The translations under genes were made by a program, and so were the position numbers. The notes under the pieces are model-generated. The model saw only the letters and a program-made list of their open reading frames with translations. It had not been told where the DNA came from and made no database searches. DNA of 64,000 bases from Candidatus Tanganyikabacteria bacterium (GTDB taxonomy: Bacteria > Cyanobacteriota > Sericytochromatia > S15B-MN24 > VGJW01): NCBI GenBank assembly GCA_016867265.1, contig VGJW01000020.1:1-64000 (forward strand), in the 5' to 3' direction. Below, one piece after another: positions 1-64,000 of the stretch (positions are counted from its first letter, which is position 1; each line of letters starts with the position of its first letter).

Positions 1-44
1 TCGAGGGGATTGCATCGCCTGCAATCCAACCCCAAGCTGTTCAT

Positions 45-401
45 ATGGCCCGCCCCACCAAGCGCAACCCAGCCGTCGAGGACCAGATCCTGCGGGCGCT
101 TGCTGCTGGCCAAGCCCGTTGGCCCGCGGCTGCCCTAGCCGGAATCAGCGGCAATACACTCTCGCGCTGGATATCAGACGACGACGCCTTCGCACTCGAG
201 GTCCAGCGTGCCGAGGCGCAGGCTGTGGCTACCGCCCTCGGGACTATCACCAAGGCCGCCGCGTCCGGGACGTGGCAGGCTGCGGCCTGGTGGCTGGAAG
301 GACGTTACCCGGCAGAGTGGGGCCGGAACAGGCGGGCGGATCAGGGCCCTCTACCCGACGAGATCGTGATCCGGTGGCCAGATGAGACGATGGTTGGATA
401 G
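45..401 (+). CDS. Small phage-type helix-turn-helix protein (terminase small subunit-like)
   Basis: A 118-residue protein. Residues about 12-50 read as a helix-turn-helix (Ala-rich helix, ISGNTLSRW recognition-type helix). A second part has WWLEGRYPAEWGRN, a Trp/Arg/Tyr-Pro-x-x-Trp-Gly pattern that is common in small phage DNA-binding proteins and terminase small subunits. It probably binds DNA, but no terminase large subunit lies in the window, so packaging is not shown. It ends 36 bases before the FGE-domain lipoprotein and reads the same way, so the two may travel together. Basic N-terminus, no signal peptide. The family assignment rests on pattern recognition only; it could also be a transposon or phage regulator. 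Confidence 0.6.
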   Translation: MARPTKRNPAVEDQILRALAAGQARWPAAALAGISGNTLSRWISDDDAFALEVQRAEAQAVATALGTITKAAASGTWQAAAWWLEGRYPAEWGRNRRADQGPLPDEIVIRWPDETMVG

Positions 402-437
402 GCTGACTCGCCTGCAGAAGCAGGCTCTAATTGGGAT

Positions 438-1403
438 ATGAACAAGATGAGATCGGGACTTTGGCCTCTGGTGTTCTTGGCCCTGTCAGCCTGTGTGAAC
501 GTGGTTTTGCCTGCACCCTCACCTACGCCTTCACCCAAGCCTTCACCTACACCTACACCTACACCTACACATTCCGCGACCCCGGTGCCTGGGCCAGCTC
601 CAACCCCCGTTGCTCGGCCTGCTGCCGTAGTGGTCCCCGCCGGCACCTTCCAGATGGGCTCCCCCTCCGACGAATTGGGCTCCCCCTCCAGCGAACCGGG
701 TCGTAATTCCGACGAGACTCTTCACCAGGTGACGCTTACGCGAGATTTCCTGATGCAGACCACAGAGGTGACGCAAGCCCAGTGGCAGGCGCGGATGGGC
801 AACAACCCCTCGTACCTCAGTGGCGACATGAGCCGTCCTGTCGATACGGTGAGCTGGTACGACGCCATAGCCTACGCCAACGCTCTTTCCGTTGCCGATG
901 GCCTACCCAAGGCCTACAACCTGTCCGGTTGCTCCGGTTCCCCGGGGGGCAGCTACTTTTGCAGCAACGTGACCCTGACAGCCTCCACCCCCTATGCGAC
1001 CACAGGCTGGCGCCTGCCCACGGAAGCAGAGTGGGAGTATGCGTACCGTGCCGGCAGCAGCACGGCGTGGTACTTCGGTTCCGACAGCAACCTGCTGGGG
1101 ACGTATGCCTGGTTCAACGGCAACAGCGACAGCAAGACCCATCCTGTAGCCCAGAAGCAACCCAATGCGTGGGGCTTGTACGACATGGCGGGCAATGTGT
1201 CCGAGTGGTGCTGGGACTGGCACGACACCTACCCGGGCACAGTGACGGATCCGGTGGGCCCCACAATAGGCTCGAACCGGGTGTCCCGCGGTGGGTCGTG
1301 GTACTACGGCGCGTCCTACGCGCGTGCGGCGTACCGCTACAGCTTCTACCCCGGCTACCGCTATAACAACTTCGGCTTCCGCCTTGCCAGGTCGAGGCCG
1401 TAG
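438..1403 (+). CDS. FGE-sulfatase/C-type-lectin domain lipoprotein, probable DGR variable protein
   Basis: A 321-residue lipoprotein. A hydrophobic signal ends in the lipobox LSAC (Cys19), followed by a Pro/Thr/Ser linker (about 26-60) and an FGE-sulfatase (SUMF1, C-type-lectin fold) domain from about 63 to the C-terminus. Family motifs seen are GTFQMGSP, TTEVTQAQW, WRLPTEAEWEYA, GLYDMAGNVSEWCWD and RGGSW...GFRL. From residue 289 to 312 the codons Tyr-Tyr-Gly, Ser-Tyr, Tyr, Tyr-Ser-Phe-Tyr, Tyr and Tyr-Asn-Asn-Phe all end in C or T. This is what adenine mutagenesis of AAC/AAT template codons gives in diversity-generating retroelements, whose commonest target domain is this one. The product would be a surface-displayed binding protein. 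No reverse transcriptase or template repeat is in the window, so it would be a remote target or the element lies upstream. Enzymatic FGE activity is unlikely. Confidence 0.85.
   Translation: MNKMRSGLWPLVFLALSACVNVVLPAPSPTPSPKPSPTPTPTPTHSATPVPGPAPTPVARPAAVVVPAGTFQMGSPSDELGSPSSEPGRNSDETLHQVTLTRDFLMQTTEVTQAQWQARMGNNPSYLSGDMSRPVDTVSWYDAIAYANALSVADGLPKAYNLSGCSGSPGGSYFCSNVTLTASTPYATTGWRLPTEAEWEYAYRAGSSTAWYFGSDSNLLGTYAWFNGNSDSKTHPVAQKQPNAWGLYDMAGNVSEWCWDWHDTYPGTVTDPVGPTIGSNRVSRGGSWYYGASYARAAYRYSFYPGYRYNNFGFRLARSRP
545..568 (+). repeat. Hexanucleotide microsatellite (four ACCTAC copies) in the lipoprotein linker
   Basis: Four perfect tandem copies of ACCTAC encode alternating Thr and Pro in the linker between lipid anchor and lectin-like domain. 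Six-base units keep the frame, so slippage would only change linker length. Confidence 0.85.
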
Positions 1404-1785
1404 GCCGAGGGCGTGTCACTTGGCTCTTGAACCCTTTGTCCCTTGACCCTATCGCCGAGGTCCGTAGCGAAGCCGGACCGGGGCGCGGAAAGCGGCCCTC
1501 TACAAGGGCCTAGAAGGCGTTTTTGTTTGCCGGGTGGGGTGGTAGCACCCCTCGCTTCTTGGCCTCGAGAACCATCAGTCCCGACAAAATATAAGAACCG
1601 ACCGTTTCTTGTATGGAGCATCGAGGTTACCCAGATCGATCAAGCCGCTCCGATGGGGTCCAATCCCAGTTGCAAGAGTCGGGCTTAGGCAGCCCACTCA
1701 CCCACCAAGAGCCGTACGTCGGTGTGGTGAGGCCAGCCTCAAGCGACTCGGGTTCATTCCTGCCGTCCCCCCGGCGTCCCCCCAG
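1404..1785 (+). other. Non-coding, structured tail behind the FGE/DGR-type gene
   Basis: About 380 bases without a convincing gene. Two perfect hairpins stand out: GGCCCT/AGGGCC at 1494-1510 and GGGGTG/CACCCC at 1536-1551. A T-rich stretch (GTTTTTGTTTG) lies between them. Base composition is patchier than in the neighbouring genes and includes an A/T-rich spot near 1584-1612. In known DGRs, hairpins just behind the variable region assist target recognition. These sit 90-150 bases beyond the stop codon, so that role is only a possibility; the first could equally be a terminator of the lipoprotein gene. Confidence 0.45.
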
Positions 1786-1786
1786 C

Positions 1787-1824
1787 AAAAAAGCGGGTCC
1801 CGGCGAAATCGCCGAAACCCGCTT
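1787..1824 (-). terminator. Rho-independent terminator of tRNA-Lys
   Basis: Read on the minus strand, AAGCGGGT pairs with ACCCGCTT, with an inner CGGCG/CGCCG stem, and a run of six T follows directly (1792-1787). It lies 10 bases beyond the tRNA-Lys 3' end. Confidence 0.85.
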
Positions 1825-1834
1825 CGTTCCTAGG

Positions 1835-1907
<73 letters not shown>

Positions 1908-2085
1908 GGGAAGAGACAAGGTACCACCTCCGGCTTCGGGTCGTCAAATGTGACCCGTCACACCATGGGAACCGTCAAGCGGCCGTTATGTTGGTACGGA
2001 TGCTGCGGCCTGTCCCCCCGGTGTGGCCATGCGCTCCGCCATCCGCTAGCATGCCTGCTGTCGTTCGTCAGGATTCGTTTGTCCC

Positions 2086-3357
2086 ATGTTTCTTGTCCCC
2101 CTTGTCCCCCCGCCAGCGCCGCCGGCCCTCACGGCCCGCGCGGCCGTGCTCATGGATGGCGACACCGGTGAGATCCTGTCGGCGCGCAACGCCGACCTCG
2201 AATTGCCCCAGGCCAGCACGACCAAGCTGATGACGGCCCTCGTGGCCGCCGAAGCCGGCAACCTCGATCGCATCGTGACCATCTCGACGACCAGCGCCGA
2301 GGTCGAGGGTTCTTCCATGATTCTCGAGGCTGGCGAGCGTCGCACCGTCCGCGAACTGCTGCAGGGCCTCCTTCTGGTCTCCGGCAATGATGCGGCCCAC
2401 TCCCTGGCCGAGGCCGTCGCCGGCTCGCCCGAGGCTTTCGTGGTGCGCATGAACGAGAAGGCCCGTGCGCTGGGTCTGCGCCACACGCACTATGCCAACC
2501 CCCACGGCCTGCCCGACCCCGACCACTACGGCTCGGCCCGGGACCTCGCGCTCATTGCGCGCGCGGCCTTTGCCAATCCCGTGGTCGCCGACATCGCCGC
2601 CACGCGGGTCATCGACCTGCCGGGCAACGGCCTCGTGCGGCATCGGCGCCTCGTCAACCACAACAAGCTGCTGGGCAAGTTCCCCGGTGCCTGGGGCGGC
2701 AAGACCGGTTACACCTCCGTCGCGGGCCGCTGCTTCGTGGGTTCGGCTCGTCGAGACGGTCGCTACGTCATCGAGGCCATCCTCGACAGCCCTCGCCTGT
2801 GGGTTGACGCGGCCAATCTGCTCGACTTCGGCATCCGGCGCTTCCAGATCTTCCAATTGGGACAGGTCGGCACGCCCATGGGGTCGGTCTCGATCGCCAA
2901 TGGCGAACTGGGCGAGGTGCCCTTCGCCCTGTCGCGTCCGGCTGCGCTGGTGGCGCCCAAGGGGACCCGCACCCCGCGCAGCTTCACGGAGCTTTCCGAG
3001 GTCCAGGCGCCCATCCGGGCAGGTCAGACCCTCGGGCATCTCGTGGCCGTCCGCGATGGTCGTGAACTGGGCCGGTGGCCGCTCGTGGCCACGCGGGACG
3101 TCGGCGAGGCCACGTCCTGGATCGTGCGCATCCTTCAGGGCCTCGGCCTGCTGGTGGCGGGTTGGCTGGCCCTGATGCTGCCGCGGGCTGTCGTCCGGGG
3201 AGTACGTCGCTGGCGCCGCAATGAGGAGCGACGTCGTGCGTTCCAGGCGCGGCGGACGCGTGCGGCAGCCTTGACGCAGGTCCCCCTCGTGCAGCGGCCG
3301 GCCCCCACGCGCGCGCTCACGACGCCCTTGGCCGGTCCGCGCACCACCTTCCTCTGA
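2086..3357 (+). CDS. dacA: D-alanyl-D-alanine carboxypeptidase (PBP5/DacA type, peptidase S11)
   Basis: Trims the terminal D-Ala from peptidoglycan pentapeptides. The three serine-peptidase motifs are in order: STTK (Ser44, Lys47), SGN (99-101) and KTG (206-208). A C-terminal domain follows, then a membrane segment at about 346-366 and a basic, Arg-rich tail of about 55 residues. At 423 residues it is longer than usual because of this anchor and tail. The only possible ATG leaves just about 15 residues before the catalytic domain, with no normal signal peptide, and an in-frame stop lies at 2047. Either the start region is damaged or export relies on something unusual. TAGCAT at 2047-2052 could be its -10 box. 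Confidence 0.9.
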   Translation: MFLVPLVPPPAPPALTARAAVLMDGDTGEILSARNADLELPQASTTKLMTALVAAEAGNLDRIVTISTTSAEVEGSSMILEAGERRTVRELLQGLLLVSGNDAAHSLAEAVAGSPEAFVVRMNEKARALGLRHTHYANPHGLPDPDHYGSARDLALIARAAFANPVVADIAATRVIDLPGNGLVRHRRLVNHNKLLGKFPGAWGGKTGYTSVAGRCFVGSARRDGRYVIEAILDSPRLWVDAANLLDFGIRRFQIFQLGQVGTPMGSVSIANGELGEVPFALSRPAALVAPKGTRTPRSFTELSEVQAPIRAGQTLGHLVAVRDGRELGRWPLVATRDVGEATSWIVRILQGLGLLVAGWLALMLPRAVVRGVRRWRRNEERRRAFQARRTRAAALTQVPLVQRPAPTRALTTPLAGPRTTFL

Positions 3358-3386
3358 AGCTTGCGGCGACGGGACGGTCCCGGTGC

Positions 3387-3392
3387 TAGGAT
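3387..3392 (+). promoter_or_regulatory. -10-like box TAGGAT just before the Clp_N gene
   Basis: TAGGAT ends 6 bases before the ATG at 3399, so transcription would start at or next to the start codon (leaderless mRNA). No convincing -35 is seen; TTGCGG at 3361 is too far upstream. Confidence 0.4.
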
Positions 3393-3398
3393 AGGCCC

Positions 3399-4343
3399 AT
3401 GCTCGAGCACTTCTCGGCCGGTGCCATCGCCGCCATCCGCCAGGCTCAGGAAGAGGCCCGCCGGGCTGAATTCAGCCGCATGAACGCGGCTCACGTCGTG
3501 ATGGGCCTCGCGTCCGATCCCGCCGGCCTCGCCGGGCAGGCGCTGGCGGGGGCGGGCTTCGACGTCCGCCGGGCGCGCCTTGCGGCCGGCCGTATCTGGG
3601 GACGCGGCTACGAGCGTGCCCAGCAGATCATTCCTGCTGACGAGGCCCGCGAGGTCTTCGAGCGGGCTGTCGCGATCGCCGGCCAGACCAGTCCCCTGCT
3701 CGTCGATACCCAGGACCTGCTGCGGGCCATTCTGGCTCAGACGGAGGGCCGCGGCCATGAACTGCTTCGTGCGATGGCCATCGACACGGCGGCCCTGCTG
3801 AATCGGCTGATGGCCGCGCGCGAGGCCGAGCTGGCCGGCAACGCCGTCCCTCAGGCCTCGGTCCAGGCTCTGCCCCGGCATTATCATCCCCGTCTGCTCG
3901 CCCCCCTGGCCCGGCAGGCCATGGAGCGGGCCGAGGCCGAGACGCGCGCGGCGGGCCACCACATCATCGGGACCGAGCAACTGCTGCTGGGCCTGCTCGA
4001 GACCGCGGGGGGCACGGCTGCCGCCGTCCTCTCGCGTCATGGCCTGGGCGTCGATGATGTTCGGGGCATCGTCCACCGTGTCATCGGCCCCGGGTCCGGC
4101 ACTGTCCGCAACCCGGTGCAGTCGCGCTACATGGGCGAGGCCTGCGCGCGGGCTTGGCAGGCGGCGCTGGCCCGCCACCATGAGCAGGTCGGCACCGGCC
4201 ACCTCCTGCTCGGCATGCTGGACCTCGACGCCGGTGGCGCCCTGCACATGCTCGACATGCTCAAGGCCCCGCTGTCTGCCCTGCAATACGACCTCGAGCA
4301 GGCCTTCGAGGCCGACCCCCGGGCGGTGGAGCCCGTCTGGTAA
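3399..4343 (+). CDS. Orphan protein with two Clp_N domains
   Basis: A 314-residue soluble protein built from two complete Clp N-terminal domains (about 3-145 and 165-305). Each is made of two helical half-repeats of the type AxxQAQEEAxR...NAAHVVMGL and AEAETRAAGHHIIGTEQLLLGLLE. In ClpA/ClpC this domain binds adaptors and substrates, but no AAA+ ATPase module, Walker motif or zinc finger is present. By inference it is an adaptor, inhibitor or substrate receptor working with a Clp ATPase encoded elsewhere. No signal peptide. It is followed 66 bases later by the nucleoside transporter operon, with no obvious functional link. Confidence 0.82.
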   Translation: MLEHFSAGAIAAIRQAQEEARRAEFSRMNAAHVVMGLASDPAGLAGQALAGAGFDVRRARLAAGRIWGRGYERAQQIIPADEAREVFERAVAIAGQTSPLLVDTQDLLRAILAQTEGRGHELLRAMAIDTAALLNRLMAAREAELAGNAVPQASVQALPRHYHPRLLAPLARQAMERAEAETRAAGHHIIGTEQLLLGLLETAGGTAAAVLSRHGLGVDDVRGIVHRVIGPGSGTVRNPVQSRYMGEACARAWQAALARHHEQVGTGHLLLGMLDLDAGGALHMLDMLKAPLSALQYDLEQAFEADPRAVEPVW

Positions 4344-4409
4344 GATGCCTTGAAGACGCCCCGCCGGCGTGTCGACGACGCACCCCCTTCTCACCCGAGG
4401 ACCTGACCC

Positions 4410-5414
4410 GTGCCCCGTTCGCTGCCTCGTCTGCTCGCCGCCGCGCTGGCCTGTGCCATCGGCCTTTCCGCCTGCAAGGGCGAGGCGGACAGCACCGGCA
4501 CGCTGCGGGTCGGCCTCGTGACCGACGTGGGCGGCCTGAATGACCAGGGCTTCAACTCGCTGGCCTACAAGGGCCTGAAGCAGGCCAAGAAGGACTTTGA
4601 CGTCAAGACCTCGGTCATCGAGTCCCAGAAGGCCAGCGACTACGAGAAGAATCTCGCGCAGTTCGCCGGCGAGAAGTACGACCTCGTCATCAGCGTGGGC
4701 TTCATGATGGGCGACGCCACCCGCAAGGTGGCCGAGCGCTTCCCCGACGCCCGCTTCGCCATCGTCGACTTCCGCTACGACAAGGTCCTGCCCAACGTCG
4801 CCGGCTACACCTTTGCCGAGGAGCAGGCCGGCTTCCTTGCCGGGGCCCTTGCGGCGCTGACGACCAAGACCGGCAAGGTCGGCTTCGTGGGGGGCATGGA
4901 CGTCCCCGTGATCCACCGCTTCAAGGTCGGCTACGAGGCAGGCGTCAAGGAAGCTGCCCCTCAGGTCAAGATCCTGTCGGGCTACACCGGCAACTTCACG
5001 GATTCCGCCAAGGGCGCCGAGGTGGCGACATCGCAGTACCAGAACGGTGCCGACATCGTTTTCCAGGCGGCCGGGGCGAGCGGTATCGGCGTCATCGACG
5101 CCGCCAAGCAGCAGAAGAAGCTGGCCATCGGCGTCGACGCCGACCAGAGCGGCATCGCGCCCGACTACGTCCTGTCGAGTGCCCTCAAGAAGGTCGATCT
5201 GGCTGTCGTCAAGGCCGTGGCCTCGGTCAAGGACAAGTCCTTCAAGGGTGGCAACACCAAGCTGACGCTTGCCGACGATGCCGTGGGCCTTGCGCCCTTC
5301 GGCAAGCTCGAGGCGCAGGTCGCGCCCGAGACCGGCAAGAAGCTCGACGATCTGCGCGTCAAGCTGGCGGACGGCACGATCAAGGTCAAGCTCGACAAGG
5401 CCGACGAGAACTGA
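4410..5414 (+). CDS. BMP/PnrA family nucleoside-binding lipoprotein
   Basis: Substrate-binding component of an ABC importer, anchored by lipid outside the inner membrane. GTG start behind a CCGAGGA ribosome site. The signal peptide ends in the lipobox LSAC (Cys22), then comes the BMP domain with GLVTDVGGLNDQGFN, SVGFMMGDA, GYTFAEEQAGFLAG and KVGFVGGMDVP. These are typical of PnrA/BmpA/NupN proteins, which bind purine nucleosides. The length (334 residues) is normal. It is the first gene of a four-gene operon with an RbsA-like double ATPase and two permeases. The exact nucleoside cannot be read from the sequence; BMP relatives also bind other small ligands. Confidence 0.92.
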   Translation: MPRSLPRLLAAALACAIGLSACKGEADSTGTLRVGLVTDVGGLNDQGFNSLAYKGLKQAKKDFDVKTSVIESQKASDYEKNLAQFAGEKYDLVISVGFMMGDATRKVAERFPDARFAIVDFRYDKVLPNVAGYTFAEEQAGFLAGALAALTTKTGKVGFVGGMDVPVIHRFKVGYEAGVKEAAPQVKILSGYTGNFTDSAKGAEVATSQYQNGADIVFQAAGASGIGVIDAAKQQKKLAIGVDADQSGIAPDYVLSSALKKVDLAVVKAVASVKDKSFKGGNTKLTLADDAVGLAPFGKLEAQVAPETGKKLDDLRVKLADGTIKVKLDKADEN

Positions 5415-5425
5415 GGTCCGAACGG

Positions 5426-6976
5426 ATGGTCCCGGCCGTCGCCCTCGAGGGCATCACCAAGATCTACCCGGGCGTCATCGCGAACCAGGATGTCGACTGG
5501 ACGCTCGAGTGGGGGCAAATCCACGCGCTTCTGGGCGAGAACGGCGCCGGCAAGTCCACGCTGATGAACATCCTCTACGGGATGACGACGCCCGACTCGG
5601 GACGCATCCTGCTCGAGGGACGCGAGGTCCTTATCGCAAGCCCCAGCGAGGCCATCCGCCTCGGCATCGGGATGGTGCACCAGCACTTCCAGCTGGTGGG
5701 CACGCTCACGGTGGCCCAGAACATCCTGATGGGCATGGAGCCCCGCCGCTGGGGCCTTGTCGATACCGCTGCCGCACACGAGAGGGTCCGAGCCCTGGCC
5801 GACCGGGTGGGCCTGCCCATCGACCCAGCGGCCCTCGTCGAGGACTTGCCCGTCGGCATGCAGCAGCGGGTCGAAATCCTGAAGGTCCTGGCCCGAGACG
5901 CCCGCATCCTGATCTTCGACGAGCCCACCGCCGTGCTGACGCCGCAGGAGATTGCCCTGTTGGGCCAGGTCATGCAGCGCCTGGCGTCCGAGGGCAAGGC
6001 GCTGGTCTTCATCACGCACAAGATGCGCGAGGTCCAGGCTGTGGCCACCCACGTCACGGTAATGAGGGCCGGCCGCAAGGTGGGCGTCGCTGATCCCCGC
6101 AAGGCGACTGCGGCCGAGCTGGCAGCTTTGGTGGTGGGGCGTCCGCTCAAGGCCCCGCCCGATGCGCCGGCTTCCGAGGGTGGTGCTCCGCTGCTGCGGG
6201 TCGAGAACGTCTCTTGCCGCAGTTCCCGCGGTCTCGAAGCCCTGAGCGAGGTCTCGCTCGAAGTCCGGGCTGGCGAGATCGTCGGCTTGATCGGTGTCGA
6301 GGGCAACGGGCAGAGTGAACTCGTCGAGGTGCTGGCGGGTTTGCGTCCGGTGACGGGCGGCAAGGTCCTGCTTGCGCCCCGGTCCGGCGGAACGCACGTG
6401 GATCTGACGCGGGCCACGCCGCGTGCCCGTCGGGAAGCCGGCATCGGCCACGTGGCCGAGGACCGCTTGCGGCGGGCCGTCCTGAAGCCGTGGTCCATTG
6501 CCGACAATCTGGTCTTCGATCGCTTCCATCTGGCCCCCTACGCACGTGCGGGACGTCTGGACCATGCCGCCATTCGCGAGCGGGGCGCCAACCTGCTGGC
6601 GCGTTACCGCGTCAAGGCACCGGATGCCCAGACGGCGGTCGGTACGCTTTCGGGCGGCAACCAGCAGAAGGTCGTCATGGCCCGCGAGCTTGATGACCGC
6701 TACCACGTCTTGCTCATCGCCCAGCCCACCCGCGGAGTGGACGCCGGGGCCGCCGAGTCCATCCATGACGAGATGCGGGCGCTGCGTGATCGGGGTGCGG
6801 GCGTCCTGCTCGTCACGAACGAACTGGATGAGCTGCTGGCCCTGTCGGATCGCATCGGCGTCGTCTACCACGGCGAGATCGTGGCGTGGCGTGCGCGGGG
6901 CACCGTCACCCGCGAGGAGCTGGGCCGCCTGATGATCGGTGGCCGCATGACGGGCGACTTGGGGACACCGGCATGA
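5426..6976 (+). CDS. ABC transporter double ATPase, nucleoside importer (NupO/YufO type)
   Basis: Energises the importer. It has two tandem ABC domains, as in RbsA/MglA. The first has a full Walker A GENGAGKST (37-45), an altered signature LPVGMQQRVE and Walker B ILIFDEPTAVL. The second has the degenerate Walker A GVEGNGQSE that is normal for this family, signature LSGGNQQKV and LLIAQPTRGVDAG, with Gln-Pro where an active ATPase has Glu-Pro. The first half therefore probably carries most of the hydrolysis. The 516-residue length matches the family. It starts 11 bases after the binding protein and its stop overlaps the next start (ATGA), implying coupled translation. Confidence 0.92.
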   Translation: MVPAVALEGITKIYPGVIANQDVDWTLEWGQIHALLGENGAGKSTLMNILYGMTTPDSGRILLEGREVLIASPSEAIRLGIGMVHQHFQLVGTLTVAQNILMGMEPRRWGLVDTAAAHERVRALADRVGLPIDPAALVEDLPVGMQQRVEILKVLARDARILIFDEPTAVLTPQEIALLGQVMQRLASEGKALVFITHKMREVQAVATHVTVMRAGRKVGVADPRKATAAELAALVVGRPLKAPPDAPASEGGAPLLRVENVSCRSSRGLEALSEVSLEVRAGEIVGLIGVEGNGQSELVEVLAGLRPVTGGKVLLAPRSGGTHVDLTRATPRARREAGIGHVAEDRLRRAVLKPWSIADNLVFDRFHLAPYARAGRLDHAAIRERGANLLARYRVKAPDAQTAVGTLSGGNQQKVVMARELDDRYHVLLIAQPTRGVDAGAAESIHDEMRALRDRGAGVLLVTNELDELLALSDRIGVVYHGEIVAWRARGTVTREELGRLMIGGRMTGDLGTPA

Positions 6977-8097
6977 ACGCGTTCCGCAATCTGGCGTGGT
7001 CGCTTGCGGCCGTGCTCGCGGCCCTCTTGACCGGGGGCGTGGTGCTGGCGGTATCGGGCTACGACGTGGCCGATGCCCTGGGGGCCCTGCTCAAGGGGGC
7101 CTTGGGCAGCCCCAATGCCGTGGCCGAGACGCTGGTCAACATGACGCCGCTCTTGCTGGCGGCCCTGGCCGTCGCGCTCGGCTTGCGCGCGGGGCTCTTC
7201 AACATCGGGGTCGAGGGGCAGTTCCTGATGGGCGGCCTCGGGGCCGTCGTGGCCGGCTATGCCCTTCCGGGCCTGCCGGGCGGTCTCCACATGCTGATCG
7301 TGCTCGCGGCCGGCATGGCGTCGGGCGCTGCGTGGGCGGCCGTACCCGCGTGGATGAAGGCGCGCTTCGGAGCTCACGAGGTCATCACGACCATCATGTT
7401 CAACTACATCGCCTTCCGTCTGGTCGGCTGGCTGGTGCGCGTACCTCTTCATGGCCCCGGTTCCATCCCCCAGACCCGCTACATCGCCGAGGGGGCCCAT
7501 CTGCCCGTGCTGCTGGCGGACACCCGCCTGCACGCCGGCTTCCTGCTGGCGCTGGCCGTGGCCGGGGGGCTCTGGTGGCTGCTGTGGCATACGCCTTGGG
7601 GCATGGCGATTCGTTCCGTAGGGCTCAACCCTGAGGCGGCCGAGTATGCCGGCGTCCGGGTCGTGCGTACATTGGTAGGGTCGCTGGCCCTTTCGGGAGG
7701 CCTCGCGGGCCTGGCCGGGGCGGTCCAGTTGGCCGGTGTCGACCATCGCCTGGTTGAGGAAGGCTTCTCGGCCGGCTACGGCTATGACAGCATCGCCGTG
7801 TCGTTGCTGGGTGCCAACCATCCCTTCGCCATCGTGCCCGCCGCCCTGTTGTTTGCTGCTCTGCGCAGCGGTGCCGGCCTGATGCAGATCGAGGCCGACG
7901 TCTCGAGCCAGATCATCAGCGTCCTGCAGGCCTTCGTCATCCTGTTCGTCGCCGCCGAGGCCGGCCTGCGTCGCGATCGCGAGTTCAAGGCCGCCCGCAA
8001 GGCGGCGGCTGTCGCTCCGCCGTCACCCCCCGCTCCCCCGCAGGACCCTAATTTGCCCGCCGCTGGCGCGACATCTGGCCAGGGTCAGGAGGCCTGA
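6973..8097 (+). CDS. ABC transporter permease, nucleoside importer (NupP/YufP type)
   Basis: A membrane permease of the BPD_transp_2 (branched-chain amino acid/ribose) family. It has about nine hydrophobic segments, the motif LRAGLFNIGVEGQFLMGG near residues 70-90 and the cytoplasmic EAA-like loop GLNPEAAEYAGV. A start 29 codons upstream is open, but the ATG at 6973 overlaps the ATPase stop as ATGA and gives the family's normal N-terminus. The C-terminal tail after the last helix is rich in Pro and Ala. Its stop overlaps the next start. Confidence 0.92.
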   Translation: MNAFRNLAWSLAAVLAALLTGGVVLAVSGYDVADALGALLKGALGSPNAVAETLVNMTPLLLAALAVALGLRAGLFNIGVEGQFLMGGLGAVVAGYALPGLPGGLHMLIVLAAGMASGAAWAAVPAWMKARFGAHEVITTIMFNYIAFRLVGWLVRVPLHGPGSIPQTRYIAEGAHLPVLLADTRLHAGFLLALAVAGGLWWLLWHTPWGMAIRSVGLNPEAAEYAGVRVVRTLVGSLALSGGLAGLAGAVQLAGVDHRLVEEGFSAGYGYDSIAVSLLGANHPFAIVPAALLFAALRSGAGLMQIEADVSSQIISVLQAFVILFVAAEAGLRRDREFKAARKAAAVAPPSPPAPPQDPNLPAAGATSGQGQEA

Positions 8098-9038
8098 TGG
8101 AACCCGCCATCCTGATCGGCCTGCTGGCCGCCATGCTGCGCCTGGCGACCCCCTTGCTGCTGGGCAGCCTGTCCGGCATCTGGGCCGAGCGCTCGGGCGT
8201 CGTCAACATCGCCATCGAGGGGATGATGCTGACGGGTGCCTTTGCCGGCTACGTCGTCGCCGAACGTCTGCTGGACGCGGGCGTCTTCGACGGGGATGGC
8301 ACGGGCCATCTCTGGATCGGCGTGCTGGCCGCCGTCATGGTCGGGTCCCTGCTGGGCCTGGTGCACGCGTTCTGGACGCAGCGGTTCCGCACTGACCAGA
8401 TTGTTAGCGGCACGGCCCTCAACATCCTGGCCGTCGGTGTCACGGCCTATGCCCTCCGTCTGGTCTATGACGTCGGCGGCAGCACCAAGCTGCCCGAAAC
8501 CCTGCCGGCCATCCTGACTTGGTCCGTCAACGGCAAGGATGGTCCCGTGGGTGTCTCGTTCACGCCGCTGATGGTCCTTGCCGTCGTGCTGTGCCTCTTG
8601 ACCCATGTCGTGCTCTTCCGGACGCCGTGGGGCCTGCGCACGCAGGCTTCTGGCGAGCATCCCCTGACGCTGACCTCCTTGGGCCTGTCCGTGCTCGCGA
8701 CCCGCTACGTCAACATGGCGATCTCGGGTGGCCTCGCTGGCCTCGCGGGTGCTTTCCTGACACTCGAGGGCATCGGCCAGTTCAACGAGGGCATGACGAG
8801 CGGCAAGGGCTTCATTGCGCTTGCGGTCATGATCTTCGGTCGTTGGAAGCCCCTGCCGTCGCTCGCGGCGGCCTGTCTCTTCGGGTTGGCCGACGCGATG
8901 CAGATATTCTTGCAGACTCTGGGTGTCGAAGTCCCGGCCGAGTGGTTGCAGATGCTGCCCTACGTGCTGACGCTGGTCGCGCTGATGGGCCTGATGGGCC
9001 GTTCGCGGCCCCCGGCGGCGCTGGGCCAGGTCTCTTAG
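8097..9038 (+). CDS. ABC transporter permease, nucleoside importer (NupQ/YufQ type)
   Basis: The second permease half, 313 residues and highly hydrophobic. It has the paired-permease motif ERSGVVNIAIEGMMLTGAFAGY near residues 30-55, SGTALNILAVGVTA, and an EAA-like loop ASGEHPLTLTSLGLSV. The first base of its ATG is the last base of the previous stop (TGATG). It closes the four-gene transporter operon and overlaps the opposite-strand gene by 4 bases, tail to tail. Confidence 0.93.
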   Translation: MEPAILIGLLAAMLRLATPLLLGSLSGIWAERSGVVNIAIEGMMLTGAFAGYVVAERLLDAGVFDGDGTGHLWIGVLAAVMVGSLLGLVHAFWTQRFRTDQIVSGTALNILAVGVTAYALRLVYDVGGSTKLPETLPAILTWSVNGKDGPVGVSFTPLMVLAVVLCLLTHVVLFRTPWGLRTQASGEHPLTLTSLGLSVLATRYVNMAISGGLAGLAGAFLTLEGIGQFNEGMTSGKGFIALAVMIFGRWKPLPSLAAACLFGLADAMQIFLQTLGVEVPAEWLQMLPYVLTLVALMGLMGRSRPPAALGQVS

Positions 9039-10315
9039 TCGGCTTCCAGTTCCTGGAGGACGGAAGGCTTGGCCTCCTCCTCGGGATCCAGCAGGACATC
9101 CGTGGGTCTCTTCAGCGGCACGGCCAAGATTTCGAGCAGGGGACGGTCCCGTTCGTAGCTGAGATGGGCGTTGCGGTTGCGTACGAGATAGAGAGGCAAC
9201 TGGTTCTCCCGCTGGCCCTCCAGGTAGTTGTCGCGGCCCATGCGGAAGTTGGCCACGCAGCCCCAGTAGGGTTGCCTGGGGCGGGCCGTCCGGATGCATG
9301 CGTCATAGAACGAGACCGAGACATGCTTGGTCATGGGGCTGGCGGACATCACGCTTGAGATGATCTGGGCGGCGTGGCTGTAGAGCGCCTCGATGGCGGG
9401 ACCGGTCGCAAGCCGAAGCGTTTGGCCCCCGTTCTCGATCGCCTCGCCCATGACCTTGCCGTCAGCCCCGAACGCGGCATCGGCTTCGTGCACGTCCTCG
9501 GCTGCGGACGCGACGTCCTCTTCCGGTGGGTCCCCCGTCGGTCCTGCGTCGGTGTCATTGACTTCGGGAGGCTCAGGCTCGGGTGTGGCCAGTTCCTCGC
9601 CCTGAATCGCCTCGGCTGCAACGGGTTGGGCCGGGCCCGCCGGCAAGTTGAAACCCAGCCCGGCCGGTGAAAGCAGCAGGCGGGCATCCGGCAACAGCAT
9701 GTGGGCCACGACCCAGCCCTTGCCGACGGCAAGGCCAAGGTTGTGCTCGGGCCCCAGCGTCTGCTCGGCCAGCAATTCCTGAATCGCCATGACCTCGCCT
9801 TCCTGGGCCCTGTGCTCGAGGTTCTGCTGGCGCAGGCGCGCGGCTCTTTCGGCGGCGCGAAGCTCCTTCAGATGCTTGGTGTAGGTGTGGGCGGCAGAAC
9901 CGGTGGAAAGCGTGACGAAGGCCAGCACCGAAAAGGCCAGGGCCGAGAACATGGCCAGCGACAGCACGCCCGTCAGGCCCGCGAGTGCCGCCGAGGTCAG
10001 GACCATCAGCAAAAGCAGGGCCCGCAGGCCCGCGGTGGTGGACATGATGCGCTTGGCGCGCACTTGCACGATCGTGCTGGCGAGACCGGCCGGCTTGCCC
10101 CCGAAGGCCTTGAGATTCATGCCCGAGGCCACGGCGTTGCGGGCCGCGACGACGAGTCGCAGGGTCGCCCGCTCGAGTCCTGCCGAACGGATGCGGATGA
10201 TGGCATCGTGATTCAGGACGGTGCCGGCCGGTACCAGGACGGTGCCGGTGTCCGGCGCGAGCAGGTCCTTGGTCAGGACATCGCCCGGGATCAGGTAAGG
10301 ATGCGTGCTGGCCAG
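9035..10315 (-). CDS. Unknown two-helix membrane protein with HD-GYP-type N-terminal motif; start uncertain
   Basis: The first ATG (10132) gives 365 residues, but the frame stays open upstream and encodes YLIPGDVLTKDLL...GTVLVPAGTVLNHDAIIRIRSAGLE. This resembles the short domain found before HD-GYP and other signalling modules (PGMVLAxDV...LLPAGTVLT). Only CTG (10315) or GTG (10144) are possible early starts, so the true start is unclear or disrupted. After it come two adjacent membrane helices, a charged coil, an acidic Pro/Glu linker and a C-terminal domain (YWGCVANFRMGRDNYLEGQRENQLPLYLVRNRN) that I do not recognise. No HD-GYP catalytic residues. It lies 10 bases behind the fliT-like gene, so a flagellar or motility role is possible. 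Confidence 0.6.
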   Translation of the reverse strand: MASTHPYLIPGDVLTKDLLAPDTGTVLVPAGTVLNHDAIIRIRSAGLERATLRLVVAARNAVASGMNLKAFGGKPAGLASTIVQVRAKRIMSTTAGLRALLLLMVLTSAALAGLTGVLSLAMFSALAFSVLAFVTLSTGSAAHTYTKHLKELRAAERAARLRQQNLEHRAQEGEVMAIQELLAEQTLGPEHNLGLAVGKGWVVAHMLLPDARLLLSPAGLGFNLPAGPAQPVAAEAIQGEELATPEPEPPEVNDTDAGPTGDPPEEDVASAAEDVHEADAAFGADGKVMGEAIENGGQTLRLATGPAIEALYSHAAQIISSVMSASPMTKHVSVSFYDACIRTARPRQPYWGCVANFRMGRDNYLEGQRENQLPLYLVRNRNAHLSYERDRPLLEILAVPLKRPTDVLLDPEEEAKPSVLQELEAD

Positions 10316-10325
10316 CGGCTCGGCC

Positions 10326-10721
10326 TCACTGCTGCACGTCGAGGCCGTAGGCCTCGTTGTCGTGGGCCACGCTGTCGGGCATCGAGGCTACGCCGTAGCC
10401 TTGGATGGCACCGGACGTCCGGCTGGCCTGCAGCGCCTCGGTGCGATTCTGTTGCATCGCGAGGCGGATCGCGTGGCCCTCGCGCAGCAACTGCACGTTG
10501 ATGGCCTGAAGGAGGCGCATCGCCTCGGCGCGGTCCGACGGATCGAGCGCAGGGATCAGCTCCATGCTCCTGGCGGCAAGCTGGTCCCGACGCTCCTGCA
10601 GCGCGACGACGGCATCCCAGTCTCCGGCCTCGACGAGCCTGAGCAAGTCCTCGCCCAGCTGCAGCGTGTCGCGGTAGAGCGGCAAGGGCGACGCCGGCGC
10701 GCCCGGGGCGTCGCTCGTCAT
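10326..10721 (-). CDS. fliT: FliT-like flagellar chaperone
   Basis: A small helical protein (131 residues). Its central part, LQLGEDLLRLVEAGDWDAVV followed by LQERRDQL, matches the FliT pattern (a helix, then a D/W-containing turn and an E-R-R-D-x-L helix). FliT binds the cap protein FliD and prevents its premature assembly. The ATG at 10721 overlaps the fliS stop as ATGA. An ATG 18 codons upstream would run into fliS and is less likely. The position directly after fliD-fliS is the classic fliDST order, and this supports the call more than the weak sequence match. Confidence 0.75.
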   Translation of the reverse strand: MTSDAPGAPASPLPLYRDTLQLGEDLLRLVEAGDWDAVVALQERRDQLAARSMELIPALDPSDRAEAMRLLQAINVQLLREGHAIRLAMQQNRTEALQASRTSGAIQGYGVASMPDSVAHDNEAYGLDVQQ

Positions 10722-11128
10722 GCCGTCGCCGTGCGGGTCCGCTGGCTGGCGACGTTCTTGGCCGCTTGGCTCCAAGCTTCGCGAAGGTCCTTGAGATGGC
10801 CCGTCACGACGTCGATCTGCCCTGGCTCCTTGCGGATGTTGGCCTGCACCGTGGTGTGATGCAGGAACTCGTAGAGGTCGAACAGGTTTTTGGCGATGTC
10901 GCCCCCGACATCGAACCGCAGGGTCACCATGAGTTCGGTCAGGATGTTCTGTACCCGCACGCAGTTCTTGTGGGCCTCTTCGTGACGCTTCTCGACCATG
11001 GCCTGCCGGGCTTGGCCGGCGAAGCGGATGGCGGCATCGAAGAGCATGATCAGGATGCGCTCGGGCGGTGACGTCTCCAATTGGGCCGCCTGGTACTGGG
11101 CGAATGGGTTGCCTGCCATCGGATTCAT
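10718..11128 (-). CDS. fliS: Flagellar secretion chaperone FliS
   Basis: Binds flagellin in the cytoplasm and hands it to the export apparatus. It shows FliS features: AQYQAAQLETSPPERILIMLFDAAIRFAGQA near the N-terminus, then KNCVRVQNILTELMVTL and a helical C-terminus with LYEFLHHTTVQANI. Three starts are possible: GTG 11143 (overlapping the fliD stop), ATG 11131 and ATG 11128. AGGAGG at 11140-11135 has the best spacing to 11128 (MNPMAGNPF). It is the middle gene of fliD-fliS-fliT-like and overlaps the next start. Confidence 0.93.
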   Translation of the reverse strand: MNPMAGNPFAQYQAAQLETSPPERILIMLFDAAIRFAGQARQAMVEKRHEEAHKNCVRVQNILTELMVTLRFDVGGDIAKNLFDLYEFLHHTTVQANIRKEPGQIDVVTGHLKDLREAWSQAAKNVASQRTRTATA

Positions 11129-11139
11129 CATGGGCCTCC

Positions 11140-12897
11140 TCACCGCTGGGTGATCTGGTTCATCTGGCTGACGAACGCATTCTGCTGGGACTGCATCTTG
11201 GCCATCGCTTGTTCCATCCGCGTGAACTGGCGTTGCAACTGGGTGCGCTTCCGCTCGATCTGCTCGTTGCGCCGCTTGATCGACTTGTCGAGCGACTGCG
11301 TCTGCTTGTCCACCATCTGTTGCTGGGTCTTGAAGACTCCGCTGGTGCTCTGAGCCTCGTCGAGGTAGGCAACGAGTTTTCGCGCAACCCCAACGGGCGT
11401 TACGGTCGGACTCGTGTCGACCCTCTGGAAGAGCTCCGCCACCCGGTCGCGATTGGCGACGAGTGCCGCATTGAGCTTGGTCTCGTCGACCTGCAGGTGC
11501 TTGCGGTCCTCCTTGCTGGCCGAGATGCCCAGCGCCCCGAGCGAATCGTAGCCTTCGGCATAGTTGCCGATGCGGCCGGTCATCAGCATGGTCACCTTCT
11601 GCTTGAGGCCGGCCAGCCTGGGGTCACCAGCGTTCGGCGCACCCTTCACCGTGGCGTTGTCGATGGCGTTGATGATGCTGTTGTAGCTGTCGACAAAGGC
11701 CTTTGCCGCATCGACGAGGCTGCTCTGCTCGCGGTCGATGGTCACGGTCTGGGCTGTCACGTCGACCTTGCGGGCCGTAAGCGTGACGCCGGGTACGACC
11801 GAGGAGAAATCATTGCTGGCCGACAGGATGTCCGCCCCGCCATTGAAGCCCGCGACGGCGATGCGTGCGTCTGTGCCGCGCGCTTGCTGTGCCACGTCCA
11901 TGCCCAGGGCGGCCAGCAGGTTGCCGGAGGTGTCCGAGAAGGTGATGGCCGCCGATCCCGTCGTCCGGCTCGTCAGCAGGACCTTGTCATCGACTTGGCT
12001 GTAGCTGGCCACGACGTCCGCACCGGCAGAATTGATGCGTGCCAGCACGTCGGACAGGCTGTCGACGGCACTGTCCCATGCGACGGTCTTGCCATTGACG
12101 GCAAAGCTGCCGGAGGCCGGTGCCGGTGCGGTGGCCAGGCCTGCCGTCGCCAGCGTCTTGCTGGTTGAGAGGGTGCCCACGACCTGGCTCGACGTCACCG
12201 TGCCGCCGGCGGGCCCTGCGGCTGCAAAGGAGGCGCCCTGCATGTAGGTCGCCCGCATGAAGTTGCTGGTATCTCCGCTGGAGCCGATCTGGATGTTCGT
12301 GGCGGTTGCCGAGGTCAGCTTGAGGCGGTTGTTGTTGACCGAGGCGGTGATGGCGCCGCCCGTTGCCGTGCCGATGGCGTTCAGGACTTCCTGCAGTGTA
12401 TTGGTTCCCCCCCCGGCCGCCGTGACGGTTACCGAGGCATTCTGCGTGACACCCGCCACCGTGTAGCTCAGGGAGAAGGTCCCCGCCGTGATGGTCGCCG
12501 CCGTCGGCAGCGTCGTGACGTCCTGCGCCAGATGGGCCGGCCCGATGGCTGTTCCGACGCTGGTCGTCGACGTGGCCTTGGTCGCGCTGGCCAAGGCCTT
12601 GACCGTGACCGACAGGCTGCCGGGTGCCGCGTTGGTTCCGGCGGTCGCGCCGAGGATGGCGGCATCGGTAGTGGTGGCTTTCATGGCCTTGGTCGTGGCG
12701 TCGCGCGTCAGGGCCGTGGCCTTGGTCTTGAAGTCCGTCAGGCGCTTGGAAATGGCCTGGAACGCATCGTTCTGCTGTTTGAGCGAGAGCTGGCGCTTCT
12801 GCATGGCCAGGACCGGCTGCTGCTCGAGCGCCATCAACTGCTCGATGACGGACTTCGTGTCCATCCCCGAGGCCAGTCCGGAAAGTTGCAGGGCCAT
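11140..12897 (-). CDS. fliD: Flagellar filament cap protein FliD (HAP2)
   Basis: Caps the growing filament and folds exported flagellin. The N-terminal motif LSGLASGMDTKSVIEQLMALE is diagnostic. A long heptad-like helix follows (LKQQNDAFQAISKRLTDFKTKA), then a Thr/Ala/Gly-rich exposed middle and a C-terminal FliD_C region with DSLGALGIS and a coiled-coil end (QKTQSLD...RRNEQIERKRTQLQRQFTRMEQAM). At 585 residues it is within the family range. It starts 10 bases before the flaG-like stop on the same strand and leads the fliDST group. Confidence 0.95.
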   Translation of the reverse strand: MALQLSGLASGMDTKSVIEQLMALEQQPVLAMQKRQLSLKQQNDAFQAISKRLTDFKTKATALTRDATTKAMKATTTDAAILGATAGTNAAPGSLSVTVKALASATKATSTTSVGTAIGPAHLAQDVTTLPTAATITAGTFSLSYTVAGVTQNASVTVTAAGGGTNTLQEVLNAIGTATGGAITASVNNNRLKLTSATATNIQIGSSGDTSNFMRATYMQGASFAAAGPAGGTVTSSQVVGTLSTSKTLATAGLATAPAPASGSFAVNGKTVAWDSAVDSLSDVLARINSAGADVVASYSQVDDKVLLTSRTTGSAAITFSDTSGNLLAALGMDVAQQARGTDARIAVAGFNGGADILSASNDFSSVVPGVTLTARKVDVTAQTVTIDREQSSLVDAAKAFVDSYNSIINAIDNATVKGAPNAGDPRLAGLKQKVTMLMTGRIGNYAEGYDSLGALGISASKEDRKHLQVDETKLNAALVANRDRVAELFQRVDTSPTVTPVGVARKLVAYLDEAQSTSGVFKTQQQMVDKQTQSLDKSIKRRNEQIERKRTQLQRQFTRMEQAMAKMQSQQNAFVSQMNQITQR

Positions 12898-12906
12898 CCG
12901 TGGTGC

Positions 12907-13311
12907 CTACCCTTCCAAGTCCAGCAGCGAGCCCTCGGAGAGGGCGCCGCCGCGCCGCACGGCATCCATGAAGGCCTGTCCGTCCCACTCCCGAAGGACT
13001 TGCCCGTCTTCCCGACGCACCAACCGCACCACGCGGCGGTTACCCCGGCGCCGGAGCTCGAAAGTCAGCTCGTGGCCATCCCGCGACATCACCCGTTCCA
13101 TCGAGGTGACGGCGGAGGCCAGCACGTGGTCCGCGACAGCCCGGCCCCTCTCGAGCATCTTCTCCGGGGCACCCGATTGGGCGAGCCGGTCCGAAGCCTG
13201 GGTCGGCTGGGCCGCCTGGCGGATCGGTGTCGCGACCGTCTCGTGCCCGAGAAGTTCCTTCAGGACTTCCCCGGCCACGGCCTGCGTGATCTCGATGCGC
13301 ATACTGCCCAT
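12907..13311 (-). CDS. flaG: FlaG-like flagellar protein
   Basis: A 134-residue protein. Its C-terminal half, LTFELRRRGNRRVVRLVRREDGQVLREW, fits the FlaG pattern (beta strands with K/R-V-V-x-x-V-D-x-x-x-G-E-V-I-R-x-I-P). FlaG proteins influence filament length and are often encoded just before fliD, as here. The usual I-P before the last helix is replaced by W-D-G. The start is ATG 13311 or ATG 13302, and neither has a clear ribosome site. The N-terminal 60 residues show no recognisable motif. Confidence 0.75.
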   Translation of the reverse strand: MGSMRIEITQAVAGEVLKELLGHETVATPIRQAAQPTQASDRLAQSGAPEKMLERGRAVADHVLASAVTSMERVMSRDGHELTFELRRRGNRRVVRLVRREDGQVLREWDGQAFMDAVRRGGALSEGSLLDLEG

Positions 13312-13327
13312 GTCGTCGGCACGACAA

Positions 13328-13351
13328 GGCCCCCGCTTGAGGGCGGGGGCC
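13328..13351 (-). terminator. GC-rich hairpin terminator behind the cyclophilin gene
   Basis: Perfect 9-bp stem GGCCCCCGC/GCGGGGGCC with a six-base loop, 13 bases after the cyclophilin stop in its reading direction. The trailing sequence is TTGTCG, so the U-tract is weak. Confidence 0.6.
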
Positions 13352-13363
13352 GTCGGAGAAGAA

Positions 13364-13795
13364 TCAGGCGTCGAGGATTTCGACCTTCTCCATCACGTCA
13401 CCGCCCTGCATGGCCCGGACGATTTCGAGACCTTCGGTGATCTGGCCGAAGACCGTGTGGACGCCGTCCAGGTGGGGCTGGGGATCGTGCACCAGGAAGA
13501 ACTGGCTGCCACCGGTGTCCTTGCCGGCATGGGCCATCGACAGGGCTCCGGCGACGTGCTTGTGGGGGTTGCCGGCCGTCTCGCACTTGATGGTGTAGCC
13601 GGGGCCACCCGTGCCCGTGCCCTTGGGGCAACCGCCCTGACTGACGAAGCCGGGGATGACGCGGTGGAACGTCAGGCCGTCATAGAAGCCCTTGCGGACC
13701 AGCGTGACGAAGTTGTCGACGGTGCCGGGCGCGGCCTCGGCATGCAGGTCGATGTGGATGGGACCGGAAGCGGTGTGGATGATGGCCTTGGGCAT
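13364..13795 (-). CDS. Peptidyl-prolyl cis-trans isomerase, cyclophilin type
   Basis: A compact cytoplasmic cyclophilin (143 residues, single domain, no signal peptide). It has the family core: [31 protein letters not shown] with the catalytic FHR, then [27 protein letters not shown] and [12 protein letters not shown]. It speeds proline isomerisation during folding. The active-site Trp of eukaryotic enzymes is replaced by His (PHLDG), normal for bacterial PpiB relatives. It starts 15 bases after the small unknown gene on the same strand. Confidence 0.95.
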
Positions 13796-13810
13796 GACGA
13801 ATACTCCGGA

Positions 13811-14086
13811 TCAATCGTCCTGGGGACGGTGGGAGGGGCGGAACTGGCGGATATTGGAGCCCGCCTCGGGTGCGGGCGCTGGCGGTGGCGGCGCGGGCTT
13901 GCGGCCCCGCCCTTCGGCGAGGCGGCCGTCCGCGTCGCGGACCATCCGGGCGAACTGTGCGAACTCGTCTACCGTGAAGTAGAGCGCCGCCTGGAAGGCG
14001 TTGACGACGATCTTGTCCTCGCCATCGACATACCAGACGGTGCCGAAGGGGCATTCGCCTAGGGTCCGGAAGGCGCCCTGGTCCAT
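13811..14086 (-). CDS. Small conserved-looking protein of unknown function
   Basis: 91 residues. A start is supported by AAGGAG eight bases before ATG 14086. The first 55 residues look folded: CPFGTVWYVDGEDKIVVNAFQAALYFTVDEFAQFARMVRDA, a beta-rich segment followed by a helix. The rest is a Pro/Ala-rich basic tail. The pattern 'beta strands, then L-x-x-D-E-F-x-x-F-x-x-M' resembles small DUF6686-like proteins, but I cannot assign it. It is probably co-transcribed with the cyclophilin gene. Confidence 0.65.
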   Translation of the reverse strand: MDQGAFRTLGECPFGTVWYVDGEDKIVVNAFQAALYFTVDEFAQFARMVRDADGRLAEGRGRKPAPPPPAPAPEAGSNIRQFRPSHRPQDD

Positions 14087-14136
14087 CGGGGGAACTCCTT
14101 GAGCCACACGGGATTCCCCATCGTAGCACGCCCCCG

Positions 14137-16350
14137 TCAGCCCTCGATCAGCGCCCGGACCGGCCCTTGCTTGCGCAGCACGCGGGCCGTCGTGCCGGCG
14201 CCATAGCGCTGGAAGTGCAGGTCGATGCTGGCCTTGCCGAGGCGCAGGCCGTGCACCGTCACCTGGTCGAGCCAACGTGGCAGGACCGGCTCGCGGATGC
14301 GCAGGATGCCCGCGGGGGCCTCGGGCTGGATGCCCAGGATCGCCTGAAACATCAAGTAGAAGGCACCGGCAGCCCAGGCCTGCGGCGCGCAGGCAACGGG
14401 ATAGGGGACGGGCGTCGAGGCATCCCCTTGCCGGGCAAAGCCGCAGAACAATTCGGGCAAGCGCAGGTAGGGAAAGTGCTGGGCGGCCTGTACCATGCCT
14501 TCCGGGATGCGCAGGGCCTCGTCCTTGAAGCCGGCGCGGGCGAGGCCAGCCGCGATGATGGCGTTGTCATGGGGCCAGACGGAGCCGTTGTGGTAGGACA
14601 GCGGGTTGTAGACCGGGCTATCGGCGGCCGGCGTGCGGATCCCCCAGCCCGAAAACAACGCCGGCCCCATCAGGCTTCGCGCCACCGCGGGTATCCGCCT
14701 GCGCGGCACGATGCCGCTCCACAGTGCGTGGCCCGGGTTCGAGGTCCGTGTCCGGACCTGTCGCTTGTCGGCGTCGAGCGCCAGAGCATAACTGCCCGTT
14801 TCCGGGCACCAGAACTGTCGCTCGAAGCTCTTTTGCAGGCGGTCGGCGTCCTGCAGCAGGCGCTCGGCAAGAATCCTCTGCTCCCTCAAGGCATACAGTT
14901 CGGCCAGCCGGACCCGAGCATCCCAGGCGTAGCCTTGCACCTCGACCAAGGCGATGGGCGGACTGGCGAGCGTGGCATCTTCGTGCGGCACCCTGTCGTG
15001 CGAGTCCTTCCAGCCCTGGGCCGTCAGGCCGACGGGACTCGCCGTCTGGTACTCGACGAAGCCGTCTCCATCGCGGTCTCCATAGCCTTCCAGCCACATC
15101 AGGGCGCGCTCCGCGGCGTCCCAATGCTCGTCGAGCAAGGCGGGGTTTCCGGTCCAGCGAAAGGTTTCCGACAGCAGGATCAGAAACAACGGCGTGCTGT
15201 CGACCGAGCCGTAGTAAGGGGTGTGCGGGATGCGCCCGAGATTCGCCAACTCGCCGCTGCGGACCTCGTGCATGATCTTGCCGGGCTCGGCATCCCGATA
15301 GGGGTCGACTGTCCGAGCTTGCCACCGCGCGAGGTAGCGCAGCGTCCCACGGGCCAGCTCCGGCCCCAGCCACTGGGTCTGCATCGCCGTCAGCAGGCTG
15401 TCCCGACCGAACGGAGCGCCGTACCATGGCAGGCCGGCGCCGGCGATCGGACCGGTGTCGTACCGCGTGGTCAGCGAGGCCGGGTCCCGCCTGCAGCGAT
15501 CGAGCATCAAGTTGAGCACTTCGTGGCTCGTGTGCAGGGTGGCCGGCTGGATGGCGCCCATGCCGCCCCCTGCAAGCGGTTGACCGCCGATGGGCACGTG
15601 CCGGCGCGGAGTGCGCGACTGGGGCGTGATCCGCCAGCCCAGCACGGTATCTGCGCCCCGGCCCCCTACGTCGATCACGAAGGTCATGGTGGCCCTCGCG
15701 GCCGCGGCCCCGAGTCGCTCGAGGCGTACCGATGCGGGTGGTCGCTCGAAGGTCAGTCGTGTTTCCCGGAGCAGGTCGTCGGCACCCTGGTAAGCGAAGA
15801 TGATGCTTTCGTCCTCGCGGCGGGTGCGCAGGAAGGCACCCGGGCGTCCGCATGAAACGCCCCGTACCTCGAAGATGTCCGCGAAATCCGCCTGGAAGTC
15901 GATGTCCAGACGCAGCCTGACCGCATCGTGGTGGTAGTTGACCAGGCGCACACGCTCGTGGACGGCGTCGCCCAACTCCCGGATCGTGCGCCCGTAGAGC
16001 GTTTCCTGAGGCAACTCGGCGCCTTCGTCGAGCGTCAACCTCGGGTTCATCCACTCGACCTCCGATCGCCGGTTGGTCTCGGTCGAGTGGGACAGCAGCG
16101 TCGGCAGGCTGCCTTGCAGGGTCATCACCAGCCCCGAGAGGAAGCGGGTGTCCCCGACATAAAGCCCCATGCCGCAACGGCAGCCGGGCTCCATGTTGCC
16201 GTCGGCATCGCACACAAGGAACATGCCTCCCTCGCGTGTCACCTGCCGCCGATGCCGACATGACCGGAGCACCACCGGGCAGCCGGACTGCAGCAGGCGC
16301 GTCAGCTCTTCATCGATCGCGCGGCTGTCGGCCTCGTCGTGTTTCTGCAT
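14137..16350 (-). CDS. Amylo-alpha-1,6-glucosidase / glycogen-debranching-type enzyme
   Basis: Residues about 25-210 form the N-terminal debranching-enzyme domain (GLYVGDTRFLSGLVMTLQG). An (alpha/alpha)6 glycosidase domain follows, with PWYGAPFGRDSLLTAMQT, GKIMHEVRSGELA, PYYGSVDSTPLFLIL, DRDGDGFVEYQ, QGWKDSHD and YHNGSVWPHDNAIIA. These fit the amylo-1,6-glucosidase group (GH133-like), which acts on alpha-1,6 branches of storage polysaccharide or on related glucosides. The product is 737 residues, cytoplasmic, with no signal. Its ATG shares a base with the stop of the upstream glycosyltransferase (TGATG), so the two are one transcription unit and may act in one carbohydrate pathway. Confidence 0.9.
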   Translation of the reverse strand: MQKHDEADSRAIDEELTRLLQSGCPVVLRSCRHRRQVTREGGMFLVCDADGNMEPGCRCGMGLYVGDTRFLSGLVMTLQGSLPTLLSHSTETNRRSEVEWMNPRLTLDEGAELPQETLYGRTIRELGDAVHERVRLVNYHHDAVRLRLDIDFQADFADIFEVRGVSCGRPGAFLRTRREDESIIFAYQGADDLLRETRLTFERPPASVRLERLGAAAARATMTFVIDVGGRGADTVLGWRITPQSRTPRRHVPIGGQPLAGGGMGAIQPATLHTSHEVLNLMLDRCRRDPASLTTRYDTGPIAGAGLPWYGAPFGRDSLLTAMQTQWLGPELARGTLRYLARWQARTVDPYRDAEPGKIMHEVRSGELANLGRIPHTPYYGSVDSTPLFLILLSETFRWTGNPALLDEHWDAAERALMWLEGYGDRDGDGFVEYQTASPVGLTAQGWKDSHDRVPHEDATLASPPIALVEVQGYAWDARVRLAELYALREQRILAERLLQDADRLQKSFERQFWCPETGSYALALDADKRQVRTRTSNPGHALWSGIVPRRRIPAVARSLMGPALFSGWGIRTPAADSPVYNPLSYHNGSVWPHDNAIIAAGLARAGFKDEALRIPEGMVQAAQHFPYLRLPELFCGFARQGDASTPVPYPVACAPQAWAAGAFYLMFQAILGIQPEAPAGILRIREPVLPRWLDQVTVHGLRLGKASIDLHFQRYGAGTTARVLRKQGPVRALIEG

Positions 16351-17395
16351 CACGCGCGTCCGTCCAGCAGGCGGTCGTAGAGACCTTCATAGCCGGTCGT
16401 CATCCTGGCTGGCGAGAATCGCCGGGCCGCAATGCCCGGCAGGGGTGCGCGGTCCATGTCGGCGACCTCGCGGACGCCCGTCGCGAGGTCCTCGGGGTCG
16501 TGGCCGACCCACCCCGTCACGCCGTGCTCGACAATCTCGGGGATGGCGCCTTCGGCGAGCGCCACGACAGGGGTGCCGGCGGCCATGGCCTCGACCAGTA
16601 CCAGGCCGAAGGGTTCAGGCCAGCGGACCGGATGGAGCATGGCGAGTGCGCCACGCAGAAGCGTCGCCTTGCGTGCTTCGTACACTTCGCCCACCCAGCG
16701 CACCCGCACGCCGTCGACGTGGGGAAGGACTGCGGATTCGGCGTAGCTGCGATCGACGGGGTCAATCTTGCCGGCAAGCGCAACGGCAGCCCCAGACGCA
16801 GGCCGGTCCGAATCGCGAGGGGCGGCCCTTTCTCCGGTGAGATACGTCTCAGGAAGACGAGCGTCCGTCCCCATTCGTGGGGCTGTGGGACGTCCTCGGC
16901 CACGCGGTGATGCCTGAGTGCGCCGACATCGACGCCGTTGTGTACCACGCCCAGTACGTGGAGGCCCGGGGCGTGGCTGGCCTGGAGGCGGCTGATCGCC
17001 ACGCAGGGCTGTCGGCCCTCGAAGGGCTTGCGGTGTTCGGGCGTCATCGGTCCGTGCAGGGTCGTAAGCATCGGGGCTGCACCCGTATCCAAACCCAGGT
17101 TGGGGCCGTGGTGATTGTGGATCACGTCGAACTCTTCCGCGCGGGCAAGAGCCGCCCCGACATGCCTCAGGTCATGGAGACGTTGCTCGGGGACGGACAG
17201 GCCCTGCGGGCGCAGGGCCGTGGCTTCGGTCCCGCTCAGGTGGGCCGGAGTACGGCTGTCGCCGCTCGCGAACAGCGTGACCCGGTGACCGCGGGCGCAG
17301 AGGCCTTCCGCGAGCAGGGCCACCACGCGTTCGATGCCCAAGTAGCCTTCAGGGGGACAGCGTTCCTGGATTGGGGCGAGCAGGGCGATGCGCAT
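16350..17395 (-). pseudogene. GT4-family glycosyltransferase split by a frameshift
   Basis: The N-terminal half (from 17395) reads MRIALLAPIQERCPPEGYLGIERVV...FDVIHNHHGP...VHNGVDV...LVFLRRISPEKG in one frame. The C-terminal half reads LAGKIDPVDR...VRWVGEVYEARKATLLRGALAMLHPVRWPEPFGLVLVEAMAAGTPVVA in another. The switch lies near 16777-16785, where one missing base in a GCGCTTGCC context would explain it. Together they make a complete retaining GT4 enzyme of about 348 residues, with the EPFGLVLVEA nucleotide-sugar motif intact. AGGAGG precedes the start. All other motifs are preserved, so this may be a recent mutation or a sequencing/assembly error rather than a dead gene. It overlaps the glucosidase start. 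Confidence 0.82.
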
Positions 17396-17476
17396 GGACC
17401 GGACCTCCTGCCATCGGGCAGGTCGGAACGTGCCACGACGGCACCCGCCACGGCAACGCCGGCCCGGCCGGAGGAC

Positions 17477-19228
17477 CTACTCCTTCAGAAGCGGACCGGG
17501 CAGAAGCCCCTCGTGGTCGAGGACCGTATTGTCCACGACGCGATTCATGCCGAGGAACGGCTGGCCCCGAAGGCGTCCCGGGGCCTCGACCGACAGGCCG
17601 ATGGCATTGCCGACGAGCACGGAACGCTCGAGGACGGGACGTGCCCCGTCCAGGATACGCAGGCCGGCCTGTCCCTGCCCGCGAATCTCGAGTTCCTGCA
17701 AGCGGGGACTGGCTTCGTCCTGAACGACCACGCCATCGGCGGCATGATCGGCAATGCGGCACTGGCGCAGTTCGCCCACCGCCCGGTCGAGGTACAACAC
17801 GCCCAGGCGTCCCCCCCGGATCTCGGTCGCATCAAGCACCATCCGGCTGTCACCCAATGCGGCGGCGCCCGTACCCTTGTGCCCCTCAATCGCGAGGCGG
17901 CTGGCCTCGATGCGGCTGTGTCCACGGGCCAGCAAGCCGACCTCGCGGGCACCCGTCAGTTTCAGGTCGCGGAGCGTCAGGCTGCTCTCATCATCACCGA
18001 CGAGGTCATGGCGACCGCTGGTCGAGAACTGCACGCCCCCCAGCAGCACGCGGGATTTGCCGCCTGCGACGAGGGCGTCGCGGCCGACTTGAGCCAGACG
18101 ACCGCCCTCCCACTGCAGGCGTGCTTCGCCGACCAGAACGACGCCGTCTTCGCCAACGCTTTCGATGTCCGCGTTCGTGAGGACCGCACGACCGTGGCTG
18201 GCCAACTGCAAGGCGGTGCCTGCCAGTCGACGGACACGCAGGTGCTTGTGGGCGAGGCCGGCCAGGTCCGAGACGGTCAAGCCCTCCCCCGGCCAGCCTT
18301 GCCAAGTATCCCGAATCCCCAGCCAGCGGGCCTGTCCGCCCAGCAGGCCCGCCCGGGCCGGCTGGCCGGTCCAGGAGGTCCTGCGACTCTGCAGGCTGGC
18401 ATCGCCGTTCAAGGCAACGGCCATGCCGACGGCGGGCGACACCGTGGCATCGGCAAGTGCCATGTCGGCTTGGTTGCCCAGTTTCAGCGCGACTGATCGC
18501 TGTTCGGCGAGCACCGTCTCGAAGCAGCCGGCCCTTGCGCGCTGGGCGAGCTCGACACCACGCTCGCCACCCTCGAGGCGAACGCGGCTCAAGGTGAGGC
18601 GACCGTCGTCCTCCCCGCGCAGCAGCGTCCGACGACCCGTGACGAGCGTTCCTGTAGCGTGCAGGCCGGCACGCTCCGAAACGACCACGACGTGCGAGCC
18701 GTCGCCAGAAATCCTGCCGTTGATCAGGTTGGCGACGCCATCGTCCGTGACCTTCAGGGCCGTGCCCTTGGCTGCCTGCAGGCTGGCCCCGTCAAGTTCG
18801 ACGTGCCCGTGGCCGGCCACGCGCAAGCCATCGTCGGTCGCGGCGACGACCCGGGTGCCCTCGAGCAACAGGTTGCCTCCGCGTACCATGACCACGGGGC
18901 CACCGGGCAAGCCAGGCGTGTTGCTGCGTTCGAGCAGCACGCTGCCGACGCGAACGGTGACGCCAGGGCCGACGGAGAGCGCGGGCCCGTCTCGGCCGAC
19001 GAGGCTGCCATCCTCACCGGCCTCGATGACAAGGTCGAACGCCGGGAAGATGCGCTCCTCGTGACGACCGGAGAGGCGCAGGCGATCACCGGGGCGGGCT
19101 TTCCACAGGACGCTCTGGATCGTCTCGTCGGCCGGCACTTCCAGTACCCGTCCCGGGGCCACTGGCGCCGTTTCGGGTGCCACGGGACAGAGCAGCGCGA
19201 ACAGCGCAACCAGCCAGCCTTCGACCAT
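17477..19228 (-). CDS. Exported right-handed parallel beta-helix protein
   Basis: The ATG at 19228 gives a good signal peptide (WLVALFALLCPVAPETA). TACAAT at 19241-19236, seven bases before it, could be a -10 box of a leaderless mRNA. The rest is about 20 irregular coils of about 22-24 residues (patterns such as G-x-H-V-E-L-D-G-A, G-R-A-V-L-T-N-A-D-I), typical of pectate-lyase/NosD-like beta-helices. There is a periplasmic-copper-binding-type opening, VLEVPADETIQSVLWKARPGDRLRLSG. Many beta-helix proteins bind or cleave polysaccharides, but no catalytic motif is visible. No C-terminal anchor. The neighbours are a glycosyltransferase and a peptidoglycan hydrolase. Confidence 0.75.
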   Translation of the reverse strand: MVEGWLVALFALLCPVAPETAPVAPGRVLEVPADETIQSVLWKARPGDRLRLSGRHEERIFPAFDLVIEAGEDGSLVGRDGPALSVGPGVTVRVGSVLLERSNTPGLPGGPVVMVRGGNLLLEGTRVVAATDDGLRVAGHGHVELDGASLQAAKGTALKVTDDGVANLINGRISGDGSHVVVVSERAGLHATGTLVTGRRTLLRGEDDGRLTLSRVRLEGGERGVELAQRARAGCFETVLAEQRSVALKLGNQADMALADATVSPAVGMAVALNGDASLQSRRTSWTGQPARAGLLGGQARWLGIRDTWQGWPGEGLTVSDLAGLAHKHLRVRRLAGTALQLASHGRAVLTNADIESVGEDGVVLVGEARLQWEGGRLAQVGRDALVAGGKSRVLLGGVQFSTSGRHDLVGDDESSLTLRDLKLTGAREVGLLARGHSRIEASRLAIEGHKGTGAAALGDSRMVLDATEIRGGRLGVLYLDRAVGELRQCRIADHAADGVVVQDEASPRLQELEIRGQGQAGLRILDGARPVLERSVLVGNAIGLSVEAPGRLRGQPFLGMNRVVDNTVLDHEGLLPGPLLKE

Positions 19229-19235
19229 AGCCACG

Positions 19236-19241
19236 ATTGTA
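19236..19241 (-). promoter_or_regulatory. -10-like box TACAAT before the beta-helix gene
   Basis: On the minus strand TACAAT is followed by seven bases and then the ATG at 19228. This spacing predicts a transcript that begins at the start codon. It also supports the shorter start over the ATG at 19249. Confidence 0.4.
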
Positions 19242-19265
19242 GCGCCCATCCGGGCCGCTTGGAGA

Positions 19266-20384
19266 TCAGATGAGGTCGTACTGGCGCATCATGCGCTCGA
19301 GCGACTGGCCGTAGATCGGGCTGGTGGCATAGACGCCCGTGAGCAGATGCGCGAACTTGACGGGGTCACGGGTCTGCTCGAAGGAGGCAAGCGCCTTCTT
19401 GTAGTAGCCGTTGTGGAAGGTCTTGCCGTGGCTCTCGAGGGCTTCGGCATAGTTGCTGTAGCGCTTGAACTTGTCCTTGATGCGGATGTACTTGGATCCG
19501 TCCCACTCCGAGGTGTCGACCATGACCGAGCCCGCGGGCCCCGTACCCTTGTGGCCGAAGATGTTGTAGCCCCCGATGGGGCTCCGGGCCCATCCGCTCT
19601 CGAGGGCAGCCTGCGCCAGCGTGACCTGCCAGGGCACGCCGTACTTGCGCTCGGCCTCGAGGGCTGCAGGCTTCAAGATGGCGAAGAACTTCTTCTTGTC
19701 GTTCTTGCCCAGCCAGGCCAGCTCTTCGGGCTTCAGGTTCTTGAGGACCTCGAGGTCGCCCTCCTGGGGCAGGGGCCGCGCCGGCGCGGGGATGGGTGCC
19801 GGGGGGGGCGGGGCAGGGACCGGCTGGGTGGGCCGGGGCCCCGTGGGAAGTCGCAGCACCATGCCGGGGAGGATGACCTCGGGGTTCAGGATCTGGTCCC
19901 GGTTCATCGCGAAGATTTCGGGCCACCGGCTGGCGTCGCCGAGCGTGCGCTGGGCCAGGCCGACGAGTCCCTCGCCAATCTGCACGACGGCGCTGCCGGG
20001 GGCGGCCTGCACCTGGTCGAGGTGGGCGTAGCCCACGGTCTGGCCGGCCGCGGGGGTCACGGGGCCTTCGGCCGTGGCGGGCAGAGGCTGGTTCATCGGG
20101 GCGAGCGGCAGCACGGCGGCCGCCATCGGCTGGTCGATTGCGGGCTGGAGCGTCTGGGCGCCCGGCAGAGGCCCCAGCCACTGGGGCTGCGCAACGGCGG
20201 CAGCGGCGTTCCAGGCGACACTGGGCTGGAAGGAGTCGACAGGCATCGCGGCAGGCACGCGGTTGTCGTTCCAGGCCACGACTTCGGGCACCAGCGAGGA
20301 AGAACCTCCGCCGGCCTGTACCGTCCCGCCGGCAGTCCGGGGTTGGACTGCGCGGGAGAGCGAGAGGAGGTCGAGGGAAGCCAT
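19266..20384 (-). CDS. LysM plus glucosaminidase (GH73, FlgJ-like) peptidoglycan hydrolase
   Basis: 372 residues. An Ala/Pro-rich, probably disordered N-terminus leads to a LysM domain (VQIGEGLVGLAQRTLGDASRWPEIFAMNRDQ...ILPGMVLRLP). A Pro-rich linker and a GH73 glucosaminidase domain follow (AALEAERKYGVPWQVTLAQAALESGWARS with the catalytic Glu, GYNIFGHKG, FKRYSNYAEALESHGKTF, YATSPIYGQSLERMM). It cuts glycan strands. FlgJ-like domains open the wall for the flagellar rod, and there are flagellar genes elsewhere in the window, so a motility role is possible. It has no classical signal peptide, so it may be exported by the flagellar system or act outside the standard Sec route; this is not settled. 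Confidence 0.9.
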   Translation of the reverse strand: MASLDLLSLSRAVQPRTAGGTVQAGGGSSSLVPEVVAWNDNRVPAAMPVDSFQPSVAWNAAAAVAQPQWLGPLPGAQTLQPAIDQPMAAAVLPLAPMNQPLPATAEGPVTPAAGQTVGYAHLDQVQAAPGSAVVQIGEGLVGLAQRTLGDASRWPEIFAMNRDQILNPEVILPGMVLRLPTGPRPTQPVPAPPPPAPIPAPARPLPQEGDLEVLKNLKPEELAWLGKNDKKKFFAILKPAALEAERKYGVPWQVTLAQAALESGWARSPIGGYNIFGHKGTGPAGSVMVDTSEWDGSKYIRIKDKFKRYSNYAEALESHGKTFHNGYYKKALASFEQTRDPVKFAHLLTGVYATSPIYGQSLERMMRQYDLI

Positions 20385-20470
20385 ACGGGAATATCGCCTC
20401 GGGTATCGGACAGCCGGTTAAGTTTTCATCATCGGCATACCAAGGTGTCCCTAACTTTTCCCAACGGCGG

Positions 20471-20500
20471 GGGGCCGCCCCCTTCGCAGCGGGCGGCCCC
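20471..20500 (-). terminator. GC-rich hairpin terminator behind the START-like gene
   Basis: Perfect 10-bp stem GGGGCCGCCC/GGGCGGCCCC with a 10-base loop, 15 bases beyond the stop codon of the minus-strand START-like gene. On that strand it is followed by CCGCCGTTGGGAAAAG, so the U-tract is absent. Confidence 0.55.
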
Positions 20501-20515
20501 TTGGCGGATCCGGAT

Positions 20516-21178
20516 CTACTCGAGGTCCTTGCGGCCCTGGCTGACGACATTGGGCACGGTGCCGCCCTGGATGATGCCGATCAGCCAGCCGGGCAGCCAT
20601 GTGTCGAGGTCGGTTTCGACGTGGTAGCGCAGCAGCGTCAGATTGGCGCCCTTGGCGTTGATCACGTACGAGCCCTTCATCTCGCTGATCTGGCCCCGGA
20701 AACCATCGATGGTGCCCTTGTTGTAGGACCACCAGATGTCACCCCACTCGCCGGGCTTGCCGTCGCCCTTCAGGTCGAGGATGAACAAGCGCTGCCCGAT
20801 GGGCCACGGCAGGCTCAGCGTGTACTTCAGCTGGCGGTAGCGGGTGCGCTCGTCATCGAGGATGAGTGGCTCGATCTTCTTGAGCGAATTCTGGAACCGC
20901 ATCGTGTTCTCGTGGTTGCGGTAGTAGTCGAAGACCTTGTCGACGGGTGCCTTGATGAGCCCGGCGGCATAGAACTCGTTGGACGAGCCTTCCCGCTTGT
21001 GTCGGGTCACGATGCTACCGGCATTGACCTTCTCCAGTTCGTCGGCCGTGAGGTCATAGCGCTCGGCCGTACCGCGAACTTCAGTGCGGGAACCGGCCGC
21101 GTCGGCGGTCTGGACCAGTGATGCGGCCGTCGCACCCACGGCGAGGGCCACGATAAGCAAGGATTTGAGGGGCTTCAT
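20516..21178 (-). CDS. Exported START/SRPBCC-like lipid-binding protein
   Basis: 220 residues. A Sec signal peptide (KPLKSLLIVALAVGATAASLVQTADA) is cleaved near residue 27. The mature part fits a START/polyketide-cyclase (SRPBCC) fold: GLIKAPVDKVFDYYRNHENTMRFQNSLKKIEPL near the start and a closing long helix (LDTWLPGWLIGIIQGGTVPNVVSQGRKDLE). Such proteins hold a hydrophobic ligand in a deep pocket. A periplasmic location suggests a role with lipids or other hydrophobic compounds, but the ligand is unknown. A hairpin terminator follows, so it is probably a single-gene unit. Confidence 0.75.
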   Translation of the reverse strand: MKPLKSLLIVALAVGATAASLVQTADAAGSRTEVRGTAERYDLTADELEKVNAGSIVTRHKREGSSNEFYAAGLIKAPVDKVFDYYRNHENTMRFQNSLKKIEPLILDDERTRYRQLKYTLSLPWPIGQRLFILDLKGDGKPGEWGDIWWSYNKGTIDGFRGQISEMKGSYVINAKGANLTLLRYHVETDLDTWLPGWLIGIIQGGTVPNVVSQGRKDLE

Positions 21179-21294
21179 CTACAGTCTCCGATGTCTTGGC
21201 ATGACCGGCCGGGGCCGGGGTGGGTTACGTCGGTAAAGGCCGGCAGGCCCGGTGCTCATCATGCCCCGGGCAGTCGAAGATTTTCCGGATGGCC

Positions 21295-22818
21295 TCAGGA
21301 TTTGGCGGGCCAGGACCGAACCTGCAGGCGGATGCCCTGGGGTTCGGACGCTTTCGGGTGCTTGCGCACCCAGTCGATGATGGCGTCCCGCAGCAAGATG
21401 CCCTGGTCCTTGAATTGCGTGGCTTCCGAGAAGGTCGTGTACTTGTCGTTGGCCTGAGCCAGGTAGTCGATGGTCGCGACACGGTAGACCCGGCCATCCT
21501 GCAGCGGCTTGCCGCCGACCAGAACCTCCTCGACTTTGCCGTCGCCCAGCAACGCCGTCGCCCCCGACATGTACAGCAGGCCCGCCTCGCGCCTTGCCAC
21601 CAGACCCAGCAAGCGGCGCAGTTGGCTGCCGGTCATGGACAACGTCACCAGCGTATTCTCGAAGGGGAAGACCTGATAGATGTCCCCGACGTGCACGGGC
21701 CCGGGGTTGATCGAGGCCCGCAGCCCACCAGCGTTCAGGAAGGCGATCTCCGCGCCCGTCGTCTGACGCACGATGTCGGAGGCCCAGCGGCCGAGGCCGC
21801 ATTCCCGGTCGTACTTGCCGTCCGTCGACAGGCCCTGCGGGGCCTGGCCGACGACTTCGCCCATCGCGATCTCGATGCGACTGGTGTAGCCCTTGACCAA
21901 AGTGGCAACGTCCTCGGCTTCGGGTGTGTCGCCGGCAACCGGCACCAGGAAGCCGTTGTGCGCCTGGATGTGCCCGTCGGGTGCCAGATCCAGTTCGATG
22001 CGGCCCAGATACTCGCCCCACTGGAAGGCCTGCGCGACAAGCGTGGTCCACGTGCCGCAGCGAACCTCCTTGGGGTGGTCGACCCGGGTATGGCTGTGCC
22101 CCCCGATGATCAGGTCAATCCCCGGCACGGCGGCGGCGAGCGCCTGATCTTCCTCGAAGCCCGAATGGGAGAGCATGAGGATGGTCTTGCAGCCCTTGGC
22201 ACGAAGCTCCTGTGCCTTGCGCCGGGCCGTCTCGGCCGCGGGCAGCACGTCGAGGCCCTTGCGATGCTTGCGGGCGATCGACTGCCAGGCACTGACCTCG
22301 CCAATCACACCGAATATCCCGATGCGGTTACCCCCGCGCTCGACCACCCAGTCTGCCCCGAAGACCGGCTTGCGGGTCGTGGCGTCCACGAGGTTGCTGC
22401 TGATCAGGCGCATCGACCGGCTCTTGATCTGGGTCTTGAGGTTGTCGAGGCCCTCATCAAGGTCATGGTTGCCGACGGTCGTTGCCTCGTAGCCTGCGGC
22501 ATCCATCGCCTCGTAGTCGGCCTTGCCTCGGAAGAAGTTAAAGACCGGCGTGCCCTGGAAGGTGTCACCGGCATCCACCACCAGCAGCTTGTCCCCGAAC
22601 TGCTTGCGGGCCTGCCGGATCATGGTCGCGCGCCGCGCGATGCCGCCCACGGAACGCAGTTCCTTGCGGTCATAGGGTTCGAGGTGTGCGTGGGTGTCGT
22701 TCGTGTGGAGGATGACGAGGTCGGGTCCGTCCGCAAAGGGCACCCAAGGGTTGCCCTCGGCTCGCGCCGGGGCAGGCGTGGCGAGGAGCAGGGCCAGCAA
22801 TAACGTCGATAAGCGCAC
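21295..22818 (-). CDS. UshA-type 5'-nucleotidase / cyclic phosphodiesterase family, exported
   Basis: 507 residues with a signal peptide (MRLSTLLLALLLATPAPARA). The metallophosphatase domain carries HTNDTHAHLEP, VDAGDTFQG, TVGNHDLDEG, LMLSHSGFEEDQ and GGHSHTRV, the two-metal centre residues. The C-terminal 5_nucleotid_C domain has ECGLGRWASDIVR, FLNAGGLRASINPG and a substrate-binding tail. It removes phosphate from extracellular nucleotides in the periplasm. This would feed nucleosides to an importer such as the BMP-type system at 4.4-9 kb, though the two are not linked in one operon. Divergent from the DUF697 gene, with overlapping -10-like sequences near 22856-22865. Confidence 0.92.
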   Translation of the reverse strand: MRLSTLLLALLLATPAPARAEGNPWVPFADGPDLVILHTNDTHAHLEPYDRKELRSVGGIARRATMIRQARKQFGDKLLVVDAGDTFQGTPVFNFFRGKADYEAMDAAGYEATTVGNHDLDEGLDNLKTQIKSRSMRLISSNLVDATTRKPVFGADWVVERGGNRIGIFGVIGEVSAWQSIARKHRKGLDVLPAAETARRKAQELRAKGCKTILMLSHSGFEEDQALAAAVPGIDLIIGGHSHTRVDHPKEVRCGTWTTLVAQAFQWGEYLGRIELDLAPDGHIQAHNGFLVPVAGDTPEAEDVATLVKGYTSRIEIAMGEVVGQAPQGLSTDGKYDRECGLGRWASDIVRQTTGAEIAFLNAGGLRASINPGPVHVGDIYQVFPFENTLVTLSMTGSQLRRLLGLVARREAGLLYMSGATALLGDGKVEEVLVGGKPLQDGRVYRVATIDYLAQANDKYTTFSEATQFKDQGILLRDAIIDWVRKHPKASEPQGIRLQVRSWPAKS

Positions 22819-22887
22819 GGGAGGTCCTCGGGCCGAGTGTTCAGGGTTGGTCCGAATGGTAGCATGCCGTCAGGAGGGCCGGTTTGC

Positions 22888-23772
22888 GTGCGCGTACCGA
22901 CAGATGCCCTGAAGCAGTTCCTGGGCACGTGGGGTGAGGTCCGGGCGGCCTCATCGCAGCCTGTTGCCGTGGCACTCATCGCTCCCCACGGTCGGCCTGG
23001 CATCCGCTGGCAGGCTGCCTTGGACCCGGGCCTCGACCATCCGGGCACCTTGCGATTCGTCGAACCGGGCAGGCTGCTGCCCGAGGCCGACGTGGCCATC
23101 GTGCTCTGGCCTGAGGGGCCGTGGGACGAGGCCGCGGCCGATCGACTCGCCCTCACCTTGGCCACGTGCGTCCCGCGTCTGGTCCTGCTGCCCCACGGCA
23201 ACGAGATCGATTTGGCCGTGGCGACGCGGCGCGCGGCCCGGATCGCCGAGGTCGCGCAAGCCGACGTCATCGTCGGTCAGGATCCGGGGCCGGCTGCCGA
23301 GGCCGTGGCGGCGGCCATGGGCCGCCTGGTGCCGGACCATGTCGTGGCCTTGGCCCGCCAGTTCACGCTGCTGCGTCGCCCGCTCGCCTGGCAGGAGGTG
23401 GCGGCCACGGCCAAACAGAATGCCGTGGTGGGCGCCTTGCCGCTGCCAGGTGCCGACATGCCCTTGATGACAGCCAATCAGGCCAAGATGGTCCTGCGCA
23501 TGGCGGCCATGCACGACCTGCCGCTGGACCTGAACAGGGCCAGGGAGTTGCTGGCCGTGCTGGGTGCAAGCCTGGGTTGGCGCACCGCGGCCCGTCAGTT
23601 GGCCAAGTTCGTCCCGGGTCCGGGCTGGGTCGTCGGAGCCGGCATGGGTTATTCGGGAACCCTGGCCGTCGGCAAGCTCGCGCTGACCTGGTTCCAGCAG
23701 CAGGCACCCGTGCGCCGCCTCTCGGTCGGACCGCTCGAGGCCGTCGTCGACGACGGGATGCCCGGGGCGTGA
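22888..23772 (+). CDS. DUF697 (YcjF-like) domain protein
   Basis: About 294 residues. The C-terminal half (from about residue 170) matches DUF697: NAVVGALPLPGADMPLMTANQAKMVLRMAAMHDLPLD, then REL...GASLGWRTAARQLAKFVPGPGWVVGAGMGYSGTLAVG. This Gly/Ala-rich helical module is found in GTPase-associated and membrane-associated proteins. The N-terminal half holds an alpha/beta segment (VAVALIAPHG, ADVAIVLWPEGPW, LVLLPHGN) without a visible P-loop, so the GTPase part is missing or decayed. AGGAGG at 22872 supports the GTG at 22888; ATG 22864 or 22837 are alternatives. Its stop overlaps the tsaD start, implying coupled translation. Confidence 0.72.
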   Translation: MRVPTDALKQFLGTWGEVRAASSQPVAVALIAPHGRPGIRWQAALDPGLDHPGTLRFVEPGRLLPEADVAIVLWPEGPWDEAAADRLALTLATCVPRLVLLPHGNEIDLAVATRRAARIAEVAQADVIVGQDPGPAAEAVAAAMGRLVPDHVVALARQFTLLRRPLAWQEVAATAKQNAVVGALPLPGADMPLMTANQAKMVLRMAAMHDLPLDLNRARELLAVLGASLGWRTAARQLAKFVPGPGWVVGAGMGYSGTLAVGKLALTWFQQQAPVRRLSVGPLEAVVDDGMPGA

Positions 23773-24788
23773 TCGTCCTCGGCTTCGAGTCGTCCTGTGA
23801 CGAGACCTCACTGGCCGTCGTGGGGCCGGATGGTCGCATCCTGGCCAACTTGATCGCTTCCCAGGTCGATCTCCATGCGCGTTACGGCGGTGTCGTGCCG
23901 GAGGTGGCCAGCCGTCGCCATGTGGAGGCCCTTGGGCCCATGCTGGACGAGGTCCTCGCCGTTGCCGGCGTGGGCTGGTCGGATCTCGGCGGTATTGCGG
24001 CGACGCGCGGGCCCGGACTGGCGGGGGCCTTGTTGGTTGGCTTGATGGCGGGTAAGGCCGTGGCCTTTGCCCATGGCCTCCCGTTCGTGGGGGTCCATCA
24101 CCTCGCGGCCCACGTCTGGGCCAACGTGGCGGCTCATCCCGATACCCCCCTGCCCTTTCTTTGCCTGCTGGTCTCGGGTGGCCACACGACCCTTGTCCGG
24201 GTCTCCGGTCCGTCAGCCATGGTGGAATTGGGACGGACGCAGGACGATGCGGCCGGCGAGGCCTACGACAAGGTCGGACGTCTCCTTGGCCTGGGTTACC
24301 CCGGGGGGCCACGGGTCGACCGCCTGGCCCGAGAGGGGAATCCCTCGGCCTTCGCGCTGCCCAGGGCCCGGATGGATCATCCTCTCGACTTCTCGTTCTC
24401 GGGCCTCAAGACGGCTGTCCGGCGCACGGTCGAGCGCTGGGAACTGGCCGATGGTCCGCTGCCCGTTGCCGACATCTGTGCCTCATTTCAGGAGGCCGTC
24501 GTCGAGGTGCTCGTCGCGCGGACGATCGAGGCGGCCGAGGCCGAGGGCCTAGAGCATGTCGCCATCGCCGGAGGTGTCGCGGCCAATCGCGCGCTTCGTG
24601 CGCGGATGGCCGAGGCCTGCGCATCACGGGGCCTGGTGTTCGCGTGCCCGCCCCTCGACTTGTGTACCGACAATGCGGCGATGGTCGCGGCGTTGGGGCG
24701 GGCATGGCTGCTCGAGGGGCGCCGGGATGACTTCGGGATTGCGCCGCGTACCCGCTGGCCGCTGGCCGAGATCCTGCCCTTGCCCTGA
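23769..24788 (+). CDS. tsaD: tRNA threonylcarbamoyladenosine biosynthesis protein TsaD
   Basis: With TsaB and TsaE (not in the window) it transfers the threonylcarbamoyl group to A37 of tRNAs that read ANN codons. It begins VLGFESSCDETSLAVV, followed by the metal-binding HHLAAH motif, LLVSGGHTTLV, DDAAGEAYDKVGRLLGLGYPGGP, DFSFSGLKTAV, and the C-terminal IAGGVAANRALR and CTDNAAMVA. Its 339 residues are normal. The GTG start at 23769 overlaps the stop of the DUF697 gene; longer in-frame starts inside that gene are not credible. Confidence 0.97.
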   Translation: MIVLGFESSCDETSLAVVGPDGRILANLIASQVDLHARYGGVVPEVASRRHVEALGPMLDEVLAVAGVGWSDLGGIAATRGPGLAGALLVGLMAGKAVAFAHGLPFVGVHHLAAHVWANVAAHPDTPLPFLCLLVSGGHTTLVRVSGPSAMVELGRTQDDAAGEAYDKVGRLLGLGYPGGPRVDRLAREGNPSAFALPRARMDHPLDFSFSGLKTAVRRTVERWELADGPLPVADICASFQEAVVEVLVARTIEAAEAEGLEHVAIAGGVAANRALRARMAEACASRGLVFACPPLDLCTDNAAMVAALGRAWLLEGRRDDFGIAPRTRWPLAEILPLP

Positions 24789-24831
24789 TTGGAACCGGGG
24801 AGGCGCACTGGGCGCTTGTGTCGCTTCGCGA

Positions 24832-25366
24832 CTATCCCCCGTGAGTCGTGCGTTTTGCCTCGGCCAGCAGTTGGCCGATGAAGCCGACCACATCCGCGTG
24901 AAGCTGCTCGTCCTTTCCTCCGGTGACGAAGGCCGCGACCCGCATCGGCCCGACTGCGTCCAGTTCGGAGAAGTCGCGCTTCAGGATGGCCAGGGCGTGC
25001 TGTGCGTCCGTGTCGTCGAGCAGCGGATGCAGCTTCGACGCGACGTCGGCCGGGCCAGCGCCGTAGTTCCTGACGACTAGAGGTCGTAGGCGTCCTTGTT
25101 CTCGCCGCGGCTATCGAACGCCAGAGCCTTGAGCACCACGTATGCTCCTGCGTCGCATACCCGGATGTTCCGCGTCGCCTTCTCGCCGAACAGGGTCTCA
25201 CCCTTGAGGGTCACATGCTTGCGATCTCGGAACGCACAGCGCAGCCCCGGGGCGATGATCGCCGCGAAGTCCGGCTCGAGGTCGCGTAGCCTGCCACCCT
25301 TCCTCCTCGAGCGTCGACTGAATGAGGAAGGGGATGGTCACGGACCGCCTGCTCGGGGATGCTGCC
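24832..25366 (-). pseudogene. Decayed AbiEii-like nucleotidyltransferase remnant
   Basis: Pieces of one protein lie in three frames on the minus strand. VTIPFLIQSTLEEE (about 25340-25300) comes first. Next is GRLRDLEPDFAAIIAPGL, then KHVTLKGETLFGEKATRNIRV and GAYVVLKALAFDSRGENKDAYDL, which ends at a stop near 25080. In a third frame VVRNYGAGPADVASKLHPLLDD, LKRDFSELDAVGPMRVAAFV and QADVVGFIGQLLAE-like sequence run to the stop at 24832. KALAF-x-x-RGE-x-KDAYDL is typical of nucleotidyltransferases of the AbiEii/AbiGii toxin group. At least two frameshifts and the missing N-terminal part make it non-functional. It fills the 594-base gap between tsaD and the discoidin-like gene. Confidence 0.72.
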
Positions 25367-25382
25367 CGAATGGGGCAGGTCT

Positions 25383-26834
25383 CTAGCGCTGCTCTGTCGG
25401 GCGTCGCCAGGCCCGGACCTCGAAGATCCCCACGCCCGACTTGCCCCAATCGACGGGCCGGATCCGGATCAGGCGCCACGACGTGGTTGCGTCGAGCGTG
25501 ACGGTGCCCCACGCGGCATTTGCGGGCGATCGGGCTCCCTGGCCTGATGCGCTCCCTGCGGTGTACCAGGTCCGGCTGTCGGTCGACACGTCGACCTCCC
25601 ATGTGCAGCGTCCCGAGGGCACGGAGCATGGCAGGACCGAGATCGATGCCAAGGGTGCGGCCACCCGCAGGCCTACGACCGCGACGGGACCGTCCAGCAG
25701 GGCCTGGCCCGCCATCCAAGCCGTTTCCGGTCGTCCATCCGTCAGCTTGTCGGCGCCCATGCCTTCGCGCAGGACGCTTGTCACGCGAGCCGGCGCGCCC
25801 CGGGCAACCTCAGCAGGGTCGGCGGCCCTGTTCAGGCCGGGGACGAGGTGACCGACGCGCTGGGTGATGGCGCTGACCAGCAGGCCGACGATGAAGGCAG
25901 GCACGAGGGCCTGGATGGCGATCGTCCGTCGATCGATTCGCTGATCTCCGGGTGCGGGCAGGATGCCCGCCTGCAGGTCCTTGAGCAGGCGTTGGCCCCG
26001 GTCACGGGCGCGCCTGCCGCGTCTCTCGGCGTGATCCGGTCGTCCGGCATCCAGCGACTCGGTGGCCGCCTGCAGGTCCTTGCGGATGTTTGCCACACGG
26101 GATGCTGCCTCGGGGTGTCGTCGGACACCGGCATCCTCGATGCGTTCCACGAGGACGGGCGTCTCGGTGCGAACCAGGTCGACAATGCGGGCGCGCCTGT
26201 CTCTGGCAACGTGCCAGCCATCGAAATCCGCCAAGGCTGAGGCCAGCTTGCGGTTGGCTTCCGCCCGCACGAAGGCCTCCATGCCGACATGAGCGGCCAG
26301 CGCGTCTTCGGCCGACGCCACGGCTTCTTCCACATCGGCCGGTGCCTCCTCGGACTGTCCCGGCTTGCGGCGACCACGAGCCCGCTGCAGCAGGATGGCC
26401 GAAGTGGCCGGCAAGCCCCAGACTCGATCGAGGCCTGCGATTCGCTCTTCGAGGATACGCAGGCCCGTCGCGGCCTCATGGAAGGCACCCAGCAGCAGAT
26501 CGAGGCGTTGCCGTGCTTCCTGCCAGCGCGACTCGGACATCGCGAAGCGGACGATGGACAACTGCTCGAGGCCCTCGGCGACCTTCTGGGCCATGCCGAG
26601 GACTTCATCGCCGGCGGCCCAGGGCCTGCCGCCCGGCAAGGGCGGCAAGTGGGCCACGACCTCGGCCTCCTGGAGGCGATCGGCAAGCTCGGATTCGAGT
26701 TGCTCGCCTTCGTCCAGGACGAGGCGGTAGTGTGCCCGGACGTCGTCACGCATCCGGCGCTGGCGTGTCATCCGGGACAGCGCCGCGGCCAGCGCCAGCG
26801 CCGCCGCCGCCAAGGCCATGATCAGCGCAGGCAT
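25383..26834 (-). CDS. Membrane protein with coiled coil and C-terminal F5/8 (discoidin-like) domain
   Basis: About 483 residues. An N-terminal membrane helix (MPALIMALAAAALALAAALSR) leads to a long charged helical region (about 25-310) with Ala/Arg/Glu-rich heptads. A second membrane helix follows (IAIQALVPAFIVGLLVSAITQRVG), and then a beta-rich domain, LTDGRPETAWM...VGLRVAAPLASISVLPC...WEVDVSTDSRTWYTAG...SWRLIRIRP, that fits a galactose-binding/discoidin fold. Such domains often bind glycans or lipids. With two helices, the discoidin domain and the N-terminus lie on the same side and the coiled region on the other. ATG 26834 is preferred; the longer reading enters the opposite gene glcF. 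No known family for the whole protein. Confidence 0.7.
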   Translation of the reverse strand: MPALIMALAAAALALAAALSRMTRQRRMRDDVRAHYRLVLDEGEQLESELADRLQEAEVVAHLPPLPGGRPWAAGDEVLGMAQKVAEGLEQLSIVRFAMSESRWQEARQRLDLLLGAFHEAATGLRILEERIAGLDRVWGLPATSAILLQRARGRRKPGQSEEAPADVEEAVASAEDALAAHVGMEAFVRAEANRKLASALADFDGWHVARDRRARIVDLVRTETPVLVERIEDAGVRRHPEAASRVANIRKDLQAATESLDAGRPDHAERRGRRARDRGQRLLKDLQAGILPAPGDQRIDRRTIAIQALVPAFIVGLLVSAITQRVGHLVPGLNRAADPAEVARGAPARVTSVLREGMGADKLTDGRPETAWMAGQALLDGPVAVVGLRVAAPLASISVLPCSVPSGRCTWEVDVSTDSRTWYTAGSASGQGARSPANAAWGTVTLDATTSWRLIRIRPVDWGKSGVGIFEVRAWRRPTEQR

Positions 26835-26915
26835 GGGGCCATGGTGCGTCGAGGCTTCGCAGGGGTCAAGCTGCCCGCCCTTCCGGCCCGCCCCGCCGTG
26901 GCCCATCATGGCGGC

Positions 26916-28109
26916 ATGCAGCAGCAGGCTTCTTCTCTGGCGACCCTTGCTCAGGCGTGCATCCACTGCGGCCTTTGCCTCGAGGCCTGCCCGACCTGGC
27001 AGCTGACGGGTCGCGAGGACATGTCCCCCCGGGGGCGAATCCGGGCCATGGTCGACGCCGGGCGTGGCGAGGTGCCCGTGGCTACGGTCCTGCCGGCAGT
27101 CGATGCCTGCCTGGGCTGCAGGGCCTGCGAGACCGCGTGTCCGAGCGGTGTTCGCTACGGGGCCATCCTGGAGGGCGCACGTGCCGAGGTGCTCGAGCCC
27201 GCGCGTCCGTGGTCCTGGCGCCGCATGTTCTGGCGGCCGTTGATTCGCCAGGTGCTGCCCTACAGGCGACGGTTCGCCCTGCTGATGTTGCCGGTCCGCC
27301 TAATTGCCCGGTTACCGGGGGCGCGTGCCTTTCCGCTGTTCGGCAGGCTGTCGGCCATGCTGCCGCCGACACGGCAGCTGCCCGAGGCGCCCAATTCCCC
27401 GGCCGTCCCTCAAGATGCCCGGCGGGCCGTCCTGCTGGAGGGTTGTGCCTTGCCCGTGCTGTATCCCGGCGTGGTCTCGGCCAGCGAGCGCCTGCTCGCG
27501 GCAGCGGGCTATCGGGTGGCGCGTCCTGCCACCGGTTGTTGCGGGGCCCTTGAGGCCCACGATGGGGCGACTGCGGCCGTTACCCGCCGCGTTTCGCGGG
27601 TCTTCGGGGCCTTGGACGCGGGTGTCGACGTCGTCGTGACCGAGGCTGCGGGCTGCGGGGCTCATCTGAAGGCCCATCGCCCCGAAGACGGTCCCCCGGT
27701 GCTGGATCTGGCGGAAGCCCTGCTGCAGGCCGGCTGGCAGCCGCGTGTTAAGCTCACCGGCCCCTCGGGCGCGCCCTTGCGCGTGGCCTACCAGGACCCT
27801 TGCCACCTCCTGCATGGCCAGCGCCTGCACGAGCCTGCGCGTACGTTGCTGGAGAGGGCGGGTGCCGAGGTGCTGCCGGTGGCCGACCCCGGACGCTGCT
27901 GCGGCGGGGCGGGGACCCACGCTTTCCTTCATCCCGGGGCTGCGGACCGCCTGGGGCAGGCGAAGTGGGACGACCTTGCGGTCACCCGACCCGATGTGGT
28001 TGTCACGGCCAATCCCAGTTGCCAGATGCAGCTCGATGCGGCCCGCCGAGGATCAGGAGGGCACCTCGAGGTCCTGCACCTTACCGAATTGCTGGTGAGG
28101 GCGCTCTAG
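26916..28109 (+). CDS. glcF: Glycolate oxidase iron-sulfur subunit GlcF-like
   Basis: An electron-transfer subunit, 397 residues. Two 4Fe-4S ferredoxin motifs are seen, CIHCGLCLEACP (about residues 14-25) and CLGCRACETACP. Two cysteine-rich CCG-type domains follow, with GCALPVLYPGVVSAS...TGCCGALEAHDG and YQDPCHLLHGQRLH...GRCCGGAGTHAFLHP...NPSCQMQL. This is the GlcF layout; it works with FAD subunits GlcD/GlcE, which are not in the window. The related LutA/LldE and HdrB-type proteins share the CCG domains, so lactate or another 2-hydroxy acid is possible. ATG 26916 is chosen because the earlier in-frame sequence is antisense to the discoidin-like gene. Its end overlaps queA by four bases. Confidence 0.9.
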   Translation: MQQQASSLATLAQACIHCGLCLEACPTWQLTGREDMSPRGRIRAMVDAGRGEVPVATVLPAVDACLGCRACETACPSGVRYGAILEGARAEVLEPARPWSWRRMFWRPLIRQVLPYRRRFALLMLPVRLIARLPGARAFPLFGRLSAMLPPTRQLPEAPNSPAVPQDARRAVLLEGCALPVLYPGVVSASERLLAAAGYRVARPATGCCGALEAHDGATAAVTRRVSRVFGALDAGVDVVVTEAAGCGAHLKAHRPEDGPPVLDLAEALLQAGWQPRVKLTGPSGAPLRVAYQDPCHLLHGQRLHEPARTLLERAGAEVLPVADPGRCCGGAGTHAFLHPGAADRLGQAKWDDLAVTRPDVVVTANPSCQMQLDAARRGSGGHLEVLHLTELLVRAL

Positions 28110-29146
28110 GGCAGCAGCAGCATCGCGTCGCCGAAACTGAAGAACCTGTAGCCGCGTGCGACGGCGTCGGCGTAGGCGGCGAGGATGCGGGAGCGCCCGC
28201 CTAGACCCAGGTGTCCGGCCAGAGCCGAAACCAGGACGACCAGCGTGCTTCTGGGCAGGTGGAAGTTGGTGATGAGTCCGTCGAGGACCCGGAACGGATA
28301 CCCAGGCTTGATGAAGAGGTCCGTGCTCCCGGAGCAGGGCACGACTTCCCCGAATCTGGCCGCCACAGCCTCAAGGGTGCGCGTCGTCGTGGTGCCCACC
28401 GCGATGACCCGACCGCCCGCTGCCTTGGTGGTCCGGATGAGGTCGGCCGTCTCGACCGGCACGGTGTAGCGCTCAGCGTGCATCACGTGGGCGTCGAGGT
28501 GGTCCGCCTTGACGGGCAGGAAGGTGCCAAGGCCGACATGCAGCGTCAGGGTTGCGCTGCGGACGCCGCGGTCGTCGAGGCGGTCGAGCAGGTCTCGGGT
28601 CAGGTGCAGGCCTGCCGTCGGAGCCGCGATGGAACCGGTTTCACGCGCATAGACCGTCTGGTAGCGCTCCGGGTCCGAGGGCTTTTCGTGGATGTAGGGC
28701 GGCAGTGGCAGGATACCGTGCTGTTCCATGTGGGCCGGCAGCGATGCCGGGGTCCGGATGATCCGCAGGCCGTCCGGGCGAACTTCGAGCACTTCGAGGG
28801 CCACCTCGGCCACGTGCAGGACATCTCCGGGCCGTGCCTTTCGTCCCGGCCTTACCATGGCTGTCCAGCAGTCCGGGGCGATGGCCTCGCAGAAGAGCAG
28901 TTCGACCTGCCCCCCCGTCGCGCGACGTGCCATCATCCGAGCCTTCATGACCCGGGTGTCGTTAAGCACCATGAGATCGCCGGGGGCGAGGAGGTCCAGG
29001 ATGTCCCCGAACCGACCGTGCGTCTCCCCGTCCCGGCCGAGACGGAGCAGGCGGCTTTCCTCGCGGCGGTCTGCCGGGTGCTGGGCAATGGCCGCTTCGG
29101 GCAGGTGGAAGTCGTAGCCCTCGATGCGGTCTTCGGAGAACGTCAT
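28106..29146 (-). CDS. queA: S-adenosylmethionine:tRNA ribosyltransferase-isomerase QueA
   Basis: Makes epoxyqueuosine by moving the ribosyl part of SAM onto preQ1 in tRNA. The 346 residues are full length, with DFHLPEAAIAQHPADRREESRLL, VLNDTRVMKARM, FCEAIAPDCWTAMVRPGRKARPGD, LPPYIHEKPSDPERYQTVYARETGSIAAPTAGLH, TLHVGLGTFLPVK, HAERYTVP and ITNFHLPRSTLVVLVSALAG. The ATG at 29146 overlaps the stop of the SpoIID gene (ATGA). The other queuosine genes are not nearby. Confidence 0.97.
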   Translation of the reverse strand: MTFSEDRIEGYDFHLPEAAIAQHPADRREESRLLRLGRDGETHGRFGDILDLLAPGDLMVLNDTRVMKARMMARRATGGQVELLFCEAIAPDCWTAMVRPGRKARPGDVLHVAEVALEVLEVRPDGLRIIRTPASLPAHMEQHGILPLPPYIHEKPSDPERYQTVYARETGSIAAPTAGLHLTRDLLDRLDDRGVRSATLTLHVGLGTFLPVKADHLDAHVMHAERYTVPVETADLIRTTKAAGGRVIAVGTTTTRTLEAVAARFGEVVPCSGSTDLFIKPGYPFRVLDGLITNFHLPRSTLVVLVSALAGHLGLGGRSRILAAYADAVARGYRFFSFGDAMLLLP

Positions 29147-30351
29147 CGCCGGGCCAGCAGGCCCCAGTCGGGCATCACGGCCGACTGCGCCACCTGCAAC
29201 TGGGCTCCGGGATAGTAATGGCCAAGGATCTGCAGGTGACCGTAGCCCATCCGCCCAAGACCCTTGGCGCCCCACTGCGAGAGGCCCAACCCGTGCCCGT
29301 GGCCTCGGCCGGCAAAGGCAAAGGCCTCGAGGTGCCCATCGGCGCCCGGCACGGCGGCCACGTTGAAGAGGCTGCTCTTCATGCCGGTCATGTAGCGGAA
29401 TCGCTCGCCCGTGACCGTGCGGCTGCCCCCGGCGCCCACCAGTTCGATGCGCTTGATGCGGTTGGAGAAACCTCGCTCGAGAGGGTTGAGCGCCAGCAGC
29501 GTGCCCAGCCGGACGCCATGCTTGTCGAGGGCAGCCTCGACCTCGCGACGCGTCAGGCGACGCTGCCATGAGTAGCTGGGCGCCTCCTGATCGAAGTCGG
29601 GTACGGGCTGGAGCCACGGCACGGGCGCCGTCCCCCAGACCGTTTCCGCATTGTCGGTGTAGCCGCCGGCAGCCGAGCAGTAGTAGGCGTTGATCAGCCG
29701 GCCGTTGTAGGCGAGGACCTGGCCTCGGGTTTCGTCGACCGCACGGTTCGACGAGGCGACCTCCTTGGCGACCCCGCCGTAGACCTGATGGTCCGTCGTC
29801 GGCTTCAGGTCGTAGCCTCGCGAGGCCACGGCCCCGAGGTTGGCGAGGGTGTAGGTCCGGGCTGCGACGGCCTGCGCCTTGAGGGCCTCGAGGGGCCAGC
29901 CGGAAGGCATCTCGTACGGAACGACGCCGTACAAGTAATCCTCGAGCGGCACTTCATTGACTGCCACGAGGCCCGGTCGAATCTCGAGCAGGCCGCGGTA
30001 CCACTTGCGCCCGCAATAGACCAGCGTAGGCGGGTCGCCCGTCGGCACGATCCGCGCCGGGCCGTCGATCTTCAGGTCCTGGCCCTCGCCCGTGATGCGG
30101 ACGGCCTTGCCGAATCGCGTGGCTGTCCATGATTCGCGTGGGAGAATCTGGCCCAAAACCCGGCCCGAAGTGTCCTCGATCCGTGCCCGGGTCGCCGCCG
30201 AGAAGACGACACTGTCGACCCCGTCCTGGATACCGATGCGCACCAGGCGGTCCCGCGTGCTGGAGTCTGCCTGGGCAGGTCCGGGGAGCAGGGGCGCCAC
30301 GCCAAGCATGGTCCCGAGGACCATGGGCCGGAGGCGGGATCGCAGGCTCAT
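29143..30351 (-). CDS. SpoIID/LytB domain protein
   Basis: 402 residues with a signal peptide (GTMLGVAPLLPGPAQA). The SpoIID domain has VPLEDYLYGVVPYEMPSGWPLEALKAQAVAARTYTL, with the conserved Glu and Arg, then NAYYCSAAGGYTDNAETVWG and a C-terminal GRGHGHGLGLSQWGAKGLGRMGYGHLQILGHYYPG. SpoIID is a lytic transglycosylase acting on stripped glycan strands. The domain is also widespread in non-sporulating bacteria, including cyanobacteria, and no sporulation genes are seen here. It is transcribed together with queA. Confidence 0.92.
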   Translation of the reverse strand: MSLRSRLRPMVLGTMLGVAPLLPGPAQADSSTRDRLVRIGIQDGVDSVVFSAATRARIEDTSGRVLGQILPRESWTATRFGKAVRITGEGQDLKIDGPARIVPTGDPPTLVYCGRKWYRGLLEIRPGLVAVNEVPLEDYLYGVVPYEMPSGWPLEALKAQAVAARTYTLANLGAVASRGYDLKPTTDHQVYGGVAKEVASSNRAVDETRGQVLAYNGRLINAYYCSAAGGYTDNAETVWGTAPVPWLQPVPDFDQEAPSYSWQRRLTRREVEAALDKHGVRLGTLLALNPLERGFSNRIKRIELVGAGGSRTVTGERFRYMTGMKSSLFNVAAVPGADGHLEAFAFAGRGHGHGLGLSQWGAKGLGRMGYGHLQILGHYYPGAQLQVAQSAVMPDWGLLARR

Positions 30352-30432
30352 GACGACCAGCCTATCCCATGCAGCCGGTGCGCGGCGAGGATGTCCGTCA
30401 CGGGAGGCTTCATCACCGGACCCGTGCTCGGC

Positions 30433-30993
30433 TCAGTGCGCGGCGGCCGGGGCGCCGAGGCGATGAGGCGGCCAGAACCGCAGGGTCGCCCGGCCGATGA
30501 TGTTGCCGATGGGCAGGGCTCCCCAGACGTGGCTGTCCGCGCTGTTGTTGCGATTGTCTCCCATGACGAAGACGTGCCGGGCAGGGATCAGGCGTGGCGG
30601 CATTTCGTAGTCCGACGGCTCCATGTTCCAATCCTCTTGCAGGGGCTTGCCATCGATCAGGACCTTGCCTTCGGCGACGGCGATGGTCTCGCCGGGCAGG
30701 CCGATGATGCGCTTGATGAAGGCGTTCCCCCCCCCGAATCCCGATCCCTGCGGAGGGTCGAAGACCACGATGTCCCCGCGGTGGGGCGCATCGAAGCGGT
30801 AGCTGATTTTCTCGACGATCAGGCGATCGCCCTGCTCGAGCGTCGGCAGCATCGAGTCGGAGGGAATCCAGCGCGCTTCGGCTACGGTCGTCCGGATGAG
30901 CAAGGCCAAGCCCACGGCCACGACAAAGGTCTCCAATGTCTCCCGGGTGCGGGAGCGAGGTTGGATGGTGTCTTTGCGAAGGCTCGGGAACAT
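30433..30993 (-). CDS. lepB: Signal peptidase I
   Basis: Cleaves Sec and Tat signal peptides at the outer face of the inner membrane. It has a single N-terminal membrane helix (FVVAVGLALLIRTTV). Box B is IPSDSMLPTLEQGDRLIVEKISYRF with nucleophile Ser47; boxes C/D are RGDIVVFDPP...FIKRIIGLPGE with general base Lys94; box E is FVMGDNRNNSADSHVWGALP. Its 186 residues are typical. The SDSMLPTL-x-x-GDRLIVEK wording is very close to cyanobacterial enzymes. TAGAAT at 31026-31021 could be its -10 box, inside the end of the upstream gene. Confidence 0.96.
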   Translation of the reverse strand: MFPSLRKDTIQPRSRTRETLETFVVAVGLALLIRTTVAEARWIPSDSMLPTLEQGDRLIVEKISYRFDAPHRGDIVVFDPPQGSGFGGGNAFIKRIIGLPGETIAVAEGKVLIDGKPLQEDWNMEPSDYEMPPRLIPARHVFVMGDNRNNSADSHVWGALPIGNIIGRATLRFWPPHRLGAPAAAH

Positions 30994-31009
30994 GGGTGGT
31001 CGGAAAGGC

Positions 31010-31801
31010 TCAACGCCCGAATTCTAGCACGTGCGCGATTGGCGCCCGTGGCGCTGCGGCTGCCTCGGCAGGCAATCCGCGCCAACCGAAGCAGGCGGTG
31101 AGCATCGCTCCCGCAAGCAGCACCACGGCCCACGAGAACCCGTCGCGGCGCGCCATCGTCGTGTAGCCGACGCTGCCAACCAGGGCCCCGAGCAACCACA
31201 GGAAGACTTCGCCGGGCACCTGTCCGGGCCGCACGCCAAGCAGGGCTGCAGCGGCTGCCCCGACGAGGAAGGGCAGGGCCCAGGTGTTGCAACGGTAGGA
31301 CAGCTCGGCCAGCACCGGAGGATTCACGACGAACATGCGGGCCGTCTTGCGAACCTGCACGGCAGGCACGGCCCTGAGAGGCAGCATCAGGCCCCACGTC
31401 CCCAAGGCCAGGGCGAGCATGGCCATGCCCGCCAGCAGGCCCAGTTCCGCCATGGTGGTCCAGCCTTGCTGGAGATGGCCCACCCAGCGCTGCGCGCCAA
31501 GCAGCAGGGGGGCGAGGGTGGTCAGCAAGGCAGGCACGAGACCGAGCAGTCGGGTGGCGAACTCGGTCTCGAGGATCCAGTAGAGAATCAACAGAGGCAC
31601 GCAGAAGACGCACCACGCCGGGATCGGTTGACCTTGGCCCGCTGCAGCGGCGAGTCCGATGCACGTCGCGAAGAAGGCCGTGATCAGGCTGATGCCGGCG
31701 AGACGATCCTGCGCCGGCCGTGGCCAAGCCATCTTGAGCAGGTAGAGCAGGGAAGTCGCCGCTCCGGCCCAGACGACAAGCTCGAGGCTGTAGCCCGCCA
31801 C
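31010..31801 (-). CDS. Polytopic membrane protein, CcsA/HemX-like
   Basis: 263 residues with about eight hydrophobic segments. The general layout (N-terminal WAGAATSLLYLLKM..., a middle LYWILE, then LAELSYRCNTWALPFLVGAAAAALLG near residue 170 and a final pair of helices) resembles the CcsA/HemX family of cytochrome c assembly proteins. However, the Trp-rich WWD heme motif is absent. So it is either a HemX-type relative or a coincidental match. It starts seven bases after the TraF-type barrel gene and ends 16 bases before lepB, all on the minus strand. Confidence 0.5.
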   Translation of the reverse strand: MAGYSLELVVWAGAATSLLYLLKMAWPRPAQDRLAGISLITAFFATCIGLAAAAGQGQPIPAWCVFCVPLLILYWILETEFATRLLGLVPALLTTLAPLLLGAQRWVGHLQQGWTTMAELGLLAGMAMLALALGTWGLMLPLRAVPAVQVRKTARMFVVNPPVLAELSYRCNTWALPFLVGAAAAALLGVRPGQVPGEVFLWLLGALVGSVGYTTMARRDGFSWAVVLLAGAMLTACFGWRGLPAEAAAAPRAPIAHVLEFGR

Positions 31802-31807
31802 TGGTTC

Positions 31808-33484
31808 CTAGAAGCCCACGTTGGCCGACAGGCCCGCGGACATGGTCCGGAAGCTCGGATCCGCACCTGCTCCCAGATCAAGCCGTGCAATACCGAGGTT
31901 CAGGCCTGCCCCCGCACCCAGCTGGGTGACAGGGCCACCCAACTGCACGCCGCCGCGCAGGTACAAGAAGCGCAGGATGGACTCCTGGACGCCCAAGTGA
32001 AGGGTGGGCACACCGAGGCTGCCGCCCGGCCCGTCGAAGGCCCAGCCGGCATCGGCGTTGGCGGAAAGGCCGAGCGGTCCGGACCAGCCCACGCCTACGC
32101 GGGCTCCCAGCGGCTCCGTCAGCGTGAAGTTCTCGCTGCTGCTTTGGGTCTCGTCCTTCTGGAAGACCAGGGTCTTGCCACTGATGGTCGTGCCCGAGGG
32201 CGCACTGACATAGACGTCTCGCCGGCCGGGCCAGATGGTGGGACAGTTGCGCAGCAGGACGGCGCCCGTCAGGCCGGGCAACAGCGGCAGCGCCGCACCC
32301 AAGTCCAGGCCGATGCCCGCACCGGTCGGGTAGCGCAGCACCATGTTGAAGTCGTAGAGCCCCTGCGTCAGGGACGATCCTGCCGAGGTGAGTCCCGAGA
32401 GGTTGTTCGCATCCGTCGGGTTGGCGGCGAACGTGTTGAGGGCCTGCTTGAGCGCGTTGTAGGGCTTGCCGAAGTTGAACGTGTTCTGTAGCTCGAGCCG
32501 CATCGGGACGGCCACGGGCAGGTTCTCGGGCTTGCCGTTGTTGACGACGCCCAGCGGCAGGGCACCTGCCAGTGTCTGGAAAGCCGTGTCCAGGGCAGGA
32601 ACCGCCGCTGAGCCCGTGTGGATCTTGACGGTGGCCCCCAAGGTGGCCTTGTCGAGAGCAATCGGGCCCACCTGCCTGAGGCCCAGGCGAGCGGCCGGAA
32701 TCTGGAAGCTGATGGCGTTCGTCAGGTACCCGCCCAGGTTGGCCGCCACCGTGATCTTGGCGCCATCCTTCTGCACGAGCGGCTGAAGGCCCTCGTCCAG
32801 CTGGCTGCGGATCTGATCGATATTGCCCTTGAGCTTGGTGAAGTCAAGGGCGTCCTCGCGGATTTGCTGGCCCAGGTCCCGCAGCGACAGTGCGAGCTTG
32901 CGGTCGACGGCCAGCGACTGCTGGGCGGCTGTGTAGATCTCGGGCGCGGACAGGGTGAGTTCGGGAAGCACGACACGCGCCCAGCCCCTCACGCCGACCT
33001 GCATGTCGCCGGCGACGGGCACGCGCACGCCGTAGAGGCCGCTGTCCGCCCGCAGGTAGACATTGGCCGAGCTGCCGAAGGGCAGCGCGGGGGCGGCAGG
33101 CGGCGCCTGAGGCAGGGCGTCCTTGGCGTTGGCTTCCTTGACGGCCTCGCCGTATTCGCCGATGGCCTTGAGGTAGGCCTGGAAGGCAGCCACGTCCGCA
33201 TTGGTCGAGGTGCCGCGGATGGCCGACAGGACGTCCACGACGCCCACCGTGTCATTGCCAAGTTGCAGGCCGAGCTGCGGTCCGAGGTAGATGTGGCCCC
33301 GGGCATCGCCGAGCACGGCAGGATTGAAGAAAGGGCTGTTGACGTCCGAGCCCCGGACGGCCATCGTACCGCCCTGGCTGATGCCCACCGCGTCCATGGC
33401 CTCGGCCCGGGCGACGGTGGGCCAGAGCGCCTGGCACAGGCCGAGGCTCAGCCAGAGGGACGGATGGCGCATCGCGATAGCCAC
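31808..33484 (-). CDS. TraF-type outer-membrane beta-barrel protein
   Basis: 558 residues (GTG 33484, or ATG 33472 five codons later). A signal peptide (LWLSLGLCQALWPTVARA) is followed by GTMAVRGSDVNSPFFNPAVLGD, a motif of TraF_2/PorV-like barrels. A helical insert (about 190-250) is flanked by amphipathic beta strands, and the C-terminus ends GLSANVGF with a terminal Phe, as in proteins inserted by BamA. No conjugation genes are nearby, so the 'TraF' label reflects the domain only. Probably an outer-membrane channel or lipid transporter. The upstream lipoprotein gene ends 23 bases away on the same strand and may supply a partner. Confidence 0.72.
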   Translation of the reverse strand: MAIAMRHPSLWLSLGLCQALWPTVARAEAMDAVGISQGGTMAVRGSDVNSPFFNPAVLGDARGHIYLGPQLGLQLGNDTVGVVDVLSAIRGTSTNADVAAFQAYLKAIGEYGEAVKEANAKDALPQAPPAAPALPFGSSANVYLRADSGLYGVRVPVAGDMQVGVRGWARVVLPELTLSAPEIYTAAQQSLAVDRKLALSLRDLGQQIREDALDFTKLKGNIDQIRSQLDEGLQPLVQKDGAKITVAANLGGYLTNAISFQIPAARLGLRQVGPIALDKATLGATVKIHTGSAAVPALDTAFQTLAGALPLGVVNNGKPENLPVAVPMRLELQNTFNFGKPYNALKQALNTFAANPTDANNLSGLTSAGSSLTQGLYDFNMVLRYPTGAGIGLDLGAALPLLPGLTGAVLLRNCPTIWPGRRDVYVSAPSGTTISGKTLVFQKDETQSSSENFTLTEPLGARVGVGWSGPLGLSANADAGWAFDGPGGSLGVPTLHLGVQESILRFLYLRGGVQLGGPVTQLGAGAGLNLGIARLDLGAGADPSFRTMSAGLSANVGF

Positions 33485-33507
33485 GGATTACCTCGTCAGG
33501 TCCGCCT

Positions 33508-34389
33508 TCAGCGGACTGCGAACCGCTTGAAGTAGCGGGGGTTGGTGAAGGCCGGCATGCGGCCAAAGCCGAAAGAGCGCCGGTTCAGGTCCGAGGCCAG
33601 CGGGATGATGGTCCAGGCATACTCTCCCGGCGACAGGGTCTTGACGTCAGCCGAGCCTGAGGCGAGGCTCTCGAGCCCACCTTGGTTGAAAAGCTGGCCC
33701 ACGAGGTCGCTCGAGAAGCCCTCGAGGTCGCTGGGGGTGCCGAGGGCCACGCCTGTAGGGTGCTTCGCCTCGTCGAGAAAGGCCGTGTAGTTGGCCTTGA
33801 TGCCCGTGCTGCTCGAGGCGTCGTACTGCCCGACGATGACCAGATAGCCGTAATGGCGGTCGGCACGGCGCACATCACCGGGCAACGCTTGCCAGGCAAG
33901 CTGTGGGGAGGAGCCCGATTGTGCATCCGCGGCGGTGCGGTTCAGTTCGAACGCGATGGCGCCGACACCGGGGCTGGTGAGGTCCGGGCCCGTGTCCGGG
34001 GCTGCCACCGTCTCGACGAGGGTGCTGCGGGTGCCGGTGCTGCCCGCGGAAAACAACGTGTAGAGGTAGGGAATGTCCGGGGACAGCGTGTCATCGACAA
34101 GCGGTGGCTTGGCGACCTTGTCCCCGCTGAACGTCACGGTCTTGACTTCGCCGGTGGCGGGCACCCGGTGTTGGCGCTCGATGCGCGTGACGGCGTCACC
34201 GCCAGCGGGCAGCCAGGCGATGATCGCGGTCGTCTTGGCCGTCGATGCGGGTGGTTGCACCGTCACGCTGCGGTAGATGACGGCGGAGGCGAAGCTGTCC
34301 TTGACGTAGTCCAAGGTTCCGAATGTCGCACATCCCGCCATCAGCGATGCCATGAGGGCCAACGGACCGACGCGTGGGGTGCGAGGCAA
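33508..34389 (-). CDS. Exported lipoprotein with fibronectin-like beta domains, unknown function
   Basis: 293 residues. The signal ends in the lipobox LMAGC (Cys20). The mature part is beta-rich, with patterns such as SVTVQPPASTAKTTAIIAWLPAGGDAVTRIERQHR, IPYLYTLFSAG and LSPGEYAWTIIPLA. These look like fibronectin type III or similar sandwich repeats, but no catalytic motif is seen. TATGAT at 34437-34432 may be its -10 box, in the gap shared with hpt. By position it may work with the barrel protein that follows it. Confidence 0.65.
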   Translation of the reverse strand: MPRTPRVGPLALMASLMAGCATFGTLDYVKDSFASAVIYRSVTVQPPASTAKTTAIIAWLPAGGDAVTRIERQHRVPATGEVKTVTFSGDKVAKPPLVDDTLSPDIPYLYTLFSAGSTGTRSTLVETVAAPDTGPDLTSPGVGAIAFELNRTAADAQSGSSPQLAWQALPGDVRRADRHYGYLVIVGQYDASSSTGIKANYTAFLDEAKHPTGVALGTPSDLEGFSSDLVGQLFNQGGLESLASGSADVKTLSPGEYAWTIIPLASDLNRRSFGFGRMPAFTNPRYFKRFAVR

Positions 34390-34502
34390 GGCGTGTCTCC
34401 GGCGGGTGGTACGGGGGGCTCGGGCGGGGCGATCATAGCACGGTGGGAGGGGGCGGGTGACGTGGTACCATGCCGCATCGACCCTTGCCCGAGGTTGCTC
34501 CG

Positions 34503-35072
34503 ATGTCTGCCGCTGCCGTCCCTCGCTCCCCGTTGCTCGACGCCATTCAGGAAGTCCTGATCTCCGAGGATGGCGTCGCGGATCGGGTGCGCGAGCTTGG
34601 CGAACGGATCACGCTCGACTACCAAGGGCGCGACCTGCTGGTCGTCGGCGTCCTGCGCGGGGTGGCCCTCTTCATGGGCGACCTGATCCGTCAGATTCAC
34701 CTGCCGCTCGAGATCGACTACATGGCCATCTCGAGCTACGGGTCGGCGACCAAGTCGAGCGGGGTCGTCCGGATCCTCAAGGATCTCGACGAGACCATCA
34801 CGGGCCGCAACGTCCTGATTGTCGAGGACATCATCGACACCGGCCTGACGCTCTCTTACCTCACGCGGGCGCTCGAGGAGCGCAAGCCGGCCAGCCTCGC
34901 CATATGCACCCTGCTCGACAAGCCATCGCGTCGCGTGGCGCACGTCGACGTCCAGTACACGGGCTTCACCGTCGAGGACAGGTTCGTGGTCGGCTATGGT
35001 CTGGACCACGCCCAGCGCTTCCGCAACCTGCCATTCATCGGTGTCCTCAAGCCCGAGGTCTACACCCGATGA
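34503..35072 (+). CDS. hpt: Hypoxanthine phosphoribosyltransferase
   Basis: A purine-salvage enzyme making IMP (or GMP) from the base and PRPP. Motifs: VVGVLRGVALFMGDLIRQI, DYMAISSYGSATKSSGVVRILKDL (substrate-closing loop), the PRPP signature VLIVEDIIDTGLTLSYL, and KPEVYT near the end. The ATG at 34503 follows a GAGG ribosome site; an ATG 11 codons upstream has none. It opens the rimP-nusA-infB operon and overlaps rimP (ATGA). It could use bases delivered via the nucleoside importer at 4.4-9 kb. Confidence 0.96.
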   Translation: MSAAAVPRSPLLDAIQEVLISEDGVADRVRELGERITLDYQGRDLLVVGVLRGVALFMGDLIRQIHLPLEIDYMAISSYGSATKSSGVVRILKDLDETITGRNVLIVEDIIDTGLTLSYLTRALEERKPASLAICTLLDKPSRRVAHVDVQYTGFTVEDRFVVGYGLDHAQRFRNLPFIGVLKPEVYTR

Positions 35073-35527
35073 CGCTGGTGGACCGGGCGTCCGCCTTGGC
35101 GGCACCCCTTGCGGCCGATCTGGGCCTTGACCTCGTCGAGGTCACGTGGACCCGGGAGCACGGGCGCAGGATCCTTCGCATCACCATCGATCACCCGGAT
35201 GGCGTCAGCCACACCCACTGCGAGAGCTTGTCCCGCGCGCTCGACCCGGTCCTGGATGGCGACGAGGCCTTCGCGCTCCTCGACGAGGGGTATCACCTCG
35301 AAGTGTCTTCCCCGGGTGCCGAAAGGCCCTTGGTCAATGAGGCGGATTTCGTTCGCTTCAAGGGCCGTCGCGTGGCGGTGAAGCTGAGTCGGTCCGTCGA
35401 GGGTCGGCGCCAGTGGATCGGGCGGCTCGAGGGCGCGACGGCAGAGTACCTGCTGGTCGAGGCCGAAGGCCGGCTGCTCGAGCTGCCCCGGGATGCCGTA
35501 AGCCGGGCAAGGCTCGCACTCAATTGA
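35069..35527 (+). CDS. rimP: Ribosome maturation factor RimP
   Basis: Assists 30S assembly. The 152 residues start MTLVDRASALAAPLAADLGLDLVEVTWTREHGRRILRITID, then VSHTHCESLSRALDPVLDG, YHLEVSSPGAERPLVNEADFVRFKGRRVAVKL, and a C-terminal SH3-like domain. The SSPGAERPL motif is the family signature. The ATG overlaps the hpt stop. Its place directly before nusA is the standard order. Confidence 0.96.
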   Translation: MTLVDRASALAAPLAADLGLDLVEVTWTREHGRRILRITIDHPDGVSHTHCESLSRALDPVLDGDEAFALLDEGYHLEVSSPGAERPLVNEADFVRFKGRRVAVKLSRSVEGRRQWIGRLEGATAEYLLVEAEGRLLELPRDAVSRARLALN

Positions 35528-35533
35528 ATCCCC

Positions 35534-35550
35534 GGGCCCGGCAAGGGCCC
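35534..35550 (+). other. Short hairpin between rimP and nusA
   Basis: GGGCCC, five-base loop, GGGCCC, with no T-run behind it. It lies in the only sizeable gap of this operon part. It could pause RNA polymerase, act in RNA processing or mean nothing. Confidence 0.3.
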
Positions 35551-35567
35551 TATTGGTAGCCACGTTC

Positions 35568-36755
35568 ATGAATGTCGACATCAAGGGTGCCTTCCGCACG
35601 TTGCAGGTGGAAAAGGAGATCCCTGAGGACGTCCTGAAGGACATGCTCGAATCCTCCTTGCTGGCGGCCTACATGCGGATGCCGGACGCCCTCCCGTCCG
35701 TGGTGGCTGTCCTTGATCCGGAGGCCTGCACCGTGGCCCTGCTGCGTCGCCGGACCGTGACGGATGCCGAGGAGGTCGGCACGGATGAAGTGTCCATGGC
35801 CGAGGCGCGTCTCGTGCGGCGGGATGCCGAGGTGGGTGACCTCATCGAAGAGGACGTCACGCCGAACATGGCGACGATGGGGCGCCTCGCCGCAGGAGCA
35901 TTCAGGCAGGTGCTCCAGCAGAAGACCCGCGAGATCGAGCGTCGCAAGCAACTGGATCAGTTGCGTGGCCGCGTGGGTCGGACGGTGCTGGCTGAGGTCG
36001 ATCGCATCGAAGGGCGTAATGCTTGGGTTATCGTCGAGGGCGTCGAGGCCCTCATGCCCGGCCATGAACAGATTCCAGGCGAGCGCCTCAGGCCGGGTGA
36101 CCGGGTGCGCGTCTTCCTCGTCGAGGTTCGGGACGGCGTGCGCGGGGAAGTGATGATTGCCAGCCGGGGACACGCAGGGCTCGTGCGCGAGCTTTTCGCG
36201 CTCGAGGTGCCCGAAGTCGCCGACGGGGTCGTGCGGATCGAGGCGATTGCCCGGGAGGCCGGCCAGCGGACCAAGGTCGCCGTGCGCAGCCGGGACCGCA
36301 GCGTCGATGCCGTCGGAGCCTGCATCGGGGCGCGTGGGACGCGCATCCAGGCCGTGATGCGTGACTTGGGGCAAGAGAAGATCGATGTCGTCCGCTGGTC
36401 CCCGCGACCCGAGGAGTTCGTGGCGCAGGCCCTTGCGCCTGCCAAGGTCCGCCGGGTCGATGCCATCGGGGACACGGATGCACGTGCGGTGGTGCCCGAC
36501 AGCCAGTTGTCCCTTGCCATCGGCAAGGAAGGCCAGAATGTCCGGCTGGCGTCCCGGTTGACGGGGCGCCGGATCGACATCCGATCCGAGAAGCAGGCCG
36601 CAGAGGATGCACGCGGTCTGCCCCGAGTCCGGACGCCGCGTCCCGAGCGGTCTGAAGATGAGGGCTTTGTGGCCACGGACGTGGTGGCCGCGCCTTCGGA
36701 GGGTTTGGCCGAGAGCCCGGTGGCCGACAGCCGCGAAGGCGACCAGCCCTCGTGA
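35568..36755 (+). CDS. nusA: Transcription termination/antitermination factor NusA
   Basis: 395 residues. The N-terminal RNA-polymerase-binding domain (about 1-130) has DVTPNMATMGRLAAGAFRQVLQQKTREIER. It is followed by an S1 domain (GRTVLAEVDRIEGRNAWVIVEGVEALMP) and two KH domains (VRIEAIAREAGQRTKVAVRSRDRSVDAVGACIGARGTRIQ; VVPDSQLSLAIGKEGQNVRLASRLTGRRIDI). A short acidic tail replaces the extra C-terminal repeats of enterobacteria. The ATG at 35568 gives the family start; a TTG five codons upstream is less likely. The next gene's GTG overlaps its stop. Confidence 0.96.
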   Translation: MNVDIKGAFRTLQVEKEIPEDVLKDMLESSLLAAYMRMPDALPSVVAVLDPEACTVALLRRRTVTDAEEVGTDEVSMAEARLVRRDAEVGDLIEEDVTPNMATMGRLAAGAFRQVLQQKTREIERRKQLDQLRGRVGRTVLAEVDRIEGRNAWVIVEGVEALMPGHEQIPGERLRPGDRVRVFLVEVRDGVRGEVMIASRGHAGLVRELFALEVPEVADGVVRIEAIAREAGQRTKVAVRSRDRSVDAVGACIGARGTRIQAVMRDLGQEKIDVVRWSPRPEEFVAQALAPAKVRRVDAIGDTDARAVVPDSQLSLAIGKEGQNVRLASRLTGRRIDIRSEKQAAEDARGLPRVRTPRPERSEDEGFVATDVVAAPSEGLAESPVADSREGDQPS

Positions 36756-37003
36756 GCCCGCGCCATCAGGCACCGCGCCTGAGGCGGTGCATGGCTTGCC
36801 GGGCCTGGAGTCACGGGCCGGACATGATCCGGATTGCCCGGCATGCGGACGGCAGTTGGGACCTTGCTTCCCGAGGGGGGCACGGTCACTACGTCCATCC
36901 CGCGCCCTCGTGTCTGGCCTGGGCACACGCCCCCAAGTCGCTGCCCCGTCTCATGGGTGCTTCGGCGGCCGAGCGGATTCGGGCGGCGCTGCCCTCCGGC
37001 TGA
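36752..37003 (+). CDS. ylxR: YlxR-family RNA-binding protein (DUF448)
   Basis: 83 residues. The family core is recognisable: RRCMACRAWSHGPDMIRIARHADGSWDLASRGGHGHYVHPAPSC. It has the CxxC-type opening, the conserved R-I-A-R, the G-x-G-x-Y-x-x-P and one further Cys. YlxR lies between nusA and infB in most bacteria and has been linked to RNA binding and regulation. The GTG start overlaps the nusA stop (GTGA). It is shorter and more Trp-rich than usual, and the Arg/Gly-rich GRGAYVC motif is changed to GGHGHYVH. Confidence 0.85.
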   Translation: MSPRHQAPRLRRCMACRAWSHGPDMIRIARHADGSWDLASRGGHGHYVHPAPSCLAWAHAPKSLPRLMGASAAERIRAALPSG

Positions 37004-37090
37004 ATCTCCTGGTTCGCTCCGGCCAACGGGGCGTGGCTGGACAATCGCCCCGATTCGTCGCATGATGAGCCCTCGAGGTCTTCTCTTTTA

Positions 37091-39460
37091 ATGCGCGTCA
37101 TCGAGCTCGCTCGCGAGGTCAGCCTTCCCTCCAAGGAGGTGCTGGGCATTTTTCACGAGATGGGCTTTGCGGCCATCTCCACCAACTTCGCTCCGGTGCC
37201 TGCCGATGCGGAGCAACGTTTCCGTGCGCGTCTGGCGCCGCCGCCGCCCGAGGTCCCCGTCGTGGCCGTCGCCGCCGGGCCGCGCAAGATTTCGGCACCC
37301 GCTCCCGTCGTCGTGACGCCGGCTCCCCAGCCCGTTCGCCAGCAGCCCGCCAGGGTCGCGGGACGGCCGGGCAGTCTGGCGACGGCCGGTGCCGGACAGC
37401 CCCAGCGCGCCGCGACGCCGTCCGGTTCTCCCGCGCCGGGTGGTCGTCCTGCAGGCGGTGCCTACGGTCGTCCTCCGGGGCCGGGGGGCGGTCGGACGGG
37501 CTTCGGGCCGCGGCCCGGCGGTTTCGGTGGTCCCGGCGCAGGTGCGCCCGGTGGTCCGCCCAGGCCGGGCCTCGGTCCCAACAAGAAGCCGGCCGGTGCC
37601 GGCAAGAAGTGGCAGGACCGCCGCAAGGACAAGGAAGGCGAAGTCTCCAAGGTCAGTCAGCGGTCCAAGAAGAAGGGGCACCGTTCGTCGGGCCCGTCGA
37701 TCAATCAGGTGGTGCGTTTGTCTGGTTCTCTCACGGTCAAGGAGCTCGCGGAGCGCATCGGCGTCCACGAGGCCGAAGTCATCAAGAGGTTGTTCCTCAA
37801 GGGCATGATGGCCACCATCAACCAGACCATTCCGCTGGAGACCGCCGAGGCCATCGTTGCGGACCTCGGGCTCGAGGTCGAGATGTACGATCCGTCGCTC
37901 GAGGGTCCCGAGGAGGTCGTCGAGGACATCGATACCTCCAAGCTGGTCAGTCGGCCACCTGTCGTCACCATCATGGGCCACGTCGACCACGGCAAGACAT
38001 CGCTCCTCGATGCCATCCGCAATACCCGCGTCGCCGCGGGTGAGGCCGGCGGCATCACCCAGCATATCGGTGCCTACCAGGTCGAGATTCACGACAAGCC
38101 GATCACGTTCCTGGATACCCCCGGCCACGAAGCCTTCACGGCGATGCGTGCCCGCGGCGCCAAGGCTACGGACATCGCCATCCTGGTGGTCGCGGCCGAT
38201 GACGGCGTCAAGCCCCAGACCATCGAGGCCATAAACCACGCCCGCGAGGCCGGCGTGCCGATCATGGTGGCCATCAACAAGATCGACAAACCCGAGGCCC
38301 AGCCCGATCAGGTCAAGCAGCAACTCACAGAGTTTGGCTTGGTTGCCGAGGAGTGGGGCGGCCAGACCGTCATGGTGCCGGTGTCCGCCAAGCAGCGAAT
38401 CGGCATCAGCGAACTGCTCGAGATGATCTTGCTCGTGGCGGAGGTGCAGGAGCTCAAGGCCGATCCGGATCGCCATGCCCGCGGTCTCGTCATCGAAGCC
38501 GAACTTGATCCCAAGATGGGCCCCAAGGCGACGGTCCTGGTCCAGAACGGTACGCTCTCCGTCGGCGACCATTTCGCCGTGGGTGCCATCGCCGGCAAGG
38601 TCCGGGCGATGCTCAACGACCAAGGGCGTCGCGTGAAGAGCGCGCCCCCGGCCTTGCCCGTGGTCATCACGGGCCTGTCGGCCGTGCCTCGTGCCGGCGA
38701 TATCTTCCAGGTCTACGAGGACGAGCGCAAGGCCAAGGCCATCGCTGCCGAACGTGCCGAGGCAGAGCGGGCCAAGGACCTGGCCGAGAAGGCCAAGCAC
38801 CTTACATTGGGCGCCATCTCGGATGCCGCCAAGGGTGGTGGCCTCGGCGACCTCAAGGAGCTGCGGCTCGTGTTGCGGGCCGACGTCAAGGGCTCGCTCG
38901 AGGCCCTCACCCAGTCCCTGCTCAATCTCAACAAGGACGAAGGGCTGGCCCTGCGGATCATCTTGGCGAATACGGGCGACGTCACCGAGTCGGACATCGA
39001 TCTGGCCAGCGCGTCCAACGCCATCGTCATCGCTTTCCACACGGGAGTTTCCGACCGAGCCCGGGCCAAGGCCGATGTCGATGCCGTCGAGGTGCGCCAG
39101 TACGACGTCATCTACAAGTTGCTCGAGGACATGGAGAAAGCCCTCAAGGGCATGCTCGAGCCCGAGTTCGAAGAGGTCTTCACCGGCCGCTCAGAAGTGC
39201 TCAAGATCTTCACCTTCGAGAAGACGGTCATCGCGGGTTGTATGGTTCGCGAGGGCAAGATGCAGCGTAACCTCAAGGCCAAGGTCATGCGAGGCCGCCA
39301 GGCGGTCTACGAGGGCAAGCTCGATCACCTCAAGCGATTCAAGGACGAAGTCAAGGAGGTCCAGCAGGGCTACGACTGCGGTATCTCCTTCGGCGAGTTC
39401 AACGATCTTCAGATTGGCGACTTCATCGAGGTCTACTCGCTCGTCGAGAAGGCGCGGTAG
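37091..39460 (+). CDS. infB: Translation initiation factor IF-2
   Basis: 789 residues. The N-terminal helical subdomain [26 protein letters not shown] is followed by a Pro/Gly/Arg-rich flexible part (about 75-190). Next comes the IF2_N domain ([29 protein letters not shown]), the GTPase domain with G1 [12 protein letters not shown] near residue 295, DTPGHEAF, and [10 protein letters not shown], and then domains II-IV ending in [15 protein letters not shown]. It brings initiator tRNA to the 30S subunit. The 87-base gap before it ends in a T-rich stretch with GAGG 14 bases before the ATG, so a separate regulatory signal may lie there. Confidence 0.98.
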
Positions 39461-39472
39461 GGGATAGCCGTC

Positions 39473-39856
39473 ATGCAGACCCACGGTCGCTCCGACAGGA
39501 TGGCCGAGGCGATCCGTCGTCTCGTTGCCGAGATGCTGCAGTTTCGGATCAAGGACCAGCGTATCGTCGGCATGGTCTCCGTTACGGATGTCGAAGTATC
39601 GGGCGACCTGCGCCACGCCAAGGTCTTCGTGTCGGTCTTCGGTGACGAGGAGCAGGAAAGCCTGACGCTCGAGGGCCTGCGGTCCGCGTCGGGCATGATG
39701 CGTGGTGAGATCGGGCGGGAGCTGCAGTTGCGCCACGCTCCGGACCTATCGTTCCGGATTGATCGAACGGCGCGCCATGCCGCTCAGCTCAACGACCTTT
39801 TCGCACGGATCCGCCATCACGAGGCTGGCGACGCCGCCGACGAGCGCGGCGCCTGA
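39473..39856 (+). CDS. rbfA: Ribosome-binding factor A
   Basis: 127 residues. The KH-like cold-shock 30S maturation factor has RSDRMAEAIRRLVAEMLQFRIKDQRIVGMVSVTDVEVSGDLRHAKVFVSVFGDEEQ, then LRSASGMMRGEIGRELQLRHAPDLSFRIDRTARHAAQLNDLF. All core features of the family are seen. It starts 12 bases after infB. Confidence 0.96.
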   Translation: MQTHGRSDRMAEAIRRLVAEMLQFRIKDQRIVGMVSVTDVEVSGDLRHAKVFVSVFGDEEQESLTLEGLRSASGMMRGEIGRELQLRHAPDLSFRIDRTARHAAQLNDLFARIRHHEAGDAADERGA

Positions 39857-39882
39857 CGCTTCCCTTTAAAGGAGATTCTCTC

Positions 39883-40887
39883 ATGGTTGAGGATCAGGAT
39901 CTGGCCCTGCCCGTCGAGCATCATGCGGTTGCGGATGTCTTCCGTGCCCGGACGCGCTGGGTGGTCGCGTCGCACATGAATCCGGACGCCGATACCCTTG
40001 GCTCGGCCATCGCCCTCAAGGTTCTGCTGCGCAAGCTTGGCCACGAAGTCGTTCACGTCTGTCCCGACCCGGTACCGCAGGCGCTTCGTTTCCTCGGGGG
40101 AACCGACGAGGTTCGTACGTCGCTCGAAGGCCTCCAGGACTGGGCCCTGGCGACCTGCGACGCTGCAGACATCCGCCGGTTCGGCGCCGACTGGGCGGCA
40201 CGGATGGCGGCTTTCCGGCCCTTGGTCGTGGTGGACCACCATATCTCCAACCAGGCCTTCGGGACCGATAACTTGATCATGGCTGATGCCGCGGCCACAG
40301 GTGAGGTTGTCTTTCGGCTGTTCAGGCACTTGGGCGTCCAACTGGATCGCGAGGCTGCCGATGCCCTCTACGCGGCAATCTCGACGGATACAGGATCGTT
40401 CCGCTACGAGGGTACGCGTCCCCATACGCATCTGATGGCGGCGAGGCTCATCGAGGCCGGCGTCTCCGTCAGCCCGCTCAACCAGGCACTCTACGAGGAG
40501 ACTCCGGCCCGGGCGCTGCGCATCCAGGCTGCTGCACTGGGTCGCATGCGTGTTGCCCTGGGAGGGCGCGTGGCGCTTGCCTCGGTTTCCCGGGCGATGC
40601 TCTCCGAGGCTGGTGCCGACGACGAGGACTGCGAGGGCATCGTCGAGCAGTTGCGGTCGATTCAGGGGGTCGATACGTCGGTCTTCATGCGCGAGTTGGC
40701 CGCCGGCGGCTGGAAGGTCTCCTTCAGGTCGAAGGGCTTGGTGGACGTCAACAGCGTGGCGCGGATCTGGGACGGAGGCGGGCACGTCCGAGCTTCGGGC
40801 TGTACGGTCTCCGAAGGACCTGCCGTTCTCGAAGAGCGCTTCCTCGAGCATATTGGCCTGCAACTGGACGGCGTACCCGTCGCGTGA
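39883..40887 (+). CDS. nrnA: DHH-family phosphoesterase, NrnA-like oligoribonuclease/pAp phosphatase
   Basis: 334 residues. The DHH domain has SHMNPDADTLGSAIAL, TCDAADIRRFG and VVDHHISNQAFG. The DHHA1 domain ends DGGGHVRASGCTV. These are the metal ligands and substrate-binding glycines of NrnA, which degrades short RNA fragments and 3'-phosphoadenosine 5'-phosphate. It starts after a strong AAAGGAG site and overlaps truB (GTGA). The rbfA-nrnA-truB order is common. Confidence 0.95.
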   Translation: MVEDQDLALPVEHHAVADVFRARTRWVVASHMNPDADTLGSAIALKVLLRKLGHEVVHVCPDPVPQALRFLGGTDEVRTSLEGLQDWALATCDAADIRRFGADWAARMAAFRPLVVVDHHISNQAFGTDNLIMADAAATGEVVFRLFRHLGVQLDREAADALYAAISTDTGSFRYEGTRPHTHLMAARLIEAGVSVSPLNQALYEETPARALRIQAAALGRMRVALGGRVALASVSRAMLSEAGADDEDCEGIVEQLRSIQGVDTSVFMRELAAGGWKVSFRSKGLVDVNSVARIWDGGGHVRASGCTVSEGPAVLEERFLEHIGLQLDGVPVA

Positions 40888-41744
40888 CGCCCTCCGGTCT
40901 GGCGGTCCTGCTCAAGCCGGCCGGCATGACCTCCTTCGAGGTGGTCTCTTGGGCGAGGAGGCGGTTCGGCGAGCGTCGCGTGGGCCATGCGGGAACGCTG
41001 GACCCCGCCGCTGCCGGGGTCATGGTCGTGGCTGTCGGGTCTGCAACCCGTTGGCTGTCCTTCCTGGACGGAACCAAGGGCTACGTCGGGGAGGTGGCCT
41101 TCGGGCGCGCGACCTCGACGGGGGATGCCACGGGTGCCACTTTGGTGCAGCGCGTGACAACGGTGACGGAGGAGGGTCTGCGGGCCGTGCTGCCTGCTTT
41201 CACGGGAACGATTCGTCAGCGACCGCCGGCGGTCTCTGCCGTGCGGATTGATGGTCGGCGCGCGCACGAGCGCGTCAGGTCCGGTGAGGTCGTGGTGGTT
41301 CCGAAGCGCGAGGTCCGGATCGAGCAACTCGAGTTGCTCGCCTTTGATGAGGTCCGGCAGGTGGCCAGATTGGCCGTGACATGCTCCGCAGGGACCTATA
41401 TCAGGTCGTTGGCCGAGGACTTGGGCACGGCCCTCGAGGTCCCGGCGCATCTCTCGTTCCTCGTGCGTACACGGGCCGGGGCGTGGAACCTCGCGGAGGC
41501 GGAAGCGCTGGACGACGAGGGCGCGCCACCGTTTCTGTGGCCCGTCGACACGGGCATGGGCCATTGGCCGCGTGTCGATCTGGACGAACCCGGCGACATC
41601 CTGGCGTTTCGACAGGGCAAGGCCCTGGCCACGTCCGGCGGGCCGGAGGGCGGGCTGGCCATCTGGCACCAAGGCCGTTTCGCAGGCTTGGCCCGCAGGG
41701 ACGGCGGGTTGCTCAGGCCCGAGCGGGTCGTGCCCCAGGTGTGA
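40884..41744 (+). CDS. truB: tRNA pseudouridine-55 synthase
   Basis: 286 residues. GTG start overlapping the nrnA stop. Motifs: LLKPAGMTSFEVVSWARR, RVGHAGTLDPAAAGVMVVAVG (catalytic Asp in TLDP), KGYVGEVAFGRATSTGDATG, TGTIRQRPPAVSAVRIDGRRAHERVRSGE and CSAGTYIRSLAEDLGTAL. It modifies U55 in the T loop of tRNAs. It is the last gene of the translation operon. Its final 32 bases overlap the end of wecB on the other strand. Confidence 0.96.
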   Translation: MTPSGLAVLLKPAGMTSFEVVSWARRRFGERRVGHAGTLDPAAAGVMVVAVGSATRWLSFLDGTKGYVGEVAFGRATSTGDATGATLVQRVTTVTEEGLRAVLPAFTGTIRQRPPAVSAVRIDGRRAHERVRSGEVVVVPKREVRIEQLELLAFDEVRQVARLAVTCSAGTYIRSLAEDLGTALEVPAHLSFLVRTRAGAWNLAEAEALDDEGAPPFLWPVDTGMGHWPRVDLDEPGDILAFRQGKALATSGGPEGGLAIWHQGRFAGLARRDGGLLRPERVVPQV

Positions 41745-42870
41745 ACGAATCCTCCGGTCGGTCGGGGCGCGCACCCACGAACCAGCGGATGATCTCCACG
41801 ATGCGCTCCACGGCGCGGCCGTCTCCGTAGGGGTTTACGGCCCGCGCCATCGTCGCGTAGGCCTCAGAGTCATCGAGCAGGTGGAGCGTCTCGGTGATGA
41901 TGGTGTCCCGATCCGTCCCCACCATGCGTACGGTGCCTGCCGTGACGGCCTCCGGACGCTCCGTCGTGCTGCGCAGGACGAGCACCGGCTTGCCCAGCGA
42001 CGGAGCTTCCTCCTGAACGCCGCCCGAGTCAGTCAGGATCAGCGTGGCATCCCGCATGGCCTCGATGAACGGCAGGTAGTCGAGGGGCGGCAGGATGCGA
42101 ACCCTCGGGTGGTCACCCAAGTGGCGACGGCCGACTTCCTGTACGAGGGGATTCAGGTGCAGGGGGACCACCGCATGGACGTCCGGCCGTGCCTCGAGGA
42201 TGGCTCGGACTGCAGCGAAGATCCCCTCCATGGGTGCACCCCAGTTCTCGCGCCGATGGGCCGTGACGAGCAGGGTCCGACCGTTGCCGGCCTGCTGTTC
42301 CGGCAGGTTGGAGGCAACCTGGAGCAAAGCATCGATGACGGTATTGCCCGTCAGGTGAATGGCCTCCTCCGCGATGCCGTCCTTTCTGCAGGCGGCCGCA
42401 GCCGTCTCGGTCGGGGCGAGGTGCAGCGTGGCCATCTGGGAGATGAGCCGCCGGTTCATTTCCTCGGGGAAGGGGTTGTAGCGCTCGGTCGTTCGCAGGC
42501 CGGCTTCGACATGGCCCACGGGGATTTGTTTGTAGAAGGCTCCCAGTGCGGCAGCAAAGGCCGTGGTCGTATCGCCTTGCACCAGCACCAGATCGGGACG
42601 ATGGTGCTCGAGGACCGGCTCCAACTGCCCCAGGACCCGGGCCGTCAGACTTTCGAGCGTCTGCCCGGCCTGCATCAGGTCCAGGTCGACCTCCGGAATG
42701 ATCTCGAAGAGATCCAGCACCTGGTCGAGCATCTGCCGATGCTGGGCCGTCACGGCCACGCGGGCATCCAGATCGGGTCGGGCGGCCAGGGCCTTGACGA
42801 GGGGGGCCATCTTGACGGCCTCGGGCCGGGTGCCGAAGACGCTGAGAATGACGGGGCGACGTGGATTCAC
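41713..42870 (-). CDS. wecB: UDP-N-acetylglucosamine 2-epimerase (non-hydrolysing)
   Basis: 385 residues. Converts UDP-GlcNAc to UDP-ManNAc. Motifs: VFGTRPEAVKMAPLVKAL, VTAQHRQMLDQVLDLF, VQGDTTTAFAAALGAFY, HVEAGLRTTERYNPFPEEMNRRL, TVIDALL, TAHRRENWG and LTDSGGVQEEAPSLGKPVLVLR. The GTG start overlaps the stop of the upstream transferase gene (GTGA). Together with that gene it provides the first steps of a surface or wall polysaccharide. Confidence 0.96.
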   Translation of the reverse strand: MNPRRPVILSVFGTRPEAVKMAPLVKALAARPDLDARVAVTAQHRQMLDQVLDLFEIIPEVDLDLMQAGQTLESLTARVLGQLEPVLEHHRPDLVLVQGDTTTAFAAALGAFYKQIPVGHVEAGLRTTERYNPFPEEMNRRLISQMATLHLAPTETAAAACRKDGIAEEAIHLTGNTVIDALLQVASNLPEQQAGNGRTLLVTAHRRENWGAPMEGIFAAVRAILEARPDVHAVVPLHLNPLVQEVGRRHLGDHPRVRILPPLDYLPFIEAMRDATLILTDSGGVQEEAPSLGKPVLVLRSTTERPEAVTAGTVRMVGTDRDTIITETLHLLDDSEAYATMARAVNPYGDGRAVERIVEIIRWFVGARPDRPEDSFTPGARPARA

Positions 42871-44012
42871 GGGGTCGTACCTGGCTGGGGCTGGGTGGCT
42901 GGGGTCGGGGCTTCCAAGGCTGCGGCCCGCGATTGCTTGAGGCGCCAGCCGCCCCAGCCCAGTGCAACGGTGCCGGCCAGCAGCATGGGCCAGGTGCCGG
43001 GGTTGCCGAGCAGGCCGAGGGCGATGCCGGCGAGGGCAAGACTGAGGCCATAGATGAAGATGACCGTCGTGCGGTGGGACAGGCCGGCGCCCAGCAGGCG
43101 ATGGTGGAGGTGGCCCCGATCAGGTGCAAAGACGGGCTGCCGGTTCCACAGACGGCGCAGGATGGCGAAGGTGGTGTCCACGATGGGTACGCCGACAATG
43201 AGCAGCGGCAGCGCCAGCGCGGCGGCTGTCACCAGCTTGAAGACACCCATGACCGAGATGCCCGCCAGCATGAACCCCAGGAACAGGCTGCCGCCGTCGC
43301 CCATGAAGATCTTGGCCGGATTGAAGTTGTAGCGCAGGAAGCCGATGGTCCCGCCCAGAAGGGCCAAGGCCAGCGTCGCGGGGAGGATCTGGCCCGTCTG
43401 GATCGCGATCGTGACGAGGGCCAGCGCTCCAATGAGCGTGATGCCCGCGGCAAGGCCGTCCAGGCCGTCGACCAGGTTGATGGTGTTCGAGATGCCGACC
43501 AGCCAGAACGCGGTGATGCCCAGGCTGATAAGGGGTAGCCCGGCCAACTCCGGGAACGTCAGCAGGCCGCCGTCGATCCAGGACAGGAACTCGATGCGCA
43601 GCCCCAACTTGAAGGCCAGGACTGCCGCCGCCAGTTGGCCGGCGAGCTTGACCCGTGCCGAGAGAGGATGGAGGTCATCCACGATGCCCAGCAGGAAGAC
43701 CAGTCCCGCACCCGCCGCCAGGCCGCGGAAGGGGCCGCCGACGAGCAGGTGCCGCCCGGGGACCAGGTTTTCGACAAGCAGCAGGCTGGCGACCACGCCC
43801 AGGAAGATGGCGATGCCACCAAGGCGGGGGATGGGCACGGTGTGGACTTTTCGGGCATCGACGGGATCGACGCGGCCAAACCGGTAGGCGAATCGGGTTA
43901 CCCACGGAATCGCCAGGTCGGTGGCCAACCACGCCGCCAGCAGCGTGACGGTCAGGAGGAGTGCCCCGTAGGGCCCGAAGGCTCCCGGATCGCCGGGGGG
44001 CAAGGGAGGCAT
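42867..44012 (-). CDS. wecA: Undecaprenyl-phosphate N-acetylglucosamine 1-phosphate transferase (MraY/WecA/TagO family)
   Basis: 381 residues with about ten membrane helices. It transfers GlcNAc-1-phosphate to undecaprenyl phosphate. Motifs: DARKVHTVPIPRLGGIAIFLG, LGIVDDLHPLSARVKLAGQL (Asp-Asp), GISNTINLVDGLDGLAAG, KIFMGDGGSLFLGFMLA and RGHLHHRLLGAG. The His-rich end favours WecA/TagO over MraY. ATG 44012 is chosen; an upstream start would overlap glyA. A Pro/Thr-rich tail follows the last helix. Confidence 0.93.
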   Translation of the reverse strand: MPPLPPGDPGAFGPYGALLLTVTLLAAWLATDLAIPWVTRFAYRFGRVDPVDARKVHTVPIPRLGGIAIFLGVVASLLLVENLVPGRHLLVGGPFRGLAAGAGLVFLLGIVDDLHPLSARVKLAGQLAAAVLAFKLGLRIEFLSWIDGGLLTFPELAGLPLISLGITAFWLVGISNTINLVDGLDGLAAGITLIGALALVTIAIQTGQILPATLALALLGGTIGFLRYNFNPAKIFMGDGGSLFLGFMLAGISVMGVFKLVTAAALALPLLIVGVPIVDTTFAILRRLWNRQPVFAPDRGHLHHRLLGAGLSHRTTVIFIYGLSLALAGIALGLLGNPGTWPMLLAGTVALGWGGWRLKQSRAAALEAPTPATQPQPGTTP

Positions 44013-44017
44013 GAGGC

Positions 44018-45298
44018 TCAGAGCGCGGCTCCGGTTCCGGCGGGCGCGAACACGCCGGGATAGAGGGGATGGGCACGACACAGGCCCAGGACGCGGTCCC
44101 GGCAGGAAGCGATGACGCCTTCCTCCTCGGGATGGCGCAAGGCATCGGCGATGGCCTCGCCGAGCAGGGTCACGGCGCTGGGGCCGAGGCCCCGGGTCGT
44201 GATGGCCGGCGTGCCCAGGCGCAGGCCGCTCGTCACGAAGGGACTCTGCGGGTCATCGGGAATCGTGTTCTTGTTGGCCGTGACCTCGATGCGCGCCAGG
44301 ACGGCCTGCGCTTCCTTCCCCGTCAGCCCGACTGACCGCGTGTCTACCAGGACGAGGTGGTTGTCCGTGCCACCCGTGACGAGGGTGATCTGCCGTTCCA
44401 GCAGGGTGTCGGCCAGGACCCTTGCATTGGCCACCACCTGCTCCTGATAGGCCCGGAAGCCCGGCTGGAGCGCCTCTTGGAAGGCCACGGCCTTGGCGGC
44501 GATGACATGCATCAACGGGCCACCTTGCAGACCGGGGAAGACGGCCTTGTCAAGGGCCTGCGCGTGGGCGGCGCGGCTCAGGATGATGCCGCCCCGTGGG
44601 CCGCGCAGCGTCTTGTGCGTGGTCGACGTGACGACGTCGGCGTGGGGTACGGGCGACGGGTGGACGCCCGCGGCGACAAGCCCGGCAATGTGGGCCATGT
44701 CGACCATCAGGACAGCGCCGGCCTCGCAGGCGATCGCACCGAAGGCCGCGAAGTCGAGGGTGCGGGCATAGGCCGAGCCGCCGGCCAGCAGGATGCGCGG
44801 CCGCACCGCCAGGGCACGGGCCCTGACATGCTCCATGTCGAGCAGGCCCGTGGCCGTATCGACGCCGTAGGACTCGGCCGTGAACCACTTGCCGCTGAAG
44901 TTGACCGGGCTGCCGTGCGTCAGGTGTCCACCGTGGGACAGATTCATGCCCAGGAAGGTATCGCCGGGCTGCATGAAGGCCATGAACACGGCCATGTTGG
45001 CCTGCGCGCCCGAGTGCGGCTGGGTGTTGGCGTGCTCGGCCCCGAAGAGCTCACGGGCCCGGGCGTTGGCCAGGTCCTCGGCGATGTCCACGATCTCGCA
45101 GCCACCGTAATAGCGCTTGTGCGGCAGGCCTTCCGCGTATTTGTTGGTCAGGACCGAACCCATGGCCTCCATGACGGCGAGCGAGGCGACGTTCTCCGAG
45201 GCAATGAGCTCGAGGCCGTCCTGTTGCCGCCGGAGCTCGCGGTCGAGGACCTCGGCGATGGCGGGATCGACGCGACGCAGGTGGTCGATGGCGAACAT
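44018..45298 (-). CDS. glyA: Serine hydroxymethyltransferase
   Basis: 426 residues. A PLP enzyme interconverting serine and glycine with one-carbon transfer to tetrahydrofolate. Motifs: [79 protein letters not shown] (PLP lysine in THKT), and [23 protein letters not shown] supports ATG 45298; a TTG seven codons upstream is open but unlikely. Second gene of the rpiB operon. Confidence 0.97.
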
Positions 45299-45315
45299 GG
45301 CGGCGTTCTCCGAAG

Positions 45316-45768
45316 TCAACGACGGGGCGGGGCGGTTTCGAGCGCGGCGATCTGCTGCAGGCGGGTCTCGTGGCGGCCTCCCTCGAACGCTTCGGCGAGG
45401 AACGCCTCGACGCAGGCACGGGCGATGTCCTCACCGATCAGGCGCGCCCCCAGGCACAGCACGTTGGCGTCGTTGTGGGCGCGGGCCAGCTTGGCCGAGA
45501 GCGGCTCGTGGACCAAGGCAGCCCGGACGCCATCGACCTTGTTGGCCGCAATCGAGACGCCAATGCCCGAGCCGCAGATCAGGATCCCGCGGTCGACTTC
45601 CTTGCGGGCTACTGCTCCGGCGACCTTGCCGGCGACTTCCGGGTAGTGGACGGGTTCGGGGCTGTCGCAGCCGTAATCGATGACGCCGTGGCCCATCTGG
45701 CCGACAAGGGCTTCCAGAGTCTCCTTGAGGAAGAACCCGGCGTGGTCGCTCCCGATTCCGATGCGCAA
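45316..45768 (-). CDS. rpiB: Ribose-5-phosphate isomerase B
   Basis: 150 residues. Interconverts ribose 5-phosphate and ribulose 5-phosphate. It has [37 protein letters not shown] (catalytic Cys) and [18 protein letters not shown] start, six bases after a strong AGGAGGAA site. A perfect TATAAT lies 26 bases upstream. It heads the rpiB-glyA-wecA-wecB unit; the rpiB-glyA pairing is common in bacteria. Confidence 0.95.
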
Positions 45769-45794
45769 GGGTTCCTCCTGCCAATATCCTCGCC

Positions 45795-45800
45795 ATTATA
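45795..45800 (-). promoter_or_regulatory. Promoter -10 box TATAAT of the rpiB operon
   Basis: A perfect TATAAT on the minus strand, about 26 bases before the TTG start and just upstream of the AGGAGGAA site. In such GC-rich DNA a chance match is unlikely. No good -35 is seen at the usual distance. Confidence 0.65.
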
Positions 45801-45854
45801 GCCCAGCGGGGCGCACACGGCCTTGCGCCGCGCGCGCCCAGACCCCGGGTTATG

Positions 45855-46328
45855 TCAGGGCTTCGCGGTGCCCGGCGTCTGGCCCAGCTTGCGGGCGATG
45901 CGGGCCACGAAGGCCCGGACGACCTCGGCCTCGAAGGTTTCGAGGCGTTCCATCTCGACGGGAAGGGTTGCCCCGAGCGCCTTGATTCCCTTGTCATTCA
46001 GTATCTCGATGGCATCGAGCTTGGTATCGAGGAGACTCGTCAACTTGGCGGGCTTGTCGATTATGGCCAGGAACTCGAGATGGACATCCTCCACCGTACG
46101 GCCCTTCATACCCTGCCACAGCGAGGCGCGCAGCGCCTTGACCCGGGCTTGGTCAAGCGCCAGCAGGCGCTTCCGGAGTTCGTCCAGAGACTCGGCTACG
46201 TCGGGGTGTCGCAGCGCCAGCGCATCGAAGATGGCATTCAGGCGTTGGGTGCGCATGGTCGGAATGCGGGTCAAGGCCTCGATGCGGTCCTGGACGGGCA
46301 GCTCCGCAAGCGTCTTGTCCTCGGCCAT
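45855..46328 (-). CDS. Helical cytoplasmic protein of unknown function
   Basis: About 157 residues from ATG 46328 (the frame is open to an ATG at 46457, but that extension is His/Pro-rich and looks non-coding). The sequence is mostly charged helices: AELPVQDRIEALTRIPTMRTQRLNAIFDALALRHPDVAESLDELRKRLLALDQARVKALR, then ILNDKGIKALGATLPVEMERLETFEAEVVRAFVARIARKLG. No signal, no membrane segment, no motif I recognise. It follows rbgA on the same strand with a gap of about 170 bases. Confidence 0.6.
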   Translation of the reverse strand: MAEDKTLAELPVQDRIEALTRIPTMRTQRLNAIFDALALRHPDVAESLDELRKRLLALDQARVKALRASLWQGMKGRTVEDVHLEFLAIIDKPAKLTSLLDTKLDAIEILNDKGIKALGATLPVEMERLETFEAEVVRAFVARIARKLGQTPGTAKP

Positions 46329-46496
46329 GATGGCGGGGACTTCCGCTGCGGGTGTGCTCGTGTGGGCGGGGGCTTCCTCATGAGGTCCTCCTTCTGTCCG
46401 GCAGTCGTGGTGGTCCTGCCGGATGACCCGGAGCATGGCTACGTTGGCGACGGCCACGCGAGGCCCGATCCGATGCCGCGGGTAGACCCGAGGGCT

Positions 46497-47378
46497 TCAG
46501 GACGGGCTTCGGGGCGACTCCGGCGCAGGACGGACCGCCGGTCGTTCATCCCAGCCGACCGGACCATAGGCGCCCTCGCGCAGCTCGGAGAGAAAGCTGC
46601 GCCCGGCTCGTTCAAGGTCCGGCCCGCCGGCGTTGACCCAGCCCCGTGCCAAGGCCAGGGTCGCCAGGTCGGCCGGGCTGCCCGCTGCCACATGGGCTGC
46701 AGGCGCCAAGGCAGGCAACCGATGCAACGCAGAACGTGCGACTTCGAGCGGGTCCATCGCCTCGAGCGGAATGGCACCCACAAGAGCCAGCTTGAAAGCG
46801 ACGAGGCTGTCGTCGAGCCTCGGGGGCACGAGGCCCGGGGTATCGAGCAACTCGAGATCCTTGCCCAGCTTGATCCAGCCCGGTGCCCGGGTGACGCCGG
46901 GTTTGTCGCCGACTTGTGCCTTACGCGCGCCGGCGAGGCGGTTGATCAGGCTGCTCTTGCCGACGTTCGGCAGGCCCAGGACCATCACCCTGAGCGGTCG
47001 GGGCAGCCTGCCCCTCCGCGCCATGCGGGCGTCGATGGCCCGCTTCGCGAGCTGCAGCCGCTGGCGCAGCGCCGGCAGGCCGCGGCCGTTTCGGCCATCG
47101 ATCTGCAGGGCGTCGTGGAACTGGGTCCATGCCCGGATCAGGCCGGGGTCGGCAAGGTCCGTCTTGGTGTAGACGAGGATGTGAGGTTTCTGGCCGATGA
47201 ACTTGCGGGCTTCGCGGAATCGGGAGCTGTCCGGGATGCGTGCGTCGGCGACCTCGACGACGGCATCGACCAGAGCCAGGCGGTCGGCCAGGGTCTTCTG
47301 GGCCTTGGCGATATGGCCCGGATACCACTGGACCTTCGGAAGGTCCAGCGCATCGTCGGTCGGGCGGTCGGAGTTCAT
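46497..47378 (-). CDS. rbgA: Ribosome biogenesis GTPase RbgA/YlqF
   Basis: 293 residues. A circularly permuted GTPase for late 50S assembly. In order: VQWYPGHIAKAQKTLADRLALVDAVVEVADARIP, the G4-type motif VYTKTDLAD, G1 GLPNVGKSSLIN at about residues 134-145, G3 DTPGLVPPRL, and a C-terminal helical RNA-binding part. Its location directly downstream of rplS (L19) is the usual order. Confidence 0.95.
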   Translation of the reverse strand: MNSDRPTDDALDLPKVQWYPGHIAKAQKTLADRLALVDAVVEVADARIPDSSRFREARKFIGQKPHILVYTKTDLADPGLIRAWTQFHDALQIDGRNGRGLPALRQRLQLAKRAIDARMARRGRLPRPLRVMVLGLPNVGKSSLINRLAGARKAQVGDKPGVTRAPGWIKLGKDLELLDTPGLVPPRLDDSLVAFKLALVGAIPLEAMDPLEVARSALHRLPALAPAAHVAAGSPADLATLALARGWVNAGGPDLERAGRSFLSELREGAYGPVGWDERPAVRPAPESPRSPS

Positions 47379-47392
47379 GGGGCCTGCAAGAC

Positions 47393-47424
47393 GACGGGGG
47401 ATGACCGGATGGCCATCCCCCGTC
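47393..47424 (-). terminator. Hairpin between rplS and rbgA
   Basis: Perfect 11-bp stem GACGGGGGATG/CATCCCCCGTC with a 10-base loop, 14 bases after the rplS stop in its reading direction. Followed by GTCTTGC rather than a T-run, so partial termination is possible and rbgA may still be read. Confidence 0.55.
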
Positions 47425-47437
47425 GGATCGTTTGTCG

Positions 47438-47845
47438 TCAGACGGTGGCGGGTTCGGGCTTCTTGGCGGCCGCAGGCTTGGGGTCGCGGGCCTTTTCCTT
47501 GATGCGGGCAGCCTTGCCCTGCAGGCCGCGAAGGTAGTAGATGCGCGCACGGCGGACGTCACCGCGGCGCAACACTTCGATGCGATCGATGCGCGGGGAA
47601 TGAATCGGGAAGACTCGCTCGACGCCGACACCCTGGAAGATGCGACGCACGGTCACCGTCTTGCTGATGCCGACGCCCTGCACCTTGATGACGACGCCTT
47701 CGTACGCTTGGATGCGCTCCTTGCCACCCTCGACGATGCGGGCGAAGACCTTGACGGTGTCGCCGGCGTTCATCGCGGGACGATCCGTGCGCAGGTTGCC
47801 GGCTGCCACTTCAGCCAGAATCTGATGGGCATTGAGACGGCTCAT
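47438..47845 (-). CDS. rplS: Large-subunit ribosomal protein L19
   Basis: 135 residues. Bridges the 30S and 50S subunits. Motifs: FRAGDTVKV-like [82 protein letters not shown] is diagnostic as a whole (residues 25-107). A Lys/Ala-rich tail extends the C-terminus by about 20 residues. Confidence 0.97.
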
Positions 47846-47970
47846 TGGACAAATACTCCGTAAAGCAGTAAATCAGGACTCCCACTGTACCGTCAGGGCG
47901 CGTGCTTGGCAAGGCCTCCTCTCCGCCTGTTGATGCGCCCCGCGCCCGGCCCGACCACGAGGAGCCCGCC

Positions 47971-48354
47971 ATGAGCAGCCTGCAGCGCCAGTTCGACTTG
48001 CCGATGGACGACGTGCTGGCGCGCCTTCCCGAGGCCCTCAAGTCCGAAGGCTTCGGCATCCTGACGGAAATCGACGTCGCCGGTACGCTCAAGACCAAGC
48101 TCGACGTGTCGTTCCGCCCCTACCGCATCCTTGGTGCCTGCAATCCCGTACTGGCGCACAGGGCGCTCGGTCAGGACCTGGCCATCGGGACGGTCATGCC
48201 CTGTAATGTCGTGGTTTGGCAAGAAGGTGAAGGAACGGTTGTCCGGATCGTGGACCCGGTAGCGACGGTGCAGGCAGCGTGCGGGGATGCCCTGTGTGAC
48301 CTGGCCGAGGAGGTCCGCGGCAAGCTCGACAACGTGCTGGCCCGCATCGCCTGA
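47971..48354 (+). CDS. DUF302 domain protein
   Basis: 127 residues. The whole chain matches DUF302: FDLPMDDVLARLPEALKSEGFGILTEIDVAGTLKTKLDVSFRPYRILGACNPVLAHRAL followed by LPCNVVVW-like MPCNVVVWQEGEGTVVRIVDP. These small cytoplasmic proteins have a TBP-like fold and an unknown role. GAGGAG eight bases before ATG 47971 decides the start; the reading from 47902 lacks one. Confidence 0.9.
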   Translation: MSSLQRQFDLPMDDVLARLPEALKSEGFGILTEIDVAGTLKTKLDVSFRPYRILGACNPVLAHRALGQDLAIGTVMPCNVVVWQEGEGTVVRIVDPVATVQAACGDALCDLAEEVRGKLDNVLARIA

Positions 48355-48373
48355 GCGGCGGACCTCCGCAGGG

Positions 48374-49129
48374 CTAGCGGCGCAGGCAGGTTCCGCAGGG
48401 TTTGAAGCCCTCGGCCTTGCCCGCCTCCGCCGAGGAAAATCCCTTGCGGGAGCCTTGGGCAATCTTGCGGGCCCAGCGGCAGTTGGCCTCGTGGAGCTTG
48501 CCCGTGCGGGTGTTCGCGACGAACGGCGTTTCGACGGGCGTCTCGCTTGCCGTGGCATAGCCACCGCCCGTTCTTTCCGGCGCGTGCGCCACGCCGCCGC
48601 CCAGGGCGGGCTGGCCCACGCTGGCCGGGGCTGCCCTGCCTCCGTGGCGGAATTCGTAGGGGCTCTGCTTCAGGCCGTCCCGGCTGTTCCAGATGCCCTT
48701 GCCTGCTTGCCGCGCGACCCGCTGGGCCGCGAGGAAGCGGTCGCTGTATCGCACATTGGGCGGCGCCGTGTAGAGCATGGCCAGGCCCTCGCGGACCAGC
48801 GCCTCGTTGACGAGTTCCTTGCCCACGAAGACGTAGCCCAGCAAGCGTCCGTACTTGTCCCGCTCCTGGACGTCCGTCTCCACGCGTACCGTCTTGCCGG
48901 CCACCTTGCCCTGGGTGAAGGCCTTGGCCCGGGGACCCCACGGCGCCTGGGCCTTCTCCGGACAGTCTATGCCCAGGAGCCGGATCTTTTCGATGCCGCC
49001 CTTGCCGGCGACCGCCACGGTGTCCCCGTCCGAAACCCGGACGACCCGGCCCTCGACGACCAGCGCACGGGCTGGCGTCGCGAGCAGCATCGAAAGCAGG
49101 ATCGGCAGCAGGAGGCGGTCAATCCTCAT
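48374..49129 (-). CDS. Exported SNase-like nuclease with C-terminal Cys-rich domain
   Basis: 251 residues. Signal peptide (LLLPILLSMLLATPARA). The staphylococcal-nuclease domain (about 25-150) has VSDGDTVAV, IRLLGIDCPEKAQAPWG, DKYGRLLGYVFVGKELVNEALVREGLAMLY. A variable linker leads to a small domain FVANTRTGKLHEANCRWARKI...GFKPCGTC with three cysteines, similar to Ada-type metal-binding modules found behind many bacterial SNases. It would degrade nucleic acid outside the cytoplasm. Nucleotides so released could feed the UshA-type enzyme. Its start overlaps the end of the fadJ-like gene by 11 bases. Confidence 0.88.
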   Translation of the reverse strand: MRIDRLLLPILLSMLLATPARALVVEGRVVRVSDGDTVAVAGKGGIEKIRLLGIDCPEKAQAPWGPRAKAFTQGKVAGKTVRVETDVQERDKYGRLLGYVFVGKELVNEALVREGLAMLYTAPPNVRYSDRFLAAQRVARQAGKGIWNSRDGLKQSPYEFRHGGRAAPASVGQPALGGGVAHAPERTGGGYATASETPVETPFVANTRTGKLHEANCRWARKIAQGSRKGFSSAEAGKAEGFKPCGTCLRR

Positions 49130-51269
49130 GGAATCGCTTGCCCTCCCGGGCCATCTCGACCAGCATGGCGCACGGCGTGAACCGGTCCCCGCACGTGGTT
49201 TTCAGGCGTTCCATCCGGGCGACGACGTCGGCGGCACCCACCAAGTCCACATAGCGGAAGGGGCCGCCCGTGAAGGGCGGGAAGCCCAGACCCAGGATCG
49301 CGCCCAAATCGCCGTCCCGCGCACTGCCCAGAATCCCTTCCTCGAGGCAGCGAACAGCCTCGTTGACCATGAGCAACGCCAGGCGATCCACCATCTCGGC
49401 AGCCGGGAAGGACTTGCGCGCAGGGCCGCCGAAGAAGCCGTAGACCTCGGGATTGACCTGCTTCTTGCCTGACTTGCCCTTCTTCTCGGGCGGGTAAATG
49501 TAGAAGCCCTTGGCGTTCTTGCGGCCACAATAGCCTGCATCGACGAGCTTTGCGGCGGCGGGACTGGTCTTCCAGCCGCGTTCGGCGAAGGCTGCACCCA
49601 GGTCCCGGGCGATATGCGCGCCCACATCGATGCCGACCTCGTCCAACAGCGCGATGGGGCCTACCGGGAAGCCGAAGTCCTTGAGGGCCTTGTCGAGGGC
49701 CTCGATGTCCGCCCCTTCCTCGAGCAGCAGCATGGCCTCGCCGACGAAGGGCGCTAGGATTCGGGTGGTGTAGAAGCCCGGGCCGTCCTTGACGACGATG
49801 CACGTCTTGCCCTGCTTGACGCCGTAGGCGAGGGCGGTGGACAGCGCCCAGTCGGCCGTCTGGTCCGTCACGATGATCTCGAGCAGCGGCATCTTGGGCA
49901 CGGGCGAGAAGTAGTGCATGCCAAGGACGCGCTCGGGATGCTTCGCGCCCTCGGCAATCCGGCCAATCGGCAGGGCCGATGTATTGGAAGCGAAGACGGC
50001 CTGCGGATGCAGCACGGCCTCGGCGTCCGCCAGAATCTGGCGCTTGAGTTCCAGCTTCTCGAAGACGGCCTCGATGACCAGTTCGCAACCGGCCAGGTCC
50101 TGCGTGTCCGTCGAGAACACGAGGTTCGACCACTGGCGATCACGCTCGAGGCGCGTCAGACTGCCCGACTTCTCGCGCTTGGCGAGGCCTGCGTCGAGGT
50201 TCTTGGCGGCCTTCCCCAGTGAGGCCGGCGTCAGGTCCTTGAGGACGACGGTGTTCTGGCTCATCGAGACGGCAGCGATGCCTTCGCCCATGAAGCCGGC
50301 GCCCAGGATGCCCAGGCGGGAGACGCGCCGGGGCGGTGGCAGGTGCTCGCCTGCCTTCTTGACGTCCGTCATCGCGAGGAACAGCTTGATCAGCGCCTTG
50401 CCCTTGCTGTCGCCGACAAGCGCCCCGAAGCCCTGCTGCTCGGCAGTGGCGCCCGCCCGGAAGCCCCGCGCCTGTCCTGCCTCTATGCAGTCGAGGATAC
50501 GCAAGGGGGCAGGATACAGCCCTCGGGTCTTGCGCAGGACGTCCTTGCGCGCTTGGCCAAGTATGAACGAACGGCCCGGTCCCGTCGCCGCCAGCCGGTC
50601 GAGGGGGGTCGGCTTGCGGGGCTTGCGCCGAAGCGTGCCTTCTGCCAGTTGCAAGGCGGCTCGGGCGGCCACGTCGACGATGCCCCTGGGTGAGGTCAGG
50701 TGGTCGACCAGGCCCAGCTTGAGGGCCTTGCGTGCCTTGAAGCGGCTGCCCGTCAGGATGGCTGGAAGCGCCGCGGCCAAGCCGATCAATGCGGGCAGGC
50801 GCTGGGTGCCGCCGGCTCCGGGCAGGACGCCGAGCTGGACCTCGGGCAGGGCCAACTGGGTCTTGGGATCCTCGCTGGCAACGCGGTAGTGGCAGGCCAG
50901 GGCCACCTCGAGGCCACCGCCCAGCGCGACGCCGTGGATGGCAGCCACGATGGGCTTGCGGCTGGCGGCCACCCGATCCAGCAGGCGATGGCCCTCGGTC
51001 ACGAGTGCCGTACCTTGGGCCGCGTCGAGACCCACGAACTGCTTCAGGTCCGCGCCAGCGATGAAGCTGTCCGGTTTGGCGCTGGCCAGCACGCCCGCCC
51101 TGAGCGACGGGTCGGCCTCGAAGCCGTCGAGCGCCGCTGCGAAGTCGCCGAAGAATCGGCTGGACAGGATGTTGACCGGACTTTCCGGCGTGTCGAACCA
51201 CAGGATGCCGACGCCGTCGGGACGCTTCTCGAGGCGGATGGCCGGGGGCTGTTCGGTCAGGTTGGACAT
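49119..51269 (-). CDS. fadJ: Fatty-acid oxidation complex alpha subunit (enoyl-CoA hydratase / 3-hydroxyacyl-CoA dehydrogenase)
   Basis: 716 residues. The N-terminal crotonase domain has IHGVALGGGLEVALACHYRVA (Glu121) and ALPEVQLGVLPGAGGTQRL (Glu143), the two catalytic acids of the hydratase. The NAD-binding dehydrogenase domain begins near residue 318 with LGILGAGFMGEGIA, followed by HYFSPVPKMPLLEIIVTDQT with the catalytic His, KDGPGFYTTRILAPF and two HCDH_C domains. This is the complete FadB/FadJ architecture. The thiolase is encoded just upstream on the same strand (27 bases), giving the two-subunit beta-oxidation complex. FadB and FadJ cannot be told apart from this alone. Confidence 0.95.
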   Translation of the reverse strand: MSNLTEQPPAIRLEKRPDGVGILWFDTPESPVNILSSRFFGDFAAALDGFEADPSLRAGVLASAKPDSFIAGADLKQFVGLDAAQGTALVTEGHRLLDRVAASRKPIVAAIHGVALGGGLEVALACHYRVASEDPKTQLALPEVQLGVLPGAGGTQRLPALIGLAAALPAILTGSRFKARKALKLGLVDHLTSPRGIVDVAARAALQLAEGTLRRKPRKPTPLDRLAATGPGRSFILGQARKDVLRKTRGLYPAPLRILDCIEAGQARGFRAGATAEQQGFGALVGDSKGKALIKLFLAMTDVKKAGEHLPPPRRVSRLGILGAGFMGEGIAAVSMSQNTVVLKDLTPASLGKAAKNLDAGLAKREKSGSLTRLERDRQWSNLVFSTDTQDLAGCELVIEAVFEKLELKRQILADAEAVLHPQAVFASNTSALPIGRIAEGAKHPERVLGMHYFSPVPKMPLLEIIVTDQTADWALSTALAYGVKQGKTCIVVKDGPGFYTTRILAPFVGEAMLLLEEGADIEALDKALKDFGFPVGPIALLDEVGIDVGAHIARDLGAAFAERGWKTSPAAAKLVDAGYCGRKNAKGFYIYPPEKKGKSGKKQVNPEVYGFFGGPARKSFPAAEMVDRLALLMVNEAVRCLEEGILGSARDGDLGAILGLGFPPFTGGPFRYVDLVGAADVVARMERLKTTCGDRFTPCAMLVEMAREGKRFHED

Positions 51270-51296
51270 GGCAGGATTCCTGGCGTGAGGTGGCGA

Positions 51297-52598
51297 TCAG
51301 GCGATGGCGTCGAGGACAAGGGCGTGGCCGAGCGCGCCGGCGGCGCAGGCGCTGACGACGGCGTGGCGGCCGCCGCCCGCCGCGAGGCGTTGGGCCGCCA
51401 TCATCACGAGACGGGCTCCCGTTGCCCCGAAGGGATGTCCGATCGAGAGCGACCCCCCCCAGGCATTGAGGCGCTCGTCGGGCACTTCGCCCAAGGCCCC
51501 GTCGGCTCCGAGGCGGTCCCGGCAAAAGGCCGCGTCCTGCATCAGCTTCTGGATGGCGAGGACCGGGGAGGCGAAAGCTTCGTGGATCTCGAAGACGTCG
51601 ACGTCCGACAGGGCCAGTTCGGCAGCCCGCAGGGCCGCGGGCACGGCCAGCGCGGGACCGAGCAGCAGTTCCTCGACGGGGTCGAGGCCGACGAATGCCG
51701 AGCTCCGGAATGCCGCAAGCGGCTGCAGGCCCAGCGATTGGGCGGCTTCCTCGCTGGTGATGAGCACGGCTGACGCACCATCCGTCAGGAAGGAGCTGTT
51801 ACCTGCCGTGACGCTCCCGAACTTCCGATCGAAGACCGGGGACAGCTTCGCAAGCTTTTCGAGGCTGGTGTCGCCCCGGATGCCGTTGTCCGCGGCGACG
51901 GGTTCGAAGGAGGGTGCCACGGGCACGGGCACGATCATCCGGGCGAGGTCGCCGCGTTCTGCGGCCCTGGCCGCGTTGACGTGCGAGGCCACAGCGAGGC
52001 GATCTTGTGCTTCGCGGGTAATCCCGAGCGCCTTGGCGAGACGCTCGGCGTTATCTCCCATCGTCAGGCCCGTCGAGAACTCGGCGATGGCCGGCGCGTC
52101 GGGGATCAGGTCCCGGGCCTTGAGGCCTGCGGCAAGCCTCAGCAGGTCTGCAGGGTCCCGAGCCTTCTGGGCGGCGATCAGACGCTTGCGAACCGGCCGG
52201 CTGTACCGGATGGGCACGTCCGAGAGCGTTTCTGCGCCGCCCGCGATCACGATGTCTGCCGAACCCGACGTAATGGCCTCGATGGCGCTCATGATGGCGA
52301 CGTTCGAGGAGGTGCACGCCGCACTCACGGTGAAGGCGGGGCAAGCCTGCGGCAGGCCGCATGCGAGGCCGACCTCGCGCGCCAGGTTGGAGGTCCGGGG
52401 CTCCGAGATGACCGTGCCCAGGATCATGCGGTCGACGCTTGCGGGATCGAGGCGAGTGCGGGTCAGCAGCCCGGCCACTGCGCCCCGGGCAAGGTCATAG
52501 GACCGCCAGTCCATGAAGGCGGTTCCGGACCGCATGAACGGGGTCCTTGCTCCGGCGACGAGCACGGCGCGGCGGCCACGATAGCGGACAGCGGACAT
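51297..52598 (-). CDS. fadI: 3-ketoacyl-CoA thiolase (FadI/FadA type)
   Basis: 433 residues. Performs the thiolytic step of beta-oxidation. Motifs: VAGARTPFMRSGTAF, FTVSAACTSSNVAIMSAIEAI (nucleophilic Cys), GGAETLSDVPI, TAGNSSFLTDGASAVLI, FEIHEAFASPVLA, NAWGGSLSIGHPFGATGARLVM (His) and SACAAGALGHALVL (second Cys). The length suits FadI. ATG 52598 gives the normal N-terminus; a start 36 codons upstream is in non-coding sequence. Confidence 0.95.
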   Translation of the reverse strand: MSAVRYRGRRAVLVAGARTPFMRSGTAFMDWRSYDLARGAVAGLLTRTRLDPASVDRMILGTVISEPRTSNLAREVGLACGLPQACPAFTVSAACTSSNVAIMSAIEAITSGSADIVIAGGAETLSDVPIRYSRPVRKRLIAAQKARDPADLLRLAAGLKARDLIPDAPAIAEFSTGLTMGDNAERLAKALGITREAQDRLAVASHVNAARAAERGDLARMIVPVPVAPSFEPVAADNGIRGDTSLEKLAKLSPVFDRKFGSVTAGNSSFLTDGASAVLITSEEAAQSLGLQPLAAFRSSAFVGLDPVEELLLGPALAVPAALRAAELALSDVDVFEIHEAFASPVLAIQKLMQDAAFCRDRLGADGALGEVPDERLNAWGGSLSIGHPFGATGARLVMMAAQRLAAGGGRHAVVSACAAGALGHALVLDAIA

Positions 52599-52705
52599 GG
52601 ACGGGGACCTCGTGCTTGGCTGCGGACAGGTTGCGGATGTCTTGGACGGTCGTCCTAATCTGACCTTACCACGCGATGGCCGGGGGGAAACGCCCCCCAA
52701 AGGCA

Positions 52706-52734
52706 ACGGGCGGCCTCTCTAGGGGACCGCCCGT
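52706..52734 (-). terminator. Hairpin behind tRNA-Thr
   Basis: Perfect 8-bp outer stem ACGGGCGG/CCGCCCGT with further inner pairing, 10 bases beyond the tRNA 3' end, followed on the minus strand by TTGCCTTTGG. A second hairpin (GGGGGG/CCCCCC, 52682-52698) lies behind it. Both separate the tRNA from the thiolase gene. Confidence 0.55.
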
Positions 52735-52743
52735 CAGTACCAG

Positions 52744-52815
<72 letters not shown>

Positions 52816-52890
52816 AAGCTTGGCCGGGCTTGTCGCCCGGGCGTACACTTTGCCATGGATAGGCTCGATTGTCGATGGCGGTACAGGGGG

Positions 52891-52896
52891 TAGCAT
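52891..52896 (+). promoter_or_regulatory. -10-like box TAGCAT before the GH1 gene
   Basis: TAGCAT ends six bases before the GTG start at 52903, again predicting a leaderless transcript. No clear -35. Confidence 0.4.
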
Positions 52897-52902
52897 GGGG
52901 CC

Positions 52903-54276
52903 GTGGGCATAGCCTCCCGGCGTTTCGTCCGCGCCACGATCCTCTTCGGGATCTCGGCGCTGACCGGTTGCGGGGATTCGGCAGGCCTGCCGGACGTGAT
53001 GCCACTGGTCGGCCTGCCGCCGTCCCGGGTGCCCGATCGCTTCCTGTGGGGTGTCTCGGTCGCCGGTCATCAGGTGGAGGGCGGTGAGGCTCCGACCCAG
53101 TGGCGCGCGTGGGAACAGGCCGGCAACGTTCCGGATCGCACGCGTTCGCAGGGCGAAGCTTGGTTTCGCTGGCGCGAGGACCTGGCGATGGCCCGGCAGA
53201 TGGGCCTGACAGCCTATCGGTTCGGTGTGGAATGGGCACGGGTCGAGCCTTCCGAGGGCGCCTTCGACGACAAGGCCCTGGCCCGATACGCAGCCATTGC
53301 CCGCGAGGCGCGCCGCCTCGGCATGCGGCCCATCGTGACGCTGCTTCACTTCTCCTATCCGTCGTGGCTCGACAGGCCTGACTTCTACGGGCGCAAGGGG
53401 TGGGAGCGCCGGGATGCCCCCGAGCGCTTTGCGCGGTACGTCGCGCGGGTGGCGCGGGTGATCGCGCCCGAGGACCCGCTCTGGCTGACGCTCAATGAGC
53501 CGACGATGATGGCCTTCAAGGGCTACGTCGATGGTCAGTTTCCCCCGGGCGAGCGCGACCCCTGGAAGGGCATGCTGGTCCTCGGGCGCCTGCTCCAGGG
53601 CCACGTCCTCGCCCGAGAGGTCCTGAAGCAGGTTCATCCGGGGGCGCTCGTGGGCTTCACGCACTACCTGCTCGCCATGCATCCGTTCCCGATCGCGCCG
53701 ATCGGCCTCGGGGACCTGGGCCGTCCCTTGCCGCGCGTGCCTTTCGGTCCTTTGGAGCCCGACCTCTGGGTGATGGACTTTCTCGAGCCACGGGCCTTGT
53801 CCGAGGTCGACTTCCTCGGCATCGATGCCTACACGGCCGTTTCCCTCTCCCGTCCCGATCCCGGTCCCTATGCGCGCTGGCCGGTTGCTCCGCATGGCCT
53901 GCGGGAGGCCGCCCGGCGCGCATGGCAGCACATCGGTCGAAAGCCGCTGCTGTTCACCGAAAACGGCATGGCCACCGACGACGGACGTCCCCGCCGGGAC
54001 GGCTGGAGTCGTTCGGCCTACATGGTGGCGCATGTCGGCATGGTCGAGGAACTGCGGCGCTCGGGCGTTCCGGTCTGGGGTTATTGCCACTGGACGCTCT
54101 ACGACAACTGGGAGTGGGGCTCCCGCAAGCCGCGCTTCGGCTTGTATGCGACGGATGCCGGAGATCAGGTCCGCCGGCCGACGGCGGCCGTGGCCACCTA
54201 CCGGCAGATCGTGCGGGATGGTGGCGTCAAGCCGTCCCTTGTCGAGCAGGTCCGTCGTCTGCCTACCGCACCGTAG
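52903..54276 (+). CDS. Glycoside hydrolase family 1 lipoprotein (beta-glycosidase)
   Basis: 457 residues, GTG start. The signal ends in the lipobox LTGC (Cys23), so the enzyme is anchored outside the inner membrane, which is unusual for GH1. Family motifs: PDRFLWGVSVAGHQVEG, YRFGVEWARVEPSEG, WLTLNEP with acid/base Glu199, and LLFTENGM with nucleophile Glu353. The usual LHHWDLP is LLHFSYPSWL, as in archaeal-type beta-glycosidases. It hydrolyses beta-linked sugars from outside; the natural substrate is unknown. No transport or regulatory genes are adjacent. Confidence 0.93.
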   Translation: MGIASRRFVRATILFGISALTGCGDSAGLPDVMPLVGLPPSRVPDRFLWGVSVAGHQVEGGEAPTQWRAWEQAGNVPDRTRSQGEAWFRWREDLAMARQMGLTAYRFGVEWARVEPSEGAFDDKALARYAAIAREARRLGMRPIVTLLHFSYPSWLDRPDFYGRKGWERRDAPERFARYVARVARVIAPEDPLWLTLNEPTMMAFKGYVDGQFPPGERDPWKGMLVLGRLLQGHVLAREVLKQVHPGALVGFTHYLLAMHPFPIAPIGLGDLGRPLPRVPFGPLEPDLWVMDFLEPRALSEVDFLGIDAYTAVSLSRPDPGPYARWPVAPHGLREAARRAWQHIGRKPLLFTENGMATDDGRPRRDGWSRSAYMVAHVGMVEELRRSGVPVWGYCHWTLYDNWEWGSRKPRFGLYATDAGDQVRRPTAAVATYRQIVRDGGVKPSLVEQVRRLPTAP

Positions 54277-54638
54277 GCGGGTGCCGGGAACCGCACGGCC
54301 AGCAGCGCCTCATCGGCCAAGCCGGATGCTTGATACCACAGCAGGTCGTCGGAATCTGGCCCCGGGATGACGGCCACGTGACCCGCCGTGGGGCCGGCCA
54401 CCCTGGGTGGATGGCACAGCCGGATGCCTGCGTCTCCCGATGTCGGATGTGCCGGCCGGCGTGCGTCCCGCAAGGCGATGCCCAGCGACCTCGCGACCCC
54501 CGGGGCCATGCCATCCCACGGTGCCTCCGCAAGCAGGACCCGGCTACCGATGCGCGTCACCAGCCAGCCGAGGGCCATGGTGGCCGCGGCCTCGGGCGTC
54601 TGGCAGCAGGGCGCGCCTTCGTGCGGACGTGGCATCAT
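54198..54638 (-). CDS. Possible small protein of unknown function
   Basis: An open frame of up to 146 residues fills the 360-base gap between the GH1 gene and the phosphatase gene. Much of it reads like a protein (GWLVTRIGSRVLLAEAPWDGMAPGVARSLGIALRDA; HVAVIPGPDSDDLLWYQASGLADEALLAVRFPAP) with a GC-rich third codon position. However, the C-terminal 25 residues are antisense to the GH1 gene. The start could be ATG 54638 or ATG 54578. No homologous family is recognised; it may be non-coding. Confidence 0.4.
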   Translation of the reverse strand: MMPRPHEGAPCCQTPEAAATMALGWLVTRIGSRVLLAEAPWDGMAPGVARSLGIALRDARRPAHPTSGDAGIRLCHPPRVAGPTAGHVAVIPGPDSDDLLWYQASGLADEALLAVRFPAPAYGAVGRRRTCSTRDGLTPPSRTICR

Positions 54639-55143
54639 GCGTCCATGTCAGGTCGATTCCGGGGCGGGTGTCCACGTGCACTATGACTGGATTACGCCTC
54701 GCGTGGCCCTTGGATCCCGGCCTGCCAGCGCATGGGATGTCCGGGAGCTGGCCCTCGAGGGCGTCACGCATGTCGTGAACATGGCGGCCGGCCTTGATCT
54801 GGGGCAGATCCTGGTCGAGGCATCTGCCGGTGGGCTCGACCCCGTGCCAGCGGTTGCCGCCTTCCCCATCGGGGATGCCGAGGATGGCGCCGGTGTGCGG
54901 GGGCACCTGCTGCGCCAGGCCGTGGCCCATGTTGTCCGGGTGCTGGGTCAAGCCGAGGAGCATCGCGTCTACGTTCATTGCGTCCACGGAGTCTCGCGCT
55001 CGGCAACCGTCGTGCTGGGTTGGCTGATGCACGATCAGGACATCGGGGTCGGCGAGGCGTTGGCCCGGCTCAAGGCGGCCCGCCCCAAGGCCTCGCCGCA
55101 TCCGCTGCTTGTGGCCGAGATGCTGGACGCGCCTGCGGTCTGA
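54637..55143 (+). CDS. Dual-specificity protein phosphatase-like protein
   Basis: 168 residues from ATG 54637 (GTG 54676 gives 155). Contains the full cysteine-phosphatase signature HCVHGVSRS (HCxxGxxRS) with the general-acid Asp earlier (PIGDAED), an opening WITPRVALGSRPASAWDVRELALEGVTHVVNM typical of DSPs, and the closing helix GVGEALARLKAARPKASPHPLLVAEM. It probably removes phosphate from Ser/Thr/Tyr or from RNA or lipid substrates; the partner kinase is not in the window. Confidence 0.85.
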   Translation: MRPCQVDSGAGVHVHYDWITPRVALGSRPASAWDVRELALEGVTHVVNMAAGLDLGQILVEASAGGLDPVPAVAAFPIGDAEDGAGVRGHLLRQAVAHVVRVLGQAEEHRVYVHCVHGVSRSATVVLGWLMHDQDIGVGEALARLKAARPKASPHPLLVAEMLDAPAV

Positions 55144-55208
55144 CGACCCAAGGGGACGACCCCCCCGGCAAGGCTTGCCGAAGGGATCGCGGTGACGTGC
55201 CGGAAGGC

Positions 55209-56327
55209 TCAGAACGAGACGCCGGCCTCGAAGAACGGACCGGATTCTACCGTCGCCCGGAAGGTGTCCTGCAGCGTCTTGGCCTTGGCCACGGCAGCGC
55301 TCTGCACGGCCGTGGGGGCCAAGCCGTTGAGCACGCTCGCGGGATTCAGCGCCGTCGGCACGACCGGGCTCAGCAGGCTGCCGAAGGCGGAGCCGAAGTC
55401 CGTGCCATAGCCCGTCAGGCGGAAGCGCTGGCCGAACTTGACCTTGATGCCGTACAGCGTGAAGCCGAGGGCTGCCTCGGCCTCCACGGGGGCAAGGGTC
55501 GCGGCTGCCGCCGCCCCGTCCGCTACCGTCAGTGGCGCGATGCCGCCCAACAGGTCAAGGCCGGCGCTGACCGGGCCGAGGCCCAAGCCCAGGCCGTAGC
55601 CCACCAGGAACTCGTTGAGCGAAACGTCCTTGTCCGGCGCGACACCCGGGATGCCCCGGTAAGTCTCGCGACGGTAGCCGGCGCGCAGGCCGAGCGCCTT
55701 GCCGAAGAAGCCGGTGTAGCCTTGGCTGAGCAGGGGGGAAGGGGCGGAAAGCAGCGTGCTGGGGACCGAAACGGCCTGGGCATTGCCGGGGGCGGTCCGC
55801 ATGCCGGCGGCCTCGAGGCCGCCCGAGAAGATCAAGAAGCCCAACTCGGCCTTGAGCGCGTTGAGCGATGCACCGCTAGAGGCCTGCGACGCAAGCTTGG
55901 GGTTCTGCAGGTTGGGGATCGTGACCGCCTCGTTGGTTTCCGGAACGTTGAAGTTGGCGTCCTCGAACGACAGGAAGCTGTTGTTCACGGCCTGCTGGTA
56001 GCGAGAACCCGCCATCACTTCCATCCAGAAGAAGGGGGGCAGCTTGGGGGGCCAGCCAAGGCTCACGCCGCCGGATGCGGGGGCCTCGTCGGCCGTCTCC
56101 TTGGCGACCTTGCCGCTCATGACGAGGCCGTCGGTTGTGCCCCCGGGTGCCTTGGCAGGTGCAACCGCCGGTGCGGCCGGCGCGGGTACGGCCGGGGGAG
56201 CCGGCACGGCGGGGGCATTGTTGGCGGGCGTCGGGCTGGAGCGCCGGATCTGGGCCTGGGCAGGCGCGGCGATGACGAACGAGGCCGCGAGCAGGGCAAC
56301 GGTGCCGATAGGTCTGATGATGTTCAT
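55209..56327 (-). CDS. Exported outer-membrane barrel-like protein, unknown function
   Basis: 372 residues. Signal peptide (GTVALLAASFVIAAPAQA), then a Pro/Ala-rich linker (about 30-65). A region with repeated amphipathic strands (GFFGKALGLRAGYRRETYRG, NEFLVGYGLGLGLGPVSAGLDLLGG, EAALGFTLYGIKVKFGQRFRLTGYG) follows, ending in SGPFFEAGVSF with a terminal Phe, the mark of BamA-inserted barrels. Function unknown. It lies between a cytoplasmic helical protein and a phosphatase gene. The upstream gene stops 18 bases away, so the two are likely co-transcribed. Confidence 0.65.
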   Translation of the reverse strand: MNIIRPIGTVALLAASFVIAAPAQAQIRRSSPTPANNAPAVPAPPAVPAPAAPAVAPAKAPGGTTDGLVMSGKVAKETADEAPASGGVSLGWPPKLPPFFWMEVMAGSRYQQAVNNSFLSFEDANFNVPETNEAVTIPNLQNPKLASQASSGASLNALKAELGFLIFSGGLEAAGMRTAPGNAQAVSVPSTLLSAPSPLLSQGYTGFFGKALGLRAGYRRETYRGIPGVAPDKDVSLNEFLVGYGLGLGLGPVSAGLDLLGGIAPLTVADGAAAAATLAPVEAEAALGFTLYGIKVKFGQRFRLTGYGTDFGSAFGSLLSPVVPTALNPASVLNGLAPTAVQSAAVAKAKTLQDTFRATVESGPFFEAGVSF

Positions 56328-56345
56328 GGTGTCGGGGGAGCCTCC

Positions 56346-57800
56346 TCAGGTCTCCAGAGCATGGTCCAGCAGCAGGCTGGCCTCTCCAAGGCTCTTGCGC
56401 TTGAGCGCCGATTCGACCTTGGCGATGTCGGATCGGAGCTTCGCGGCCTTGGTCACGGTGGGGTCGGAGAGCAACTCCGAGGTGCGCAGCAAATCCATCG
56501 CGGCCTTGCGCGCGGCCACGTGCTGGCCACCCTTGATCTCGTTGGCGCAGGCTTCGGCCAACTCCGCCATCTGGTTCGAGCGATTCACGATGAGCCCGTC
56601 GAAGACCTCGGCGGTGCGGGCGAGAACGCTGGCGCTGCGCAACAGGTTGGGGTCGACTTCGCCCTTCATCATCTTGCGGAGCGCCATACCGCCCTTGATG
56701 AGCTCGACGGCCCGGCCAAAGACCTGATCCCCCATCACGGCGCTGTCGCAATGGACCAGGATGGCAAGGGGTACGACGAAGGGATACTGCCGGGCTTTCA
56801 GGGTCTCGACGAGTTGCAGCAACTGCTTGTCGATGAGTTTCCACTTGTCCTGGTTACCCACGGCCGAGACCTCGGTCCGGTCGGTGACCTCGGGAATCTC
56901 GACATCCTCGCCACCGGCAGCCACGACCGAGCCCGCCGTGATGACCTGTTCCGTCAGACCGGCTACCGCGGCGAAGTCCTTGGCCGTCAGGCCCTTGAGC
57001 AGCTTGCCGCCGACCTTGGCCAGGAACCGCGACTGGCGGTGCATCTCTTTATCGAGACGGATGAGGCGGACGTCGAAGTCGCGGCACCACGTCTCGATCG
57101 TGTCGGGTTGCCGAGCCTCGAGTGCTTCCTGCAGCTTGGGGACGATGCCGCGAACTTCTCGAGCTTCCTTCAGAATGTCGTCACCAAGCAGGCCGATTTC
57201 GCCCACGAGGCGCACGGCGAGCGGCTTGAGTACGGCCGCCTGACGACTGCGCGCGGCATCGCGCAGCGCCTTCTCGAGGCTCTTCAGTGCCTCGATGCGG
57301 GCTGCCTCAGTACGCAGCAGGCTGTCGGCCTCAGCGGTGCGGTCCTCGATGAGCAGGCCGATGGCCGCGACGTCCCCGCGGTCGTACATGGGCCTCAAGT
57401 CGTCGAAGAGCGGCTTTCGGCGCTTGAGGTCCTTTGGTTCGTCCTTGCGCCGGAAAAAGCTCTCGATGCGGATGCGCATCGTCTGGGTCAGTTCGTTTGT
57501 CTTGCTCCTGGGCTCGTCGCCCTGCGCATTGCCCCAGGTGCGTCCGGTGGGCGAGGCGACGCTGTCACCGGCCTTGCGCGGGGAGAAGAAGTCCCTGGGC
57601 GCAGCCTTGCCCTCGGGTACGGCGGCTGGGTCCAGCTTGCCCGTGCCGCGCGCCGCAAGTGAAGCGGTACCTCTTGGCGGAGCGGTACGACCCTTCGCGG
57701 CGATTGAGCCAGTGCGGTCCTTCCTGCCCTTTTTTCGGCCCTTCTTGCCACGGCCGAAACCCCCCTTCAGGAGGTCCAGCAGCTTGTCGAATAGGCCCAA
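56346..57800 (-). CDS. Large helical cytoplasmic protein of unknown function
   Basis: About 484 residues, TTG start (57800) behind AGGTAG; TAGACT at 57836-57831 may be its -10 box. The N-terminal 70 residues are strongly basic (GLFDKLLDLLKGGFGRGKKGRKKGRKD) and probably bind nucleic acid or membrane. The rest is almost entirely helical, with long charged helices (AARIEALKSLEKALRDAARS; MHRQSRFLAKVGGKLLKGL; AVELIKGGMALRKMMKGEVD). No enzyme motif. It precedes two envelope protein genes, so a role in envelope biogenesis is possible. Confidence 0.65.
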   Translation of the reverse strand: MGLFDKLLDLLKGGFGRGKKGRKKGRKDRTGSIAAKGRTAPPRGTASLAARGTGKLDPAAVPEGKAAPRDFFSPRKAGDSVASPTGRTWGNAQGDEPRSKTNELTQTMRIRIESFFRRKDEPKDLKRRKPLFDDLRPMYDRGDVAAIGLLIEDRTAEADSLLRTEAARIEALKSLEKALRDAARSRQAAVLKPLAVRLVGEIGLLGDDILKEAREVRGIVPKLQEALEARQPDTIETWCRDFDVRLIRLDKEMHRQSRFLAKVGGKLLKGLTAKDFAAVAGLTEQVITAGSVVAAGGEDVEIPEVTDRTEVSAVGNQDKWKLIDKQLLQLVETLKARQYPFVVPLAILVHCDSAVMGDQVFGRAVELIKGGMALRKMMKGEVDPNLLRSASVLARTAEVFDGLIVNRSNQMAELAEACANEIKGGQHVAARKAAMDLLRTSELLSDPTVTKAAKLRSDIAKVESALKRKSLGEASLLLDHALET

Positions 57801-57881
57801 TCTTCTACCTGACGATCGCGGGTGCAACGCAGTCTAGCATTCCCGCTGCCCGCCCGTTGTGACCGCGGTCCGTTCGCCGGC

Positions 57882-58919
57882 TCAGCGGGAGGGGATGGGC
57901 AGGGGGGGGCGGTAGCGGGGGCGCTCGACCTTGGTCCCGTTGAGGTCCGGCAGGTAGGCGATCATCTCGCCGCGGGGCGTCGAAACCACGAAGCCTGTCT
58001 CCAGTTGCTCGCGATACATCGGCATGTAGTACTGCATCGGCGAGTCAGGCGTATCATCGATCATCTGCAGCTTGGCATCGAGTACGAGGTTGTTGTTGAT
58101 GAGGACGTTGCCGCCCCACATCAGGATGTAGTTCCGGGCCGGCTCGGGCGGTGTCGGACGCTCGCGCCGGACGCCGTCGTCGAAGCGCATCGTGACCCGA
58201 CCCTGCTGGATCGTGGCGCCGATACAGAAGGCCTTCATCGCGGGCGGGGGGATCATGCGGTCCGGGTAGAGGATGATGTCGTTGCCCTCGATACGCACGC
58301 CCTTGTCTTCGCGGGCCTTGAGCATCTCGGCCAGGTCCACCCCGAAGGCATCGAGCAGGCCCTTGACCGGGAGGCCGTTGGACTTGACCCGGTCCGGGCG
58401 CAGAACGAGTTGCCCCTTGCCGTTGGGACGCAGCTCCCCCTCGATCTCGCAGGTCGTGGTGACGCCGAACTTCTTGAGCTTGGCCGTCTGGCGCAAGCGC
58501 CCGTTGCTGCATGAGATGCGGATGTCGCTGATGGGCGAGCCCGGGAAGTTGAGCACGTACCGGTTCATCATCGCGGCCATGGCCTGCTCCGTCAGGGTGA
58601 ACTCGGCCACGTGGACCTTGACCAGGAAGTCATTGATGTTGCCGGGAACCAGCGGCTTGCCCATATCGTAAGGTAACAGGTCTGCATCCATCGCGGGCAT
58701 GTCGACGACGACCTCTTCGTCGATGCGGTAGGCCACGTTCTGCATGTAGAACCGGGTCGGGGCCCCCTTGGGCTCCTCGAAGGGGGCTCGCGTCGGCGTT
58801 GGTGCCGGCACCTCGGTCCCTGCAGGGGAGCCGCCGCAGCCGGCCAGTGCCACGCAAGCCACGGCCGCGAGGGCCCTGAGCCTGCGGATCGTGGCCGGGG
58901 GGGCGCCGTAGAGGTGCAT
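57882..58919 (-). CDS. LmeA/DUF2993-like lipoprotein
   Basis: 345 residues. Lipobox LAGC (Cys28). The middle part (about 95-230) resembles DUF2993/LmeA: DFLVKVHVAEFTLTEQAMAAMMNRYVLN, CEIEGELRPNGKGQLVLRPDRVKSNGLPVKGLLDAFGVDLAEML. Such proteins form long hydrophobic beta-sheets that bind lipid (mannosylated in mycobacteria). The C-terminal part, with NYILMWGGNVLINNNLVLDAKLQMID and the Pro/Arg-rich end, is additional. Envelope lipid handling is plausible. GATAAT six bases before the ATG suggests a leaderless mRNA. Confidence 0.6.
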   Translation of the reverse strand: MHLYGAPPATIRRLRALAAVACVALAGCGGSPAGTEVPAPTPTRAPFEEPKGAPTRFYMQNVAYRIDEEVVVDMPAMDADLLPYDMGKPLVPGNINDFLVKVHVAEFTLTEQAMAAMMNRYVLNFPGSPISDIRISCSNGRLRQTAKLKKFGVTTTCEIEGELRPNGKGQLVLRPDRVKSNGLPVKGLLDAFGVDLAEMLKAREDKGVRIEGNDIILYPDRMIPPPAMKAFCIGATIQQGRVTMRFDDGVRRERPTPPEPARNYILMWGGNVLINNNLVLDAKLQMIDDTPDSPMQYYMPMYREQLETGFVVSTPRGEMIAYLPDLNGTKVERPRYRPPLPIPSR

Positions 58920-58925
58920 GCCTCG

Positions 58926-58931
58926 ATTATC
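58926..58931 (-). promoter_or_regulatory. -10-like box GATAAT before the LmeA-like gene
   Basis: On the minus strand GATAAT is followed by six bases (CGAGGC) and the ATG. This predicts a transcript starting at the start codon. The six spacer bases also resemble a weak ribosome site. Confidence 0.45.
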
Positions 58932-58990
58932 GTCGGAGATGCCGTCAAACTGACGTCTTGGGGTTAAGGTTCGCTGATGAGGCGCCTAAA

Positions 58991-59980
58991 TCATGCCGGA
59001 AGGGCATAGTCGTCGAGTACGGCGAACAGGGCCTCGGCCGTGCGTGTCTGGTTGACGGCGTGGCGCAACTCGGCGGAGCCCGGCAGGCCCTTGGTGTACC
59101 ACGCCACATGCTTGCGACACTCGGGCACGCCTTGCGCCTCGCCCTTTTCCTCGATGAGCAGCCGGCAATGTTCCCGGGCCACCCCGAGGCGAACGTCCGG
59201 AGCAGGCTCGGGGGGCATCTCACCGGTCTTCAGGTAAGTATCGATGCGCGGGATGATCCATGGGTTCCCCTGGGCACCCCGACCGATCATGACGCCAGCG
59301 CAGCCTGAGGCCTTGAGACGTTCCGCGGCAATCAGGGGGTCCCACAGGTCTCCGTTGCCGACCACGGGCACGGAGACGGCGGAGGCCACCTCGGCAATGG
59401 CTTCCCAGTCGGCCGAGCCCGAGTACATCTGGCTGCGCGTCCGGCCGTGGACCGTGATCATCTGCACGCCGCAGGATTCAGCGAGCCGGGCGACAGCGAC
59501 ATGGTTCCGCATCTCTTCGTCCCAGCCCAGCCTCATCTTGATCGTCACGGGAACCTGGTCGCCCACGGCCCCGACCATGGCCGTGAGGATGCGCCCGAGC
59601 AGCGGCAGGTCCCTGAGCAGACCGCTTCCGTCGCAGTTCTTGGCAATCTTGGGGACGGGGCAGCCCAGGTTCAGGTCGATGACGTCGGTGCCTGCGGCCG
59701 CCAGGATCCGGGCAGCCTGACCCATGGTCTCGGGTTCGTGGCCGAAGATCTGCAGGCCCAGCGGACGCAAGCCCGGCGGGATATCGACCTTCAGGCGACT
59801 CTTCCAGTGCACCAGGCCTACGGCGCTGAACATCTCGTGGAAGATCAGGGACCGTTGATCGAAACGACGCAGGAGCTTCAGGTAGGGGACATCGCAGACG
59901 CCGCACATCGGCGCCAGGATGACCCGGCTGTCGAGCGTCAGCGGGCCTATGCGGAAGGGTTGTTCAAGTGCGGGGGGCAT
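58991..59980 (-). CDS. dus: tRNA-dihydrouridine synthase
   Basis: 329 residues. An FMN enzyme reducing uridines in tRNA D loops. Motifs: LTLDSRVILAPMCGVCDVPYLKLLRRF, DLNLGCPVPKIAKNCDGSGLLRD (catalytic Cys), VTIKMRLGWDEEMRN, ITVHGRTRSQMYSGSADWEAI, VVGNGDLWDP and GVMIGRGAQGNPWI. The fold and order suit DusB-type enzymes. It starts a few bases after a small unknown gene (59987-60364). Confidence 0.95.
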   Translation of the reverse strand: MPPALEQPFRIGPLTLDSRVILAPMCGVCDVPYLKLLRRFDQRSLIFHEMFSAVGLVHWKSRLKVDIPPGLRPLGLQIFGHEPETMGQAARILAAAGTDVIDLNLGCPVPKIAKNCDGSGLLRDLPLLGRILTAMVGAVGDQVPVTIKMRLGWDEEMRNHVAVARLAESCGVQMITVHGRTRSQMYSGSADWEAIAEVASAVSVPVVGNGDLWDPLIAAERLKASGCAGVMIGRGAQGNPWIIPRIDTYLKTGEMPPEPAPDVRLGVAREHCRLLIEEKGEAQGVPECRKHVAWYTKGLPGSAELRHAVNQTRTAEALFAVLDDYALPA

Positions 59981-59986
59981 ACCCCG

Positions 59987-60364
59987 TCAAGAATACCGCT
60001 CAAGTGACGCTGGGCGCAGCCCCCTGTACTGCTGGCAAAAGGCCTCGTAGACGGGTGCGAACAGTTCGAAGGTGCCGGCACGCATCCGGGTCGGGGGCAA
60101 CGCCGACCCCCAGCCACCCAGGTGGATGATGAGGTCCTGGGAGGCCATCGACAGGTCCCGCATGCCCTCGATCAGCCGGGCGGCTTCCTCGCCCGAGCAT
60201 CCTTCGATGCAGCCGAGGAAGCCCTCGCCCGACTCCGCGATCCGGATCGAGATGCGCCCCTCTCCGAAACGGTCGAGCAAGGCCTCCGTGGTCCCTGCCA
60301 CGTCACAGGCCTCGGCGTCCCCGTCAAGCTGGAAGACGAAGGCATGTCCACGTGGCTCGAACAT
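59987..60364 (-). CDS. Small protein of unknown function before dus
   Basis: 125 residues. It looks folded and globular: EPRGHAFVFQLDGDAEACDVAGTTEALLDRF, ISIRIAESGEGFLGCIEGCSGEEAARLIEGMRDLSMASQDLIIHLGGW, and an aromatic end (TFELFAPVYEAFCQQY). No signal or membrane segment. No family recognised. It ends six bases before dus and is probably co-transcribed with it. Confidence 0.6.
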   Translation of the reverse strand: MFEPRGHAFVFQLDGDAEACDVAGTTEALLDRFGEGRISIRIAESGEGFLGCIEGCSGEEAARLIEGMRDLSMASQDLIIHLGGWGSALPPTRMRAGTFELFAPVYEAFCQQYRGLRPASLERYS

Positions 60365-60510
60365 CAATGCCCGTGACCCCTTTCGCCCGTGGATGCGGCC
60401 ATTTGGCCCCCTTTTTCGTACCCCCGGACGCGGGTCGCATAACCCCGCGATTGACGCCCCCGCCCATCCCCTGATAGCCTTGGCCGGCCCCAGCCGTCTT
60501 GAGGAACCTC

Positions 60511-60738
60511 GTGCCCCAACCCGCCCTGCGCCACCGCATCCGCGTCCGACATGCCGATGGCACGATGATGGAACTCGACCGGGACCCCGATCGCGAGGTC
60601 GGTGAACTGGTGACGGCCGATGCCTTGGCGTGGCCCGGTGCCCCCGTGAAGTTCATCGTCACGGAGAAGTCGGTCCGACCCGGTTCGGATGTCGAGCCGC
60701 GCGAGACGGTCTACCAGGTCCAGCCCGTCGGGGTCTGA
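60511..60738 (+). CDS. Small hypothetical protein
   Basis: 75 residues, GTG start decided by GAGGAA seven bases upstream; a TTG four codons earlier is a poorer choice. Beta-rich, with RIRVRHADGTMMELDRDPDREVGELV and PVKFIVTEKSVRPGSDVEPRETVYQVQPVGV. The coding pattern and ribosome site support it; no family recognised. A hairpin terminator follows. Confidence 0.6.
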   Translation: MPQPALRHRIRVRHADGTMMELDRDPDREVGELVTADALAWPGAPVKFIVTEKSVRPGSDVEPRETVYQVQPVGV

Positions 60739-60758
60739 ACCCGTCCCGGCCGTGACGA

Positions 60759-60798
60759 GGCCGCCCGCCGGTGTTTGGCGAGCGGCCCGTGTGCTTTT
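60759..60798 (+). terminator. Terminator between convergent genes
   Basis: Stem GGCCGCCCGCC/GGCGAGCGGCC (one mismatch) followed by CGTGTGCTTTT on the plus strand. It lies in the gap between the small hypothetical gene (+) and the FlgO-like gene (-) and may serve both. Confidence 0.6.
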
Positions 60799-60806
60799 CC
60801 GCGGCG

Positions 60807-61922
60807 TTACTTCAAGATGAAGCCGACGCCGACCTCGTAGGTGAAGCCGCCGACATCGACGGTGTTGTCGAGGCCGTTTTCCGTCGATTGGCGAATGCCC
60901 TTCTGCGCGGGGAAGTTAACGAAGCCCAGGTTGAGGAAGCTTTCCGGGGTGAAGCGAAGCATCAGGCCGGCCTTGGTCAGCAAGGCATTGCGGAGGTCGT
61001 TGTAACCCACGAGGAACCCCTGGCCGAGTCCGCCGTAGAGGTTGACGACGCGGTTCTTCGTCTCCTTGTAGAACAGCGGATCGAGAGACAGCAGGAACGC
61101 TGCGTTGAGGTTGAACAACTGGACGCTGACTTCCTGCTTGACGGGCTTGCCGAGCGACGAGAAGCCACCCTCGATCCCGAAGGCGAAGTTGTCGAGGAAG
61201 CTGCTCTGGCGCAGCAGTCCGAGGCTCAGGCCCAGACTGCCGTCCGCGGTGATGGGCGTACCGGTCTCGGGGTTGCCCCGCGAGGTCGACAGGCCTTGGA
61301 ATACACCGCTGATGTAGAGGCCCGAGTCTCCGTAGCGGCGCTCTTCCTCGGCCTTCTGGCGGCGCTCGGCCACGACGTCGCGGTTGGGCTCGGTCTGGAA
61401 GCTCTTGGACCAGACGATGGCGCCATCCAGCGCCCGGACGAGCTTGAAGTTGACGATGACGTTCTTGCCCGTGCCCATGGTGTGCCACATCAGCACGCCG
61501 TCGACGCCAAGCTGATGGCCAATCTCGGCGAGACGCGCGTTGCTCTCGATGGTGTTGGAGTAGCTGAAGCTCTTGTCGTCGGACACGACACGAGGGGTCC
61601 GACATTCGCGACACTCGACCACCCGGAACCGATTCGTCCGGATCAGCTCATCCGTGATGCGGGACTCGATGAGCGAGTTGAGCTCGGGGAAGCGGTCCTG
61701 GCGCGTCTCACGGAAGACCACGACCTTGACCAGGCCAGGATCCACCGTCCGGATGGAGTCCGGGAACCCCGCGAAGAGTTGGTCGAACAGTGCCGGGCTG
61801 GTCAGCATGGCAACGGCCGGGTCTTCGCTGCCTGCCGGCTTGTTGTCGGCGGCGAGGGCTGCCGGCGCGTGTAGGCCGAGCGCAGCCAGGCCGGCGAGGG
61901 TAACGAGCGTGCGACGAATCAT
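60807..61922 (-). CDS. FlgO/CsgG-like domain protein with C-terminal beta-barrel
   Basis: 371 residues (ATG 61922; a GTG three codons upstream is possible). Signal peptide (TLAGLAALGLHAPAALA). The first half resembles the FlgO/CsgG-type fold: ELNSLIESRITDELIRTNRFRVVECRECR, NARLAEIGHQLGVDGVLMWHTMGTGKNVIVNFKLVRALDGAIVWSKSF. The second half is barrel-like, with many G-rich amphipathic strands and the ending VGVGFILK. FlgO is an outer-membrane flagellar protein in Vibrio. Here the gene sits downstream of fliG, so a flagellar role at the outer membrane is plausible. The fusion to a barrel is unusual. Confidence 0.65.
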   Translation of the reverse strand: MIRRTLVTLAGLAALGLHAPAALAADNKPAGSEDPAVAMLTSPALFDQLFAGFPDSIRTVDPGLVKVVVFRETRQDRFPELNSLIESRITDELIRTNRFRVVECRECRTPRVVSDDKSFSYSNTIESNARLAEIGHQLGVDGVLMWHTMGTGKNVIVNFKLVRALDGAIVWSKSFQTEPNRDVVAERRQKAEEERRYGDSGLYISGVFQGLSTSRGNPETGTPITADGSLGLSLGLLRQSSFLDNFAFGIEGGFSSLGKPVKQEVSVQLFNLNAAFLLSLDPLFYKETKNRVVNLYGGLGQGFLVGYNDLRNALLTKAGLMLRFTPESFLNLGFVNFPAQKGIRQSTENGLDNTVDVGGFTYEVGVGFILK

Positions 61923-61956
61923 CGGGGTCACCTGAATCAGGGTTTGGTGGCAGGGG

Positions 61957-63639
61957 TCAGCGGCGGGAACGGGCGTTGATGCGCCCCAGGCTCTGGCGGA
62001 CGTCCGTCAGGCCGGGGTCGAGGTCCAAGGCTCTGGACCAGGAAGTACGGGCGAGCCCCAGATCACCCATCTTGTAGTAGATGGAGCCCTGCAGAGCCAG
62101 GACTTGGGCATTGTCCGGGGACAGGTCGAGTGCCCGGGCCACCTCGGCCAGGGCCTTGTCGTAACGTCCCGAGTAGGCGAGACGCTGCGCCGACAGGAAA
62201 CGGCGCTGGATCTCCCCGGCCAGGGCCGCCACTTCACCCGGCGACGGTGTCAACACCACGACCGGTGGTGACGGATAGGGGGGAGGCGTCGGATAAGGCG
62301 GCGGTGTCGGGTACGTCGGGAACTTGAAGTCCGTTGGCAACTTGTTCTCGATTTCGATCTTCGAGACGGACTCGACCTTGGAGCGTTCCGAGACCTCGCT
62401 GCGCTGGTTCGCGTCGGACCGGATGGTGCTGTCGCTGCGGATGTTGGTGTCGGAGCGGTTGTCCGACCGTGCGTTCGAATCCTGCTGGAAACGCGCCTCG
62501 GACCGTTGAATGCCAGCGGGGCCGTAGCCCTCACCCCCCATCATGGCCTGGGGCGCGCGCATCACCGCAGGCTCGGCCACGGCAGGCTTGGGCTCGGGAC
62601 TGGGTTCCGGGGGCACCACCACCTTCATGTACAGGTCGCGATCCTCGGGGAACAGCAAGCTTTCAAGGTCCACCGAACTGCCCTTGCGCTTGAGGCGGAT
62701 GAAGTCTCCCCCCTGGCGTGGCGGATCGGCCGCTGGTGCCGCTGCCGCTGGCGCCGCCTGCGCGGGTGCGGCCGCCACTGGCGCCGGCCTCGTCGGCACG
62801 AACTCGTCGAGACGGGGCACCCGGGGCGTTGGCTCGGAGACGAAGCGGAATGCGGGCGCGGGCGTTTCGCCCGGTTGCCGTGCGTAAGGGTTGGTCCGAG
62901 ATGCCGCAAGAGGTGCCGCCATAGGGGCAGGCGGCGGTGCCACGCGCAAATCGGGCCCGGCAGGACGTGCCGAGGGCACGGCAACCACGGTTGTTGGCGG
63001 CGCGGGAACCTCTCCGCCCGGCATGACGGGAGCCTGGGGAGCCGGCGGAAGGGGGCCGACGACCGCTGCGGGCACGGAAGGTGGCGTGACGGGGACCGAG
63101 GCGCCTTCTGCGGGGGTCGGACCAGCCGTCGGCTCGGGAGCCAGTCGTGGTTCGGGCTCTGCTGCAACTTCCTGAGAGGCTGAGGGCATCTCGGGAGCGG
63201 AAGCGGCCTCGGCTGGTGCAAGCGCAGCCTCGGGCGGCACCTCGGCGAGTTGCGACGCCGTCGGGTTCACGGTCGGAGGAGTGGCCTCGGGTTGCGCTGC
63301 GGCCGGTGCTGGTTCGGCCTTGGCCGCAACGACCGCACCGGGCCGGCCGGCCACGCCAGAGGCGACGTCGACGACCTCGCGCAGGCGGCCTTCCTCGAAT
63401 CGGAGGATGTACCTGGCGGAGCCCGGCTGACCGTAGGTCATTTCCTCGATCGTGCCCTCCGGACCACTGGTCATCTGCGACATGGGTACGCCAAGGAACT
63501 CGACTACCTTCTGGGGGCTCATGCCCGGGCGGAGCTCGCCCAGGTGCTCGACGGCCGCATGGGCCCGGGCGACGACGGGATGCACGATCAGGCTGGCGGT
63601 CAGCCCGAAGGCCATCAGGGAGGGACGGCAGGAACCCAT
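61957..63639 (-). CDS. Exported protein with BamE-like domain, Pro/Ala-rich linker, Arg-Ser-Asp repeats and TPR end
   Basis: 560 residues. Signal peptide (MAFGLTASLIVHPVVARA). A BamE/SmpA-like domain (about 30-85: LGELRPGMSPQKVVEFLGVPMSQM, RYILRFEEGRLREVVDV) is followed by about 200 Pro/Ala-rich residues. Then comes a run of RSD/RSE repeats (about 395-425: NARSDNRSDTNIRSD..), a PTPPPYPTPPPYPSPP motif and two TPR units (YSGRYDKALAEVARALDLSPDNAQVLALQGSIYYKMGDLGLARTSWSRAL). It likely spans the periplasm and recruits partners. GGAGGG precedes the ATG, three bases after the fliG stop, so it belongs to the fliG operon. Confidence 0.75.
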   Translation of the reverse strand: MGSCRPSLMAFGLTASLIVHPVVARAHAAVEHLGELRPGMSPQKVVEFLGVPMSQMTSGPEGTIEEMTYGQPGSARYILRFEEGRLREVVDVASGVAGRPGAVVAAKAEPAPAAAQPEATPPTVNPTASQLAEVPPEAALAPAEAASAPEMPSASQEVAAEPEPRLAPEPTAGPTPAEGASVPVTPPSVPAAVVGPLPPAPQAPVMPGGEVPAPPTTVVAVPSARPAGPDLRVAPPPAPMAAPLAASRTNPYARQPGETPAPAFRFVSEPTPRVPRLDEFVPTRPAPVAAAPAQAAPAAAAPAADPPRQGGDFIRLKRKGSSVDLESLLFPEDRDLYMKVVVPPEPSPEPKPAVAEPAVMRAPQAMMGGEGYGPAGIQRSEARFQQDSNARSDNRSDTNIRSDSTIRSDANQRSEVSERSKVESVSKIEIENKLPTDFKFPTYPTPPPYPTPPPYPSPPVVVLTPSPGEVAALAGEIQRRFLSAQRLAYSGRYDKALAEVARALDLSPDNAQVLALQGSIYYKMGDLGLARTSWSRALDLDPGLTDVRQSLGRINARSRR

Positions 63640-63642
63640 GGC

Positions 63643-64000
63643 CTAGCCCTCCGCCAGCGTCTTCATCGAGAAGCGGCCTTGGCGCACCATGTCCCGGATC
63701 CGGCCCACGACCTCGCGCCGGGCGGTCTCGGCGCCATCCGGGTCGACCGGCTGACCTTCGAGGCGCTCGAGCGCGTCCATCAGCAGGGCACGCCGCTTGT
63801 CGGTCATGGCACCCAGCACGGCCTCCTGCAAGGGCTCCTCGGCGTCCCGGATCGCCTGGGCGACGACGCCGGGATCAAGTTCGCGTACGGCGTCCTTGAT
63901 GACGGCGGCAGGGAGTCGTGGCAGATCGGCAAAGGTCAGGTACAGTTCGCGGACCTTGCGCATCATGTCGGGGTTCTGGGTCTTGAGATTGTCGAGGATG
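63643..64000 (-). CDS. fliG: Flagellar motor switch protein FliG (C-terminal part, cut by window end)
   Basis: Only the C-terminal 118 residues are in the window; the frame is open through 64000 (ILDNLKTQNPDMMRKVRELYLTFADLP). That is the FliG C-terminal signature, followed by VRELDPGVVAQAIRDAEEPLQEAVLGAMTDKRRALLMDALERL. This domain carries the charged ridge that contacts the stator to drive rotation. The ATG at 63966 is internal, not the start. The downstream BamE/TPR and FlgO-like genes follow closely on the same strand. Confidence 0.92.
   Translation of the reverse strand, partial: ILDNLKTQNPDMMRKVRELYLTFADLPRLPAAVIKDAVRELDPGVVAQAIRDAEEPLQEAVLGAMTDKRRALLMDALERLEGQPVDPDGAETARREVVGRIRDMVRQGRFSMKTLAEG

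Follow-up and report, generated by a model that had tools for sequence, protein, structure and literature searches.

The window, by which we mean the whole stretch of 64,000 nucleotides analysed here (C20:1-64000), belongs to an assembly of 41 contigs (2.85 Mb, 98.2% complete). Close to its left end, it carries a gene for a predicted surface lipoprotein with a variable region (VR) matching a template repeat (TR) located on another contig, C37. The following features were found at this locus:

438-1403, plus strand: target gene (ORF, 321 aa), encoding a predicted surface lipoprotein with a C-terminal FGE/C-type-lectin-like domain
438-494, plus strand: putative lipoprotein signal peptide (MNKMRSGLWPLVFLALSAC, read from the sequence) bearing the lipobox LSA-C (Cys19); a Pro/Thr-rich linker comes next
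1269-1390, plus strand: VR of 122 bp, matching TR_C37 (C37:4938-5059, minus strand), with 16/32 A and 1/90 non-A positions changed
1284-1371, plus strand: span of the diversified bases, from base-by-base comparison with TR_C37
1372-1390, plus strand: invariant 3' end of the VR, candidate IMH (initiation of mutagenic homing), identical in TR_C37 and in the VRs of the window, C22, and C14
1391-1605, plus strand: 3' flank common to other targets (C14 88%, C12 86%; C22 87% over the first 55 bases)
1396-1406, plus strand: inverted repeat GGCC-GTA-GGCC, candidate post-IMH stem-loop, directly after the VR and overlapping the stop codon

An FGE-sulfatase domain covers residues 61-318 of the window protein (Pfam, E=9.7e-50), whose closest solved structure (PDB, E=2e-48) is 2y3c, the variable protein 1 (TvpA) of Treponema denticola, itself a DGR target (PMC4891356). 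The alignment of both proteins is free of gaps across the VR and GFRLA. Together with the lipobox at Cys19, these matches bear out the earlier note on this DNA, which had proposed an FGE/lectin lipoprotein. The FGE identity is a match at the level of the fold family, and a catalytic role would be putative; no NCBIfam equivalog cut-off was reached by the window protein. The lipoprotein is presumably displayed at the cell surface, and its hypervariable face probably binds extracellular ligands. Directly 5' of the target gene, at the contig end, a small ORF (45-401) gives matches to families of the small subunit of phage terminase (phrog_4102, E=1e-21).

A search of the assembly with the window VR DNA revealed, besides the query itself, matches on C37, C22 (twice), C14, and C12, and a PF00078 search detected exactly two reverse transcriptases (RTs), on C22 and C37. 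Two of the VR-like matches lie directly after these RTs and are the template repeats, TR_C37 and TR_C22, and the recognisable VRs in the assembly are four (window, C14, C22, and C12). The two cassettes are organised as follows:

C37:7119-6487, minus strand: HRDC protein
C37:6490-6101, minus strand: Avd
C37, minus strand, ending at 5080: RT
C37:5059-4938, minus strand: TR
C22:35148-37658, plus strand: FGE target with VR
C22:37697-38338, plus strand: HRDC
C22:38335-38724, plus strand: Avd
C22:38702-39754, plus strand: RT
C22:39790-39911, plus strand: TR

Both cassettes are complete and present the same gene order, HRDC - Avd - RT - TR, with matches to HRDC (PF00570), bAvd (PF22296), DivGenRetAVD (NF033474, above cut-off), and RVT_1, the Avd being also matched by the PHROG family "Avd protein of DGR". 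Taking YxDD and [IVL]GxxxSQ in place of QGxxxSP as the marks of a DGR-type RT, both enzymes belong to this type, as they carry RYMDDILV (YMDD) and GLPIGNLTSQ (DGR signature IGNLTSQ; GLPIGNLTSQHFA). The nearest solved RT structure in the PDB is 8ub7, "Reverse transcriptase" (E=8e-43), which we take to be the Bordetella phage DGR RT complex. The earlier note had suggested searching the rest of the genome for a template of ~100 bases with AAC codons and for a DGR RT, and two of each were present, on C37 and C22. It had also left two placements for the machinery; that of a remote target held, with the cassettes on other contigs, and that of a cassette to the left of position 1 was not borne out, the window starting at C20:1.

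A phage origin finds no support, since the RT relatives in IMG/VR are only 24-36% identical; scanning IMG/VR for near-identical VR/TR cores returned none, and a GTDB scan with the RT returned one planctomycete (40% identity). Contig C37 ends close upstream of its HRDC gene, starting CCCTTGTCCC, which resembles the 3' flank of the targets, and in both C22 and the related genus G001 this flank lies immediately upstream of the HRDC gene. A further, unassembled target likely adjoins the C37 cassette. In addition, a relative from the same class (G012; L083, reverse strand 61-260 and 2230-2480) shows a classic cassette with a local VR.

Comparison of the window VR with TR_C37 revealed 17 mismatches over 122 bp, 16 of them on the 32 template adenines and one at the 90 other positions (Fisher p = 2.1e-10), in agreement with the adenine-specific diversification that had been claimed for this gene. 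All 16 adenine-site changes (positions 1284, 1285, 1302, 1305, 1309, 1317, 1320, 1332, 1338, 1342, 1344, 1345, 1347, 1356, 1362, and 1371) fall at codon positions 1 and 2, and the sole non-A difference, C1364T, is a synonymous, drift-like change at a third codon position. The other VRs behave similarly: against TR_C37, VR_C22 is changed at 18/32 A and 2/90 non-A positions, and VR_C14, which also has one inserted codon, at 21/32 and 1/90, while VR_C12 against its best template, TR_C22, is changed at 16/31 A and 3/91 non-A positions. The extra in-frame codon of VR_C14 (+3 nt relative to TR_C37; C14:88213-88349, minus strand; L041) could come either from slippage during copying or from a later insertion.

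Ordinary divergence of paralogs, or positive selection acting on a lectin-like domain without any retroelement, would be in line with the fast evolution of which binding faces are capable and with the presence in this genome of FGE-domain paralogs without VRs (C6, C9). However, an A-rich template repeat lies beside a DGR RT and the differences sit on its adenines (p = 2e-10), a template match that refutes this explanation and leaves it hardly credible. As the window VR matches TR_C37 with differences restricted to adenines, the window gene is almost certainly a remote DGR target, written in trans from that template.

The VR comprises residues 278-318 and ends at 1390, with the gene ending at 1403; it thus occupies the 3' end of the FGE/CLec-fold gene. 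The earlier note had placed it at 1287-1403, and a variable region is indeed there, but its limits have to be moved to 1269-1390, as given by the template; two diversified bases at 1284-1285 (Ser283), 5' of RGGSW, had fallen outside. The RGGSW motif, the NNC-type Tyr, Ser, Gly, Phe, and Asn codons at residues 289-312, and the GFRL ending were all there as described. In the TR, 17 codons are mutable (14 AAC, plus GAC, ACG, and ATC); they give access to no stop codon (0/17) and to ~1.9e18 possible protein variants. In the window VR, A>T changes account for 12 of the 16 adenine substitutions, whereas the VRs of C22, C14, and C12 together have 10 such changes among 55 (p = 5e-5, post hoc), and eight Tyr are encoded, a richness that could reflect selection for a Tyr-rich binding face.

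In the sequence just 5' of the VR, the window gene shares 89% identity with its C14 counterpart and 69% with that of C22, whereas the non-A positions inside the VR form a homogenised backbone, 98% identical to C14 (2/90 differ) and 97% to C22 (3/90 differ). At the template-adenine positions, the window VR differs from C14 at 27/32 and from C22 at 23/32. Because the 5' flanks differ by 11-31% but the non-A bases of the VRs at only 2-3 of 90, the VRs were overwritten after duplication of the genes; this pattern is expected of rewriting from a common template and not of ordinary divergence. The likeness could alternatively stem from gene conversion between VRs instead of TR-derived cDNA, for which the duplicated 3' flanks common to the targets would offer some ground, but the paralog VRs differ most at the template adenines (20-27/32) and least elsewhere, the block of identity stops at the TR footprint, and no two VRs with the same set of A-position substitutions were seen; we regard conversion as very improbable.

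The FGE genes on C6 and C9 were also considered as targets and rejected, as they have no TR-like end. On C30 (L045 2200-2520), an FGE gene in decay, interrupted by stops and ending in a degraded TR-like stretch, adjoins a gene similar to the one downstream of cassette C22; it would be the relic of an older target.

The templates TR_C37 and TR_C22 differ at 10 positions, which allowed each VR to be assigned; bases specific to TR_C22 stand at repeat sites 14, 20, 47, 56, 83, 85, 86, and 116 (zero-based). The VRs of the window, C14, and C22 fit TR_C37 at 10/10 of these sites (with A or a substituted A at adenine sites), and VR_C12 fits TR_C22 at 10/10. TR_C22 matches only VR_C12, whose gene is a pseudogene (frameshift and stop). 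As VR_C22 fits TR_C37 at all the discriminating sites, the target resident in cassette C22 appears to have been written from TR_C37 and not from the template next to it. The RT of C37 forms a group with that of G001 in the tree (bootstrap 81), and C22 branches outside it. At repeat sites 47, 56, and 83 (zero-based), TR_C37 shows C, T, and C, TR_C22 and TR_G001 show G at all three, and G012 shows A, C, and G. The three states of TR_C37, which VR_C22 also has, seem to be specific to the C37 template and to have arisen after the cassettes split. An older state of TR_C22 preserved in VR_C22 is disfavoured by the outgroup states (G001, G012), and the comparison, made on few sequences and with moderate support, suggests that VR_C22 was rewritten across cassettes.

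Covariation analysis pointed to an RNA fold 3' of the templates, a candidate DGR spacer RNA family:

L039 4820-4942, minus strand: candidate spacer RNA
L040 5908-6032: candidate spacer RNA
L055 2134-2258: candidate spacer RNA

After the TRs of C37, C22, and G001, the spacer can form three helices: immediately 3' of the TR a stem of 6 bp, then one of 3 bp, and finally a hairpin of 10 bp, with a conserved GACCATCGT..CCGAGCC stretch 3' of them. Among these three sequences, 12 of the 19 pairs are changed on both sides. Pairing was observed in 96.5% of cells, versus 38-54% in slid controls, and none of 500 shuffles equalled the observed values, the structure having been derived from the same three sequences used for the test, which favours the fold. 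The covariance model gave exactly two convincing matches in its own genome, both at the TRs, and one in G001, with nothing convincing beyond these. The fold after the TR of G012 is similar-looking, but it does not align with the spacer and is not matched by the model. The fold occupies the same place, 3' of the TR, as the spacer of BPP-1, which recruits RT-Avd and primes cDNA synthesis (PMC12875486). Template sharing is plausible because the same fold follows both templates, and this common fold could let the two machineries share them. We give about even chances to the proposal that the two cassettes share templates, with the C37 template rewriting targets genome-wide, including the one resident in C22, the C22 template left with only a pseudogene, and the common covarying fold letting either RT-Avd use either template RNA.

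VR and TR part directly after the 19-bp candidate IMH end (GTCG in the VR, CCCG in the TR), and the putative IMH role of 1372-1390 is drawn by analogy with BPP-1. The GGCC stem that follows is kept at each of the four VRs in this genome (with loop ATA in C12) and absent after the TRs; it has 4 bp, and the window copy folds no better than shuffles (z = 0.4). The BPP-1 stem-loop after the VR is longer than this 4-bp stem, and G012 shows at the same position a 7-bp stem-loop, AGGCCAT-GAA-ATGGCCT. The common 3' flank at 1391-1605 would be a trace of target-gene duplication. In addition, two of the targets (window and C14) lie tail-to-tail with the tRNA genes Lys-CTT and Asn-GTT (window 1742-1907; L041 2300-2460), with a terminator-like stretch between target and tRNA gene common to both loci, an arrangement that is possibly a trace of how the target genes spread.

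In the mechanism that we propose, the C37 cassette supplies the HRDC accessory, Avd, RT, and a 122-bp TR whose RNA runs into the structured spacer. The RT-Avd complex would then copy the TR RNA into cDNA, placing random bases opposite the template adenines, and in target genes bearing a homologous IMH end the cDNA would take the place of the corresponding 3' end. The window gene on C20, the C14 gene, and the C22-adjacent target have all been rewritten from TR_C37 in trans on this reading. The single non-A change in the window VR suggests that some time has elapsed since its last rewriting. The DGR may be active at present.

A sub-case of this explanation, which differs from it only in present activity, is that the window VR is a former target, once written by TR_C37 and now frozen, with a selected Tyr-rich variant kept. 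The A>T bias (post hoc) and the eight Tyr would fit such selection, a single synonymous change by drift is present, and frozen remnant targets are discussed in the accessible sections of the Nostoc PCC 7120 study (PMC7517822). However, drift at non-A positions amounts to 1/90 while the neighbouring gene sequence is 11% off its closest paralog, and the IMH end and the cassette genes are intact; we consider freezing possible, although rather doubtful.

Returning to remote rewriting from TR_C37, parts of this arrangement are already known. The TvpA DGR of T. denticola (PMC4891356; PDB 2y3c) has FGE/CLec-fold lipoprotein targets, an HRDC accessory gene, and remote targets in one genome, as here, but HRDC is encoded there between the TR and the RT, whereas both cassettes described here combine HRDC with Avd and have the TR downstream of the RT. 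One remote VR of T. denticola SP32 fits a TR of another type, now absent from the genome (PMC4891356), whereas both templates are present here. The BPP-1 DGR (PMC12875486, PMC3240598; PDB 8ub7) likewise has Avd, RT, adenine-specific change, an IMH end, and a structured spacer 3' of the TR. Its TR precedes the RT and serves one local target, in contrast to the TR after the RT and the remote targets found here. To our knowledge, the BPP-1 DGR has no HRDC gene. Among cyanobacteria, dispersed DGR targets and genomes with two DGRs are described, e.g., in Nostoc PCC 7120, which resembles our genome in its several dispersed targets and two cassettes (PMC7517822, accessible sections). The Nostoc targets are CLec proteins, partly fused to kinase domains and most of them predicted to be cytosolic, and those sections do not mention the use of a template across cassettes. 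Within the limited open-access literature, no account came to light of a target that resides in one cassette and is written by the template of another present in the same genome. FGE-fold lipoproteins as DGR targets, HRDC as an accessory, and targets at remote sites were known already, and what is unusual here is the cross-cassette template use to which VR_C22 points.

In conclusion, whole-genome sequence confirmed a remote DGR target, a type of target that escapes contig-based surveys; Roux et al. (2021, PMC8144416) state that their approach is unable to detect remote targets. By means of the conserved spacer fold, templates may be found even where their targets are lacking, and, with both templates and several targets in one genome, competition or sharing between two cassettes can be read from the VRs.
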